IMG/VR virus record: IMGVR_UViG_3300009093_000074
Coordinates: 1 to 42,875 of that record
From: a virus
DNA length: 42,875 bases
Reading direction: 5' to 3' (one strand)
Shown: positions 1 to 42,875 of the stretch, piece after piece
How positions within the stretch are numbered: the first letter of the stretch is position 1
How the letters are laid out: each line of letters starts with the position of its first letter
Translations under genes and position numbers: made by a program
The notes under the pieces: generated by a model
What the model was told of the DNA's origin: nothing
Seen by the model: the letters and a program-made list of their open reading frames with translations, nothing else
Databases searched by the model: none

Positions 1-30
1 CTGGCCGCTCCAAATCAGGAGGAATTTCCC

Positions 31-453
31 ATGCACCTCAAGCCAGTTTCCCAGTGGACCTATGCCCTTTATCGAGTCGATTATCGCGAGACCGAAGACG
101 GGCCGATTGGTCTGACAAAGTATTTCATCGCCGCGAATGACAGCCATTTGGAAAGCGATATCCAAGAGTTTTGGCCATCGCCAGCTTATCATAGGTTTGA
201 CTGGGAAATCGTGCAAGACAACGTGACAGGGCCAAAAGTTATTGGAAACCTTTACGGGATACCCCTGCATGAAAGCGGGCATGAGGCTGGAAGGCGGATG
301 GCCGAGAGTCTTTTCGTGACTTACGATTTGGCCAGTCATGAGACAGTTTCGGAGCCTATGCAGAAAGAGGAGGCTCTGGCTTTTGCGCGGGAATATAGCA
401 ATCGCTCAGCTTGTCAAGTTTTGCCAATTACAGACGCGAGGGCGAGGACATGA
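31..453 (+). CDS. Hypothetical early protein, 140 aa
   Basis: A 140-residue soluble protein of no family I recognise. The start is well supported by an AGGAGG Shine-Dalgarno 8-10 bases upstream. The sequence is mixed and slightly acidic, with several aromatic residues in the first third and no signal peptide or membrane segment. Its stop overlaps the start of the next gene (ATGA-type), so the two are probably translationally coupled. It is the first complete gene of a long plus-strand array; the 30 bases before it hold only its ribosome binding site. Function unknown. Confidence 0.7.
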   Translation: MHLKPVSQWTYALYRVDYRETEDGPIGLTKYFIAANDSHLESDIQEFWPSPAYHRFDWEIVQDNVTGPKVIGNLYGIPLHESGHEAGRRMAESLFVTYDLASHETVSEPMQKEEALAFAREYSNRSACQVLPITDARART

Positions 454-617
454 GTGTCTGGATTAGAACTTGCCAGGAATGTGGGTATAAACAGCCTTCT
501 AAGCCTCCGGCGGAATATAAGTCCGACACATGGCGAGATATTAAATGCAAGCGCTGCAAATCTATGGCGCTTGATTATGGTTCCGTCAAACAGGACAAGC
601 CGGAGGATGACGAATGA
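450..617 (+). CDS. Small zinc-ribbon protein, 55 aa
   Basis: A 55-residue protein with two CxxC knuckles (CQEC near residue 8 and CKRC near residue 33), the pattern of a structural zinc ribbon. Such small phage proteins usually bind nucleic acid or a host protein, but nothing here fixes the target. I start it at 450, not at an in-frame ATG 39 bases upstream, because GAGGA lies just before 450 and this gives an ATGA overlap with the preceding stop. The tail is acidic and ends in four acidic residues. Confidence 0.7.
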   Translation: MSVWIRTCQECGYKQPSKPPAEYKSDTWRDIKCKRCKSMALDYGSVKQDKPEDDE

Positions 618-925
618 CCTCGCAGGGTGAAACGACAATCCGACTTTCGGGCAATGGCGACCTTGTTTTGTCCCTCCCCGACAAAACGGGCCTTATTCAC
701 GAGCTTGTGTTGCAGCAGGGCAAAGTGGAGCAAATCCTGCGCCATCTCCTTGCCCGGCAAGGCCAGCCGGGAGTCGGGCCGCGAGTCGGGCGCGAGGCCG
801 GAGCGACTTGGCGCTTCCTGCTGGAAAGCGGCCTCTTGGCAACAGCGAAGAAAATCCCCACTGGCGCGAGCGGCCTCGGCAAGCCCCTTTCCAGTCAGGC
901 CAAGGCGGAGGATTTGGGGCTATGA
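614..925 (+). CDS. Hypothetical protein with DLGL C-terminus, 103 aa
   Basis: An unrecognised 103-residue protein. The first third looks like a small beta-rich fold, followed by a helical stretch around residues 36-50 and a Gly/Ala/Arg-rich second half. The start overlaps the previous stop by four bases and is preceded by GGAGG. Its last residues, DLGL, are shared with the proteins ending at 7741 and 14370. In all three the codons double as the ribosome binding site of the next gene (see findings). Confidence 0.65.
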   Translation: MTSQGETTIRLSGNGDLVLSLPDKTGLIHELVLQQGKVEQILRHLLARQGQPGVGPRVGREAGATWRFLLESGLLATAKKIPTGASGLGKPLSSQAKAEDLGL

Positions 926-1104
926 GCGCAAGCGCAATTTACGAAATTATCGTCCTGCCAGCCATTGGCAAAGTCGCGCAGGGCAATCTGCCGGACCGCG
1001 CGCTTTCGCTTTTTCAGGTTTATTGCATGGTCGCCAAGAGCGGGCAAATTGTCGAGCTTCGCCGAAACGGACTGCCAGTCCGCCAGTCGGAGGCAAAGCC
1101 ATGA
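922..1104 (+). CDS. Hypothetical protein, 60 aa
   Basis: A 60-residue unrecognised protein starting at 922 on the ATGA overlap with the preceding gene; the GGAGG inside the upstream codons serves as its ribosome binding site. The frame is open further upstream, but the 922 start is favoured by this coupling. The first half is hydrophobic and mixed alpha/beta, with no clear membrane segment. Its stop again overlaps the next start, placing it within one translationally coupled run. Function unknown. Confidence 0.55.
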   Translation: MSASAIYEIIVLPAIGKVAQGNLPDRALSLFQVYCMVAKSGQIVELRRNGLPVRQSEAKP

Positions 1105-1343
1105 CGGGCAAGCCCGGAGGGGAGAAACTAGCGACCCAGTGGGCCTTCGGCGAGCCTTCTCGCGAAGCGCAGCTGGCCAGCGTCAATACCTCTTGCCAAT
1201 TGGCAATCAAGACCTTGCGGGCGAATATGAAATTCAATGCCCCTTTTATCACGCTTGATACGCTCAAGCAACTCGACGAGCTGAAGCAGGAAATCAAATC
1301 GACCCTCCACGCGAAAGCGTATGGGCAAGGCAGGGGAAAGTAA
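1101..1343 (+). CDS. Hypothetical protein, 80 aa
   Basis: An 80-residue protein that appears mainly helical, with a Lys/Gln/Glu-rich stretch at residues 50-70 that could form a short coiled coil, and a basic C-terminus. It starts on an ATGA overlap and its TAA stop shares bases with the ATG of the tiny membrane protein that follows (TAATG). I do not recognise the family. The frame is open far upstream but the coupled start is the most plausible. Confidence 0.55.
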   Translation: MTGKPGGEKLATQWAFGEPSREAQLASVNTSCQLAIKTLRANMKFNAPFITLDTLKQLDELKQEIKSTLHAKAYGQGRGK

Positions 1344-1453
1344 TGCCCCTGACAGTCATTTTGCTTTTGCCACTCGTAATCGTGGTTCATGTTATGTTGA
1401 ACGGCCACGGGCAAGGGCACAAACGCAGCAGTCGAAAGAGAAGGAGGCACTAA
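1343..1453 (+). CDS. Tiny membrane protein with basic tail, 36 aa
   Basis: A 36-residue ORF whose first 19 residues are almost all hydrophobic (Leu, Val and Ile after Met-Pro), followed by a strongly basic tail (KRSSRKRRRH). This is the layout of a single-pass membrane micro-protein whose basic tail stays cytoplasmic. It starts on a TAATG overlap with the preceding gene and ends one base before the next start, within range of that gene's AGGAGG. A pinholin or envelope-modifying role is possible but not shown. Too short for standard gene callers; the tight coupling supports it. Confidence 0.45.
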   Translation: MPLTVILLLPLVIVVHVMLNGHGQGHKRSSRKRRRH

Positions 1454-1454
1454 A

Positions 1455-1679
1455 ATGCCAGCCAAAACCTATGGCGCCCTTAATCCAGAACAACTCGCTA
1501 GCCTATTCGAAATGAGGCAAAAAATTGCCGAGAACATGCGGGATGGGGCCAAGACGACGCTTGATAAAGCGCTCGCAGGAAGGGAAGCAGTGTGCTTCAA
1601 AGAAGCTGCTTGGATTGTCCGCAATACCGAATTTGTCGGCTGGGACGCGGCCAGTCGAATTGTGGAGGAAATCCCATGA
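1455..1679 (+). CDS. Hypothetical protein, 74 aa
   Basis: A 74-residue, probably all-helical protein preceded by a strong AAGGAGG eight bases before ATG. The helices fall around residues 8-30 and 35-70. There are no cysteine clusters or membrane segments. Its stop overlaps the start of a 19-codon hydrophobic ORF. The family is not recognised and the function is unknown. Confidence 0.6.
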   Translation: MPAKTYGALNPEQLASLFEMRQKIAENMRDGAKTTLDKALAGREAVCFKEAAWIVRNTEFVGWDAASRIVEEIP

Positions 1680-1735
1680 CCCCTATCGCAGTGGGAATGT
1701 TTGTGATTTTTGTTCTAATCGTCCTTGCGGCCTAA
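1676..1735 (+). CDS. Possible 19-aa hydrophobic micro-protein
   Basis: A 19-codon ORF on an ATGA overlap with the previous gene, behind GGAGG. Apart from Thr2 and Pro3 every residue is hydrophobic or small (Ile, Val, Phe, Leu, Ala, Gly, Met), enough for one membrane helix. It resembles the other tiny hydrophobic ORFs at 1343, 4798 and 16466. At this length chance cannot be excluded; coupling and composition are the only support. Confidence 0.3.
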   Translation: MTPIAVGMFVIFVLIVLAA

Positions 1736-1774
1736 CAGTCACCAGCTTGCCAGCCAAAAATCGGAGAAATTCAA

Positions 1775-2242
1775 ATGGAAAAAATTCTCGAATGGGCCCC
1801 GCCAGTCTGGGCCATGCCGGAGGAAATCAAAGCCCTTTGGCTCGAGGGCCTTCGAAGTGGCCGCTTTGTCCAAGGCCATTCTTGCCTTGGAAGCGGAGAG
1901 AAAGAGCGCTGTTGCCTCGGTGTTTTGATCCAGGTAATGCTGGAGGCAGACGCCATCCCCCTGGGTTGGGAAGTCAATCTTCCGGAGGAAAACAACCCTG
2001 AATTGACAGTTAGGAAACACGAGAGCGGCGACTCGATAAGAGGCATTATTCCAGTTCCTTGGCAAGATGCTCTGGGCTTGACTAAGCCAGTCTCGGAAGA
2101 GGAATTGAAGATCGATCATATCGACCCGGAAGATCGCGAGATAGCGCATGATTTTCTCATCAATCGGAACGATGCCCATGACGGGAAACCGGAGCACTGG
2201 ACTTTCGCGCAAATCGCAGACTGGGTTGAGAAAAATCTCTAA
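1775..2242 (+). CDS. Hypothetical protein, 155 aa
   Basis: A 155-residue soluble protein of unknown function. The central part carries two cysteines in a GxxERCCLG context, resembling small phage proteins that begin with a pattern of a Trp/Leu helix followed by a Cys-Cys-Leu-Gly turn, but I cannot name a family. The C-terminus ends in a helix with an ADWVEKNL-type tail. The start follows an AATCGGAG leader element shared with three other genes, which provides the ribosome binding site (GGAG, 9 bases from ATG). Confidence 0.65.
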   Translation: MEKILEWAPPVWAMPEEIKALWLEGLRSGRFVQGHSCLGSGEKERCCLGVLIQVMLEADAIPLGWEVNLPEENNPELTVRKHESGDSIRGIIPVPWQDALGLTKPVSEEELKIDHIDPEDREIAHDFLINRNDAHDGKPEHWTFAQIADWVEKNL

Positions 2243-2299
2243 TTGCCAGTCAAATCCGCCAGCTTGGGGCTGGTGCCAACCGAAATCGGAGCAATTTCC

Positions 2300-3025
2300 A
2301 TGATCAATGACGCAGATAAGAAAGCAATGGCCTTCAAGATCAAGGCCCTGCTAGCCAAGACCACCGAGGCGGGCTGTTCGGAGGCCGAGGCCATGATGGC
2401 CGCGCATAAGGCCAAGGAGTTGCTGGACAAGTATCAGATCGACCTTTCCGAGCTCGACCTCCGGGAGGAGGGCACGAGTGAGGCCAGCGTGGCGCGAAAT
2501 ATCATCGCGACGGAACTGCAAAAACAGGTCGGGCGCTATTGTGAGGTCAAAAGCTGGCAGAGCCCAGCAGAAGGGAAGCTCAAATTTTTGGGCCTACAAA
2601 GCGATGTTTTCTTCGCCGAGTGGCTTTTGCTGGCCCTCACCAGCTTTGTCCAACGCAAGACCCTGGACTACAGCATGAACGCCGCGAAGATTTACCAAAA
2701 TGAGGTGAATGAATTCCAAATCGGCTGTATCAGGCGGATCAATGCGAGGTTGAAGGAGGAAATCGAACGCCGAGACGCGGAGAGGGCCAGCCAGGTCATT
2801 AACTCCACAGGGCGGAGCCTCATGGTCTTGAAGGACCAGATCGTGACTGAGGCCTGGGTCAAGAAGAATTTGAACCTCTCAAACAGAGGCGGAACCAATC
2901 GCGGAGCCCCAGCTTCCCAGCACTACATGGCGGGCCACGCAGCCGGAGGGGAGGCCCGATTTGCCCGGCCCGTCGCGAGGGATGAATTCCAGACTCGCCA
3001 GCTGACAGCGGGGGCAAAGAAATGA
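2300..3025 (+). CDS. DUF2786 family protein, 241 aa
   Basis: The N-terminal 50 residues match the DUF2786 pattern: a helix with KIKALLAKT, then EAEAMMAAHKAKELL and a short Tyr-Gln-Ile-Asp segment. This domain is common in phage and bacterial proteins of unknown biochemical role. The rest is helical with a charged region around residues 160-190 and a Gly/Ala/Arg-rich low-complexity tail. A TTG codon 57 bases upstream also opens the frame. I prefer the ATG at 2300 because it follows the AATCGGAG leader element and leaves that leader untranslated. Family assignment is by eye. Confidence 0.75.
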   Translation: MINDADKKAMAFKIKALLAKTTEAGCSEAEAMMAAHKAKELLDKYQIDLSELDLREEGTSEASVARNIIATELQKQVGRYCEVKSWQSPAEGKLKFLGLQSDVFFAEWLLLALTSFVQRKTLDYSMNAAKIYQNEVNEFQIGCIRRINARLKEEIERRDAERASQVINSTGRSLMVLKDQIVTEAWVKKNLNLSNRGGTNRGAPASQHYMAGHAAGGEARFARPVARDEFQTRQLTAGAKK

Positions 3026-3072
3026 TCAGTCAGCAGGAATAAAACAGCGTCGAGTAAAGGAGTTGCGTCATC

Positions 3073-3285
3073 ATGGCTGATTTGATTTTAGAACCTATCT
3101 TGGGGCCGATCATGACAGAGGGGAAACTTTCCGTCAATCTCCGGGTTACGAAGATCAACGCGAAGCTGGCCAGCAAGAGGATTGTCTTGGAGCTTGGGGG
3201 CATCGAGATTTCGATCCCATTGGCGGAGGTGGACGGGCTTCTCGCCTCTCTAATCGAAGAACGCAATAAGGGTCTGAATTTATAG
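3073..3285 (+). CDS. Hypothetical protein, 70 aa
   Basis: A 70-residue protein preceded by AAGGAG at a normal distance. Alternating hydrophobic residues suggest a small beta-rich fold with a final helix. No motif is recognised. It is followed by a 295-base region with no confident gene. Confidence 0.6.
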   Translation: MADLILEPILGPIMTEGKLSVNLRVTKINAKLASKRIVLELGGIEISIPLAEVDGLLASLIEERNKGLNL

Positions 3286-3580
3286 TCGAGCCAGTCCTGC
3301 GTTTCGGCTATGAACCAATGGGGAGGGCTGCCAGACAAAGGCGGGGCCTCCCCAAAGGGCTGCAACCGCCAGACACCAGCTTGAAGGGAGGTGAAAGAAA
3401 ATGAGGCGCCGAGACCAAGGGCACTGCCCTTCCAGTCTTAAATGCCTTGCTTCGCAAATCACCCACTGAAGTCCCCCAAATAGGGGCAGGATCGATTTCA
3501 ACAGACCTTCAGTAAGTCGAGTCGATCCTGCTCTGCCAGACACCAGCCAGGGCACTGGCAAAGACAATCGGAGAAAGAAA
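3286..3580. other. Structured intergenic region
   Basis: The longest stretch of the early region without a confident gene. It contains a 7-bp GGGGAGG/CCTCCCC inverted repeat (from about 3317 to 3355), a 9-bp perfect inverted repeat CAGGATCGA/TCGATCCTG (3487-3495 and 3522-3530), and two exact copies of the 13-mer GCCAGACACCAGC (3368-3380 and 3535-3547). One short ORF with an excellent ribosome binding site lies inside and is listed separately. I see no tRNA fold or standard promoter. It may be a leader or a small regulatory RNA. Confidence 0.5.
3401..3469 (+). CDS. Possible 22-aa peptide
   Basis: A 22-codon ORF preceded by AAGGGAGGTG, the strongest Shine-Dalgarno match in the neighbourhood, at good spacing from ATG. 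The peptide begins with three arginines and contains two cysteines. It could be a real micro-protein or a leader peptide that controls the gene at 3581. The ribosome binding site is the only evidence. Confidence 0.3.
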   Translation: MRRRDQGHCPSSLKCLASQITH

Positions 3581-4066
3581 ATGCGCGGAATTCTTATCGA
3601 TGCCACCAGTCGGGCCATTAGCGAAATCACTCTTCCAGACATCAAGTATGGAGACTTGGACGAAGCCGATTATAGGGCCAATTGGGAGGGGATGAAAAAG
3701 CTCTTGGAGACCACCATCGTCGAACCCGTTCGAATGGGCGCGGCCCAATTGTGGGTCGATGAGGAGGGCCTCTTGAAGCCTGAGCCAGGGCCTTTCTTCC
3801 GCCTCGGGATTCCAGGAGCCTATGGGCCGATTATTTCGAAAAAGGGCATCTTGCTGGGCTGTCAAGGCCCGGAGGGCGATCCGAGCGATTTCCCCTTTGC
3901 CATGAGCAAAGTCTGGGGCCTCATCGATTGGCTCCCCGAAGGGACCAAATTCTTGGAGATCGAAACCCGCAAGGGCGAGACCGAGCACCCAGTCCTGGGC
4001 AAGCTGACAGCCATCAATCGGGTTTCGATTTTCCAGACCCCAGACGGGAAGAGGATCGAGCAATGA
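3581..4066 (+). CDS. Hypothetical protein, DUF3846-like, 161 aa
   Basis: A 161-residue protein beginning with an ILIDATSRAISE pattern, followed by a helix, a QLWVDEEGLLKP segment and an FRLGI strand. This order (strand, helix, 'VDEEGLL', glycine-rich strand) recalls DUF3846 phage proteins, but I assign it only tentatively. The second half contains an FAMSKVWGLI-type helix. It is preceded by the AATCGGAG element and its stop overlaps the helix-turn-helix gene that follows. Confidence 0.6.
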   Translation: MRGILIDATSRAISEITLPDIKYGDLDEADYRANWEGMKKLLETTIVEPVRMGAAQLWVDEEGLLKPEPGPFFRLGIPGAYGPIISKKGILLGCQGPEGDPSDFPFAMSKVWGLIDWLPEGTKFLEIETRKGETEHPVLGKLTAINRVSIFQTPDGKRIEQ

Positions 4067-4350
4067 GTCGCCCCTCGTCAGTCACCAATGTTATCAAATT
4101 CAAACCAAGGACCTTTACCAGTGCGGAGGCGGTCATTGACGCTCTGCGAAGCGAGCTCTTCGCCAGTGGCCGCTCGTGGAGCGATATTGCCAAACAGGCC
4201 AACTGCTCGCCATCGACAGTGCAGAGGCTCGCCAGCGGGAAAACCAAGTGGCCCGCGAGGACGACGCTCTTTCCACTCCTTGCCAGCTTGGACTTGGAAT
4301 TTACTTTCCAACGCAAAATCCGGAGGGCTCCCGATGCCCGGAATTCTTGA
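4063..4350 (+). CDS. Helix-turn-helix DNA-binding protein, 95 aa
   Basis: A 95-residue protein with a Cro/CI-type helix-turn-helix at about residues 40-65: SWSDIAKQANCSPSTVQRLASGKT, where the first helix ends at ANC and the recognition helix is STVQRLA. The C-terminal segment is basic (QRKIRRAP). This is the layout of a small phage transcription regulator. It is coupled to the preceding gene by an ATGA overlap, and its end overlaps the next gene by 17 bases. Its operator is not evident; the nearby 9-bp inverted repeat at 3487-3530 is one candidate. Confidence 0.7.
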   Translation: MSRPSSVTNVIKFKPRTFTSAEAVIDALRSELFASGRSWSDIAKQANCSPSTVQRLASGKTKWPARTTLFPLLASLDLEFTFQRKIRRAPDARNS

Positions 4351-4570
4351 CCAGTCGCCCGAGGGCGGGGTCTACCTCGGGGACGGGGTCTATTGCAAAT
4401 TCGATGGCTTCCAGCTCTGGTTGACAGTCGGCCATCATCAGAACACGCCCCTCGTGGCTCTGGAGCCAAGTGTCTTCGCCGAGCTCCTTCGAGTGGCCCG
4501 CCAGATCAATCAATTCGCGGGACAGGAGCACTTTCTTGGCGCTGGCTTCGAGGGAGTTCGCCAGTCATGA
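4334..4570 (+). CDS. Conserved phage protein with GDGVY motif, 78 aa
   Basis: A 78-residue protein containing VYLGDGVYCKFDGFQLWLT followed by ALEPSVFAELLR. This pattern (GDGVY, FDG, a hydrophobic strand, then LEP and a helix) recurs in small phage proteins of unknown function. It probably forms a compact beta hairpin plus helix. GGAGG precedes the ATG. It overlaps the genes on both sides. Confidence 0.65.
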   Translation: MPGILDQSPEGGVYLGDGVYCKFDGFQLWLTVGHHQNTPLVALEPSVFAELLRVARQINQFAGQEHFLGAGFEGVRQS

Positions 4571-4797
4571 AACTTCTTATTGATGCAGATCGACTTGCCC
4601 AGCTTATCGGGAGGAAGGACGAGTCCCTGGGCGAGGCTCTAGTCGCGGATATTGAGGCGATAAGGGGGATTTCGCTCTCCGAAGTCGCCAGAAATCTGGC
4701 AGTTTCGTCCTTCGAGACGGGCTATGCAGCGGCGCTGACGAATGTCGTTCGAATTCTCGAGGCGCCTTGCCAGACACCAGCGAAGGGAGAGTCTTAA
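4567..4797 (+). CDS. Hypothetical protein, 76 aa
   Basis: A 76-residue acidic helical protein coupled to the preceding gene by an ATGA overlap. It has hydrophobic heptad-like spacing at residues 1-15 and 45-65 and no recognised motif. Its 3' end carries a copy of the GCCAGACACCAGC element (4769-4781) and the AGGGAGAG ribosome binding site for the next gene. Function unknown. Confidence 0.55.
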   Translation: MKLLIDADRLAQLIGRKDESLGEALVADIEAIRGISLSEVARNLAVSSFETGYAAALTNVVRILEAPCQTPAKGES

Positions 4798-4929
4798 ATG
4801 GCAATGCTAGTTTTCGCGATATGTTTTCTGTCGACATTCGCAGTTGGAATGGCAACGAGAAGTCCCCTCATCGGCTTCGGGGCAGGAATGCTTGTTCTTT
4901 GTGGGTTCTTTTTTGCAGGAGTGCATTAA
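4798..4929 (+). CDS. Small two-helix membrane protein, 43 aa
   Basis: A 43-residue ORF directly after the previous stop. The first 20 residues and the last 20 are hydrophobic and are separated by a polar turn with one arginine (ATRSP). This predicts two membrane helices in a hairpin, as in class II holins, though they are usually longer. AGGGAGAG lies about 9 bases upstream of ATG, and the stop overlaps the next start (TAATG). Role unknown; a holin-like or superinfection-exclusion role is conceivable. Confidence 0.45.
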   Translation: MAMLVFAICFLSTFAVGMATRSPLIGFGAGMLVLCGFFFAGVH

Positions 4930-5264
4930 TGCCAATCACGCAAGCGAAGCATCTCGAATTGCTCATCGCGGCAGAAGACGCCATGCAAGGGCTCGGGCAA
5001 TTTCAGGAGCTGATTTTGAGGCAATTCACTCTGGCCGAGGCCTCGGGCCAGTGGGAAGACCTTTTTCGGGAGCTTATTTTGCTGGGCCAAGCGGAATACA
5101 TGCTCCGCGACCCCGCGAAGACGAAACTTGTCATTCAGCTGGAACGTCAGTTTTACTCCCCCACCAGATTGGGGATCAACCGGCGGGCCAAGCAGGCGCA
5201 AGCGCGGAGGCGGGCCAAGGCTTCGCCAGACACTAGCCAATTCAATTCAGAAAATGACGATTAA
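4929..5264 (+). CDS. Hypothetical helical protein, 111 aa
   Basis: A 111-residue, almost wholly helical protein with amphipathic helices around residues 5-30, 35-50 and 60-75. A very basic segment follows (RRAKQAQARRRAK, residues 85-97), then an acidic tail. The basic run suggests contact with nucleic acid, but no known domain is visible. It starts on a TAATG overlap with the membrane protein upstream. Confidence 0.6.
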   Translation: MPITQAKHLELLIAAEDAMQGLGQFQELILRQFTLAEASGQWEDLFRELILLGQAEYMLRDPAKTKLVIQLERQFYSPTRLGINRRAKQAQARRRAKASPDTSQFNSENDD

Positions 5265-5287
5265 CTCAAAAGAGGGACTGGCAGAAA

Positions 5288-5479
5288 ATGACAACTTTGA
5301 TAAAGTGCTTGCAATGCGGGAAGACCTTTCCCCTCCGGGCCGAGGCCCCGCATAAGAAATTCCACAGCGCGAAGTGTCGATATGATTGGCACGCTGCCAG
5401 ACGCAAAATGGCGCTTCGCCAGATGATTGAACGGGAGGGCGCGCCCCAGCTGCCAGTCGAGGATGAGGCAGCAGAATGA
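5288..5479 (+). CDS. Small zinc-finger protein, 63 aa
   Basis: A 63-residue protein with CLQCGKTF at residues 8-15 and FHSAKCRYDWH at about 26-36. The spacing of Cys2 and then His/Cys matches a common small phage zinc finger with an FxSxxCRxxWH signature. The rest is a basic helix and an acidic tail. It is probably a nucleic-acid binding accessory protein. Its stop overlaps the next start (ATGA). Confidence 0.65.
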   Translation: MTTLIKCLQCGKTFPLRAEAPHKKFHSAKCRYDWHAARRKMALRQMIEREGAPQLPVEDEAAE

Positions 5480-5676
5480 CCATCGCCGCAGTCCTGGGTC
5501 TCTGGCTTGTCGCAGCAGTGTTGATCATGATCCTGCTGGAATTGGTGAAACTTCGTGAGAGGCTTCGCATTGTCGAGGCGGATTTGAGGATCATCGACAA
5601 CACTCTGGCGAAACTTTCCACGACGTTCTTGCGTCCGACTAGCAGAAATCAAGTTAACAAAACAATGGAGTATTAA
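5476..5676 (+). CDS. Membrane-anchored coiled-coil protein, 66 aa
   Basis: The first 22 residues form a clear membrane helix (Ala, Val, Leu and Ile with no charge). A leucine/isoleucine heptad region rich in Glu and Arg follows at about residues 23-50, typical of a coiled coil, then a polar tail. The layout is that of an anchored coiled-coil protein, as in small spanin-like or phage DUF proteins, but there is no lysis cassette here. It is coupled by ATGA to the zinc-finger gene. Confidence 0.6.
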   Translation: MTIAAVLGLWLVAAVLIMILLELVKLRERLRIVEADLRIIDNTLAKLSTTFLRPTSRNQVNKTMEY

Positions 5677-5677
5677 A

Positions 5678-5980
5678 ATGCCTGGCAAGATAGTTTCCCT
5701 TTCGATCACGCACTATTACGGAGACCCCGATGGGAGCTTCACGTTCCAGCACGACAGCGGGACGATATCACACAAACTGGATAAGGAGGAAATTGAAAAA
5801 ATCTGGGCTGTCGCGCATGAGGCGATTGAGAGGACAAAGCACCAGATTGCGGATCAAATTCGCCAGATCGAAACCCCAGCCCTGCTGGGCTATGACAGGA
5901 CGAAGACTATCGAAGCAGGGACGTCAGATGAGTCCTTGGTCCCAAAGCACGACGTTGATGGAAACGAAATCCCTTTTTAA
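5678..5980 (+). CDS. Hypothetical protein, 100 aa
   Basis: A 100-residue protein starting one base after the preceding stop. It appears to have an N-terminal beta part (residues 3-32), a long charged helix (36-65) and a disordered polar tail. The family is not recognised and there is no cysteine cluster or membrane segment. Confidence 0.55.
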   Translation: MPGKIVSLSITHYYGDPDGSFTFQHDSGTISHKLDKEEIEKIWAVAHEAIERTKHQIADQIRQIETPALLGYDRTKTIEAGTSDESLVPKHDVDGNEIPF

Positions 5981-6019
5981 CCGAGCGGGCGAGGCCCTCT
6001 CACAACAGCAGCAAAGGAA

Positions 6020-6553
6020 ATGAAAATGAAACTCACCAGCTTGCTCGTCGGAATGCACTTCCGACCACCAGCGAAGACGCTCCTGGCCTCCCTGCCTTCC
6101 GGGACCCCTCTGCGCCTCCAGCCCGAGCCGGAAAACCCTTTCGATCCCCTGGCCGTCGCCGTCTTCGTTTCGCCAGCGGCCTTCCCGGCTTCGCAGCTCC
6201 CTATTCTGGAAAGCGCCCTGCCGAACAACGGCTTCACGCTGGAGGAAATTCAGGCCCAAAATGAATGGCACCTCGGCTATGTGGCCGCGAGCGATGGGAA
6301 GCCTCTCGTCAAAGCGAATGCCAGCGGGGCCAATCTCGTCGGCAATGCCGAATTCCTGCCAGTGGTACAGGAACAAAACCTTTCCGGAGGGCTCTGCCAT
6401 GGGCTCCTGGGCTTCGCCGGGGACGGGTCGCCAACAGTCGTGATCGACTCAGAGGTCCCAGTTCCAATCCAGAGCGCCCTCGATGCCGAAGACGAAGATG
6501 ACAATTTGTCTTCGGGCGCTTTGGCGCTCAAATACAGCGGAGACAATAGATAA
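6020..6553 (+). CDS. HIRAN domain protein, 177 aa
   Basis: The segment of about residues 27-110 fits a HIRAN domain: a strand with LRLQPEPENPFDPLAVAVFV, then after an insertion HLGYVAASDGKPL. The NPFDPLAVAV block corresponds to the 'NPxDPxAV' core and GYV to the downstream glycine strand. In helicases such as HLTF this domain binds 3' ends of single-stranded DNA; stand-alone forms occur in phages and bacteria. The C-terminal 60 residues are acidic and probably flexible. Two close ATG codons (6020 and 6026) follow AAAGGAAA. Confidence 0.7.
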   Translation: MKMKLTSLLVGMHFRPPAKTLLASLPSGTPLRLQPEPENPFDPLAVAVFVSPAAFPASQLPILESALPNNGFTLEEIQAQNEWHLGYVAASDGKPLVKANASGANLVGNAEFLPVVQEQNLSGGLCHGLLGFAGDGSPTVVIDSEVPVPIQSALDAEDEDDNLSSGALALKYSGDNR

Positions 6554-6554
6554 A

Positions 6555-6815
6555 ATGCTGCGCGGGCCGAAACCCATTAATCGGGCAATTTCGCAAACGG
6601 CCCGCCAGCTCTTCGAAATCGCCGCCCAGCAAGGAATTTCCCGAAAGGAAATGGCCGCAGTTCTTGGGGTCGCCCAGACAACAGTCCACCATTGGGCGCG
6701 AGGCCGAAGTGACATTGGAGCCTCCGATGCCGAAGCCCTAGCGAAGTTTCTGGGCTTTCAACTTGCCCTGCAAGAAAGGAAACAAGAAAGTGAAACAAAT
6801 CGACACGGAATTTAA
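6555..6815 (+). CDS. XRE-type helix-turn-helix protein, 86 aa
   Basis: An 86-residue protein with a clear helix-turn-helix at about residues 20-45: LFEIAAQQGISRKEMAAVLG, then VAQTTVHHWARG. It continues with an ASDAEALAKFLG helix typical of XRE-family folds. It is probably a small transcription regulator. It begins one base after the HIRAN gene ends and its tail overlaps the next gene by 26 bases. This is the second HTH protein of the early block. Confidence 0.7.
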   Translation: MLRGPKPINRAISQTARQLFEIAAQQGISRKEMAAVLGVAQTTVHHWARGRSDIGASDAEALAKFLGFQLALQERKQESETNRHGI

Positions 6816-6978
6816 AATCATCTACTCCGAAAAGGGAGCCCATATCCATTGTGCCCTCTTTTCGAAACCCCTCTCCCAAGTGACCTGGCAGAAATGCGGG
6901 GACTTCGTGATTGGGGCCGAGTCCAAGCTGGACCTTTGTCGGCTCTTTGATTGCAAATGGGAGGAGAGGGAAGACTGA
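6790..6978 (+). CDS. Hypothetical protein, 62 aa (GTG start)
   Basis: A 62-residue unrecognised protein with three cysteines scattered through a probable alpha/beta fold. I start it at the GTG at 6790, which has AAGGAAAC upstream. An in-frame ATG at 6763 would add nine mostly basic residues and deepen the overlap with the helix-turn-helix gene. Its stop overlaps the next start (TGATG). Confidence 0.5.
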   Translation: MKQIDTEFKIIYSEKGAHIHCALFSKPLSQVTWQKCGDFVIGAESKLDLCRLFDCKWEERED

Positions 6979-7433
6979 TGGCACTTTTTCGCAAGACCCC
7001 CGAGCCCCAAGTCGACGCGGCCGCGCACTATCGCAAGGCCCTCTTGCAGGCCAGTCGCCAGAATTTGGACGAGGAACTGGAACAGAAATTCACAGCGGCG
7101 AGCTTCGAGCTCGACCGTGAAATCGAAACCCAATTGGAGAGTGAAATGGCCCTACCAGTCGAAACGAAGACCGTCCCGAATGCCCTGATTGATCACCATA
7201 TCGAGCAGATTAAAGACCTGTCCAGTCGGGCGGATGATTTCGAAAAGGAGGCCAAGAGGCTGCTGACTTTGGCCAAAGAGCATAGGCTTGGGGCCGCAGC
7301 CCTGGAAGCCGCTAATCGAGTCCTTAGCGATGGACTGCAGGGCAAGGCAGCGCCGGGATTGCCGACAGCGGGAGTAAGCTTCCCTGCAAGCGGGCTTGTC
7401 AGCCAAAACCTCCCGGACAACGGAGGTCACTGA
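6978..7433 (+). CDS. Hypothetical coiled-coil protein, 151 aa
   Basis: A 151-residue protein dominated by charged helices. Residues 35-60 are Glu/Arg/Leu-rich, and residues 78-115 form a second heptad-like stretch with KDLSSRADDFEKEAKRL. The last 35 residues are Gly/Pro/Ser-rich and probably unstructured. It resembles helical scaffold-like accessory proteins, but no family is recognised. It overlaps both neighbours by one or two bases, so coupled translation is likely. Confidence 0.55.
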   Translation: MALFRKTPEPQVDAAAHYRKALLQASRQNLDEELEQKFTAASFELDREIETQLESEMALPVETKTVPNALIDHHIEQIKDLSSRADDFEKEAKRLLTLAKEHRLGAAALEAANRVLSDGLQGKAAPGLPTAGVSFPASGLVSQNLPDNGGH

Positions 7434-7741
7434 TGGCCATCATTTTGCCAGAGGAGTTTTCCGAGCTCCTCCGCCAAGGGGACCGTTCCGTGCAGGAGGC
7501 CGAGAGCCTCCGCTACGGGGCCCATGCCTTTATGGTTTTGCCTCTTTCCACGGGCAAGATCGCTGTGCTGGGGCATATGAGGGATTTGCATTCCATCTGC
7601 GACACTTGGGGCGAAGCCTGTGAAAGCGCTCTCTCCATCCCGATGAATGTCTGGAGGCGGAGCGCCTCGGGCGATGGGCCGAAGATCGTGGAAGAGAAAA
7701 GTCTGGTGGCAAAGAAAAGTGCGGGAGATCTGGGACTATGA
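7433..7741 (+). CDS. Hypothetical protein with GDLGL C-terminus, 102 aa
   Basis: A 102-residue protein of unknown function, probably alpha/beta, with a helix at residues 7-26 and strands around 30-45. The C-terminus (KKSAGDLGL) is nearly the same as that of the protein ending at 14370 and related to the one ending at 925. The last codons contain the GGAGA ribosome binding site for the next gene, which starts inside this gene's stop (ATGA). The proteins are otherwise unrelated in sequence. Confidence 0.6.
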   Translation: MAIILPEEFSELLRQGDRSVQEAESLRYGAHAFMVLPLSTGKIAVLGHMRDLHSICDTWGEACESALSIPMNVWRRSASGDGPKIVEEKSLVAKKSAGDLGL

Positions 7742-8115
7742 GTACTCTTGACTTGACCGACATTAAGCAAGGAATTCCTGATTGGAATTACTACCGCTAC
7801 GAACCGACCATTCGGGAAGACACAGGAGAGGTGCGATTTTGGCTCCATACTTTCCCGGTCAAACGGGAGACCGCTGCGGGAGTTTTTATCGACAAATGGG
7901 GCCAAGAGATTTTTATCCTCGACAATGTTGAAGATGGCTGGAAGGGCAAGCGGTTTGCCTACCCGACCAAAGAGGCTGCATGGTTCTCGCTCTGCAAGAG
8001 AGTCTCTTGGAGAGAAAGGCATTTGGAAAGGCAGCTTACCAAGGCCCTTCGGATTAATCAGAGCGCAAAGATGATGTATGCGCCGCCGAATGGAGAGGGA
8101 TTTACTTTGTCATGA
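7738..8115 (+). CDS. Hypothetical protein, 125 aa
   Basis: A 125-residue protein rich in aromatic residues (Trp, Tyr, Phe), probably beta-rich in the first 80 residues with a C-terminal basic helix (RERHLERQLTKALR). No recognised domain. It is coupled to both neighbours by four-base overlaps. Confidence 0.6.
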   Translation: MSTLDLTDIKQGIPDWNYYRYEPTIREDTGEVRFWLHTFPVKRETAAGVFIDKWGQEIFILDNVEDGWKGKRFAYPTKEAAWFSLCKRVSWRERHLERQLTKALRINQSAKMMYAPPNGEGFTLS

Positions 8116-8558
8116 CCCAATTCGAATTCGAGATCAAAATCATTCCCTCTTACGACAAGAGAGGGGAGACCCCGAATTACGGTCAGCACCCCTTGGTTTT
8201 CTTCTTTGCCCTCAAGGGCCCTTCCGGGGCGATTGTAATGGAATTGAATTCCTCCTGGCTAATTTCCGAGGCCAGAAATTGGACCTTCCCGCATTCGGAA
8301 ATGAGGCGGAATATCCAGCAGCCCTACGTGACGGAGGTCACTCTGCACCGACATCTCTGCAAAGCGGACCTGCATGAGGACCCGAGCCAAATGCACGACG
8401 ATTGCGGTTGGCTTGACGGGGAGACCTGTATTGTCGAGCGGGTCACTGGGCCAAGTGAGGCTCACGAGTGGCTCGCCCTCTTCATTGGCGAGGGTGAAAA
8501 CGGAGTTCGGGCCAGGATGGAAAAAGAGTATCGGGAAAGGTTTCCAAATGAGCAATAA
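8112..8558 (+). CDS. Hypothetical protein, 148 aa
   Basis: A 148-residue soluble protein. The middle contains a CKADLHEDPSQMHDDCGWLDG stretch with His, Asp and Cys in metal-ligand-like spacing, but I cannot place it in a metal-enzyme family. The C-terminal 20 residues are a charged helix. ATGA coupling with the gene before, and an 11-base overlap with the zinc-ribbon gene after. Confidence 0.6.
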   Translation: MTQFEFEIKIIPSYDKRGETPNYGQHPLVFFFALKGPSGAIVMELNSSWLISEARNWTFPHSEMRRNIQQPYVTEVTLHRHLCKADLHEDPSQMHDDCGWLDGETCIVERVTGPSEAHEWLALFIGEGENGVRARMEKEYRERFPNEQ

Positions 8559-8721
8559 GCTGGAAATCGACGACTGCCCGAGGTGCGGGAAAATCTTCGG
8601 TCTTGGAGACGAAGTCTGCCAGAATTGCGGCTTCGACCCAGTGGACAATCCGGAAGACGAGGCCGAGTATGAAAGGCACCTCGCAAGGAAGAAGGAGCTC
8701 CGCGATGCCAGTCGTGAATGA
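8548..8721 (+). CDS. Zinc-ribbon protein, 57 aa
   Basis: A 57-residue protein with CPRCGKIFG and CQNCGF separated by about a dozen residues, a classical two-knuckle zinc ribbon. An acidic and then charged helix follows. It is one of several small zinc-ribbon proteins in this early block. The start is set by GGGAAAGG upstream and by a modest overlap with the previous gene. Partner unknown. Confidence 0.65.
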   Translation: MSNKLEIDDCPRCGKIFGLGDEVCQNCGFDPVDNPEDEAEYERHLARKKELRDASRE

Positions 8722-9010
8722 ATTCCCGAGGCTCTTCTACATCACGAAAGAGAAGCCCCTGCGTGGGCCGGATTTCACGGAGAGGGCCCAGCGCCTTGGC
8801 GAGACCTGGGCGATCGCCCGGGCCGATATGGCCGACGCTTCTTTCTGGGTTCGCGCGGGGGAGGCATTCCGCCGGAAACACTACGGGGATAAGTGGCTCC
8901 AAGCCCTCAAGAGGGCAATGAACGCGGAGGGCCAGATGACCGAGTTGGGGGTCGAATTTGTACAGCCCTGGGGCTGGACCGAGGATGAATTGCGAGGACA
9001 AATCGAATGA
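8705..9010 (+). CDS. Hypothetical protein, 101 aa
   Basis: A 101-residue helical protein with several Trp and Arg residues. GGAGCTC upstream gives a ribosome binding site inside the preceding gene, which it overlaps by 17 bases. The stop overlaps the next start (ATGA). No recognised motif. Confidence 0.55.
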   Translation: MPVVNEFPRLFYITKEKPLRGPDFTERAQRLGETWAIARADMADASFWVRAGEAFRRKHYGDKWLQALKRAMNAEGQMTELGVEFVQPWGWTEDELRGQIE

Positions 9011-9180
9011 GCAAGGACAAAATCCTAATCGACCGGAAGGACATTGTCGAGTTGCTCAATTCCTTCCGGGGGCCGATGTATTTGGTTAATGAGCTCTGGG
9101 CAATTCAAAATCTTCCGGGGAGCCTGCTGGAAAGGCTTCGTCAGCAAGTTATGGAGCAATTTCATGGCCCATGTGATTAG
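9007..9180 (+). CDS. Hypothetical protein, 57 aa
   Basis: A 57-residue ORF starting on an ATGA overlap. It looks helical, with a KDIVELLNSF helix and a LLERLRQQVMEQF helix, a plausible small two-helix fold. It overlaps the next gene by 17 bases. No family recognised. Confidence 0.5.
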   Translation: MSKDKILIDRKDIVELLNSFRGPMYLVNELWAIQNLPGSLLERLRQQVMEQFHGPCD

Positions 9181-9445
9181 AAAAGCCTCAATCCTTGGCG
9201 GGCTCCCAATCATCGCGGAAGTTGCTTTCGGTTATGACTCGTGGAATATGGAGCACTGGGCAGAAGTGGAAGGAATTTTCTGGCGCAAGCGAGACGGGAC
9301 GAAAGGGAAAGCGATTTCGCAAGCCCTTCGGGACCGAGCGGAAAAATATGACCCTTATTTCTCAAACCTGATTGAGTATATCAACGAAGAAATGGCTTAT
9401 GAGAAGGAGTCGGAAGAATGCCGATCATTGAGTTCGATTACATGA
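9164..9445 (+). CDS. Hypothetical protein, 93 aa
   Basis: A 93-residue protein with a short hydrophobic N-terminal segment (SILGGLPIIAEVAFGYD), a Trp-rich middle and an acidic helical C-terminus. The frame is open for 40 codons upstream, but that part is a shadow of the previous gene. The 9164 ATG has a GGAGCAA binding site. Function unknown. Confidence 0.5.
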   Translation: MAHVIRKASILGGLPIIAEVAFGYDSWNMEHWAEVEGIFWRKRDGTKGKAISQALRDRAEKYDPYFSNLIEYINEEMAYEKESEECRSLSSIT

Positions 9446-9648
9446 ACCACAAGGGCGAGACGAAGAGGCGCAAAGTCGAAGTCGACGCCCTCGAGTTCTT
9501 CTTCGTTCCGATTTGGGGTTACCAGCCGGGGTGGTTCATTTCGGGCCTCGATTTGAAGAAAATGCAGCGCAGGTCGTTCGCACTGGCGAGGATCATTTTT
9601 CCCGAAGGGGAAGAGGCTCAAAGATTTTTCCGATTGGGGATGAAATGA
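9418..9648 (+). CDS. WYL-like domain protein, 76 aa
   Basis: A 76-residue protein with the pattern F-x-Y-x-N-x-K-G, a basic TKRRKVEVDALEFF strand, a WFISGLDLKKMQRRSFALARI segment and a short tail. This matches small phage proteins with a WYL-like fold, where WYL domains act as ligand-sensing or nucleic-acid-linked regulatory modules. It stands alone here, without the helix-turn-helix of cellular WYL regulators. It overlaps the previous gene by 28 bases, with GGAG upstream of its ATG. Confidence 0.6.
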   Translation: MPIIEFDYMNHKGETKRRKVEVDALEFFFVPIWGYQPGWFISGLDLKKMQRRSFALARIIFPEGEEAQRFFRLGMK

Positions 9649-9649
9649 G

Positions 9650-9874
9650 ATGAAATACTTCACTCGACGTAACGGCTCGCAAAGGCGAAGCAAAGAAATC
9701 CAGGTCAAATTTGAACCCAACTTCGGCGGGCAAGGAGGTTTTCCTTATATGGTCTTTGAGGAGGAAACTCCGCTGGGGATCAAGTATCATTTCCTCCAGC
9801 CAGAGAATATCGCCGATGTGAGGGAATTGCAATCGCAAGCCGCGATTTTGGCCTTGAATTTGAGAGAGAAATGA
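9650..9874 (+). CDS. Hypothetical protein, 74 aa
   Basis: A 74-residue basic protein that begins one base after the preceding stop. The first 20 residues are Arg/Lys-rich; the middle is Gly/Phe-rich and likely beta; the end is an Ala/Leu helix. It could bind nucleic acid on charge alone. No recognised family. Confidence 0.5.
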   Translation: MKYFTRRNGSQRRSKEIQVKFEPNFGGQGGFPYMVFEEETPLGIKYHFLQPENIADVRELQSQAAILALNLREK

Positions 9875-9875
9875 G

Positions 9876-10076
9876 ATGGCTGATTTTTGCAAAAAGTGCT
9901 CCATCAAGACCTTCGGAGCGGATTACGGGGACCTCGCCAATATCATAACCGAGGAGGATGCCAAAGCGGGCTATTTTTCCAATGTCGTAATCTGCGAGTC
10001 CTGCGGACCGATCCAAGTCAATCATCTGGGCGAATGTGTCAGCCCGGATTGCAAGGAGTGTCAACGTGCCAATTGA
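9876..10076 (+). CDS. Cysteine-rich, likely zinc-binding protein, 66 aa
   Basis: A 66-residue protein with CKKC near the start, CESC in the middle and two further cysteines near the end (CVSPDCKEC), enough for one or two structural zinc sites. The spacing suggests a treble-clef or double-ribbon fold seen in small phage proteins. Its last 11 bases overlap the start of the helicase gene and hold that gene's AAGGAG ribosome binding site. Confidence 0.6.
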   Translation: MADFCKKCSIKTFGADYGDLANIITEEDAKAGYFSNVVICESCGPIQVNHLGECVSPDCKECQRAN

Positions 10077-11655
10077 ACCGATTATTCCAACAGACCAGCA
10101 GCAGGCCGCAATCGCAGCGGCTCGCAACAGCACGGACTCCATTCTGCTGGAGGCCTACGCAGGAGCGGCCAAGACGACCACGCTCACAATGATGGCCAAG
10201 GAGATCAAAATCCCGGCCCTTGCCCTCGCATTTAACGTCTCGATTAAGAAAGAGCTGGCCGGGAAATTCCCCCCGAATTTCTCCGTCCAGACAATGAACG
10301 GGCTGGGCTACGCCTCGCTGATGCGAGCAATGCCCTCGGTGAATTTCACCGTCGATGCGCATGGGAAAAAGCTGGGCAAAATCATTCGCGAGGTCTTGAA
10401 GGATTTCAAAGTCGACCTGGGAGCGGAGCAATACGAGTCAATCCGGGACGTGGTCCGCCAATGCATGATCCAGGGCCTTGTGCCGCAGGAGTTCGAGCAG
10501 GCTCGGTCCTTGCTCGCGGACACGGAAGACAATTGGCTCGCTCTGATGGAGAATTCTGGTGTTGGAGAAAATGACTTCCCTATGGTCGAGGAACTTTGCC
10601 GAGAAATCCTTACTCGCGATATCGACCAGGCTCTCAAGGGTTTTGTCAGCTTTGATGATCAGATTTATGTCTCGACTCTGGTGGCCGGGCGCTTCCCGCA
10701 GTTCCCGGCCATTCTGGGGGACGAGATCCAGGATTTCAGCCCGCTTAATCACGCGATGCTCGTTAAGGCCGTTCGCCCGGACGGGAGACTCCTTATGGTC
10801 GGGGACAAACGGCAGAGCATTTACGCTTTTCGAGGTGCTGATACTAATTCAATCGCCAAGATCAAAGCGCTGCGTTCTAAATGGATTGAGCTACCCCTCA
10901 CGATTACATTCCGGTGCCCCAAGACGGTCGTTAAACGACAACAATTCCATGCGCCTGGTTTCCAGGCAGGTCCCAACAACCGAGATGGGCTATTTGTCAA
11001 GCTTCCCATTTATAAGGGACTTGCACCGGATACGGAGGAACCGGAGAAATGGAACTGGTTCAACGTGGAGGCCGTGACGCCCCAGGGCGCCAGCGTGGCG
11101 GTCCTCTGCCGGAATAATGCCCCGATTTTGAAGCTGGCTTTCAAACTCCTGGCCAAGCGCAAGTCGATCAAAATCCTGGGCCGCGAGATCGGAAGGGGAA
11201 TTATCGCCCTGACCAAGCAACTCGCCCCCCGAGACGCGACACCAAAATTGGAATTGGCCTCGCTGGTCGCCCTCTGGGAGGAGAGGGAAAAAGCCCTGGC
11301 CTTGGCGAATGACCAATCGGAAAAAATGGACATGATAGAGGACAAGGCCGAGTGTGTGAGGGCAGTTCTCTCCTACGAGACCGTGAATGACGCTGGCGAC
11401 TGTCGACGGGAATTGAATTTCCTCTTCTCCCGCGAGGAGGGAGCAATTACGCTCTCGTCGATCCACAAGGCCAAGGGCCTGGAATGGGACGTGGTGCTGC
11501 TGCTGGACCCCTGGCGGATGCCCTCCAAGTGGGCCCGAGAGAGAGCGAAGCTCGGGGACGACACGGAACTGCAACAGGAAATGAACCTGAAATATGTCGC
11601 CGAGACCAGAACCAAAGACGTGCTTATTCATGCAAATGTGGAGGATTTCGAATGA
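10066..11655 (+). CDS. UvrD/Rep-like SF1 DNA helicase
   Basis: A 529-residue SF1A helicase, expected to unwind DNA in an ATP-dependent, 3'-5' manner during replication or recombination. Visible motifs are: motif I at residues 30-37 (AYAGAAKT), motif II DEIQD at 219-223, motif III GDKRQSIYAFRGAD around 247-260, a HKAKGLEWDVV motif V-like block near 470, and VAETRTKD (motif VI region) near 515. The first Gly of Walker A and the Gly before Lys are both Ala, an unusual but seemingly viable variant. I choose the GTG at 10066 (AAGGAG eight bases away). It closes the small-gene array and precedes the replication module. Confidence 0.88.
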   Translation: MPIEPIIPTDQQQAAIAAARNSTDSILLEAYAGAAKTTTLTMMAKEIKIPALALAFNVSIKKELAGKFPPNFSVQTMNGLGYASLMRAMPSVNFTVDAHGKKLGKIIREVLKDFKVDLGAEQYESIRDVVRQCMIQGLVPQEFEQARSLLADTEDNWLALMENSGVGENDFPMVEELCREILTRDIDQALKGFVSFDDQIYVSTLVAGRFPQFPAILGDEIQDFSPLNHAMLVKAVRPDGRLLMVGDKRQSIYAFRGADTNSIAKIKALRSKWIELPLTITFRCPKTVVKRQQFHAPGFQAGPNNRDGLFVKLPIYKGLAPDTEEPEKWNWFNVEAVTPQGASVAVLCRNNAPILKLAFKLLAKRKSIKILGREIGRGIIALTKQLAPRDATPKLELASLVALWEEREKALALANDQSEKMDMIEDKAECVRAVLSYETVNDAGDCRRELNFLFSREEGAITLSSIHKAKGLEWDVVLLLDPWRMPSKWARERAKLGDDTELQQEMNLKYVAETRTKDVLIHANVEDFE

Positions 11656-11909
11656 TCGACCTCCATTGGGAAGGCGACGACAAGGAGCAATATCTCTTCG
11701 CCGGATGCCTCGAGCGAGAGCTGGCTTGGCTTCAAAAACGCAAAGTCCAATGGAGCGCGGTGTGCTGGCTCCCAGGGATCGATGTGGGGCGGGAGTTTAA
11801 TACCCTTGCTGCGCATCAGAAGAACATTGAGGTCAAAGTGCAAAATTGGTTCGGGCTGGCGAATACGGCCTTGCCCGCCATGGATAGGGAAGAAGGAGAA
11901 GGGAAATGA
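11652..11909 (+). CDS. Hypothetical protein, 85 aa
   Basis: An 85-residue protein coupled to the helicase by an ATGA overlap. It is helical with several Trp residues (HWEG, LAWLQ, QWSAVCWLP) and a charged tail. No recognised domain. Its place directly after the helicase may mean a related role, but that is conjecture. Confidence 0.5.
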   Translation: MIDLHWEGDDKEQYLFAGCLERELAWLQKRKVQWSAVCWLPGIDVGREFNTLAAHQKNIEVKVQNWFGLANTALPAMDREEGEGK

Positions 11910-12673
11910 GCCACTCTGGTACGATATCAGAGGCGATGGTCGAGGCGCTCGAATGGATGCTTGAGCGTGATCGCCGTCGCTACGAAGACAGCGAGTCCGC
12001 CCAACAATTCTTCCGTACCGCGAACCAGAAGCCACTCGCAGCACTCGAAGCATACCGAGCCGCTCTCTCTGTACCCACTCCAGGCACTGGAGGGGCGGAA
12101 TGCAAGTGCTTGCTTTCGGGCGGGAATATTCGTTGCCGAGACTGCCCCACCCCGCAAGCGGGAGATCTGGGGGCGGTGAAGGTCAAACTGCTGGAGTGGG
12201 CAGAGAACCCCGGCACAAAAATCCTTTACGCATACTCGATGTGCGGTCGATACAAGATCAATCCTGACGGATATTGGTGGCTCGGCGACGGAGCAATGAT
12301 TAGTGCTGGCTCTGTAGAAGCCGCCAAAGACGCCGCTCAATCCGACTACGCCTCCCGCATCCTGAGCGCTCTTTCCTCTTCCCCTGTGGGGGAGATGGTG
12401 CTGGTGCCCGATGGCGATCCGGTAACTTTGGACGATTGCCCGGAAGGGCTGTTCCTGTTCGGCAAGACATTGGCGGTGATGACTGAGTACGCTACCGACC
12501 GTAGCGATATCCGGCAGCGTGACGCCTACATTGTGGAAAGCGGCGAATATTTCTGGGGCGGAACGAGCTATGCCGCAGACCGCGCCAAGTTGATTGTTCA
12601 GCCGCTCGCCGCTCTCTCCCAGGATGAGCCCGCAGACCTTGGGGACGGAAATGCCTCGAAAAAAGACCGTTGA
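11906..12673 (+). CDS. Hypothetical protein, 255 aa
   Basis: A 255-residue protein of probable modular make-up. Residues 1-55 are helical and acidic. Residues 66-80 contain four cysteines (CKC, CRDC). Around residues 90-155 lies a VKLLEWAENP, GRYKI and AGSVEAAKDAAQSDYASRILSAL block, which recurs in proteins of Rhizobiales phages. A beta-rich C-terminal third begins with GEMVLVPDGDP. The four cysteines may bind zinc. It is the last gene before a probable promoter. Function unknown; the host hint is from memory of similar sequences. Confidence 0.6.
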   Translation: MSHSGTISEAMVEALEWMLERDRRRYEDSESAQQFFRTANQKPLAALEAYRAALSVPTPGTGGAECKCLLSGGNIRCRDCPTPQAGDLGAVKVKLLEWAENPGTKILYAYSMCGRYKINPDGYWWLGDGAMISAGSVEAAKDAAQSDYASRILSALSSSPVGEMVLVPDGDPVTLDDCPEGLFLFGKTLAVMTEYATDRSDIRQRDAYIVESGEYFWGGTSYAADRAKLIVQPLAALSQDEPADLGDGNASKKDR

Positions 12674-12712
12674 CACGGGCGGGGACACGGGCGTTTACAC
12701 GGAGCCTTCGTC

Positions 12713-12741
12713 TTGACTTTCCCACGGCCCACACGCATAAT
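12713..12741 (+). promoter_or_regulatory. Sigma70-type promoter for the replication module
   Basis: TTGACT at 12713-12718 and CATAAT at 12736-12741 are separated by exactly 17 bases, each hexamer matching the consensus in five of six positions. The site lies in a 130-base gap, with the next ATG at 12804. This is the clearest promoter in the window and would be read by the host RNA polymerase. Confidence 0.65.
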
Positions 12742-12760
12742 CCGGCCACCCTACCAAAGC

Positions 12761-12780
12761 GGCCACCTTTCTGCCAGAAA
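12761..12780 (+). repeat. 20-bp direct repeat, copy 1
   Basis: GGCCACCTTTCTGCCAGAAA, identical to 24830-24849. Here it lies between the promoter and the ATG at 12804. A related block CACGGGCGTTTACACG lies 75 bases upstream; the second copy has CACGGGCGTTGACACG 78 bases upstream. Confidence 0.8.
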
Positions 12781-12803
12781 CCCTACGGGGTCCCGAGGAC
12801 TCA

Positions 12804-13277
12804 ATGCCCACGATCCAAATCGGCTCATACTCCTTCGAAATCTCGGAGCCCTACCAGCCGGGTCATCCCCTTTCTGCCAGCGAAGCTCGGGCCCTGAACT
12901 CCCAGAGGACCGAGCGCTTGCGCAATTTGATTTACAAGAAAATCAGCACGATGCCTGCAAGCGAGGACGGCCTCTTGGACAATAAGGACCTGGTGGCCCT
13001 CTCGAACGAAGTTCGGATAATGGATCGGGACTTCCAGTTCGTGTCCCAGTTCAAAGTCCCCCGGGAAAAAGGCACCGTGCAGGCGATGATTTGGGAAGTC
13101 GCCTGCGAGCGAGCAGCCGAGCGAGCCCGGTCCAGCGGGACGCTTGCCGAGGTGGACGCCCTGGAGGAAGAGGCAAAGCTGCTGATCGACAATATTGACG
13201 TCGTGGAAGAGGGCCGCCGACGGTTCAAAGCCAGACAAGAGGTCACGAAGGCGGCGCTGGCGGAATTGCTGAAATGA
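12804..13277 (+). CDS. Hypothetical protein, 157 aa
   Basis: The first gene after the promoter: a 157-residue acidic protein. It has a short beta N-terminus (IQIGSYSFEISEPY) and then long helices, including an ARALNSQRTERLRN helix and a C-terminal EEGRRRFKARQEVTKAALAELL helix. Such proteins occur near replication genes of other phages, but I know no function. GAGGACTC precedes the ATG. Confidence 0.6.
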   Translation: MPTIQIGSYSFEISEPYQPGHPLSASEARALNSQRTERLRNLIYKKISTMPASEDGLLDNKDLVALSNEVRIMDRDFQFVSQFKVPREKGTVQAMIWEVACERAAERARSSGTLAEVDALEEEAKLLIDNIDVVEEGRRRFKARQEVTKAALAELLK

Positions 13278-13290
13278 GTGAGTCCGTCAG

Positions 13291-13548
13291 GTGGCCAAGG
13301 GAGATAAAGACCGTGAACTCGTCAGGCTCCAGCAAATCCTCTATTCCGCGCTCGCCGAGCCCATCGGTCTTGTTCTTCGTACCTCTGACGTACACCGGGC
13401 GAGGCAAAGGTTATACGAAGCTCGCCAAAAAGCAGGCGACCCGGTTCTCTCGCGCTTACAATTCCGCTTTGCCCCATGGGGGAAGGCCGAGCTCCTGATC
13501 ACCAAGGGAGTAGCCTCGCCAGACGAGCCAGCTCCTGAAGACGAATAG
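13291..13548 (+). CDS. Hypothetical protein, 85 aa (GTG start)
   Basis: An 85-residue protein with a helix-rich core (RELVRLQQILYSALAEP), a GLVLRTSDVHRARQRLYEARQKAGD block and a terminal beta hairpin. The pattern of a Gly-Leu-Val strand, RA-R-LY-AR helix and a FAPWGKAELLI-type end is found in small phage proteins of unknown role. GTG is the only good start codon. The overlapping ATG frame at 13274 is a low-complexity shadow. Confidence 0.6.
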   Translation: MAKGDKDRELVRLQQILYSALAEPIGLVLRTSDVHRARQRLYEARQKAGDPVLSRLQFRFAPWGKAELLITKGVASPDEPAPEDE

Positions 13549-13599
13549 CGCAGCCAGCCCATCGTTCTTTCCGATTGGGCGAGAAAGCTGGCAGCGTAC

Positions 13600-13649
13600 G
13601 AGCCGGGGTTCTTCTCCCCCGAGCCCCAAGCCCAGAGGGACCCCGGCTC
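13600..13649. repeat. 10-bp perfect inverted repeat
   Basis: GAGCCGGGGT (13600-13609) and ACCCCGGCTC (13640-13649) can form a GC-rich hairpin with a 30-base loop in the gap before 13687. There is no U-tract after it, so it does not look like an intrinsic terminator. It could be a leader structure or an operator. Confidence 0.55.
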
Positions 13650-13686
13650 ACCAGCTTGCCAGTCACCAACCAAATTTGGAGTCGAA

Positions 13687-13884
13687 ATGTCCACCCCAAC
13701 CATATTAATCGACGGAGTCGAGCAAACCGTGCCAGAAATGGACGAGGGCCTGCGCTGCCCGGATCATCCGGCTCTTGAGCCCGAAGTCGGCTTCGGTCTC
13801 GCCGGAGGCGGTTACGGAGCCTACACGTATTGCTCCGAATGTGGACGAATTCTTTCCAAGATGCAAGAACACGAGGGCGAATGA
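13687..13884 (+). CDS. Small zinc-ribbon protein, 65 aa
   Basis: A 65-residue protein with CPDH in its first half and CSEC in its second half, separated by a Gly-rich loop, which can supply three Cys and one His for zinc. It follows a CACCAGCTTGCCAG leader element and a TTGGAG ribosome binding site. Probably a small nucleic-acid or protein-binding accessory protein. Confidence 0.55.
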   Translation: MSTPTILIDGVEQTVPEMDEGLRCPDHPALEPEVGFGLAGGGYGAYTYCSECGRILSKMQEHEGE

Positions 13885-13885
13885 G

Positions 13886-14098
13886 ATGACCAAGAAAAAC
13901 TCTCAACCCTCCAGTCGCCGACACATCTGGGTCTTCGACGATGACTGGAAGTATTTGGAAAAAATGTTCGGGCCAGCGAGCGAGAGCAGGCTGGGCGTGG
14001 GGCCGACCATTCGCCAGATTATTCATATTTATGTGGGCAATCTGCAGAATAAGGAGAGGCAGCTTATCGATGCTCGCCAGCCGGGAGCGCGACCATGA
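13886..14098 (+). CDS. Putative ribbon-helix-helix-like protein, 70 aa
   Basis: A 70-residue protein with a basic N-terminus (KKNSQPSSRR), a HIWVFDDDW strand, a helix and a TIRQIIHIYV second helix. The strand-helix-helix order suits a ribbon-helix-helix DNA-binding fold, but this is by eye only. It begins one base after the preceding stop and is coupled to the next gene by ATGA. Confidence 0.5.
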   Translation: MTKKNSQPSSRRHIWVFDDDWKYLEKMFGPASESRLGVGPTIRQIIHIYVGNLQNKERQLIDARQPGARP

Positions 14099-14370
14099 CA
14101 ACCAGCGGGACCGAGACTGGGGAAATCCCCACCAGCGAGGCCCTCGCCGAGGCAGGGGCCAGCGAAAGCCTGCTGGAATTGCTGTCGAAGGACCCCTTCG
14201 GCTTGCAGCGCCAGGACCGGGACAAAGTCGTCGCGGCGTTGCGCGCACAGCGGGCGAGGTGGGAAGAAGCCGAGGCCCAGGGAGGCAGCAAGCCCAAGGC
14301 GACCAAGGTCACTTCCAACGCGGTGCAATCCCTGCTGACGCAGAAGAAGGCGGGAGACTTGGGGCTGTGA
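14095..14370 (+). CDS. Hypothetical protein with GDLGL C-terminus, 91 aa
   Basis: A 91-residue charged, helical protein with residues 20-70 rich in Glu, Arg, Ala and Leu, and a Ser/Lys-rich tail ending in KKAGDLGL. That ending matches the proteins that end at 7741 and 925 and supplies the ribosome binding site (GGGAGA) of the next gene, which starts with GTG inside this gene's stop. Function unknown. Confidence 0.6.
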   Translation: MTTSGTETGEIPTSEALAEAGASESLLELLSKDPFGLQRQDRDKVVAALRAQRARWEEAEAQGGSKPKATKVTSNAVQSLLTQKKAGDLGL

Positions 14371-14681
14371 CACGAGGCACTGGCAAGACCCTGGCAATGG
14401 TCAAGGGCTTGGAGCCCAATTCGATCGTCATTATTCACTCCTCTGGAATGAGGGCATATCTCGAAAATATGCTCGTCGATGTTCGAGGTCTTGAATTTGC
14501 AAAGACAATTAAAATCAAGGTTTTATCGGAGCAAATGATTGACGAGCTACGTGGTTTTCACGGAACAATAGCAGTTGATCATTGGGTGTATGAGCGGTCA
14601 GTAGATAATTTATCACGTAGTGAACGAAAAGCTGAGTCGCTGCTTCACGAGTTCTTATACAGAAGGCCCATTGCGAAATGA
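14367..14681 (+). CDS. Small P-loop protein, 104 aa (GTG start)
   Basis: A 104-residue protein whose N-terminus is RGTGKT, a P-loop without the usual leading beta strand, followed by a helix and a SIVIIHSS strand. A TIAVDHW-type strand near residue 67 may be the Walker B position. It resembles short phage NTPases in which the Walker A sits within the first few residues. Its second half is markedly AT-rich compared with its neighbours, a hint of separate acquisition. GTG start at a four-base overlap; stop overlaps the nuclease start. Confidence 0.5.
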   Translation: MTRGTGKTLAMVKGLEPNSIVIIHSSGMRAYLENMLVDVRGLEFAKTIKIKVLSEQMIDELRGFHGTIAVDHWVYERSVDNLSRSERKAESLLHEFLYRRPIAK

Positions 14682-15628
14682 TCGATCCAGCGGAATTCAA
14701 TTCTTCTTTTTCCAAGAAGCTGCCATTCATGCAGCTGGCGCTCGACAGCACGTCCATCGGGGCCTACAAGACCTGTCCGAAATACTACCAATATTCCATC
14801 ATCGAGGGCTGGCAAAGCAAAGAGCTTTCCCCGCACTTGACCTTTGGCCTCTTGCTCCACGCCGCCCGAGAGGGCTATGAGAAGGCCAAGGTGGCAGGGC
14901 TCTCGCACGATGACGCCATTGACCAGGTCCTTGATTTTCTCCTGAAGGCAACGTGGGATCGAGACCTGGGGAGACCCTGGATTTCTCAGCACAATTTGAA
15001 AAACCGCAAGACCCTGATACAGACAGCGATTTGGTATCTCGATGCCAAAGCCAAGGACGATCCACTTGAAACTGTCATCCTATCAAATGGGAAGCCCGCA
15101 GTCGAGCTCTCCTTCCGCTTTGACACCGGGATCAAAGTCGGCGGGGAGGCAATTATCGCTTGCGGACATCTTGACCGTCTTGCGAAGCTCAACGAGCATG
15201 TCTACGTGCCAGACATCAAGACCTCCTCCAGCGAAGTCAACGCCAAATGGCTCTCTCAATTTAGCCCGCATAACCAATTCTCATTATATACCGTTGCAGG
15301 AAAAGTCGCCTTTGGATTTGATGTGGAAGGTGTTATTGTCGACGGCATCCAGGTCGGAGTCGGCTTCGCCCGCTTCCAGCGGCACCTGGTGGGACGAGAT
15401 GAGTCAACTCTCTCCGAGTATATGGGAACTTTTGCCGACGTTGTGGAGGAAATGACCCGCTCGGCGGAACGCCAGCACTGGAGGATGAACGACAAGGCTT
15501 GTGATATGTACGGAGGCTGTGCTTTCCGGCAGGTCTGTGCCAAATCGCCAGCCTCGCGGGAACCCCTCTTGAAATTGCAATTCGCCAAGCGAGTCTGGGA
15601 CCCTCTGCAAATTCGAGGGGACATCTGA
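14678..15628 (+). CDS. PD-(D/E)XK nuclease, Cas4/RecB-like, with Fe-S cysteines
   Basis: A 316-residue nuclease of the RecB/Cas4-type PD-(D/E)XK superfamily. Active-site residues are visible as GHLDRL (D166) and then VPDIKT (D179, K181). Four cysteines at residues 33, 275, 281 and 287 fit the split N- and C-terminal arrangement that holds a 4Fe-4S cluster in Cas4 and AddB. It likely resects DNA ends or trims recombination intermediates. It sits immediately before the Sak4-like ATPase, which supports a joint recombination role. An ATGA overlap with the preceding gene sets the start. Confidence 0.82.
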   Translation: MIDPAEFNSSFSKKLPFMQLALDSTSIGAYKTCPKYYQYSIIEGWQSKELSPHLTFGLLLHAAREGYEKAKVAGLSHDDAIDQVLDFLLKATWDRDLGRPWISQHNLKNRKTLIQTAIWYLDAKAKDDPLETVILSNGKPAVELSFRFDTGIKVGGEAIIACGHLDRLAKLNEHVYVPDIKTSSSEVNAKWLSQFSPHNQFSLYTVAGKVAFGFDVEGVIVDGIQVGVGFARFQRHLVGRDESTLSEYMGTFADVVEEMTRSAERQHWRMNDKACDMYGGCAFRQVCAKSPASREPLLKLQFAKRVWDPLQIRGDI

Positions 15629-15656
15629 AATGCAAACCAAAATCGGAGTCGAATGA

Positions 15657-16469
15657 ATGCCCGCCCTAGCCAATCATCAATCCGCCGGAACCACGAAATT
15701 GCTCTTCATCGGCGATAGCGGAGCCGGGAAAACCGGAGCCCTCGCCAGCCTCGCGAAAGCGGGCTATAACTTGCGCATTATCGACCTCGACAACGGGCTC
15801 GACGTGTTGGCCAATCTCTTGAAGGACCCCAACAGCATGTACGGGAAGGAGGCCCTCTCGCGAGTCGCCTTCGCAACCGTCACCGACCCGATGAAGAACG
15901 TGAATGGGAAGATGATCCCAGCCAAGGCGACGGTGTGGCAGCGAGTCATCGAGCTCCTGGATAAGGGGAAATTTTCGGCCGAGGAGAACTTCGGACCGCT
16001 GAGCACCTGGACGGACAAGGACGTTTTGGTAATTGACTCCCTGACCTTCTTGTCCAACGCAGCGCTGAACTTCGTCCTCGCGATGAATGCCCGGCTCGGC
16101 GGGCAGGTCCAGCAAAGCGACTGGTACTCAGGCCAGCAACTCATCGAGGGCCTGCTGCAAATGCTCTACGACGAAGGCATCAAGTGCAACATCGTCATTT
16201 GCGCTCATATCACCTACATCGATGGAGGAGGGGGTGTCGACCGGGGATACCCTGGGACCCTCGGCAAAGCCTTGCCTCCCAAGATCGGTCGATATTTCAA
16301 CTCCACCCTCATGGCCAAGACTGTCGGGCAGGGCGCGAGCGTCAAACGAACCATCCACACCACCACCAATGGGATGGTGGAGCTCAAAAATTCGGCTCCC
16401 ACGAAGGTCCAGGCGAGCTACCCCCTTGAGACGGGCCTTGCCGACTATTTCCGGGACGTGAGGAAATGA
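15657..16469 (+). CDS. Sak4-like RecA-fold ATPase (single-strand annealing/recombination)
   Basis: A 270-residue RecA-fold ATPase with Walker A GDSGAGKT at residues 19-26 and a Walker B strand DVLVIDS ending at D127. It has an HxxYIDGGG segment near residue 187 and a C-terminal part without an obvious DNA-binding extension. Length and order match phage Sak4-type proteins, which promote single-strand annealing with a partner ssDNA-binding protein; a candidate partner lies at 17018. The neighbouring nuclease completes a recombination set. The start follows an AATCGGAG element. Confidence 0.78.
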   Translation: MPALANHQSAGTTKLLFIGDSGAGKTGALASLAKAGYNLRIIDLDNGLDVLANLLKDPNSMYGKEALSRVAFATVTDPMKNVNGKMIPAKATVWQRVIELLDKGKFSAEENFGPLSTWTDKDVLVIDSLTFLSNAALNFVLAMNARLGGQVQQSDWYSGQQLIEGLLQMLYDEGIKCNIVICAHITYIDGGGGVDRGYPGTLGKALPPKIGRYFNSTLMAKTVGQGASVKRTIHTTTNGMVELKNSAPTKVQASYPLETGLADYFRDVRK

Positions 16470-16606
16470 GCAAGATCGGTTATCACGATTATCGAAGTTT
16501 TGGGCACAGCCGTTTTACATCATTCACTCTTGCTCATCCGATTTGGCTTTTTCTAGGAACGTCTGCTCTTTTTGGATTTATTTTCGGCTACTGGTTAATG
16601 CCGTAG
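16466..16606 (+). CDS. Small membrane protein, 46 aa
   Basis: A 46-residue ORF coupled to the Sak4-like gene by ATGA. The first 22 residues are polar with several His, Arg and Phe residues. Residues 24-43 form one hydrophobic helix (IWLFLGTSALFGFIFGYW). It is AT-rich compared with its neighbours. A single-pass membrane protein of unknown role; length and coupling make it plausible but not certain. Confidence 0.45.
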   Translation: MSKIGYHDYRSFGHSRFTSFTLAHPIWLFLGTSALFGFIFGYWLMP

Positions 16607-16614
16607 AGGAGAAA

Positions 16615-16932
16615 ATGACTATGTTCGGAAACGGATCAAAAGACGAAGACAACATGCTTGCTGAGCAGCAGCGCATCGACAGCGCCAAGCAATATTTCAT
16701 GGCCGAGATTTTCAAAGAACTCGACCGTGCAAGAGCGAAATTTCCCACCCAGGGCACTTTGCATACCCTGGCAGCTCTGACGGAGGAAATTGGCGAGCTA
16801 AATCAAGCCATTATCCAATACAATTTTGAGCCGGACAAAAGAGTCGACGTTCCAGAAATTCGTAAAGAGGCAATCCAGTGCATTGTCATGGTAATGCGAG
16901 TTCTGTTTGACACTGACCTTAAGGCCAAGTAA
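16615..16932 (+). CDS. MazG-like nucleotide pyrophosphohydrolase
   Basis: A 105-residue MazG-like protein. The central helix has TEEIGELNQAI, giving the EExxE metal-binding signature, and a later KEAIQCIVMVMRVLF helix. Family members hydrolyse (d)NTPs to monophosphates and may adjust the nucleotide pool or alarmone levels during infection. It lacks the second catalytic domain of full-length MazG, as is usual in phages. The ATG at 16615 follows AGAGGAG. Its last bases contain a TTGACA that could serve the next gene. Confidence 0.72.
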   Translation: MTMFGNGSKDEDNMLAEQQRIDSAKQYFMAEIFKELDRARAKFPTQGTLHTLAALTEEIGELNQAIIQYNFEPDKRVDVPEIRKEAIQCIVMVMRVLFDTDLKAK

Positions 16933-16954
16933 TTCCCCTTCTCGGGGCATCCGC

Positions 16955-16996
16955 GCCGAGCGGCTCTCGGCTTTCGCACTTACTTACTTACTTACT
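16955..16996 (+). promoter_or_regulatory. Leader with hairpin and ACTT repeat
   Basis: The 85-base gap before the ssDNA-binding gene has a small hairpin, GCCGAG/CTCGGC (16955-16960, 16966-16971), and directly after it almost five tandem copies of ACTT (16978-16996). A CCCC/GGGG hairpin lies just upstream. Such tandem tracts are prone to slippage. A TTGACA at 16907 lacks a good -10 box. The region looks like an untranslated leader. Confidence 0.45.
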
Positions 16997-17017
16997 CAAA
17001 CCCAAAGGACTGTCAAA

Positions 17018-17452
17018 ATGGTCGATTTCACTTCCCTTCTCTCCAAGCCCGCTGGCGAAGCCAAAAAGCCCGAGGCCCTTGTCGCGGCGAATTACCCCGG
17101 CATTGTCAAGAGCTTCGAGGTCGGGGACAACAACAAGAACAAAACGCCTTATGTGCGGTTCCACCTGGGCCTCACCAGCTGGCCCGGCGAGCCCCAGCTC
17201 GATCCCGACGGCAAGCCCATCGATCTTTCGAAGCGTCAGCTTCGTCGGGATTTCTACCTGACCGATGATGCCCTCTGGAGGCTCGACGAGGTCCTCCAGG
17301 AGGTCATGGGGATCGAGATCAACGGCCGGGCCTATTCCGAGGTCCTGCCCGAGACGACGGGCAAGCAATTGCTGGTCGAGGTCCAGCAGTATATGAACCA
17401 GCAGAACAACGAGGTCGGAAACCAGGTCGGCGCGCTCCTCAAGCTCGAGTAA
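17018..17452 (+). CDS. Putative single-stranded DNA-binding protein
   Basis: A 144-residue protein with a beta-rich central region (VRFHLGLTSW, then RRDFYLTDDALWRL) and a low-complexity Gln/Asn tail. Length, place next to a Sak4-like ATPase, and its own leader and terminator suit an abundant phage ssDNA-binding protein, but I see no decisive motif such as an OB-fold signature. It starts at 17018 after AAAGGAC. Function inferred from context. Confidence 0.5.
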   Translation: MVDFTSLLSKPAGEAKKPEALVAANYPGIVKSFEVGDNNKNKTPYVRFHLGLTSWPGEPQLDPDGKPIDLSKRQLRRDFYLTDDALWRLDEVLQEVMGIEINGRAYSEVLPETTGKQLLVEVQQYMNQQNNEVGNQVGALLKLE

Positions 17453-17499
17453 ACCGCCTCGCTGGCACTAATCACCTGCTTGATCCCAGGTGCAATTAA

Positions 17500-17524
17500 A
17501 GGGGCGCAAATGCCCCTCTTTTTA
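17500..17524 (+). terminator. Intrinsic terminator after ssDNA-binding gene
   Basis: AGGGGC (17500-17505), six-base loop, GCCCCT (17512-17517), then CTTTTT: a GC stem with a T-tract. A second hairpin, CACCTG/CAGGTG (17473-17478, 17487-17492), lies just upstream. It would end transcription before the ParB-methyltransferase gene, which must be read through or from its own promoter. Confidence 0.8.
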
Positions 17525-17567
17525 TGAGGGCCCCTGTCAGAGGCCCGCCAATCTTGGGGACCCCTTC

Positions 17568-18983
17568 ATGGACGACGCCAGCCAATTTAAGACCTTCTCG
17601 CGTGAGACCTATCTTATCCCTCTCGACTCGATTTTGATCGACAAGCCCAAGCGCCAGAGAAAAGCCTTTGTCGTGGATGACCTGCTGCCAAGTATGGAAA
17701 AGCGGGGGCTCCTGACTCCCATCCTAGTCCGGCGGGATGATCATACCCTTGTCGCCGGGGAGAGGAGGGTCACAGCGGCTCGCCAGCTGGGCTGGAAGGA
17801 AATCCTTTGCCGATATGTCGAAGAGGTCGACCCGATCGAGCTCCAGATTATCGAATGGGAAGAAAATTTCAAGCGCAAAGATTTGACCTGGGAAGAGCAG
17901 GCCCGGGCGATTTTTGAAATCCACCAGCTCTATTTGTCCCTCGATCCCGAGTGGACCGCAGCGGAGACCGCCAGCAGTGTCGGGATTTCCCAAACCGTTG
18001 TCAGCAAGCACATTCGACTCTGGAACGAAATTTCCAGTGGAAATGATCGAGTCACCGGAGCGACTTCGGCAGAGAACGCTTACAATTTGCTGGCCCGGAA
18101 AGACCAACGGGCCAATGTCAGAGCCCTGGAGCAACTTATCGGGGCTTCGCCGGAAACACCAATCGCGCAACCGTCCAGCGGGATCGTAGTCGATCTGCAG
18201 GGCAATTCGGTTTCGACTCCGGCCTCGCCAGTGGTCCCGATCCTGCAGCAAGATCCGAAGGACGCCAGCAAATCCCTGACGGACATTTTCCACGGCTCGT
18301 TCCTCGACTGGGCCCCCTCCTATCGAGGCCCCAAGTTCAACCTCATCCATTGTGACTTCCCATATGGGGCCAATTTGTTTTCCGGTCCGCAGGGAGGAGC
18401 AGGGGCCGATATCCAGTACGAGGACACTCGGGACGTCTTTTTCACCCTGCTGGAATGCCTTTGCGATAATCTGGAGAACTTCACCTCCCTCTCCGCGCAT
18501 TTCATGTTCTGGTTCTCTTTCGAGCATTATGAGCCTATCAAAGCGATGTTCCGCAATAAAGCCCCCTCGATCGAGTGGGTCCGCGATCCGCTGATCTGGG
18601 GCAAGTCCGACAATGCGGGCATAATTCGGGACGCCCGCAAGCACCCTCGCCATACCTATGAGGCTTGCCTCTTCGGTTTCCGAGGCAATCGCAATGTCGT
18701 CAAAGCAGTTGGGGATTTCTATGCCGCGCCAACGGATCGCAAGCTCCATCCCAGCGCCAAACCCGAGCCCATGCTGCGAAACTTCTTCACTATGCTGGTT
18801 GACGAACACACAGAGTTATTGGACCCCACCTGTGGTGCAGGCTCTAGTCTCCGAGCAGCTGACTCTCTTGGGGCCAAACGAGTCTTTGGAATTGAGCTCG
18901 ACCCTGAACACGCGAGCATTTCCCAAATCTCTTTGAACAATGCGAGACGCCTGCGTAGTGCCTCGAAAGTGGTGGAGAAATAA
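17568..18983 (+). CDS. ParB-like domain fused to DNA methyltransferase
   Basis: A 471-residue two-domain protein. The N-terminal part has a ParB/Srx-like domain: PLDSILIDKPKRQR, then HTLVAGERRVTAARQLGW with GERR at residues 64-67. A helix-turn-helix follows near residues 130-155 (TASSVGISQTVVSKHIRLW). The C-terminal half is a methyltransferase with HCDFPYG (motif IV, D263) and DPTCGAGS (motif I, D419). Motif IV before motif I marks a beta-class N6-adenine or N4-cytosine enzyme. The usual DPPY is DFPY here. Possible roles are site-specific protection of phage DNA or regulation. The start is the ATG at 17568. Confidence 0.82.
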   Translation: MDDASQFKTFSRETYLIPLDSILIDKPKRQRKAFVVDDLLPSMEKRGLLTPILVRRDDHTLVAGERRVTAARQLGWKEILCRYVEEVDPIELQIIEWEENFKRKDLTWEEQARAIFEIHQLYLSLDPEWTAAETASSVGISQTVVSKHIRLWNEISSGNDRVTGATSAENAYNLLARKDQRANVRALEQLIGASPETPIAQPSSGIVVDLQGNSVSTPASPVVPILQQDPKDASKSLTDIFHGSFLDWAPSYRGPKFNLIHCDFPYGANLFSGPQGGAGADIQYEDTRDVFFTLLECLCDNLENFTSLSAHFMFWFSFEHYEPIKAMFRNKAPSIEWVRDPLIWGKSDNAGIIRDARKHPRHTYEACLFGFRGNRNVVKAVGDFYAAPTDRKLHPSAKPEPMLRNFFTMLVDEHTELLDPTCGAGSSLRAADSLGAKRVFGIELDPEHASISQISLNNARRLRSASKVVEK

Positions 18984-18984
18984 A

Positions 18985-19239
18985 ATGCCCCTTTCCGATT
19001 TCGTCAAATCCTGCGGAAGTTGCAATAACACCTTGCCCATTCCCGAGCGTGAGGGCCAGGTCCTTTGCATTTTCAATCCCCCGATCCCAGTCGTGCTGAA
19101 CGTCTCGCGACATGAGAGCGGGGCCATTGGAGGGATCGAGCAAATCGCCGTTTTTCCAATCATGGACAAAAGGAGCGTTTGTCGAAAGTGGGAGGCCCAA
19201 GAGCAAATCGAACTTCCAGCACCAGCTAATTCAAAATGA
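18985..19239 (+). CDS. Cysteine-containing hypothetical protein, 84 aa
   Basis: An 84-residue protein with CGSC near the start, a single Cys in the VLCIFNPP strand and another in SVCRKWEA. Four cysteines arranged this way could bind a zinc ion or Fe-S cluster. The family is not recognised. It starts one base after the methyltransferase gene, behind GGTGGAGA, and its stop overlaps the UDG/exonuclease gene (ATGA). Confidence 0.6.
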   Translation: MPLSDFVKSCGSCNNTLPIPEREGQVLCIFNPPIPVVLNVSRHESGAIGGIEQIAVFPIMDKRSVCRKWEAQEQIELPAPANSK

Positions 19240-20378
19240 CCCACGTTGCCTTGCCCCCGTTCTCCTGCTGGAGTGGCCCCCGGGACGCTCGCCTTGTCAT
19301 CGTCGGCGAGGCCTGGGGCAGGAGGGAGAACGAAAATCGCAAGCCCTTCGCCGGGGAAAGCGGGAAAGAGCTCTTCCAGATGCTCGGCGAAGGGATGCCT
19401 CACGTCGCTCCGGCGCTCCATGCCGAGATAGTCGCTCTTTTCAAGTACGACATGGCCTGGCTCGGGCATCGGGACAAGTGGCTTAACGCGGCAAGCATCG
19501 CCTTCACGAACACCATCAACCTGCAGCCCTTCAATAACGATTTCCGGGAACTCTGCTGCAAGAAAGCCGACCTGCCAAGGGATTACGCCCTCCCGTCGGT
19601 CGAGCAGGGAAAATACTTACGGCCTGAATTCCTCCCCGAGTTGGACCGTCTTTTCGACGAGCTTCGCGAAGTCGGCCCCAAACTTGTCGTGACAGTCGGC
19701 GCGAAAGCCTCCTGGGCCATCTTGGGCGATACCAGGATTTCTCAAATCCGAGGCGCCATTGCGGACTCCCACCTGGGTTTCAAAGTCCTGCCGACTTACC
19801 ATCCTGCCGGGGTCCTGCGGAATTGGAGCTGGAGACCAATTGTCGTCGGGGACTTCGTGAAGGCCGAGCGGGAAATGCACTTCGCTGAGATCAGGCGCCC
19901 GTCTCGCAAAATCCTCTGGGACCCAACAATCGAAGAGGTCGAGAAATGGACCGCCGAAACCCTGGCCCTTCGACCGGAATACCTCAGCTCCGACACCGAG
20001 ACCATGAAGCGGCAAATCACCATGATCTCTTTTGCTCGCGCGAAGAGTGACGCGATTTGTATTCCATTTGTCGATAAGAGGTTTCCGGGGCTGTCTTACT
20101 GGCCCGATGTTGCGACCGAAGTCCGAGCCTGGAATTGCGTCGCCTCTCTCTTGGAGAGTGAGATCAAAATCCTCTGGCAAAACGGCCTCTACGACATGCA
20201 GTATATTCTGCTGCTGGGGATCAAGGTCAAGTCGGATGACGATACCATGCTGTTGCATCACTCCCTTCTGCCCGAGATGCCGAAGGGCCTGGGCTTCCTC
20301 GGAGCCGCTTACACGGACGAGCCAAGTTGGAAGCTGATGCGGAAGGCCAAGCAGGACACGGAGAAGAGGGATGAATAA
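19236..20378 (+). CDS. UDG-like domain plus 3'-5' exonuclease (N-terminal half of split PolA)
   Basis: A 380-residue protein. Residues about 18-225 match the uracil-DNA glycosylase superfamily, family 4-like: GEAWGRRE at 24-31 with PFAGESG, and LPTYHPAGVLRN with H189. Residues 235-380 carry the first two motifs of a DNA polymerase A proofreading exonuclease: D253 and E255 in SSDTET, and N316/D320 in NGLYDMQ, followed by DDTMLLHHSL. The protein ends (TEKRDE) before motif III, which is found in the polymerase at 21693. The UDG-exo-PolA order is known from the SPO1 phage polymerase as one chain. I see no family 4 Fe-S cysteine set. Confidence 0.82.
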   Translation: MTHVALPPFSCWSGPRDARLVIVGEAWGRRENENRKPFAGESGKELFQMLGEGMPHVAPALHAEIVALFKYDMAWLGHRDKWLNAASIAFTNTINLQPFNNDFRELCCKKADLPRDYALPSVEQGKYLRPEFLPELDRLFDELREVGPKLVVTVGAKASWAILGDTRISQIRGAIADSHLGFKVLPTYHPAGVLRNWSWRPIVVGDFVKAEREMHFAEIRRPSRKILWDPTIEEVEKWTAETLALRPEYLSSDTETMKRQITMISFARAKSDAICIPFVDKRFPGLSYWPDVATEVRAWNCVASLLESEIKILWQNGLYDMQYILLLGIKVKSDDDTMLLHHSLLPEMPKGLGFLGAAYTDEPSWKLMRKAKQDTEKRDE

Positions 20379-20556
20379 TTTTCGCGAGGGTGATATTGTA
20401 AAACTAAAATCCGGCGGGCCTCCGATGACGGTTGGGAAAGTCACCGAGAAGTATATAACCTGTCATTGGTTTGTACCGGAGCAATTTTTCCACGGGATTT
20501 ACGAAAAGACATTCACCGAAGCAACTTTAACAAGAGTCGAAGGAGTCGAAAAATGA
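20371..20556 (+). CDS. YodC-like (DUF2158) protein, 61 aa
   Basis: A 61-residue protein with GDIVKLKSGGPPMTVGKV, a CHWF segment and a final FTEATL strand, fitting the small YodC/DUF2158 family of unknown role. It overlaps the end of the UDG/exonuclease gene by eight bases and is the first of five genes that separate the two polymerase halves. Somewhat AT-rich. Confidence 0.7.
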   Translation: MNNFREGDIVKLKSGGPPMTVGKVTEKYITCHWFVPEQFFHGIYEKTFTEATLTRVEGVEK

Positions 20557-20753
20557 CCACCAATCAACGCGCTGACATAGCAAATATCCACGACACCATG
20601 AAGAGGGAAATTCAAAAAGCCCCTGATGACGGGCCATTCTCGGACCCGATTGCGCTTGGACTTGTGACTTTGCTTTGCTTCTTTGCCACCGACATCAACC
20701 GCATTGCCGACTCTCTGGAAGAGCTTTGCATCAACACGAAAGGCCGGCCCTAA
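20553..20753 (+). CDS. Hypothetical protein, 66 aa
   Basis: A 66-residue protein with one hydrophobic stretch (DPIALGLVTLLCFFATDI) that could be a short membrane helix, and a helical C-terminus. ATGA coupling to the YodC-like gene; AGGAG upstream. No family recognised. Confidence 0.5.
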   Translation: MTTNQRADIANIHDTMKREIQKAPDDGPFSDPIALGLVTLLCFFATDINRIADSLEELCINTKGRP

Positions 20754-21112
20754 TGCTCGAAGACGCAATTCGCCGGGCCTTTCGAGACCGCTCGAGGGTC
20801 AAAGTGCAGGGAAGTGATTTCAAATACGAGGGGACTCTGCAAGCGGTTTTCCATAAGCGAAGCGGGGTCCTCCGCGTCGTGGTGGAGGATGACAACCGGG
20901 TCCTGCATGTCGCCTATCCTCGCGAGATCGAACTGGCCCTCCAATTATCTGCTAAACACGAAATCCCACTTGTTTGTCCTCTTTGTGGAGGCAAACTTTT
21001 ACAGCATTATGACGGATATGACATGGCGAATGATAAGAAATTCGTCAAGACCCTGTGTTTGGAGTGCAGGCACGTTTTTGAAACCCATCCAGCCTTGGAG
21101 GAAGTAAAGTGA
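20753..21112 (+). CDS. Small beta domain fused to zinc ribbon, 119 aa
   Basis: A 119-residue protein of two parts. Residues 1-63 form a compact beta domain (KYEGTLQAVFHKRSG, then LRVVVEDDNRVLHV) like small phage proteins found alone elsewhere. Residues 70-115 form a zinc ribbon with CPLCGGK and CLEC. A probable nucleic-acid binding accessory protein. The start overlaps the preceding stop (TAATG); its stop overlaps the GTG of the next gene. Confidence 0.6.
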   Translation: MLEDAIRRAFRDRSRVKVQGSDFKYEGTLQAVFHKRSGVLRVVVEDDNRVLHVAYPREIELALQLSAKHEIPLVCPLCGGKLLQHYDGYDMANDKKFVKTLCLECRHVFETHPALEEVK

Positions 21113-21483
21113 TTTACCTCGCGAGCCAATACTCCCACCCCGACGCGATCATCCGGCACACTCGCTACTTGCTGGCCGAGGAGATCACGGCCCTCCTCAT
21201 CAAGCGAGGCCTCATCGTTTACTCCCCAATCGTGCATTGCCATGAAATGGCCAAGCGCCATTCCTTTCCTACTGACGCCAAATTTTGGGAGAAATACAAC
21301 AACTCCTTCATCCGCCATTGCGCGAGGGTCCTCGTCCTCGTAACCCCGGACTTGCACACCAGCAAAGGCGTGATGGCGGAAATCGACTTCGCGAGGCACT
21401 GTCATATCCCGGTGCATTTCATCGACCGGGAGGGGCTGCCAGTGGAGTGGGCTCCGCCAGCCCCAAGCGAAATGGGCTTTTAA
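21109..21483 (+). CDS. DUF1937 protein (nucleoside deoxyribosyltransferase-like)
   Basis: A 124-residue protein matching DUF1937: IYLASQYSHPDAIIRHTRY at the start, a VYSPIVHCHEMAK segment, FWEKYNNSFIRHC, and SKGVMAEIDFARHCHIPVHFI near the end. The fold is related to nucleoside 2-deoxyribosyltransferases and similar nucleotide hydrolases, so a role in nucleotide metabolism is likely, with chemistry unproven. GTG start on a GTGA overlap. Confidence 0.72.
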   Translation: MIYLASQYSHPDAIIRHTRYLLAEEITALLIKRGLIVYSPIVHCHEMAKRHSFPTDAKFWEKYNNSFIRHCARVLVLVTPDLHTSKGVMAEIDFARHCHIPVHFIDREGLPVEWAPPAPSEMGF

Positions 21484-21484
21484 C

Positions 21485-21691
21485 ATGAAACCGATGCGCG
21501 AGTGGTATTTCTTCCCAATCGTCATGCCCCTGAATGCCGAGGGCCAAGGTCCTGCTCGGGATGGCGAAATCGTTTCGACCATTACCTGGGAGGTTTGGAA
21601 CCAAGACCTTGAGTCGCTTTCTTCCCACGAATTCCTCGCCGATGCAGTTGACGAAGCAATTCGCCTGAATGAAGAAAAAGGCTGGAATTGA
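21485..21691 (+). CDS. Hypothetical protein, 68 aa
   Basis: A 68-residue protein with an aromatic N-terminal strand (WYFFPIVMPLN) and a C-terminal acidic helix (ADAVDEAIRLNEEKG). No recognised family. It starts one base after the DUF1937 stop and lies directly before the polymerase gene, whose likely start follows one base after its stop. Confidence 0.5.
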   Translation: MKPMREWYFFPIVMPLNAEGQGPARDGEIVSTITWEVWNQDLESLSSHEFLADAVDEAIRLNEEKGWN

Positions 21692-21692
21692 A

Positions 21693-23291
21693 ATGCCCAT
21701 CTTCGACACAGCGGAATTGACCCAGACTTCTCTTGCCGAGGGGAAAATTTCCCAGGCCCAGAACGATCAGCTCTATTGTGCTTTGGACAGCTGTGTGACC
21801 TTGGAGGTCTTTCAGGAACTCGGTCGGGAGTATAATCAAGTCCCGACGATCTACAATTTCGCCCGTGCAATGCAGGCCCCTTATTTGGAAATCATGCAGA
21901 GAGGGTTCAAGGTCGACGAGACCGCGAGGCACCATGCCTGCGCCGAGTTGAGAGATAAGATCAATTATCTCCAAGCCTTGCTGAACGAATACGCCGGGGC
22001 CGTCTGGGACAAGCCCTTGAACCCGCGAAGCCCTCTGCAATTGCAGCAATTCTTCTACCAGACTATGAAACTCCCCGAGGTCTGGATTTCCCAGAAGGGC
22101 CAAAAGAAGCTCTCCACCAATCGGGAGGCCCTCGAGAAGCTGGACCAGTACCTCTATGCCCGACCTTTTGTCAACATCATTCTGCAAATTCGTGATTTTG
22201 CCAAACAACTCTCTGTCTTCGAGACTGAGATCGATCCTGACGGACGCTACCGAACGAGCTATAACATCGCGGGGACTGAAACCGGACGACCGAGCAGTAG
22301 CGAGAATGCTTTTGGGACTGGCGGCAATGCTCAAAATATCGCCCCTTCCCTCCGGTACGTTTTCGTGGCCGACAAAGGGTGGAAACTCTGCGTCATTGAC
22401 CTGGAACAAGTCGAGGCCCGAGACGTTGGGTTTTTCATTGGCAATCTATTCGGAGACTGGGCTTTTCTGGATAACTGCGAGAGTGGAGACCTTCATACCA
22501 ACAATGCAAAACTGGTCTGGCCCCATCTCGGCTGGACAGGTGATAAAAAGCGAGATCGTGAGATCGCGGATCAAATCTTCTACCGGGACTTCTCCTACCG
22601 GGACATGTCAAAAAGGGGAGGTCATCTCTCGAATTACTATGGAACCGCTTTTACAATGGCACGGAGCTTGAAAATCCCCCCAGCCGTCGCGGAAGAATTC
22701 CAGGCACGCTACGTCCGAGGCGGATACGTGAATGGCCAGTGGATCACCCCGGCCTTCCCGGGCATCGCCCGCTGGTGGCAGTGGACGGCCCAGCAATTGC
22801 AGACCCTGCATTATATCGAAACCCCCTTCCAGCGGAAGAGGTACTTTTTCGGCCGCCCAGGCGACGACACGACGCTTCGCGAGGCAATAGCGTTCCTCCC
22901 TCAATCGACTACGGCTGATAGAATGAACCTCGGGCTCTGGCGGACCTGGAAGAAAATGCCCCAGGTCCAGCTCCTCGCCCAGACCTATGACTCAATTACT
23001 TTCCAATATCAAGATCGAGGTCATGAATATGAAAGCGCCCTTATCTCCGAGGCCCTCCAGCACGTTCGAGTGGAACTTAAGGCGAATAACGGGCGATCGT
23101 ACGTCGTCCCAGGGGAGGCCAAAATCGGCTGGAACTGGGGACCCCAAATTACCCAGGCAGACGTTGACAAAGCAAGAGCCCGCAAAGGCCGGGTCCCCCG
23201 GCTCAACATCGAAGGTCTGACAAAGTGGAAGGCCGACTCGCCAGACCCTCGCCAGCGGGCCTTTGGCCTCGATCGTGTCGGCGGACGTTAG
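21693..23291 (+). CDS. Family A DNA polymerase (C-terminal half of split PolA)
   Basis: A 532-residue family A DNA polymerase. It begins with the third exonuclease motif, YCALDS with D32, but lacks motifs I and II, which are on the protein at 19236. Palm and finger motifs follow: motif A DLEQVEARD with D236, motif B RDMSKRGGHLSNYYG with R303 and K307, and motif C QTYDSI with D433. Motif B has His where Taq and E. coli PolI have Phe. Motif C has YDS instead of HDE. The pair likely acts as a two-chain replicative polymerase. An ATG at 21669 is possible but 21693 avoids the overlap. Confidence 0.82.
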   Translation: MPIFDTAELTQTSLAEGKISQAQNDQLYCALDSCVTLEVFQELGREYNQVPTIYNFARAMQAPYLEIMQRGFKVDETARHHACAELRDKINYLQALLNEYAGAVWDKPLNPRSPLQLQQFFYQTMKLPEVWISQKGQKKLSTNREALEKLDQYLYARPFVNIILQIRDFAKQLSVFETEIDPDGRYRTSYNIAGTETGRPSSSENAFGTGGNAQNIAPSLRYVFVADKGWKLCVIDLEQVEARDVGFFIGNLFGDWAFLDNCESGDLHTNNAKLVWPHLGWTGDKKRDREIADQIFYRDFSYRDMSKRGGHLSNYYGTAFTMARSLKIPPAVAEEFQARYVRGGYVNGQWITPAFPGIARWWQWTAQQLQTLHYIETPFQRKRYFFGRPGDDTTLREAIAFLPQSTTADRMNLGLWRTWKKMPQVQLLAQTYDSITFQYQDRGHEYESALISEALQHVRVELKANNGRSYVVPGEAKIGWNWGPQITQADVDKARARKGRVPRLNIEGLTKWKADSPDPRQRAFGLDRVGGR

Positions 23292-23328
23292 TCTCCAGTC
23301 TTCGGCCTCTCAATTCGCCTGGCCTCTA

Positions 23329-24600
23329 ATGCCTGAAATTTTGCAATTCCCTCCGAAAGAGTCCCTCTCCGTGGTGGAAGATTTTGTTGACTCATTCTTG
23401 CGCCTGACCGAGGGGACGCGGACGCCAGCTCTCTTCCGACTGTGGAGTGCCATTGCCTTGCTGGCCGGGGCCCTCGAGCGCAGGGTCTGGATCAACAACG
23501 GAGATGGGACAGTCTTTCCGAATATGTACACCCTCTTGGTCGCACCCCCAGGAGTGGGCAAGTACGTGATCGAAGACGTCCGGCAGCTCTGGGTCGACGC
23601 CTGCGAGCCCGGGACAAAAATTCCCGCCTTCCACGTCGCCGGGGACAGCATGACAAACGCGAGCCTGATCGACTCCATGGCCGAGGCCGCGACGACCTTC
23701 ATTCCACCAGGGCAACCCCCGTTCAAGTACCACTCTCTCCTCGTCGCAGCCGAGGAATTCTCCGTCCTCGTCCCGAAATACGACATGGAATACATTGGGA
23801 CCCTGAATTCGATCTGGAATAACAAATCGAGGCATGAGGAAAGAAGGCGTCACGGCAAGCAGCAAAAAACCATCATCGACAACCCGCAGTTGAACATGCT
23901 CGCAGGGGTCCAGCCGTCTTACTTGGCCAGCTTGTTCCCCGAAGACGCTTGGTCCACTGGCCTCGGCCGAAGGCTGATGATGATCTATTCCAGCGAGACC
24001 CCGAAGCTCTCCCTCTTCTACAAAGCAAAGCGGGAAGAGGGGCTTCGCAGCAAGATCCTCCACCGGCTTTCCCAATTCCGTGGCCTCTTCGGCAACATGC
24101 AGTGGGAGGAAGAAGCCATGCTCTTCATCGACCAATGGTACATGAGCGGGGAATTGCCCGTCCCCAATCATTCGAAACTCCAATTTTATTGCAAGACCCG
24201 AGGAGTCTTTGCCCTCAAACTGGCCCTTATTGCTAGCATCTCGCGCTCGAACGAAATGGTCATCCGACTGGAGGATTGCGATCGCGCCCTGGGCTGGATG
24301 CTCGAGGCCGAGCGAGTGATGCCGGATATCTTCCGTGCCATGGTCGGGAAGTCGGACAAAGACGTCATCTCCGAAATGCATATGTATGTGACAGCCAAGT
24401 TTGGAAGCATGGCCGGAAAACCCCTGGCCGAGCGCAAGGTCAAAGGAGAGGCTATCCGACAGTTCCTCCTCGAAAGAGTCCCGCATGAGAAAATCGAGTC
24501 CATCATCAAAGCCGCCGAAGCTGCCAACATCATCGCCCGTGTCGGCGGAACTCAAGACGATTGGGTCCCTCGGCCCAAGTGGGGACCGGGCGTTGAGTGA
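23329..24600 (+). CDS. DUF3987-like ATPase (putative replicative helicase/primase partner)
   Basis: A 423-residue protein resembling DUF3987-type ATPases of phage replication modules. It has a helical N-terminus (VEDFVDSFLRLTEGT), a P-loop APPGVGKY at residues 72-79, then AEEFSVLVPK and a GRRLMMIYSSE block, and a long helical C-terminus. The Walker A residue after Lys is Tyr instead of Ser/Thr, which may impair Mg-ATP binding. ATG at 23329 is used; an upstream TTG at 23263 would overlap the polymerase. Directly after the polymerase gene, a role in helicase loading or unwinding is likely. Confidence 0.65.
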   Translation: MPEILQFPPKESLSVVEDFVDSFLRLTEGTRTPALFRLWSAIALLAGALERRVWINNGDGTVFPNMYTLLVAPPGVGKYVIEDVRQLWVDACEPGTKIPAFHVAGDSMTNASLIDSMAEAATTFIPPGQPPFKYHSLLVAAEEFSVLVPKYDMEYIGTLNSIWNNKSRHEERRRHGKQQKTIIDNPQLNMLAGVQPSYLASLFPEDAWSTGLGRRLMMIYSSETPKLSLFYKAKREEGLRSKILHRLSQFRGLFGNMQWEEEAMLFIDQWYMSGELPVPNHSKLQFYCKTRGVFALKLALIASISRSNEMVIRLEDCDRALGWMLEAERVMPDIFRAMVGKSDKDVISEMHMYVTAKFGSMAGKPLAERKVKGEAIRQFLLERVPHEKIESIIKAAEAANIIARVGGTQDDWVPRPKWGPGVE

Positions 24601-24863
24601 GTCCGAAGGACTACGCGAAGCGTTGGAGGCCCAGTGGCAAAAGCCTGGAGTCAGGTTTGCGAGTCGACTCGCAAGGTGGGTTTGGTGGCGGGAAGAAAAG
24701 GCCCTTCGGTCGGCACCGGGAAGGAAATGCACGGGATGAAAACGGACGTGGCACGGGCGTTGACACGAAGGTCGGGCTCCCAATGCGGGCAAAGAAAAAG
24801 GCCCAATGGCGGGCCTCCTTTCGCGTCGTGGCCACCTTTCTGCCAGAAATCTTACGGCCCTAG
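24597..24863 (+). CDS. Possible 88-aa basic protein (GTG start)
   Basis: An 88-codon ORF that overlaps the DUF3987-like gene by four bases (GTGA) and runs into the convergent late genes by 12 bases. The product is very basic and low in complexity, with RAKKKAQWRAS and an ATFLPEILRP C-terminus. The same frame of the repeat at 12761 would encode ATFLPETLR, so part of this ORF may come from a duplicated element. The terminator hairpin lies inside it. Weakly supported. Confidence 0.3.
   Translation: MSPKDYAKRWRPSGKSLESGLRVDSQGGFGGGKKRPFGRHREGNARDENGRGTGVDTKVGLPMRAKKKAQWRASFRVVATFLPEILRP
24795..24822 (-). terminator. Terminator between converging early and late genes
   Basis: AGGCCC (24799-24804), loop AATGGC, GGGCCT (24811-24816). 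Read on the minus strand the stem is followed by TTTTTC, a good intrinsic terminator for the late operon just beyond its last gene. On the plus strand the T-tract (CCTCCTTT) is poor, so early transcripts may be only partly stopped. Confidence 0.75.
24830..24849 (+). repeat. 20-bp direct repeat, copy 2
   Basis: Identical to 12761-12780, with similar bases continuing for about eight positions (TCTTACGG against CCCTACGG). It sits at the junction of the early and late transcription units, next to the terminator. Confidence 0.8.
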
Positions 24864-27218
24864 AGCATTCCTTTTCGGCCGCACCGACAGCTCCAGCGGC
24901 CCCTTCTTGCCTGGGATGCTGCCTCCAGGGGCCATCGAGTTTTGCACAGCCGTATTGCCGATGTAGGCACTCCGGAGGGGCTGAGTCACCAAATCCGGGT
25001 TCCGGGCAAGGAAGGCCGCTGCGGGCTTGATCAGCGGCAGAGCCCCGAGGCCAAGGCGGACAGTGCTGGAAAGGGCGTCGGGGAAACCAAGGAAATTAGT
25101 CGCGACGCTGCCGGCTCGCTCGAGGAGGTCGGACTTCAAGAGCTGTTGCACTGAGGCCTTCCCGCCTTCTCGTTTGGCAAAATTGGCCTTGATCCTCTCC
25201 AACGCGCCTTCTGCATCGGACATAGCCTGCTGGGCAATTTCCGCCTGGGCTTTCTTCGCGGCCAATTCTTTGGCGCTTTGATTGATCCTGACATCGTGAG
25301 CCAGGACTTCGGCCTTTTGCAACTTTCTGACCTGGTCAAGGTCCGCCGCCGAGTCGGCAATCTTCTGGCTCGCCTCGGCCTGGATCGGCTCTGCCCCAGC
25401 AGTTTTTGCCGCATGGGCGGCTTCCAGCGAAGCCCGGGCATCAACATTTGGCACCAGGGCAGCTTTAGCCTCCGGGCTCATATCACCCCACTTGCCCTGA
25501 CGAATTACTGCGCTCGCCAGCTCATTCACCGAGTCCGGCAGCTGTTCTCGAAGGCTCGCCAGAAGGGTGCCCCCTCTTTTGCCGAGAGCCGAGAGACGAT
25601 TGGCGATAGTTTCTGGGTCCAAGTTACCTCGATCAGTTCCGCTCTTGACCAGCTTGCTGAGGTCGTTTCCGGCAAAGTCGTAAAGCTTGGAACTCGCAGC
25701 ATTAGCTGCGTCGAATTGATCAGCCAGGCCGAGAGGCTGGATGCCAGAGCGGATGTCCTGAGTAAGTGCGCCGTAGAGTTGCCGTGCATTCGAGTCTCCC
25801 AGGGAGGCCAAAATCTTTGGGTCCGAAAGGGCCTTTCCAAGGGAAGTCCTCAAAGTCCGCATGTCCCCATACGTCAGCGGGGCCACGGCGCCGAGCTGCT
25901 GGCCGGCCTCGATATGACCCAGCGTGTCTTCCAACTGATTTGCAATCTGGGGCTTGAAATAGCGATTGAGCGGCTCGAGGACTCCCCCATGGGTGTTAAT
26001 GTCCGCCAGGGCTTTCTTGAAATTGTCCAGCGTCATCGGCGTCGAATTGGGGATTTTCGCATCGACAGGCTGCCAGATGGCCTGCTGTTTCTGGTCCATT
26101 TGCCCAAGCCACTTGGTCGCATCGTCTTGCAGAGCGCTGCCGGCCTGCTGCAAATTCGCGCTCGTCCCATGGGCATCCGCGATGTCGGAGATGGTCTTTT
26201 CCGCCGGGGCTGTGATAGCGGCAATTCGATTGGCAGCATCGGCCTGAGTCTGCGCGACGAGCTGTTGGTGGGCGTTGTCCAAATCCATTTGCTGTTGTCG
26301 GTGCTCCAGCAGCAAATCCTTCTTTCCCGACAGCAGTTCGCCATGGGCTGCTTCGGCTTCTTTCGCAGCGCCTTGCAGTCCGAAGAAATCTTGCCCGACC
26401 CGAGCGGCCTCCCCCTCGGCCGTTCCGACAAGCCTCTTCACCGAATTGTTAGCAATCGCAGCCATCGTCCCGCCGGAGGGCAGCCCCGCGATGAGGCCCC
26501 CGACGAGAGGGGCCACTTCGGAAAAGGGGCCGGTCGGAACGAGCTCATGGGCCGTCTCGGCCCCCAAGCCCGAAAGGGCTCCCATGCTTGCCCCGCTGAC
26601 GACGCCGACCCCTCCGAGAGGCGCTGTCGCAATGCCAGCTCCAGCGCCCCGACTCATCGCGTCGACATAATTTTCCAGCTTGCCCTGCGGCTCACCAGCA
26701 TCCAGGCCCAGGGCATTCATGTGCCCCTCAAGGCTCTGCCCAGTCGGCAGGGAATTCCCTCCCAGGGCATTGTCGAGAACTCCGAGCGGCCCATTGACAA
26801 GCAGATTAACGTCAGGGTGCTTTTTGAGAAAGTCCGTCGCCGCCGTTGGCAGGAAACGGTCTTCGAGGCCCAGGATGGTCCCCGGCAAGCCAACAGTGCC
26901 CTCCACGGCCCCTTTCACAAGACCAGCCCCTGCAAGACCCGCGACTTTCCCGATCTTGCTGACAACATTGCTGCTGTTAACAGGGTTCGGGTTTTCCGCC
27001 GTGATAGCGTCGGGGGACTGGGGAGCTCCGCCGCCAGAGGAGATCGGAGTTCCCAGCACATCGGACTTGAAGCCCAGGTAGGACGAGACCGTGTCAGCAG
27101 TTTGGCCCGCTGCTAGGGCCTTCTGATACTCCGGGCTCGCTTGGACCTTGGCCCAAATCTCCGAGTCCGGGACCCCAGCATCTCGGGCCTTTTGGATTTT
27201 CTCTTTCAGAGTCGCCAT
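24852..27218 (-). CDS. Putative internal virion/ejection protein, 788 aa
   Basis: The last and largest late gene. The 788-residue product is Ala/Gln/Gly-rich. Residues 90-260 hold several glycine-alanine stretches of low polarity (GKVAGLAGAGLVKGAVEG, GVVSGASMGALSGLG) that could contact membrane. Residues 290-360 and 620-690 are long charged helices with coiled-coil character. Size, composition and place after other short-tail genes suit a P22 gp16-like ejection protein released into the cell. There is no enzymatic motif. Start at 27218 after AGGATAG. Confidence 0.55.
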   Translation of the reverse strand: MATLKEKIQKARDAGVPDSEIWAKVQASPEYQKALAAGQTADTVSSYLGFKSDVLGTPISSGGGAPQSPDAITAENPNPVNSSNVVSKIGKVAGLAGAGLVKGAVEGTVGLPGTILGLEDRFLPTAATDFLKKHPDVNLLVNGPLGVLDNALGGNSLPTGQSLEGHMNALGLDAGEPQGKLENYVDAMSRGAGAGIATAPLGGVGVVSGASMGALSGLGAETAHELVPTGPFSEVAPLVGGLIAGLPSGGTMAAIANNSVKRLVGTAEGEAARVGQDFFGLQGAAKEAEAAHGELLSGKKDLLLEHRQQQMDLDNAHQQLVAQTQADAANRIAAITAPAEKTISDIADAHGTSANLQQAGSALQDDATKWLGQMDQKQQAIWQPVDAKIPNSTPMTLDNFKKALADINTHGGVLEPLNRYFKPQIANQLEDTLGHIEAGQQLGAVAPLTYGDMRTLRTSLGKALSDPKILASLGDSNARQLYGALTQDIRSGIQPLGLADQFDAANAASSKLYDFAGNDLSKLVKSGTDRGNLDPETIANRLSALGKRGGTLLASLREQLPDSVNELASAVIRQGKWGDMSPEAKAALVPNVDARASLEAAHAAKTAGAEPIQAEASQKIADSAADLDQVRKLQKAEVLAHDVRINQSAKELAAKKAQAEIAQQAMSDAEGALERIKANFAKREGGKASVQQLLKSDLLERAGSVATNFLGFPDALSSTVRLGLGALPLIKPAAAFLARNPDLVTQPLRSAYIGNTAVQNSMAPGGSIPGKKGPLELSVRPKRNALGP

Positions 27219-27229
27219 TGCCAGCTATC

Positions 27230-28627
27230 CTATTGCCCGAAGATCGAGTCCAGAATATCTTTGTTCTTATCCTTCGAGCCCTGCCCGATGCTTCGCGGGT
27301 GAGCTTTTTCAAAAGCGCTCTGAAAATCATCCAGGTGATTATGATTATACCACTCGTTGAACGAGCCCATGTCGGCCTTTTTGGCCTTCAGCGCGCTGGT
27401 GTAGGAGCCGAAATACTTGTCGCTTCGATCTTTTTGCAAATTCAGTTCATAATCCATCTGGTCAATCAGGGTCGAAAGCATCTTGGGGTCTTTGTCCAAG
27501 TCCGTCTGATCCAGGGCCATATTAATTTCCGGAGCCGTCGCCTTGCCCAAGCCCTTGGCAGCTTCCCGCAAGGCCGACAGACTGACGCCAGAGAGCTCCT
27601 TCGCCAAGAGCTGGCTCGCCGGGAGCCCGTCGACTTCCCCGTCCTGCCCGTTGGCCAGCATGGAAATCGCCTCGTCCGAAATCCCGGTGAACCCAGCATT
27701 CTTGAGGGCCTGGGCGCTCTGTGCCAGCTCAGCCCGGGTCTTGGCCCCACCACCAGAGTTGACGACTCGCAGGGCATCCCGGATTAGGGAGACATTCCGG
27801 AGTTCCGAGGGGATCACGCTCGCAGCCGTGGACATCTCCTTCGTGGTCTCCCCTTCCACAGCGGCCCGCTGGCCTTGCAAAGTAACCTCGCCTGGGGGCA
27901 GCGACTTGAGAGGTCCTTCTTGGCCGATCGCCTTGGCAGAAGGCGGGGAGACCAAATTCGGCGAGCCAGTGACCACGGGAACGCTCTCTCCCTCCGGTCC
28001 AACAGGCTGCATTCCGACCGAGGGGGCAACGCTGCCGGTCAGGGCCCGGAAGTCATCCGCCGACATGCCAGCACTCATGCCAATCCCGGCAAGCCTCTGC
28101 TTGAAGGCCCCAGCGCGGGCCTCCGGGTCCATGTTCGGATCGTCGAGCCCGTCGGTGAGACTGCGGACCAGGGCATTGTAAGAGTTCTGATTAGCCGCAC
28201 GAGCAGTCGGGCTCATCACGGCCAGAGCTGCATCAGCCGCCCCGCGAATGGCCTTGGGGTCCGTGATGCCAGCGCCAGCGATATTTTTGATAAGGGTCTG
28301 CAGGCCCGAAGTCGCCTGGGTCTGCTGCTCGCCGGCCTGGGAGGTCTGGGAGGACGAAACGCCTTGGAGCGTGCTCATGATCTCCGAGGCAAACCCAGCG
28401 GTGAGAGGGTCACTCTGGATGCCCTTAATCGCCGAATTCATATCTGGAGACTGGGAGATAATTTGTCCCGCACGCTGACGCGCGGCGAGCAATTGCCGAG
28501 CCGTCTGAGCCTCAACCATCGATCGCTGGGCATTAGCGAATTGGCTCATCAGCTCGAAAGGATTGGCCATTTGCTGGCCGCCCAGCGGACGGACCTGCAT
28601 AGCAATTGTCGGGTCAGCGAGTTCCAT
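27230..28627 (-). CDS. Putative internal virion/ejection protein, 465 aa
   Basis: A 465-residue, Ala/Ser/Gln-rich helical protein with no enzymatic motif. The N-terminus has a helix (NPFELMSQFANAQRSMVEAQTARQLLAARQ) and the middle is low in complexity. Composition and position between other internal proteins suggest an ejection-channel or internal head protein (P22 gp20-like role). It lies 11 bases before the next gene in the operon. Function inferred from context. Confidence 0.5.
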   Translation of the reverse strand: MELADPTIAMQVRPLGGQQMANPFELMSQFANAQRSMVEAQTARQLLAARQRAGQIISQSPDMNSAIKGIQSDPLTAGFASEIMSTLQGVSSSQTSQAGEQQTQATSGLQTLIKNIAGAGITDPKAIRGAADAALAVMSPTARAANQNSYNALVRSLTDGLDDPNMDPEARAGAFKQRLAGIGMSAGMSADDFRALTGSVAPSVGMQPVGPEGESVPVVTGSPNLVSPPSAKAIGQEGPLKSLPPGEVTLQGQRAAVEGETTKEMSTAASVIPSELRNVSLIRDALRVVNSGGGAKTRAELAQSAQALKNAGFTGISDEAISMLANGQDGEVDGLPASQLLAKELSGVSLSALREAAKGLGKATAPEINMALDQTDLDKDPKMLSTLIDQMDYELNLQKDRSDKYFGSYTSALKAKKADMGSFNEWYNHNHLDDFQSAFEKAHPRSIGQGSKDKNKDILDSIFGQ

Positions 28628-28642
28628 CTTGCCAGCTCTCTC

Positions 28643-29191
28643 TTAAAGGCCCATCGAATTGGCGACGTTGGAGGTCATCTCCGCAGGACCCCCTGCGTCT
28701 GGCGAAGCTCCTTGCTCCGGAGCGGCCTGTTCGACCTGCCCATTCGCCATGATCTTCCGCACCGCGAGGGTCCCCATCTCATGCCGAAAAGCCTGGGCCA
28801 TCGCGTCGGTTTGCTTAATACGCTGGGTGACGTCCTGATCCCGTTGAGCGATCCACATCATCAGCTGTTCGGGATTTGAGTCCGGCATCTCGGCCAAAAG
28901 CGAGGCCATACCTTCCGGGGTGATCCCGCCGCCGATAAGCTTTCCCGCTGTCTGGATGATATCGTCGGTCGTGACAGTGTCCCCGAGGGTCACGAGATGG
29001 TCAAGACCGTTCTTGACCTTGGACAAGAGGCCCTGGGCCTCGCGCAGCTTATTATACGACGCCTCGACATGGGCCAGCGTATCCGGGGCCTGTGGGGCCC
29101 CCTGCTGCGGCATTCCCTGTCCCGGCGGCATAGCCGGCTGTCCGTCCTGCGGCTGAGGCCCCTGGGCTCCGAGATCGAAAGGTGTCGGCAT
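28643..29191 (-). CDS. Structural or ejection accessory protein, 182 aa
   Basis: A 182-residue protein. The N-terminal 35 residues are Pro/Gln/Gly-rich and probably disordered. The centre is helical (AHVEASYNKLREAQGLLSKVK; TDDIIQTAGKLIG), and the end is low in complexity. It sits in the ejection-protein cluster. A similar layout is seen in small internal virion proteins, but there is no family match I can name. GAGGAACA precedes the ATG. Confidence 0.5.
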   Translation of the reverse strand: MPTPFDLGAQGPQPQDGQPAMPPGQGMPQQGAPQAPDTLAHVEASYNKLREAQGLLSKVKNGLDHLVTLGDTVTTDDIIQTAGKLIGGGITPEGMASLLAEMPDSNPEQLMMWIAQRDQDVTQRIKQTDAMAQAFRHEMGTLAVRKIMANGQVEQAAPEQGASPDAGGPAEMTSNVANSMGL

Positions 29192-29213
29192 GTCTTGTTC
29201 CTCGTTCCCGCTG

Positions 29214-29954
29214 TCAGGACCACGTTCCGCCGAGGCCGCTCATGAAGTTGCCCCCATAGAAGCCCCCACTCCCGCCACCCCCCATGGCCGACAGCATGAA
29301 AGCATTGCTGACCCCGCCCATTGCAGTGTTAATGCCTCCAGTGATGGCATTCGCCGCGCCAACAGTACCGGCTGCCGAGGCTGCTGCCCCTGCACTGGTG
29401 AGCTGATTAGATTGGCCCTGGTAATTTGCCCCCAATTGGCCGGTCTGGGCCGCTGCATTCTCGCCCATATTCAGGGCGCTGTAATAGTTCCCCAGGATAT
29501 TCTGATAGGTCCCCTGGGCCAAGCCCGTGGCGTAATTCGCCGCGCCCTTCATGGCCGCGCCACTCACTCCAAGGCCCTGGGCCGCCATCGAGTTTTGCAC
29601 GGCTTGCAAGCCCTGCTGCTGGGTAAACTGGTACCCTGGGGTCTTTTGCAGCGCGTCGAGCATCCCAGCCGCCCCGTTTGGACCGGCACCCAACAGGGCC
29701 AGGTAATTCGGAGTGGCCGCAGCTCCCAGGTCCCGATACGGCGCAAGGTCCTCTCTGGTCTGCTGATACATTTTCATCGTATTGGCCGAGGCCTGATTAG
29801 CCGCGTCGGCCTGGGTTTGCGCCGCGTCTTTGGCCGCACCGGCACCGATGGCAGCACTTGCAATGCCGCCTACGGCCGAGACAACTGGCAGCGTGATACA
29901 GAGAGAGCACCATGCAAGCTCTTCAAAGTCTGGCATGTCGAAGGAGAATTTCAT
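29214..29954 (-). CDS. Putative DNA-transfer/ejection protein, 246 aa
   Basis: A 246-residue protein with an N-terminal hydrophobic stretch (VVSAVGGIASAAIGAGAA), then Ala/Gln-rich helices and an alternating Gly/Ala/Asn repeat region to the end. A YRDLGAAATPNYLALLGAGPNG segment recalls phage proteins annotated as DNA-transfer (P22 gp7-like). The ATG at 29954 has GGAG upstream in the end of the GNAT gene; a first ATG 18 bases upstream would overlap that gene. Confidence 0.55.
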   Translation of the reverse strand: MKFSFDMPDFEELAWCSLCITLPVVSAVGGIASAAIGAGAAKDAAQTQADAANQASANTMKMYQQTREDLAPYRDLGAAATPNYLALLGAGPNGAAGMLDALQKTPGYQFTQQQGLQAVQNSMAAQGLGVSGAAMKGAANYATGLAQGTYQNILGNYYSALNMGENAAAQTGQLGANYQGQSNQLTSAGAAASAAGTVGAANAITGGINTAMGGVSNAFMLSAMGGGGSGGFYGGNFMSGLGGTWS

Positions 29955-29955
29955 C

Positions 29956-30426
29956 TCATTGCTCCAAAACAATCGACCACACTTGGGCGAAGCGTTTGCC
30001 CTTCCGGTCGAAGAACTTTGCCAGCCCTTCGGGACTTCCTTCGTATCGGTGGGCCAGAACTTGCTTCACGCCTCGTTCTTTCAATCTCTTCATGCTACTG
30101 TGCCACAGGCGAAGCCCGAGGCCACTCTGCCGATGCTCCGGATGCACGAACCAGGGTCCCTGCGTAGCACATAGATTACCGCAACTTTCAAGACTCGGGG
30201 AGATGAAGAATATGCAATAACCGACCGCGTGGCCCGATACCGAGGCCGAAAGAGTTTGCATCATACCGGCATTCTCCAGGGTCAAGATGGTCCCGTGGTC
30301 CATCGAGTATGGAAGCCTCGGGTCTTCGACCAGGATTTCTCGCCGATGCAAATCGAAGAGTTCTCGTCCCCCAGCTTGCCAGAGAGCATTCCAGGAAGTC
30401 GGGGCAATCAATTCAGACCCAGACAT
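29956..30426 (-). CDS. GNAT N-acetyltransferase
   Basis: A 156-residue GNAT-fold protein. The acetyl-CoA binding motif A is visible as FVHPEHRQSGLGLRLW (R-Q-S-G-L-G), preceded by a beta strand (VGYCIFFIS). The C-terminal strand is KRFAQVWSIVL. Such GNATs are common in phage head-tail clusters, with an unknown acceptor, possibly a virion or host protein. The start at 30426 is favoured by AGGGAG upstream and a 19-base overlap with the sulfotransferase-like gene; a longer frame upstream looks like a shadow of that gene. Confidence 0.68.
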   Translation of the reverse strand: MSGSELIAPTSWNALWQAGGRELFDLHRREILVEDPRLPYSMDHGTILTLENAGMMQTLSASVSGHAVGYCIFFISPSLESCGNLCATQGPWFVHPEHRQSGLGLRLWHSSMKRLKERGVKQVLAHRYEGSPEGLAKFFDRKGKRFAQVWSIVLEQ

Positions 30427-31010
30427 TGGGAGCTCCCTAGCTTGGCCGAGGCCGCCAAAACCTCGAGCCGCAAGGCTCGCAAGGTCGAATAGTTGGCCTG
30501 GATTTCCTGCATCCTCATCGGCATGTTTATCTGGATGTTTTTGCCCTGCAAGAGGGACCACCAATTGACGTCGAATTCCAGCTTGAGACAGAACTCGAAA
30601 ATCTCCTTGCAGACTTCCGGGGAGTCCAGATCAGCGAAATTATAATTCTTCACTCCCGGGGCTGCCGCCAGCATGTCGAGCATTTCCCTCCGCTCGATCA
30701 GCTGCTCCAAATTCGGCTCCAAGCCTTGTTTCCGGCAGGACTCGACAATACTGGCGAGGTCCCGGTGAATAACGACGACGCGAGACTTGGGCCAGATGTC
30801 CTTCATGACTTTCCAGCCCTCGATAATGGCCGTCTCGCAGGTTCCGTCGACAAGGGCGACCTGCTCGCGGAAGTCAGCAATACTTTTTGAATGCACCAGC
30901 AGATCGTGTCCGCAGGTACGGGATATCGCAGCGGTCTGGTAGGATAGAAAAGTCGAGAGCCAGCAGCTTCGCGAGCGGGGGAGCGACACGACAAAGAATG
31001 GGTGTTTCAT
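30408..31010 (-). CDS. Sulfotransferase-like P-loop protein
   Basis: A 200-residue protein with an N-terminal VVSLPRSRSCWLS loop at residues 7-19. This matches the 5'-phosphosulfate (PAPS) binding loop of sulfotransferases, with R12 and S13 in the PRSxS core. The later VVVIHRDLASIVES strand-helix, around residues 77-90, fits the 3'-phosphate binding element. The length is short for a full sulfotransferase (often 250-300 aa), so activity is uncertain. It sits between the collar and GNAT genes, so a virion or host surface target is conceivable. Confidence 0.6.
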   Translation of the reverse strand: MKHPFFVVSLPRSRSCWLSTFLSYQTAAISRTCGHDLLVHSKSIADFREQVALVDGTCETAIIEGWKVMKDIWPKSRVVVIHRDLASIVESCRKQGLEPNLEQLIERREMLDMLAAAPGVKNYNFADLDSPEVCKEIFEFCLKLEFDVNWWSLLQGKNIQINMPMRMQEIQANYSTLRALRLEVLAASAKLGSSQCLGLN

Positions 31011-31013
31011 CTT

Positions 31014-31760
31014 TCAGGCCTTAATGATTGGCAGGACCGTGGCGTTCAAGGGCTCAATGCTGACAGCGTCGCCATTGCCGGTTAACTGGGTTCCGGTAAT
31101 GCCCGTCGAATGGGAGTCCACCGTCAGCCCGGTCGTCGCGTTGGCAATCGTGATCCCCGTGCTCGCCGGATCGGTCGTCCCGATTGAGGTGTTATTTGCA
31201 GTCGAAGACCCCCGGGAGCCCACGACTCCATCAGTAGGGTCGCTGACGACCTGCTGAATGTGGGAGTGCTGCGGGTCCGTCACGACATGAGTATGCCCTG
31301 GGTCAGTCACCGCGTGAATGTGGCCTGGATCTGTGATGTTGTGCCCATGGGCTGGCAGTTGATTAGTCGAGAGATTAATCGCGAGAGCCCCCGCGACGAC
31401 TCCTGGGGCTCCGTCGGTCCCCTTGCGAAATCGACCGATCAAATTCGGCAGGGCAAAAGTCGAAAAGCCATCCCCCGCACCCCAACTCGTGCCGATGGCG
31501 TCGAAGAGATTGGCCTGCGCCGTGCGGCTGACCAAGAGCCCATTGCACAGGAACCAGCCGTTTGGAATATTCTCCTCCGGCCCGGCCCAGTCCATGATCA
31601 CGCCAGTCGGAACGACGGAGGTCCCGCCTCCGCTCCCACCAGTTCTATTCCAGATCGTGATAAGAAGGCGATACCACGGGATTTCAATATTCCGGTTTTC
31701 CTGCACGAACGGAGAGTTCAAGCGGGGGAAACCGTTTTGATTGAAATCCTGATTGCTCAT
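31014..31760 (-). CDS. Phage tail collar domain protein
   Basis: A 248-residue tail protein. After a short N-terminus, residues 50-120 match the phage tail collar domain: PTGVIMDWAG, PNGWFLCNG, and a DGFSTFALPNLIGRFRKG block. From residue 138, four HxH pairs (138, 147, 156 and 165) recur every nine residues in a TDPxHxH setting, then a Thr/Asn/Gly-rich trimer-forming tail. In tail fibres HxH pairs bind metal in a trimeric stalk. It is probably a short fibre or receptor-binding tip; it is the only such gene in the window. Confidence 0.75.
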   Translation of the reverse strand: MSNQDFNQNGFPRLNSPFVQENRNIEIPWYRLLITIWNRTGGSGGGTSVVPTGVIMDWAGPEENIPNGWFLCNGLLVSRTAQANLFDAIGTSWGAGDGFSTFALPNLIGRFRKGTDGAPGVVAGALAINLSTNQLPAHGHNITDPGHIHAVTDPGHTHVVTDPQHSHIQQVVSDPTDGVVGSRGSSTANNTSIGTTDPASTGITIANATTGLTVDSHSTGITGTQLTGNGDAVSIEPLNATVLPIIKA

Positions 31761-31817
31761 CGCCAGTCCTTCGCGAAGATGGCCCTGCCAAGCGAATGCC
31801 CAGCAGAGCCTTTTGGT

Positions 31818-32219
31818 TTAGGCCGACGGAGCAGCAGTCGGATCGCCAGGGGCCGGAGCAGGGGCCGGAGCTGCCGGGGTCCCCGCCAGAGCCGCCTCCG
31901 CAGCGGCCTGCCCGGACAGAGCGCTGATGCCCTGGTCCAGCGCATCGCTCGCCGCCTGGATCGCCGCCGGATCGCCATTCGCCAGTGCTGCGTCAAGCTC
32001 GGCCTTGAGCTCGGTAATCTGCGCGTGGTCTGCGTCGATCACAGCGGCGATGGCCGACAGGGCGTTGGTGTTCGCTGTGACACCGGCGATGATCTGGGCC
32101 GCTTTGGCCTGGATATCAGCAAGAGTAGCCATGATGGAATGGTTCCTTTTGAGGTTGAGCCGAGAGAGCACAATGTTGAGCTCAATCAGCCGTTTCAGTT
32201 CATTAATGGAGCCGAACAT
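31818..32219 (-). CDS. Small coiled-coil structural protein, 133 aa
   Basis: A 133-residue protein. Residues 1-25 form an amphipathic helix (INELKRLIELNIVLSRLN), then Ala/Ile heptads (residues 30-90) and an Ala/Pro-rich tail. A second ATG at residue 30 (32132) also has a binding site, so a 104-residue form is possible. Similar small helical proteins are found next to phage tail and fibre genes. No function shown. Confidence 0.5.
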   Translation of the reverse strand: MFGSINELKRLIELNIVLSRLNLKRNHSIMATLADIQAKAAQIIAGVTANTNALSAIAAVIDADHAQITELKAELDAALANGDPAAIQAASDALDQGISALSGQAAAEAALAGTPAAPAPAPAPGDPTAAPSA

Positions 32220-32242
32220 TCGAGTTGCTCCGTTTTCGGGGT

Positions 32243-32545
32243 TTAGGCCGCCGCAAGCTTTGTTCGCAATGCGTAGCCCTCAAGAGCCCAGATCTTGTTT
32301 CTGGCATTATCACGGGCGATCTTCTGCCCGATTTCCTTGTCAAAGTTCGCTGGGCTGGCAGCAGCACTTTCCCCAGTCACTTGGAAGCCATTGCGCAAAG
32401 TCAGCGCGCAAATCGTCAACGTGGTGCCGGGGAAAACATAATAAGCCTCACCGACAATCTGGGCATCGATGAGAGCTGGCGTAAGCCGAGGGGCATTAAG
32501 GCCCTTTGCCTGAATTTCGGCTTCGATAGCTGCTTCGTCTTTCAT
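32243..32545 (-). CDS. Phage gp49-like protein, 100 aa
   Basis: A 100-residue protein matching the phage gp49-like family (Phage_gp49_66): RLTPALIDAQIVGEAYYVFPGTT, TICALTLRNGFQVTGESA and ARNKIWALEGYALRTKL. The function is unknown; members occur among many phages' structural genes. The ATG at 32545 follows AGAGGAAG. An in-frame ATG 69 bases upstream adds a basic, unlikely N-terminus. Confidence 0.75.
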   Translation of the reverse strand: MKDEAAIEAEIQAKGLNAPRLTPALIDAQIVGEAYYVFPGTTLTICALTLRNGFQVTGESAAASPANFDKEIGQKIARDNARNKIWALEGYALRTKLAAA

Positions 32546-32592
32546 AGTCGTTCTTCCTCTACGGGGTGAGCCAGGAACCGCCTGGCGCGGTA

Positions 32593-34095
32593 TTAAGACG
32601 CGTTGACCTCGCACTGGACCCAGGCCCCGTTAAGGGCCGCCGGGCCGGGCAGCGAATGAGAGAGCTCAAAGACCATATCCCGGGCCAGACCCAAATTGAG
32701 CCACTGCGGAGCGGTCTCGTATTGCCCCGGGTTCCCCATGCTTTGGAGCCCGACAGTGTCAAAGGTTTTCCCACGGTCACGGCTGACACGCAGAGTCACC
32801 TGGGGGGTCGAGCCGTCGGAATTCAGCGGGATATCTCCGACCTCAATATCGGCCTGGAAATTCCGATAAATCATCCGTCTGTTGTCCGAAGGAGCCATGC
32901 CACCTACCAGCGGATCGATCCCCTGGAAATTGTGCGGGAAGCCCTTTATGCAGGTAATCGGGTCGAGGCCGACTCCCGAAGCGTCGTCAAAGTAGTAGTC
33001 CTGATCGAGCTCGTAGATTTTCCCATTCTGCCAGTCCCCGCCGACGTTCTTCCCATAAAGGAAGGCATGGGACATCAGCCTCTCCCGATTGAGCCCCCCA
33101 TTTGCGTCCGTCCAGCAGCGCTGGTGCCACGCTAGCTCGGGCTTTTCTACCAGACTCATATCACAGGCCCAGGTCTGATTGCCCGACGGGAAGGTGATGA
33201 CGTAGAACGAGTGACCCTCGATCTGATACGTGTAAGCAAAGGCGTCGGAGATATTGGGCATTTTCTGAATGGCCAATTCCAGGGCGTGGTTGGAAATTCT
33301 CTTGAGATTGTAAGCCTTCAGGCTCACGATCATGCCATGGCCCCGCAAGTCCCGGGAGAGCCAAATCGTCTCAATATCAATCGTCCCGACTGAATACGTG
33401 GCCGCGCAGCCCTGCTCGATATAGACCCCGGGCAGAATGGCGAAGGGGAAAGTCGCACCGCCGGAGTTGTACCAGATCTCCGACTTGAGGGCCCCCAGCA
33501 AGAGGATTTCCCGCCTATTCACCGAGAGGGCTTGCAGCGGGTCAGGATACCCGATCTTGCCGGCGAAATACAGCGCGTCAAAAGTAAGGGAATTCGACAG
33601 CGTGCTGCCAAAATCGATCGTCCCCGGTTCGTTCCAGACGACAAAGGTGTCCAAAAACCCCACGGTATTGGCCCCGTTGAAGCTCCCAGTCGGATCGTTG
33701 ATTTGGGCAAAGGCATGAGTCGCCAGCACGATCGTGTAACCGAAAGTGCTCCCGTCGACCAGCAAAATCGTGGTCCCGTTATCGATCATCCGGCAGGGGC
33801 CAGTGCCGAAAACGGTCAGGTCGCCCAGGTGGGTCAGAACAAAGCCCGAGGACACGTAGTAAACCTTTACTCCAATAACAGCAAAGCCCTGCCCGTTGGA
33901 GGCCCGGTAGATGCACCGGACGGGATTTATGTTGGCTCCGTCCTGCACCAGCTGCCGAAGTCCCGGCCGCTGATAATACGTCAGCGGCACAGGGCTGTCT
34001 TCCCGATTAATTTCGGGAAAGTAATTCACACAACGCTGGGCGTTGGCAATACGAGAGCGGGCTACATAAGAGCCGCCGATAAGGGGAAGCCTCAT
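32593..34095 (-). CDS. P22 gp10-like tail accessory factor
   Basis: A 500-residue protein with the P22 gp10-type layout: MRLPLIGGSYVARSR and NAQRCVNYFPE at the start, a YYQRPGLRQLV strand, several repeating beta elements (NGQGFAVIGVKVYYV; DNGTTILLVDG), and FPHNFQGIDPLVGGM with SRDRGKTFDTVG at the end. In P22 this protein extends the tail adaptor below gp4 and helps stabilise packaged DNA. It lies downstream of the gp4-like gene, the usual order. GGAGC precedes the ATG. Confidence 0.82.
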   Translation of the reverse strand: MRLPLIGGSYVARSRIANAQRCVNYFPEINREDSPVPLTYYQRPGLRQLVQDGANINPVRCIYRASNGQGFAVIGVKVYYVSSGFVLTHLGDLTVFGTGPCRMIDNGTTILLVDGSTFGYTIVLATHAFAQINDPTGSFNGANTVGFLDTFVVWNEPGTIDFGSTLSNSLTFDALYFAGKIGYPDPLQALSVNRREILLLGALKSEIWYNSGGATFPFAILPGVYIEQGCAATYSVGTIDIETIWLSRDLRGHGMIVSLKAYNLKRISNHALELAIQKMPNISDAFAYTYQIEGHSFYVITFPSGNQTWACDMSLVEKPELAWHQRCWTDANGGLNRERLMSHAFLYGKNVGGDWQNGKIYELDQDYYFDDASGVGLDPITCIKGFPHNFQGIDPLVGGMAPSDNRRMIYRNFQADIEVGDIPLNSDGSTPQVTLRVSRDRGKTFDTVGLQSMGNPGQYETAPQWLNLGLARDMVFELSHSLPGPAALNGAWVQCEVNAS

Positions 34096-34110
34096 GTGCC
34101 CGCTCCAGAA

Positions 34111-34560
34111 TTACGCCGTGGAAGACCGCTTCCACTGTCCCATCTTGATGCAAAAGTATTCCGCCACGACACCAGCAGCCTGGGCAACGCCAGTGGCAGT
34201 CGCCACCTGGGAATTCGATCCCTGCAGGGCAATCGTATCGCCAGCACCAGCATTGTTGGCATTGCTCGGATTTCCGAAAACCTGCATCGAGGTCGCCGTC
34301 GCGTTGTTGATGATGCACTTCGCGCCAGGGATCGCCAGCGGGAGCTGGACGGAATCATTCGCCGAGGCAACTGTCTCGACATTATTAATCCCATGGCCCA
34401 GTACCGTCGCGTTGGCCTGTCCACCGCCAGCAAAAGCGATAATGCCATTCCGATTTCGGGTGACGTAGCTTGCCAGCTGCAATACCTGTCCGCCATCGAT
34501 AAGACGGAGGCCATTGATGAAACTCGAGAATTGATCGATCAACTGAGGAATAAGGGGCAT
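34111..34560 (-). CDS. Structural protein of P22-like module, 149 aa
   Basis: A 149-residue protein with a helical N-terminus (FSSFINGLRL) and a beta-rich body of Ala/Gly/Asn/Thr residues ending in EYFCIKMGQWKRSS. Similar small proteins between the gp4-like and gp10-like genes of short-tailed phages are probably virion or tail-related. Function unknown. Confidence 0.55.
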   Translation of the reverse strand: MPLIPQLIDQFSSFINGLRLIDGGQVLQLASYVTRNRNGIIAFAGGGQANATVLGHGINNVETVASANDSVQLPLAIPGAKCIINNATATSMQVFGNPSNANNAGAGDTIALQGSNSQVATATGVAQAAGVVAEYFCIKMGQWKRSSTA

Positions 34561-34621
34561 CGAAGTTCCTTCCTGCGGGAGAAGCCGCTACTTGAGAGCC
34601 GCCAGCGGGATCGCTGCTCGG

Positions 34622-35383
34622 TTAGTAAGACCGGTCAGAGAAGATGTTGTAAATCCCGTTCCTGACCAAATCAACGGGCATTTGCAAACGGGCAATATTG
34701 GTGTTCGCGCCACGCAAGGCATTCAGCGAGTCCTTGGCCAGTCCGGGCAGCAAATCCCCCGGCATTGTCCGAATGCCATACTTGGAGCGCAAGCGCATAG
34801 CCAAATTCAGCACCATCGCGTTGTAATACTCATACGGCAGGGCGAAGGCGTCGGAAAGAGTCTGGAAGACGACCGGCAGCTGGGCCTTGATCGTGACGTG
34901 GACTGCGTAGATGTTGGCCTGCGGAACTGGCCAGGGATACACGCGGCCGAGAGGCCAGCTCGCGTCCAAAAAGATCACCCCGGGAAAACTTACCAGCTGT
35001 TTGAGGGCAATCTTATTATAGTCCTCCATGCTTTGGAGAATATCCAGCGGGTAGTCGATCTGGTTCGGCTGGCTCTGGACGAGCTGGCGGAGAAAGGCAC
35101 TTTCCAGCTTATCCGGCCTCATCGAATTGGCCCCGGTGTCCAGGTCTCCTCCTGGGCCGATGCTGTAAGACTGAGCACCGGTGCTGGTCTTGGAGAGCGT
35201 CACGAGGTGATACACGAGCCACCTCTTCCGCGCCCACTCTTGCAGCATCCACTGCAGCCTGGCCCACGCGTCCGTGGTATCCTCGGCCAAGGGGGTCTGC
35301 CCGACTCCGATAGCCCCGCTTTCCTTGAGAGCGGCCGTGATAATATCGCCAATCGAGGTCGCAGCTGGATCGATATTGCTCAC
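34622..35383 (-). CDS. P22 gp4-like tail adaptor / DNA-stabilising protein
   Basis: A 253-residue protein of the gp4-like adaptor family: TSIGDIITAALKESGAIGVG at the start, WARLQWMLQEWARKRW, YSIGPGGDLDTGANSMRPDKL, and a C-terminal LAMRLRSKYG helix. In P22, twelve copies bind the portal and start the tail. The start is a GTG at 35383 preceded by AAGGAG. It lies between the small structural gene and the gp10-like gene. Confidence 0.82.
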   Translation of the reverse strand: MSNIDPAATSIGDIITAALKESGAIGVGQTPLAEDTTDAWARLQWMLQEWARKRWLVYHLVTLSKTSTGAQSYSIGPGGDLDTGANSMRPDKLESAFLRQLVQSQPNQIDYPLDILQSMEDYNKIALKQLVSFPGVIFLDASWPLGRVYPWPVPQANIYAVHVTIKAQLPVVFQTLSDAFALPYEYYNAMVLNLAMRLRSKYGIRTMPGDLLPGLAKDSLNALRGANTNIARLQMPVDLVRNGIYNIFSDRSY

Positions 35384-35395
35384 GGCCCTTGCTCC

Positions 35396-35893
35396 TTATT
35401 TCTTGCTCTTGAGCGCGGCCTCGAGAGCCTGCTCGGTCTCGGCGTTCTTGGCCGTGAGCTCGGCGATCTGCTTCCGCAGAGCGGCCGCCTCGTCCTCCTG
35501 CGCCATGCGGGCAGCATCGATCGGGCTCGCCGCCATGACCGGGGGCTCGAGGCCAGCCTTCCGATAACGGGCCGCGATGGCGCTGCCGGGGAGTTTGTGC
35601 CAGCCTTCGGCCAGCAGGGCATTGGCCTCGGCCTCGTCTTTCGCGATCTTGGAAATAAGCTCTTTCTGCTCCCCGACCCACTGCGGGCCAAATGGCGTCG
35701 CAATGGCCGTCGGCGCGACGGTCTGCTTCTCCTCTCCCTCGGGATGATAAAGCATCATCGGGTAGATGGCCTTCTGGTGGATGGAGAGGCCCGTGCCGTC
35801 CCGCGCGTTAATGTTCGCCGGATTGCTGTCGAAGACCCCTTTGTCCTCCATCATATCGTAAATTGTAAACCTTCTTCCACGAGCCTGGGCCAT
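35396..35893 (-). CDS. Hypothetical structural protein, 165 aa
   Basis: A 165-residue protein starting MAQARGRRFTIYDMMEDKGVF, with a Pro/Gly-rich centre and a charged helical end (EDEAAALRKQIAELTAKNAETEQALEAALKS), a likely coiled coil. It is a head-tail connector neighbour in the P22-like module, with family unknown to me. AAGGAGAAC precedes the ATG. Confidence 0.55.
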   Translation of the reverse strand: MAQARGRRFTIYDMMEDKGVFDSNPANINARDGTGLSIHQKAIYPMMLYHPEGEEKQTVAPTAIATPFGPQWVGEQKELISKIAKDEAEANALLAEGWHKLPGSAIAARYRKAGLEPPVMAASPIDAARMAQEDEAAALRKQIAELTAKNAETEQALEAALKSKK

Positions 35894-36130
35894 TTATTCG
35901 TTCTCCTTCTTGGTCTGAGCCTTGACGGCCCACATGGCCGCGTCTTCAATATGGGTCTGCGCCAGGGCCTTCAAACGCCCACGTTCATTTCCCACGTCAG
36001 AAGTTCGATCGCTCGAAATCTCCTCGACAAGATCGATCAAGTTCGCTGCAGCTTTCTTAATCGCATCGACCATGGGATCAGACGAGGGATTAAATGAAAG
36101 TCCAACTCGATATTCACCTTTACTTAACAT
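35894..36130 (-). CDS. Acb2/Tad1 hairpin-like protein (candidate anti-CBASS/Thoeris)
   Basis: A 78-residue, two-helix protein: MLSKGEYRVGLSFNPSSDP, then DAIKKAAANLIDLVEEI, then RGRLKALAQTHIEDAAMWAVKAQTKKE. The FNPS..P start, one helix, and an ALAxTHxExAxMWAVKA helix resemble small phage proteins of the Acb2/Tad1 hairpin group. Acb2 homo-hexamers bind cyclic nucleotides made by CBASS, and some homologs bind those of Thoeris. The ATG at 36130 has AAGGAAAA upstream and overlaps the previous gene by 11 bases. Assignment is by eye; binding activity is untested. Confidence 0.55.
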   Translation of the reverse strand: MLSKGEYRVGLSFNPSSDPMVDAIKKAAANLIDLVEEISSDRTSDVGNERGRLKALAQTHIEDAAMWAVKAQTKKENE

Positions 36131-36566
36131 TTCGCTTTTCCTTAAATTCGGCAATCCGTTGAGCCTTAGCGCCAGCTTCGTCGATCTTGCTGGTAACACC
36201 TTGGCCTGGGACTGGCGAGGGGAGGGATCGCCTGTTAACTCCCCCTCTGCCAGTAAATTGAGCCATTATTCCGTCCCGGACTTGGGCCTCTTCCAGAGAA
36301 TTGCACCAGCCATCGCCGAGGTCGTAAAGCTCGAACTCATCCCGGACCATTCGACCATTCGGGGCTGCCTCGACATGGAACATCATCTTGGGCCATTCGC
36401 TGCTGGCCGGGCTTGGACCAGGAGCCAGATGAAACTGATGCCCATGCTTTGCAAAGATCTCAAGCGCCTCCTTACCAAGCTCGAACGCCTTCTCGAGATA
36501 GGCTAACGTCCGGGGGTCCCCCGGATGCTCGGCTTGCAGGCGGCGCTTGAGAGTATTCCAATCCAT
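36120..36566 (-). CDS. Hypothetical protein, 148 aa
   Basis: A 148-residue soluble protein with a helical start (NTLKRRLQAEHPGDPRTLAYLEKAFELG), an EWPKMMFHV strand, an LYDLGDGWCNSLEEAQ turn-and-helix and a Lys-rich tail. The EWPKM and LGDGW motifs recur in phage head-module proteins of unknown function. It is the first gene after the coat terminator; AAGGACC precedes the ATG. Confidence 0.6.
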   Translation of the reverse strand: MDWNTLKRRLQAEHPGDPRTLAYLEKAFELGKEALEIFAKHGHQFHLAPGPSPASSEWPKMMFHVEAAPNGRMVRDEFELYDLGDGWCNSLEEAQVRDGIMAQFTGRGGVNRRSLPSPVPGQGVTSKIDEAGAKAQRIAEFKEKRNVK

Positions 36567-36589
36567 TCGAAGGTCCTTCTACTAAGAGC

Positions 36590-36614
36590 GAAAAGACCGC
36601 CCCGAAGGGCGGCC
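36590..36614 (-). terminator. Terminator after the coat protein gene
   Basis: On the minus strand CCGCCC-TTCG-GGGCGG is followed by TCTTTT. The stem is 36597-36602 with 36607-36612, and the loop is a UUCG tetraloop in RNA. It lies 30 bases after the coat stop and would reduce transcription of the genes beyond, as expected for strong coat expression. Confidence 0.8.
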
Positions 36615-36643
36615 TCTCCTCGACAGGTCCACCAGGGGCCTGG

Positions 36644-37873
36644 CTACTGATAAATCACGTCCGCGACGACGCACGCCCACTCAGGTCTGATCCACAGGTA
36701 CCCGTAGAGGACGTCGAGGCGGGTGATGAGCTGGTCAGTTCCGATGAAGTAATCAGTGACCATACGCATCGAGACTCCGTCGAAGGACTCCCGGGCGGCT
36801 TCATGCACGTTCTTCGGCATTTCCAGATCCGCAGTCGCCAGGGTGACGGCCTCGGGGGCATAAGCGAAGTTCTTCGTGTACGAGGCACTCGCCGCCAGAC
36901 CATTCGTCGGGTTGACAGCAGCGCCATTGGCAGGGCTCGCAGTCACGGTCTGGTACTGGACCGGCTGCCCGCCGACCGCCGGGACAATGGCCGGGTAGAT
37001 CGGAATGCTCGTGGCACCGGCAGCAACATTCGCCGTCACGACGAACTGACGCAGCTGGCCATAGGACTGCTTCGTGATCCGGTTGACTGCGAAGACCCCG
37101 GCGATCGTGATGATGTCGCCGATGTTGAGGCCATTCGCGAGGGCATTGACCGTGAGCGAAAGGCCGGTCTGATTGGCCCCATTGACCGTCGCGGAGCCCT
37201 GTGCCAGCGCCCCATTCGTGTGGGCAATCGTGGTCTGATCTTCTAGCCAGATGAAGCCCAGGGCGTCGTACATCTTGCCCGTGACGTACTGGCGGGAGAT
37301 TTCCGAGGCCGGGTTGAGAAGGCCCGACAGGGTCGCAACGACGGTCGCCTGAGTGTCTGGCGAGTTGACAACCTTGCGGTTGCCGACAGGGCCAGAGTTG
37401 TTTGACAGCTTCGCTCCAGCCCGCAGATAGGTCTGGGCGATGGGCGAAATGACGTTGTTGCTCGAGTCCTGATTGGCGACGAAGTTACAAATACCGCCTT
37501 CGCTACCGTTCATGATATCGACGGCAACTGCGCCGGCGAGGTTGTTGACCATCGGGGCGAGAACTCGCTTCGAGTAGTCGTCGAGGGACAGGGTCCGGTC
37601 GGCCGTCGAATAGCCGACATCGACGTGCTTCTGAGTCGCCAGAACCAGGGTCGTCGACTGTTCGGACGTATCCTGCACTGACAGGGCCGGTCCGGTCGTG
37701 ACGGTGAAGTCGTTCGGCAGCCTAATGCGCAGGGTCGAGCCGATCTTGGCACCCGAGACCGCAAAGCTGTCATCATACTGCATGTCGACATTCTGGAGGA
37801 ATGCGTTGGAGTTCTTCCACAGACGCACCGCCTCACGGGTAATCATGTTGATAGTGAGCAGGGTATTGGCCAT
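36644..37873 (-). CDS. Major capsid (coat) protein, P22 gp5-like
   Basis: A 409-residue protein of the P22 coat family (HK97 fold with an inserted domain): MANTLLTINMITREAVRLWKNS at the start, AKIGSTLRIRLPNDF, an Ala/Gly/Thr-rich body and a RPEWACVVADVIYQ end. It should assemble the procapsid with the scaffold encoded upstream. The ATG at 37873 has AAAGGATC. A frame upstream (37912) adds 13 residues without a binding site. Confidence 0.85.
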   Translation of the reverse strand: MANTLLTINMITREAVRLWKNSNAFLQNVDMQYDDSFAVSGAKIGSTLRIRLPNDFTVTTGPALSVQDTSEQSTTLVLATQKHVDVGYSTADRTLSLDDYSKRVLAPMVNNLAGAVAVDIMNGSEGGICNFVANQDSSNNVISPIAQTYLRAGAKLSNNSGPVGNRKVVNSPDTQATVVATLSGLLNPASEISRQYVTGKMYDALGFIWLEDQTTIAHTNGALAQGSATVNGANQTGLSLTVNALANGLNIGDIITIAGVFAVNRITKQSYGQLRQFVVTANVAAGATSIPIYPAIVPAVGGQPVQYQTVTASPANGAAVNPTNGLAASASYTKNFAYAPEAVTLATADLEMPKNVHEAARESFDGVSMRMVTDYFIGTDQLITRLDVLYGYLWIRPEWACVVADVIYQ

Positions 37874-38002
37874 TTGAGATCCTTTCTCGGCCGGGGATTG
37901 AGTGCTGCCCAAGCACAGGAGGGGAGGCGGAACATCGAAGGCATTCCCGTTCGAAGTCGGTCGGAGGCTTAAGCCCCTCCTTGGCCACCAAGCACTTTGA
38001 GC
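37874..38002 (-). other. Untranslated leader of coat gene
   Basis: The 129-base gap before the coat gene contains the ribosome binding site, a 5-bp GTGCT/AGCAC hairpin near 37900-37915 and the palindrome GGCTTAAGCC (37966-37975) inside a GGAGG/CCTCC pair. No clear promoter is visible on the minus strand, and no gene. Confidence 0.45.
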
Positions 38003-38212
38003 TTACGCTGCGGCTGTGCTAGAAAGCCGATCCAGCAGAGCTGGCATTTGGGTTGGGTCGAAACTTCTCAGCCGAAAGCCGATTACTCGACTTTCCCCTT
38101 TGATAGCGAGGACGGCGATCCTCCCATCGCTTCGACATTCGATCCCAGAGGGAAGAGTGTCAAACGGTGGGTCCACTTTCAAGGGCAGCCTCAAGGCTTC
38201 GACCCAATTCAT
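38003..38212 (-). CDS. Hypothetical protein, 69 aa
   Basis: A 69-residue protein that starts on a TAATG overlap with the end of the scaffold gene: a helix (NWVEALRLPL), two strands (RIAVLAI; RVIGFRLRSF) and a C-terminal helix. No family recognised. Position between scaffold and coat suggests a head-assembly accessory role. Confidence 0.5.
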   Translation of the reverse strand: MNWVEALRLPLKVDPPFDTLPSGIECRSDGRIAVLAIKGESRVIGFRLRSFDPTQMPALLDRLSSTAAA

Positions 38213-39111
38213 TAATTCCGGCCCCGAGCGGCGACCTGAGCCTCACGGCGTTTCATCCACTCGGCAGTCGTGAGATTGTCAGCCTGCTCCGGGTTGGTCG
38301 GATCGACAGGCAATTGCTCCCCTCTCCCGCCAGCCAGAGGCCTCACCGGTGGCGGGACCTTCGAAACCCCCTCGATCTGCGCCCCCTTGAGGGCTTTCTT
38401 GGTCAACTCGACGCCCATCCTGAGAGGGGACAATGCGAGAATGCGATTGGCTTCGTCCAGGTCCTGGCCCAGCTCATACATCAGCGTTGCCAGTTCCCCA
38501 GTCTCGAGACCGGCCTGCAAGAGGGCATTATACGCCGCGACTTCATCCGCGTCGGACACATTGACCAGGGACCTCACGTCCGCAAGTCGGGCGTCAAAGT
38601 CCTCCCACTGGGCGCGTCCCTTCGCAGCTTCGGCATTACAGCGATCATTGAAAGTGTTGATGGCGACTTGCTGGCGAGCCGCTGCGGCCACTCGGGCATT
38701 GAAATCCGCTGTGGGATCGAGAGCACCAGCGGGAGCCGGAACAGCTGGGGCCGCAGGTGGCGTATTGACTTTCTCGCGAAGCTCCTGCAGCTGACCTGTC
38801 AGCTTGGCGATCCTGGCGTCCCGCCAGTCTTTATCCTTGCCCTTCGCTGGTGGCGTTTTGGCGGCCGGGGGAGTAGCAGACGGCCCTGTCTTACCACTCC
38901 CCTCGGCATCGCCGGTACCTTCGCCGGAGTCGCTTACGGCTGGGGCACCTTCGACAACAGGAGCCTTCGGCTCAACTGCTGGCGAAGAGGGAGACTCCGG
39001 AGACGGGGAGGAGGTCGCCTCCGGAGTCGGTGTGACAGCAGGGCCATTGGCGTCCCCCTCCGGCACACGAGGAATATTCCGAATTAGGTATTTTTCCAAA
39101 ATCTTTCGCAT
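38212..39111 (-). CDS. Scaffolding protein
   Basis: A 299-residue protein directly before the coat gene. Residues 15-90 are acidic and Pro/Ser/Ala-rich, residues 93-120 form a charged coiled coil (DARIAKLTGQLQELREKV), and residues 130-270 are helical. The C-terminus is basic (MKRREAQVAARGRN), as in P22-type scaffolds, whose basic tail binds coat protein. Scaffold role is inferred from position and composition. The ATG at 39111 follows AAGGAG. Confidence 0.68.
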   Translation of the reverse strand: MRKILEKYLIRNIPRVPEGDANGPAVTPTPEATSSPSPESPSSPAVEPKAPVVEGAPAVSDSGEGTGDAEGSGKTGPSATPPAAKTPPAKGKDKDWRDARIAKLTGQLQELREKVNTPPAAPAVPAPAGALDPTADFNARVAAAARQQVAINTFNDRCNAEAAKGRAQWEDFDARLADVRSLVNVSDADEVAAYNALLQAGLETGELATLMYELGQDLDEANRILALSPLRMGVELTKKALKGAQIEGVSKVPPPVRPLAGGRGEQLPVDPTNPEQADNLTTAEWMKRREAQVAARGRN

Positions 39112-39124
39112 CTCGACTCGCTCC

Positions 39125-39460
39125 TTACAGGGCCTTAACTTGGTCTCGCCGTCCCTTGACCAACGACGCATCAAGGATCAGGGCCGAAGTTATTTCTTCT
39201 TTGAGGACCTCGTCAAGGGGGTAAACTAGCATACGTGCAAGGGTGGCCCGTGCGCCTTCGATGGCGGCAGGCCAATATTTCTTCACGAACGCATCTTCCA
39301 GGCCCTTGCGGCTCATGCCCGGATGCTGGGCTTGCCAGCGGGTCCAAATCATGTCGTTTTTCATAGTCTCGTCATAGAGGGCCCGGGTCATTTCCTGTGC
39401 CGTTTTGGCGACCATCAAATGACAGTGAGCGCCACTCTTGAGTTTGCTTGGAGTTTGCAT
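39125..39460 (-). CDS. Hypothetical head-module protein, 111 aa
   Basis: A 111-residue, mainly helical protein with an AKTAQEMTRALYDETMKNDMIW helix and a WQAQHPGMSRKGLEDAFVKKYWP segment typical of a family seen between the portal and scaffold genes of short-tailed phages. Function unknown. AGGAAAAA precedes the ATG at 39460. Confidence 0.55.
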   Translation of the reverse strand: MQTPSKLKSGAHCHLMVAKTAQEMTRALYDETMKNDMIWTRWQAQHPGMSRKGLEDAFVKKYWPAAIEGARATLARMLVYPLDEVLKEEITSALILDASLVKGRRDQVKAL

Positions 39461-39477
39461 CTTTTTTCCTATTCCTA

Positions 39478-40287
39478 TCAATACGAAATATGCGGCATGA
39501 CCTTGTATGGGTCATAGTCCACCGGCTGCAATCTGACATTCGCCAGCGAAGCAGCAAGCATCATTTTCATCAGGGAGGCCTTGGCATTCGGATCGACGCC
39601 AGCATCAGCCGAGGGCGCAGAGCCCTGACTTGCATTAGTCTGCGCGACTTCATCTGGCGTCGGAGCGATATGTCTCGTCGAGGCCAATTTATTCGGACTC
39701 ATCGGGGTCCCAGCGAAATTGTAAGCGTTCTGCCTCCTGGTCTCTTCCGAGTCATCCCCATAGCGAATGTAATTCTTCAAGGCCCTGTTCGCAGAGTCAA
39801 TGTCCTTCGCATTTGCGAAAGCCTGACCGGCGCTTTTCTCTGTTGCCCAGCCGGGCAAATTGGGCCCGAACTCCTTGGGGTTCGTATTTGCGAGGCCCAT
39901 TTCTTGCCGGATGAATTTGACCTGCGTTGCCGGGTCCGTCGGGCTTGCTCCGATGGCTTTCGCGTAAGCTTGCAAGTTGTCCCACCGACCTTCGCGCCAC
40001 TGGATTAGGCCATGGGCTCCTTCCCCTGGATTAATAATCCCCGGGCGCAATTCGCTTTCCTGCTTCATATTCCCAGTCAGAGCGTAAGCCTGGGGATCGC
40101 CCCAGCCGCTTTGCTTGATCATCGGAATGAGAGCATCAGCGGGGACACTACCTGCCAAATCGGCCACCTCCACTGGTGGGGCGACTGGCGGGGGCATCAG
40201 AATGGGGACACTTGCCGCGAGCGGAGGCGGGATCGCTGGCATCGTGCCAGTCAAATCGAATGGGTTCATGCCATCGTCAAGTGCCAT
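39478..40287 (-). CDS. Phage tail lysozyme-type peptidoglycan hydrolase
   Basis: A 269-residue protein with a Pro/Ala-rich N-terminus and a phage tail-lysozyme domain at about residues 50-170: ALTGNMKQESELRPG, EGAHGLIQWREGRWDNLQAYAKA and QVKFIRQEM. E77 in the MKQES segment is the likely catalytic acid. A virion-borne muralytic enzyme would open the cell wall for DNA entry. It lies just after the portal gene, with AAAGGAG before its ATG. Confidence 0.72.
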   Translation of the reverse strand: MALDDGMNPFDLTGTMPAIPPPLAASVPILMPPPVAPPVEVADLAGSVPADALIPMIKQSGWGDPQAYALTGNMKQESELRPGIINPGEGAHGLIQWREGRWDNLQAYAKAIGASPTDPATQVKFIRQEMGLANTNPKEFGPNLPGWATEKSAGQAFANAKDIDSANRALKNYIRYGDDSEETRRQNAYNFAGTPMSPNKLASTRHIAPTPDEVAQTNASQGSAPSADAGVDPNAKASLMKMMLAASLANVRLQPVDYDPYKVMPHISY

Positions 40288-40288
40288 C

Positions 40289-42523
40289 TTACGCTCCTTT
40301 CACGACTTTGAGGTGCTTCCCTGGCCTCGTCGGATCGCCGACGTACCACTCCCCATCAGGGGCTTTCTTGGCTCCTTCCACTGGAGGAGCCTCGGCATCA
40401 GCTGTTCCCTCTGGCGTCGGCCCATCGATGTCCAAGTTGTTGGAATTTGCCTCAATGATCGGGCTCAAATGAGTCTGCATGGCCTCATTCACGAGCTGGC
40501 GAATGACGTCCATCAGGCCGCCGGAGTCCATTGGGATGAGGTCCTTCAGCGCGGCCATTCTCTTCGTCTCGGCCTCATAGACATCAATATCCCGCATCTG
40601 CTCCTTGCCGACCAGCTTCAAGTCTTTCTTCCCGACCTCTTGCAGGGCCTTCGCCAGGCTTTCTTTCAGGACCTGATTGCTCTGCATCAATTGCTGCTCA
40701 TTCGCCGACGGCCCATCGCCCAGTGCCGCAGGGGGAACCAAGCGCTTGAGCCTCTGCGCCGCTTCTGCTGCTTTGTCGAAGTCCATTGCCGCCAGCATGA
40801 TATCCCCGATGATCGGGACGACCTGGGGGGCTTGGGTCATGATCAAGGTCAGCATTTGCACGGTTTCTTCCCTCTTCGACCCGTAAGACGGACCAACAGA
40901 CGGGCTGACTGAGTAATCTCCCAGCGCCGGGTTGAAAATATGCATCACGGAGTTATCCAGAGTCTTCCGGGCCATCATGTAAGCCTGCTGGGCTTTCGGG
41001 TCAATCGTGACCTCGAACGGGACTTCGTCATCCCCCTGGATCGAAATCACTCGCTTGGTGTCATAGACCTTCGGGATGAGGTCGAGCGCTTGCGTCGCCG
41101 TAAAGACCAGCGCGCTTTCGTAGTTGTCTTGAAAGTGGAAAACCGAGGTCTCGGCCTGGGCCTGCCGCCCGCGAATGGCCGTCCCAGTTCTCTCATTCCC
41201 CGCCATGCCCATGGAGTTCTGCCACTGCCCACTCACCATCATGGTTTGATTGAAAGCAGTTTCCATGCCCATCTGGTAAGCCGGGCTGGCCGTCGGCGGC
41301 TGGGTCCTCTGCGGCGGCTCGATCTTCTGCCCGTTGTCATCAAAAGCATTGTAGACCAGAACCGAGTGATTGGCCGTGTTGGCCGTGTTCCACATGGACT
41401 CATATTCTTCGATCGCCTGAGCACTGGCGACCCACGGGGTCTTGCCTTGCAGGGCGACGAACTCGACCTGGGAGGATGCGTTGTAATTGTACATCCTCTG
41501 GGCATCTTTCATCCAGCGAGTATGGCCCTTCCGGTCCATGATGCCGCCGATGATGGTCTCTTCGCCCAGGCAGCAGATCAGAGGGATATACTTCCCAGGC
41601 CAGATGGTCTTATCGATAACACTGTTCCCGGCGATCAAGTACCACTCGACTCTCGGAACCGTCACGCGACGCTGCTTCGCCAGCGGCCCATCCGCGATCT
41701 TGTACATATTCGGGGTGAGCATACTTTTGAGAATGTTTTGCCTCTTCCCCTGATACACGAAGGAGATCAGGACATCGGGCTCTTTCACGATCCGGAAATA
41801 CTCGACAACTCGGACATAGTCGTCCGAAATCCAGTCGTCGTCCGCCGCGTTGACCCCCAGGGGCGCGCTGCTTGCCAGGTCCCCAAAATCGGGAAACTCG
41901 CTCTTGAAATCCTCCTTCGGAATTTCATCAAAGACAAAGGCCCACTGAGCATCGCTCTTATTGCTCTGCCGGCAGTTTGGATCGATGTAAACTGACAGAG
42001 GGTCCCGAACCGGCAGGATCGAGATGTCTTGGTCAAAAGTCTTCTCGCTCACATAATCGCAGTGGAGTCTCCACCAGCCGATACCGCCGCCGATTTGGAA
42101 GTTCCGTGCTGTCGTGTAAGCGTTTTGGGCATTCGAGCGAATTTCGATCCGCCTGATAATGTTGGACATTATCTGGGCGCTTTCAACAGTCGCCCCATTC
42201 CCCTGGGGCATAAATTTGGGACTGCTCTTATTCTTCCGCGCCTGATTGGAAATCTGCAGATTGTGCTGCCGGATGAGGTTCATCGTCAAGCACGGACGAT
42301 CGGCGATTTCCCGATTTTGCCTGATGTTGTTGGGCCACTGGAACCCGTTCTCCGAGTCTCCATTTTCAAACTTGATATCATCGATGAAGCGTTGCCGGCT
42401 TGGGCTCTCCCATTCCGCCGCAATTCGCCACCTCTTTTTGGCCTCCCGGACCACCAGCGCATCAGGCCCGCTTGCCGGGGTGTCGAGCTCATTCACATCG
42501 CTGCGAACTTTTGTCCTAGCCAT
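40289..42523 (-). CDS. P22-like portal protein
   Basis: A 744-residue portal protein of the P22 gp1 type. The N-terminal REAKKRWRIAAEWESPSRQRFIDDIKFENGD and RPCLTMNLIRQHNLQISNQARKN blocks, a WFVLIAGNSV-type core, and a Glu/Ala-rich helical barrel to the end fit this family, whose usual length is about 725 residues. Twelve copies form the DNA channel. It follows the terminase by five bases. Confidence 0.85.
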   Translation of the reverse strand: MARTKVRSDVNELDTPASGPDALVVREAKKRWRIAAEWESPSRQRFIDDIKFENGDSENGFQWPNNIRQNREIADRPCLTMNLIRQHNLQISNQARKNKSSPKFMPQGNGATVESAQIMSNIIRRIEIRSNAQNAYTTARNFQIGGGIGWWRLHCDYVSEKTFDQDISILPVRDPLSVYIDPNCRQSNKSDAQWAFVFDEIPKEDFKSEFPDFGDLASSAPLGVNAADDDWISDDYVRVVEYFRIVKEPDVLISFVYQGKRQNILKSMLTPNMYKIADGPLAKQRRVTVPRVEWYLIAGNSVIDKTIWPGKYIPLICCLGEETIIGGIMDRKGHTRWMKDAQRMYNYNASSQVEFVALQGKTPWVASAQAIEEYESMWNTANTANHSVLVYNAFDDNGQKIEPPQRTQPPTASPAYQMGMETAFNQTMMVSGQWQNSMGMAGNERTGTAIRGRQAQAETSVFHFQDNYESALVFTATQALDLIPKVYDTKRVISIQGDDEVPFEVTIDPKAQQAYMMARKTLDNSVMHIFNPALGDYSVSPSVGPSYGSKREETVQMLTLIMTQAPQVVPIIGDIMLAAMDFDKAAEAAQRLKRLVPPAALGDGPSANEQQLMQSNQVLKESLAKALQEVGKKDLKLVGKEQMRDIDVYEAETKRMAALKDLIPMDSGGLMDVIRQLVNEAMQTHLSPIIEANSNNLDIDGPTPEGTADAEAPPVEGAKKAPDGEWYVGDPTRPGKHLKVVKGA

Positions 42524-42528
42524 TCAAG

Positions 42529-42875
42529 TCACCCCATCCAACCGCTGGGACCAGGACGTTCCCGCCTAGCCTTCTCAAGCAATGCATTTTTAGCACTCGC
42601 CAGTCTCCCGAGGACCCCCTCTTTGTGGAACCCAGCGGCCTTAATCGTCAGGGCCATATAACGGAAAGCGTCGGCTCCATGGCTCGCCCAGTCGTGCATG
42701 GGCTCGGGCGAGTACACGGACTTCCCATCATGCCCGTCGGTGACTTTGTACCGGTAGTGCCGGAGGGCTTTTATCCCCTCCTCGCACTCGTCCTCGTCAA
42801 AAAACGTGTTCGGCAGCACCAGGCGGGCCGCGTTGACCCCGTCCGCGAGGGAGAGCTTCGGGACAACCCTCACAC
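42529..42875 (-). CDS. Terminase large subunit, C-terminal part (runs off the window)
   Basis: The last 115 residues of a large terminase; the frame is open to the edge of the window, so the gene continues outside. The segments LADGVNAARLVLP, ALRHYRYKVTDG and HDWASHGADAFRYMA match the nuclease domain end of P22-type terminases, with HGADAFRY as the conserved acidic motif. The enzyme cuts and pumps the genome into the procapsid. Confidence 0.8.
   Translation of the reverse strand, partial: VRVVPKLSLADGVNAARLVLPNTFFDEDECEEGIKALRHYRYKVTDGHDGKSVYSPEPMHDWASHGADAFRYMALTIKAAGFHKEGVLGRLASAKNALLEKARRERPGPSGWMG

Follow-up and report, generated by a model that had tools for sequence, protein, structure and literature searches.

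How a DNA polymerase could go on proofreading when its gene has been cut through the exonuclease active site, and how such a cut could come about, are the questions raised by a viral locus in IMG/VR record IMGVR_UViG_3300009093_000074. In the 42,875 bases of this record, referred to here as the window, a family A polymerase occurs only once, and it occurs as two genes with five others between them. Sequence comparison and structure modelling indicate that this split is real and ancient, and most likely functional as a two-chain enzyme. Taken as a whole, it is quite probable that one ancient break was made by an HNH gene, that the endonuclease was lost, that the two chains reassemble, and that the junction has since held changing cargo.

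The locus, all on the plus strand, runs from a gene for a ParB N-terminal domain fused to a DNA methylase (17490–18983), through the first half of the polymerase (N-half, 19236–20378, 380 aa), five small genes and the second half (C-half, 21693–23291, 532 aa), to a DUF3987/phage primase-like protein (phrog_14296; 23263–24600). The order of methylase, polymerase and DUF3987 is also found in the intact sister phage Mel-JY34, and that of methylase and polymerase in MW202489; searching phages at the nucleotide level with the window region gave no matches. The first intervening gene (20371–20556) encodes a DUF2158/YodC-like protein of 61 aa (E 4.3e-10) and starts within the last codons of the N-half. 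It is followed by a gene for a small protein with a hydrophobic stretch (20553–20753), for which family searches found no match, and by one for a protein of about 119 aa with a possible zinc ribbon, suggested by a weak match (20753–21112). According to family searches, the fourth gene (21109–21483) encodes a DUF1937/nucleoside 2-deoxyribosyltransferase-like protein of 124 aa, whose cluster is present at at least 15 other junctions when the junction cargo is clustered, while the fifth (21485–21691) is an ORF of 68 aa for which family matches were sought and none found. These genes lie head to tail with overlaps of GATGAATAA, ATGA (first and second genes), TAATG (second and third) and GTGA, followed by 1-nt gaps, and therefore leave no space for an intron core. 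Because nearly all relatives begin like M-x-I-I-x-T, the C-half likely starts at the ATG at 21693 rather than at 21669, as given in the ORF list, and the insert is therefore 1,314 nt long. The open reading frames and the junction sequence agree with the first-pass annotation on the positions of both proteins and of the five genes between them.

Taken together, the two halves contain the parts of one polymerase. In the N-half, a family-4-like UDG domain (Pfam PF03167, residues 14–198, E 1.6e-17), which matches 1vk2 and has as a close solved relative the glycosylase TM0511, a family 4 UDG, is followed by exonuclease motifs I (D253, E255) and II (N316, D320). The C-half opens with motif III (Y28 to D32) and continues with the thumb, palm and fingers of a family A polymerase (PF00476, E 2.5e-29), with palm and fingers motifs A and C represented by D227 in 129 of 133 C-halves and D433 in 123 of 133, the remainder of the latter column being nine gaps and one N. 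On the PHROG polymerase profile phrog_17, the N-half covers columns 549–814 and the C-half columns 808–1231, so that the halves tile adjoining parts of a single profile and no part is missing. The order typical of UDG-exo-PolA enzymes of the phrog_17 type, an N-terminal UDG and then exonuclease and polymerase, is thus present across both halves, and the Klenow-type motifs I, II and III with their catalytic D, E, D and Y/D are complete and spread over two chains. A single polypeptide with the whole exonuclease fold is absent, its place being taken by two ORFs 1,314 nt apart. The UDG-like domain and the four residues of motifs I and II had been recognized correctly in the first reading, as had the YCALD32 motif that opens the second protein ahead of the family A polymerase; the numbering of D32 fits a start at 21693. 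Its central claim, that the split falls within the exonuclease domain and parts motif II from motif III, holds for a feature that proves old and conserved, as judged from the phrog_17 tiling and from at least 145 junctions at the same site.

Alignment to intact enzymes, which had been proposed as a check, places the breakpoint in the loop before motif III, both with Klenow and with the intact sisters. Against Klenow (1d9d; Klenow numbering being chain positions + 323), D355, E357, D424, Y497 and D501 correspond to D253, E255 and D320 of the N-half and Y28 and D32 of the C-half, and the break falls at about residues 469–487 in E. coli Pol I numbering. In the intact sisters, 17–18 aa lie between a conserved W-K and a conserved Y-N, whereas in the split clade the N-half ends in a tail of 13 residues and the C-half begins with a head of 22, 36 in total (medians), so that the split halves together carry about 18 residues beyond the intact loop. 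The tail, ...WKLMRKAKQDTEKRDE in the window, ends in K[RK][DE][DE] in most relatives, with K377 present in 136 of 137, and the head, MPIFDT... in the window, forms a conserved M-[KP]-I-I-x-T strand. Tail and head are possibly part of a docking surface.

The split is not unique to the window phage. Scans of public viral contigs and bacterial genomes, those of viral contigs using each half as well as alignments of the halves, found the same loop cut at at least 145 distinct junctions, a sample from a group larger than listed and not an independent one, as some contigs are near-copies of each other; recurrence on this scale is far beyond chance. Wherever the sequence around a junction is long enough, the two halves follow each other on the same strand, and a half without its partner was seen only at contig ends. 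The same split, with two genes between the halves, is carried by Caulobacter phage Kuura, a cultivated plaque-forming podophage whose first half is annotated as a hypothetical protein and in whose paper the word 'split' is absent. That the window is a single metagenome contig might suggest an assembly or sequencing artefact, but this is extremely improbable given the same split at so many distinct junctions from many samples and in an isolate whose assembly was verified by restriction digestion (Kuura paper); assembly error is ruled out by independent assemblies together with Kuura. In a tree of joined halves, all 89 split representatives form one clade (SH-aLRT 99, and 100 in a second tree), with the intact enzymes of Microcystis phage Mel-JY34 and MW202489 as its sister group, which shows that the split had a single origin within the clade of the window. 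One continuous gene in another assembly was among the outcomes that the first-pass annotation had envisaged; no close relative has one, and the nearest intact genes lie in the sister clade.

The residues that would make up the proofreading site have been preserved on both sides of the cut. D253, E255, N316 and D320 are identical in 137 of 137 N-halves and Y28 and D32 in 133 of 133 C-halves, with a mean identity to the window of about 43–46% across the aligned halves. Both genes are under purifying selection, with median dN/dS of about 0.11 for the N-half (9 pairs) and 0.07 for the C-half (11 pairs). Distances among N-halves correlate with those among C-halves (r 0.84), with no contradictory branch at support 0.99, and on these sequence comparisons the halves are inherited together and the exonuclease looks alive.

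In two relatives, L034 and L065, the halves are in frame with one TAA between them, so that a read-through product could be modelled. AlphaFold2 gave the L034 read-through a pLDDT of 93.6 and a pTM of 0.90, with disorder confined to residues 328–338 and the last eight residues, and with the short head strand (339–342) and the motif III helix (353–378) in place; a control that started from L065 and whose alignment excluded intact homologues returned the same elements (pLDDT 90.5, pTM 0.86). Foldseek matched the model to Pol I (TM 0.76 on target) and to phage G20c Pol I (0.72 over 753 columns), these matches spanning 650–750 columns. The read-through of relatives is thus confidently predicted to fold as a Klenow-like UDG-exo-polymerase with only the junction disordered, in a model that is one covalent chain rather than two, in which the covalent tie favours assembly, and for a family well known to AlphaFold. 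Only L033, L034, L035, L037 and L065 have their halves in the same frame with one stop codon between them, and the others overlap out of frame or are separated by genes, which rules out programmed read-through as the rule.

A proofreading site built from two chains is the most likely reading of these data, because the exonuclease residues are invariant on both halves, both halves are under purifying selection, and the read-through fold is predicted with confidence. The chain with the UDG and most of the exonuclease would bind the chain with motif III and the polymerase, and binding would restore a Klenow-like fold and one proofreading site, to which the first chain would contribute D253, E255 and D320 and the second Y28 and D32. 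In other systems, UDG domains and polymerase domains are able to function separately, and the C-half might accordingly be a polymerase that does not proofread and the N-half an independent UDG carrying the relic of an inactive exonuclease. This is quite unlikely, since more than 130 sequences show no variation at the exonuclease residues of either chain, among them those of a motif III that would serve no purpose on the C-half alone, and since the halves are co-inherited and stay together, in order and on the same strand, at every junction with enough sequence. Phage polymerase genes are also classical hosts of introns and inteins, and an intron has been suggested for the MEP401 polymerase (PMC10580990), so that splicing, by a group I or II intron, a split intein or trans-splicing, might rejoin the halves. 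It is very improbable here: an Rfam search of the window region and of 12 related loci found no intron core, the insert genes overlap without spare sequence, and the tail of about 13 aa and head of about 22 aa are too short for split intein segments, with no extension of intein size on either half. Moreover, some junctions are 0–2 nt long or overlapping, and there is therefore nothing to splice. The first reading likewise saw neither intron ends nor intein motifs in the insert.

As to how the gene was broken, the sister clade, in which polymerase genes are mostly intact, provides examples. In L268, a single HNH endonuclease gene (phrog_3377, E 8.8e-28) interrupts the same loop, and as L268 is nested among intact enzymes with support of 100, this is an independent break. 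L288 and L294 are split between UDG and exonuclease, the intervening gene of L288 again being an HNH gene (E 2.8e-10), and in other members of the sister clade the palm is split by small genes or by a methyltransferase-like gene. A closely related intact gene without the insert exists for L268, with L263 and L265 as its nearest intact relatives, whereas the window clade has only more distant intact sisters. Family searches found no endonuclease gene between the window halves, in accordance with the first-pass annotation, although several relatives carry HNH genes there. The original insert of the window clade is not preserved.

Junctions in the split clade vary from a 4-nt overlap to 2.8 kb, at least 15 of them lying within 30 nt, and empty junctions take the forms ATGA, TGATG and TAA-ATG. 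One further candidate for an adjacent junction, L165, was rejected because its C-half start had been called wrongly. Filled junctions hold at least 266 ORFs in at least 181 clusters, among which members of DUF7768 and DUF1937 are the commonest among the matches listed and HNH genes occur at several junctions. Near neighbours may differ in having an empty or a filled junction (L064/L062, L046/L050), in some pairs one filled with an HNH gene (L049/L041, L029/L031). Within the window's own clade, the junction gains and loses HNH genes, and these pairs together with L268 demonstrate that they do enter junction and loop.

We infer physical assembly of the chains, proofreading activity and, as the cause in the older clade, insertion of an HNH gene. 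A UDG, 3'-5' exonuclease and family A polymerase gene would have been broken once, long ago, before motif III, through insertion of an HNH homing endonuclease gene; later loss of the HNH gene would have left a stop/start junction, at times empty and at times filled, as in the window, with unrelated and changing small genes. Alternatively, a stop/start overlap or frameshift may have arisen first in a permissive loop, with HNH and other genes landing there later. Several observations would fit such an order of events: empty junctions with overlaps of 4, 1 or 0 nt, including those of the deepest split branches L242 and L083, which simple frameshift or a new stop/start could also produce, at least 7–9 changes between empty and filled states on the tree, and cargo most of which is not endonuclease. 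It is nonetheless a real possibility rather than a probable one, in view of the two HNH splits of intact genes in the sister clade, one in the same loop, and of published split genes made by endonucleases (PMC2988022). This alternative concerns the origin only and leaves two-chain assembly untouched.

Reviewed cases of genes split by an inserted endonuclease are Aeh1 nrdA, T4 topoisomerase gene 60 and possibly phage 25 gp43, and the reassembled enzymes are active (PMC2988022). In Aeromonas phage Aeh1, as proposed for the window clade, a gene essential for DNA synthesis is split by an HNH homing endonuclease, MobE, and the NrdA chains form an active enzyme (PMC2988022; PMC3267527). It differs from the window in that the enzyme is another one, the endonuclease is still in place, and one phage rather than an old clade is concerned. 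The interaction parts of Aeh1 NrdA reportedly derive from the mobile element. The gp43A and gp43B proteins of Aeromonas phages 25 and 44RR are likewise halves of a split phage replicative DNA polymerase, which co-purify and are active (PMC2988022), but they belong to family B, as against family A with a UDG in the window, and that review does not mention a cut through the exonuclease site for them. Closer in family are MEP401, MEP402 and related OM43 phages, in which a family A polymerase is encoded by two genes with a small gene between, although the cut lies inside the polymerase domain and the exonuclease is whole on one chain (PMC10580990). Vibrio phage VS-ABTNL-3, Bacillus phage BSTP5 and MW202554 also have PolA of the broad group in two ORFs, cut however within the palm or downstream of the exonuclease domain. 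The nearest intact relatives, Microcystis phage Mel-JY34, MW202489 and sister contigs such as L254–L284, share domains, their order and similar neighbours with the window, but have one gene, with the 17–18-aa loop where the window clade is broken. The passages searched in a phage polymerase survey (PMC11348598) make no mention of a split of the window type, and no description of a family A polymerase interrupted within its exonuclease site was found in the open-access literature, subscription papers being outside the scope. While split phage enzymes are already known (Aeh1 NrdA, phage 25 gp43, MEP401 PolA), the cut site of the window type and the preserved series of stages appear to be unreported.

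The two-chain state may even have been kept because it is useful, with the chain of UDG and half-exonuclease acting as a detachable proofreading and uracil-sensing subunit and the tail and head as a dedicated docking device; this is unlikely, but if true, these phages could set the share of their polymerase that proofreads. On the reading preferred here, the clade would offer a natural two-part proofreading active site that is stable throughout, as well as a ready-made split polymerase, and N-halves now annotated as hypothetical (e.g. Kuura_029) can be named. Living relatives preserve the uninterrupted gene, a break made by an HNH gene, and junctions both empty and filled with cargo, and how an essential enzyme survives being cut, and what follows, is therefore directly testable.

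The same polymerase has been cut several separate times near one position in the palm, in related loci of viral contigs and phages (L290/L291, 4689-4912; L296, 4728-5546; L285/L289, about 4647; and L248, 4539-5071), the cut point in L290 and L296 corresponding to query residues of about 533 and 542, respectively. Small genes or a methyltransferase-like gene lie between the parts. In MW202554 (L246), the polymerase is cut 3' of the exonuclease domain, and the gap (2986-3138) holds an NrdR-like zinc-ribbon reading frame. The N-half itself is cut a second time in L220 (at its N-half ORF, 227 aa with UDG only, and 3972-4379), leaving UDG, an exonuclease I-II fragment, and motif III-polymerase in three separate ORFs.

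Some C-half ORFs run to about 750-815 aa (L013, 6004-8286; L015, 5959-8220; L045, 7351-9789; and L144), and in at least three of these four the match is interrupted mid-ORF; it is possible that their palm holds inteins or other in-frame insertions.

Directly upstream of the window's polymerase lies a DNA methylase with a fused ParB N-terminal domain (17490-18983), and this methylase-polymerase order is shared by intact sister phages.

Genes found at the junction between the halves include those for a deoxynucleotide monophosphate kinase (L060, 1471-2025) and an endonuclease VII-like protein (L051, 7121-7591). Deoxyribosyltransferase-like DUF1937 and DUF7768 proteins recur there, even in distant members (window 21109-21483 and the gaps of about 32 other loci), possibly as functional partners or just as frequent cargo.
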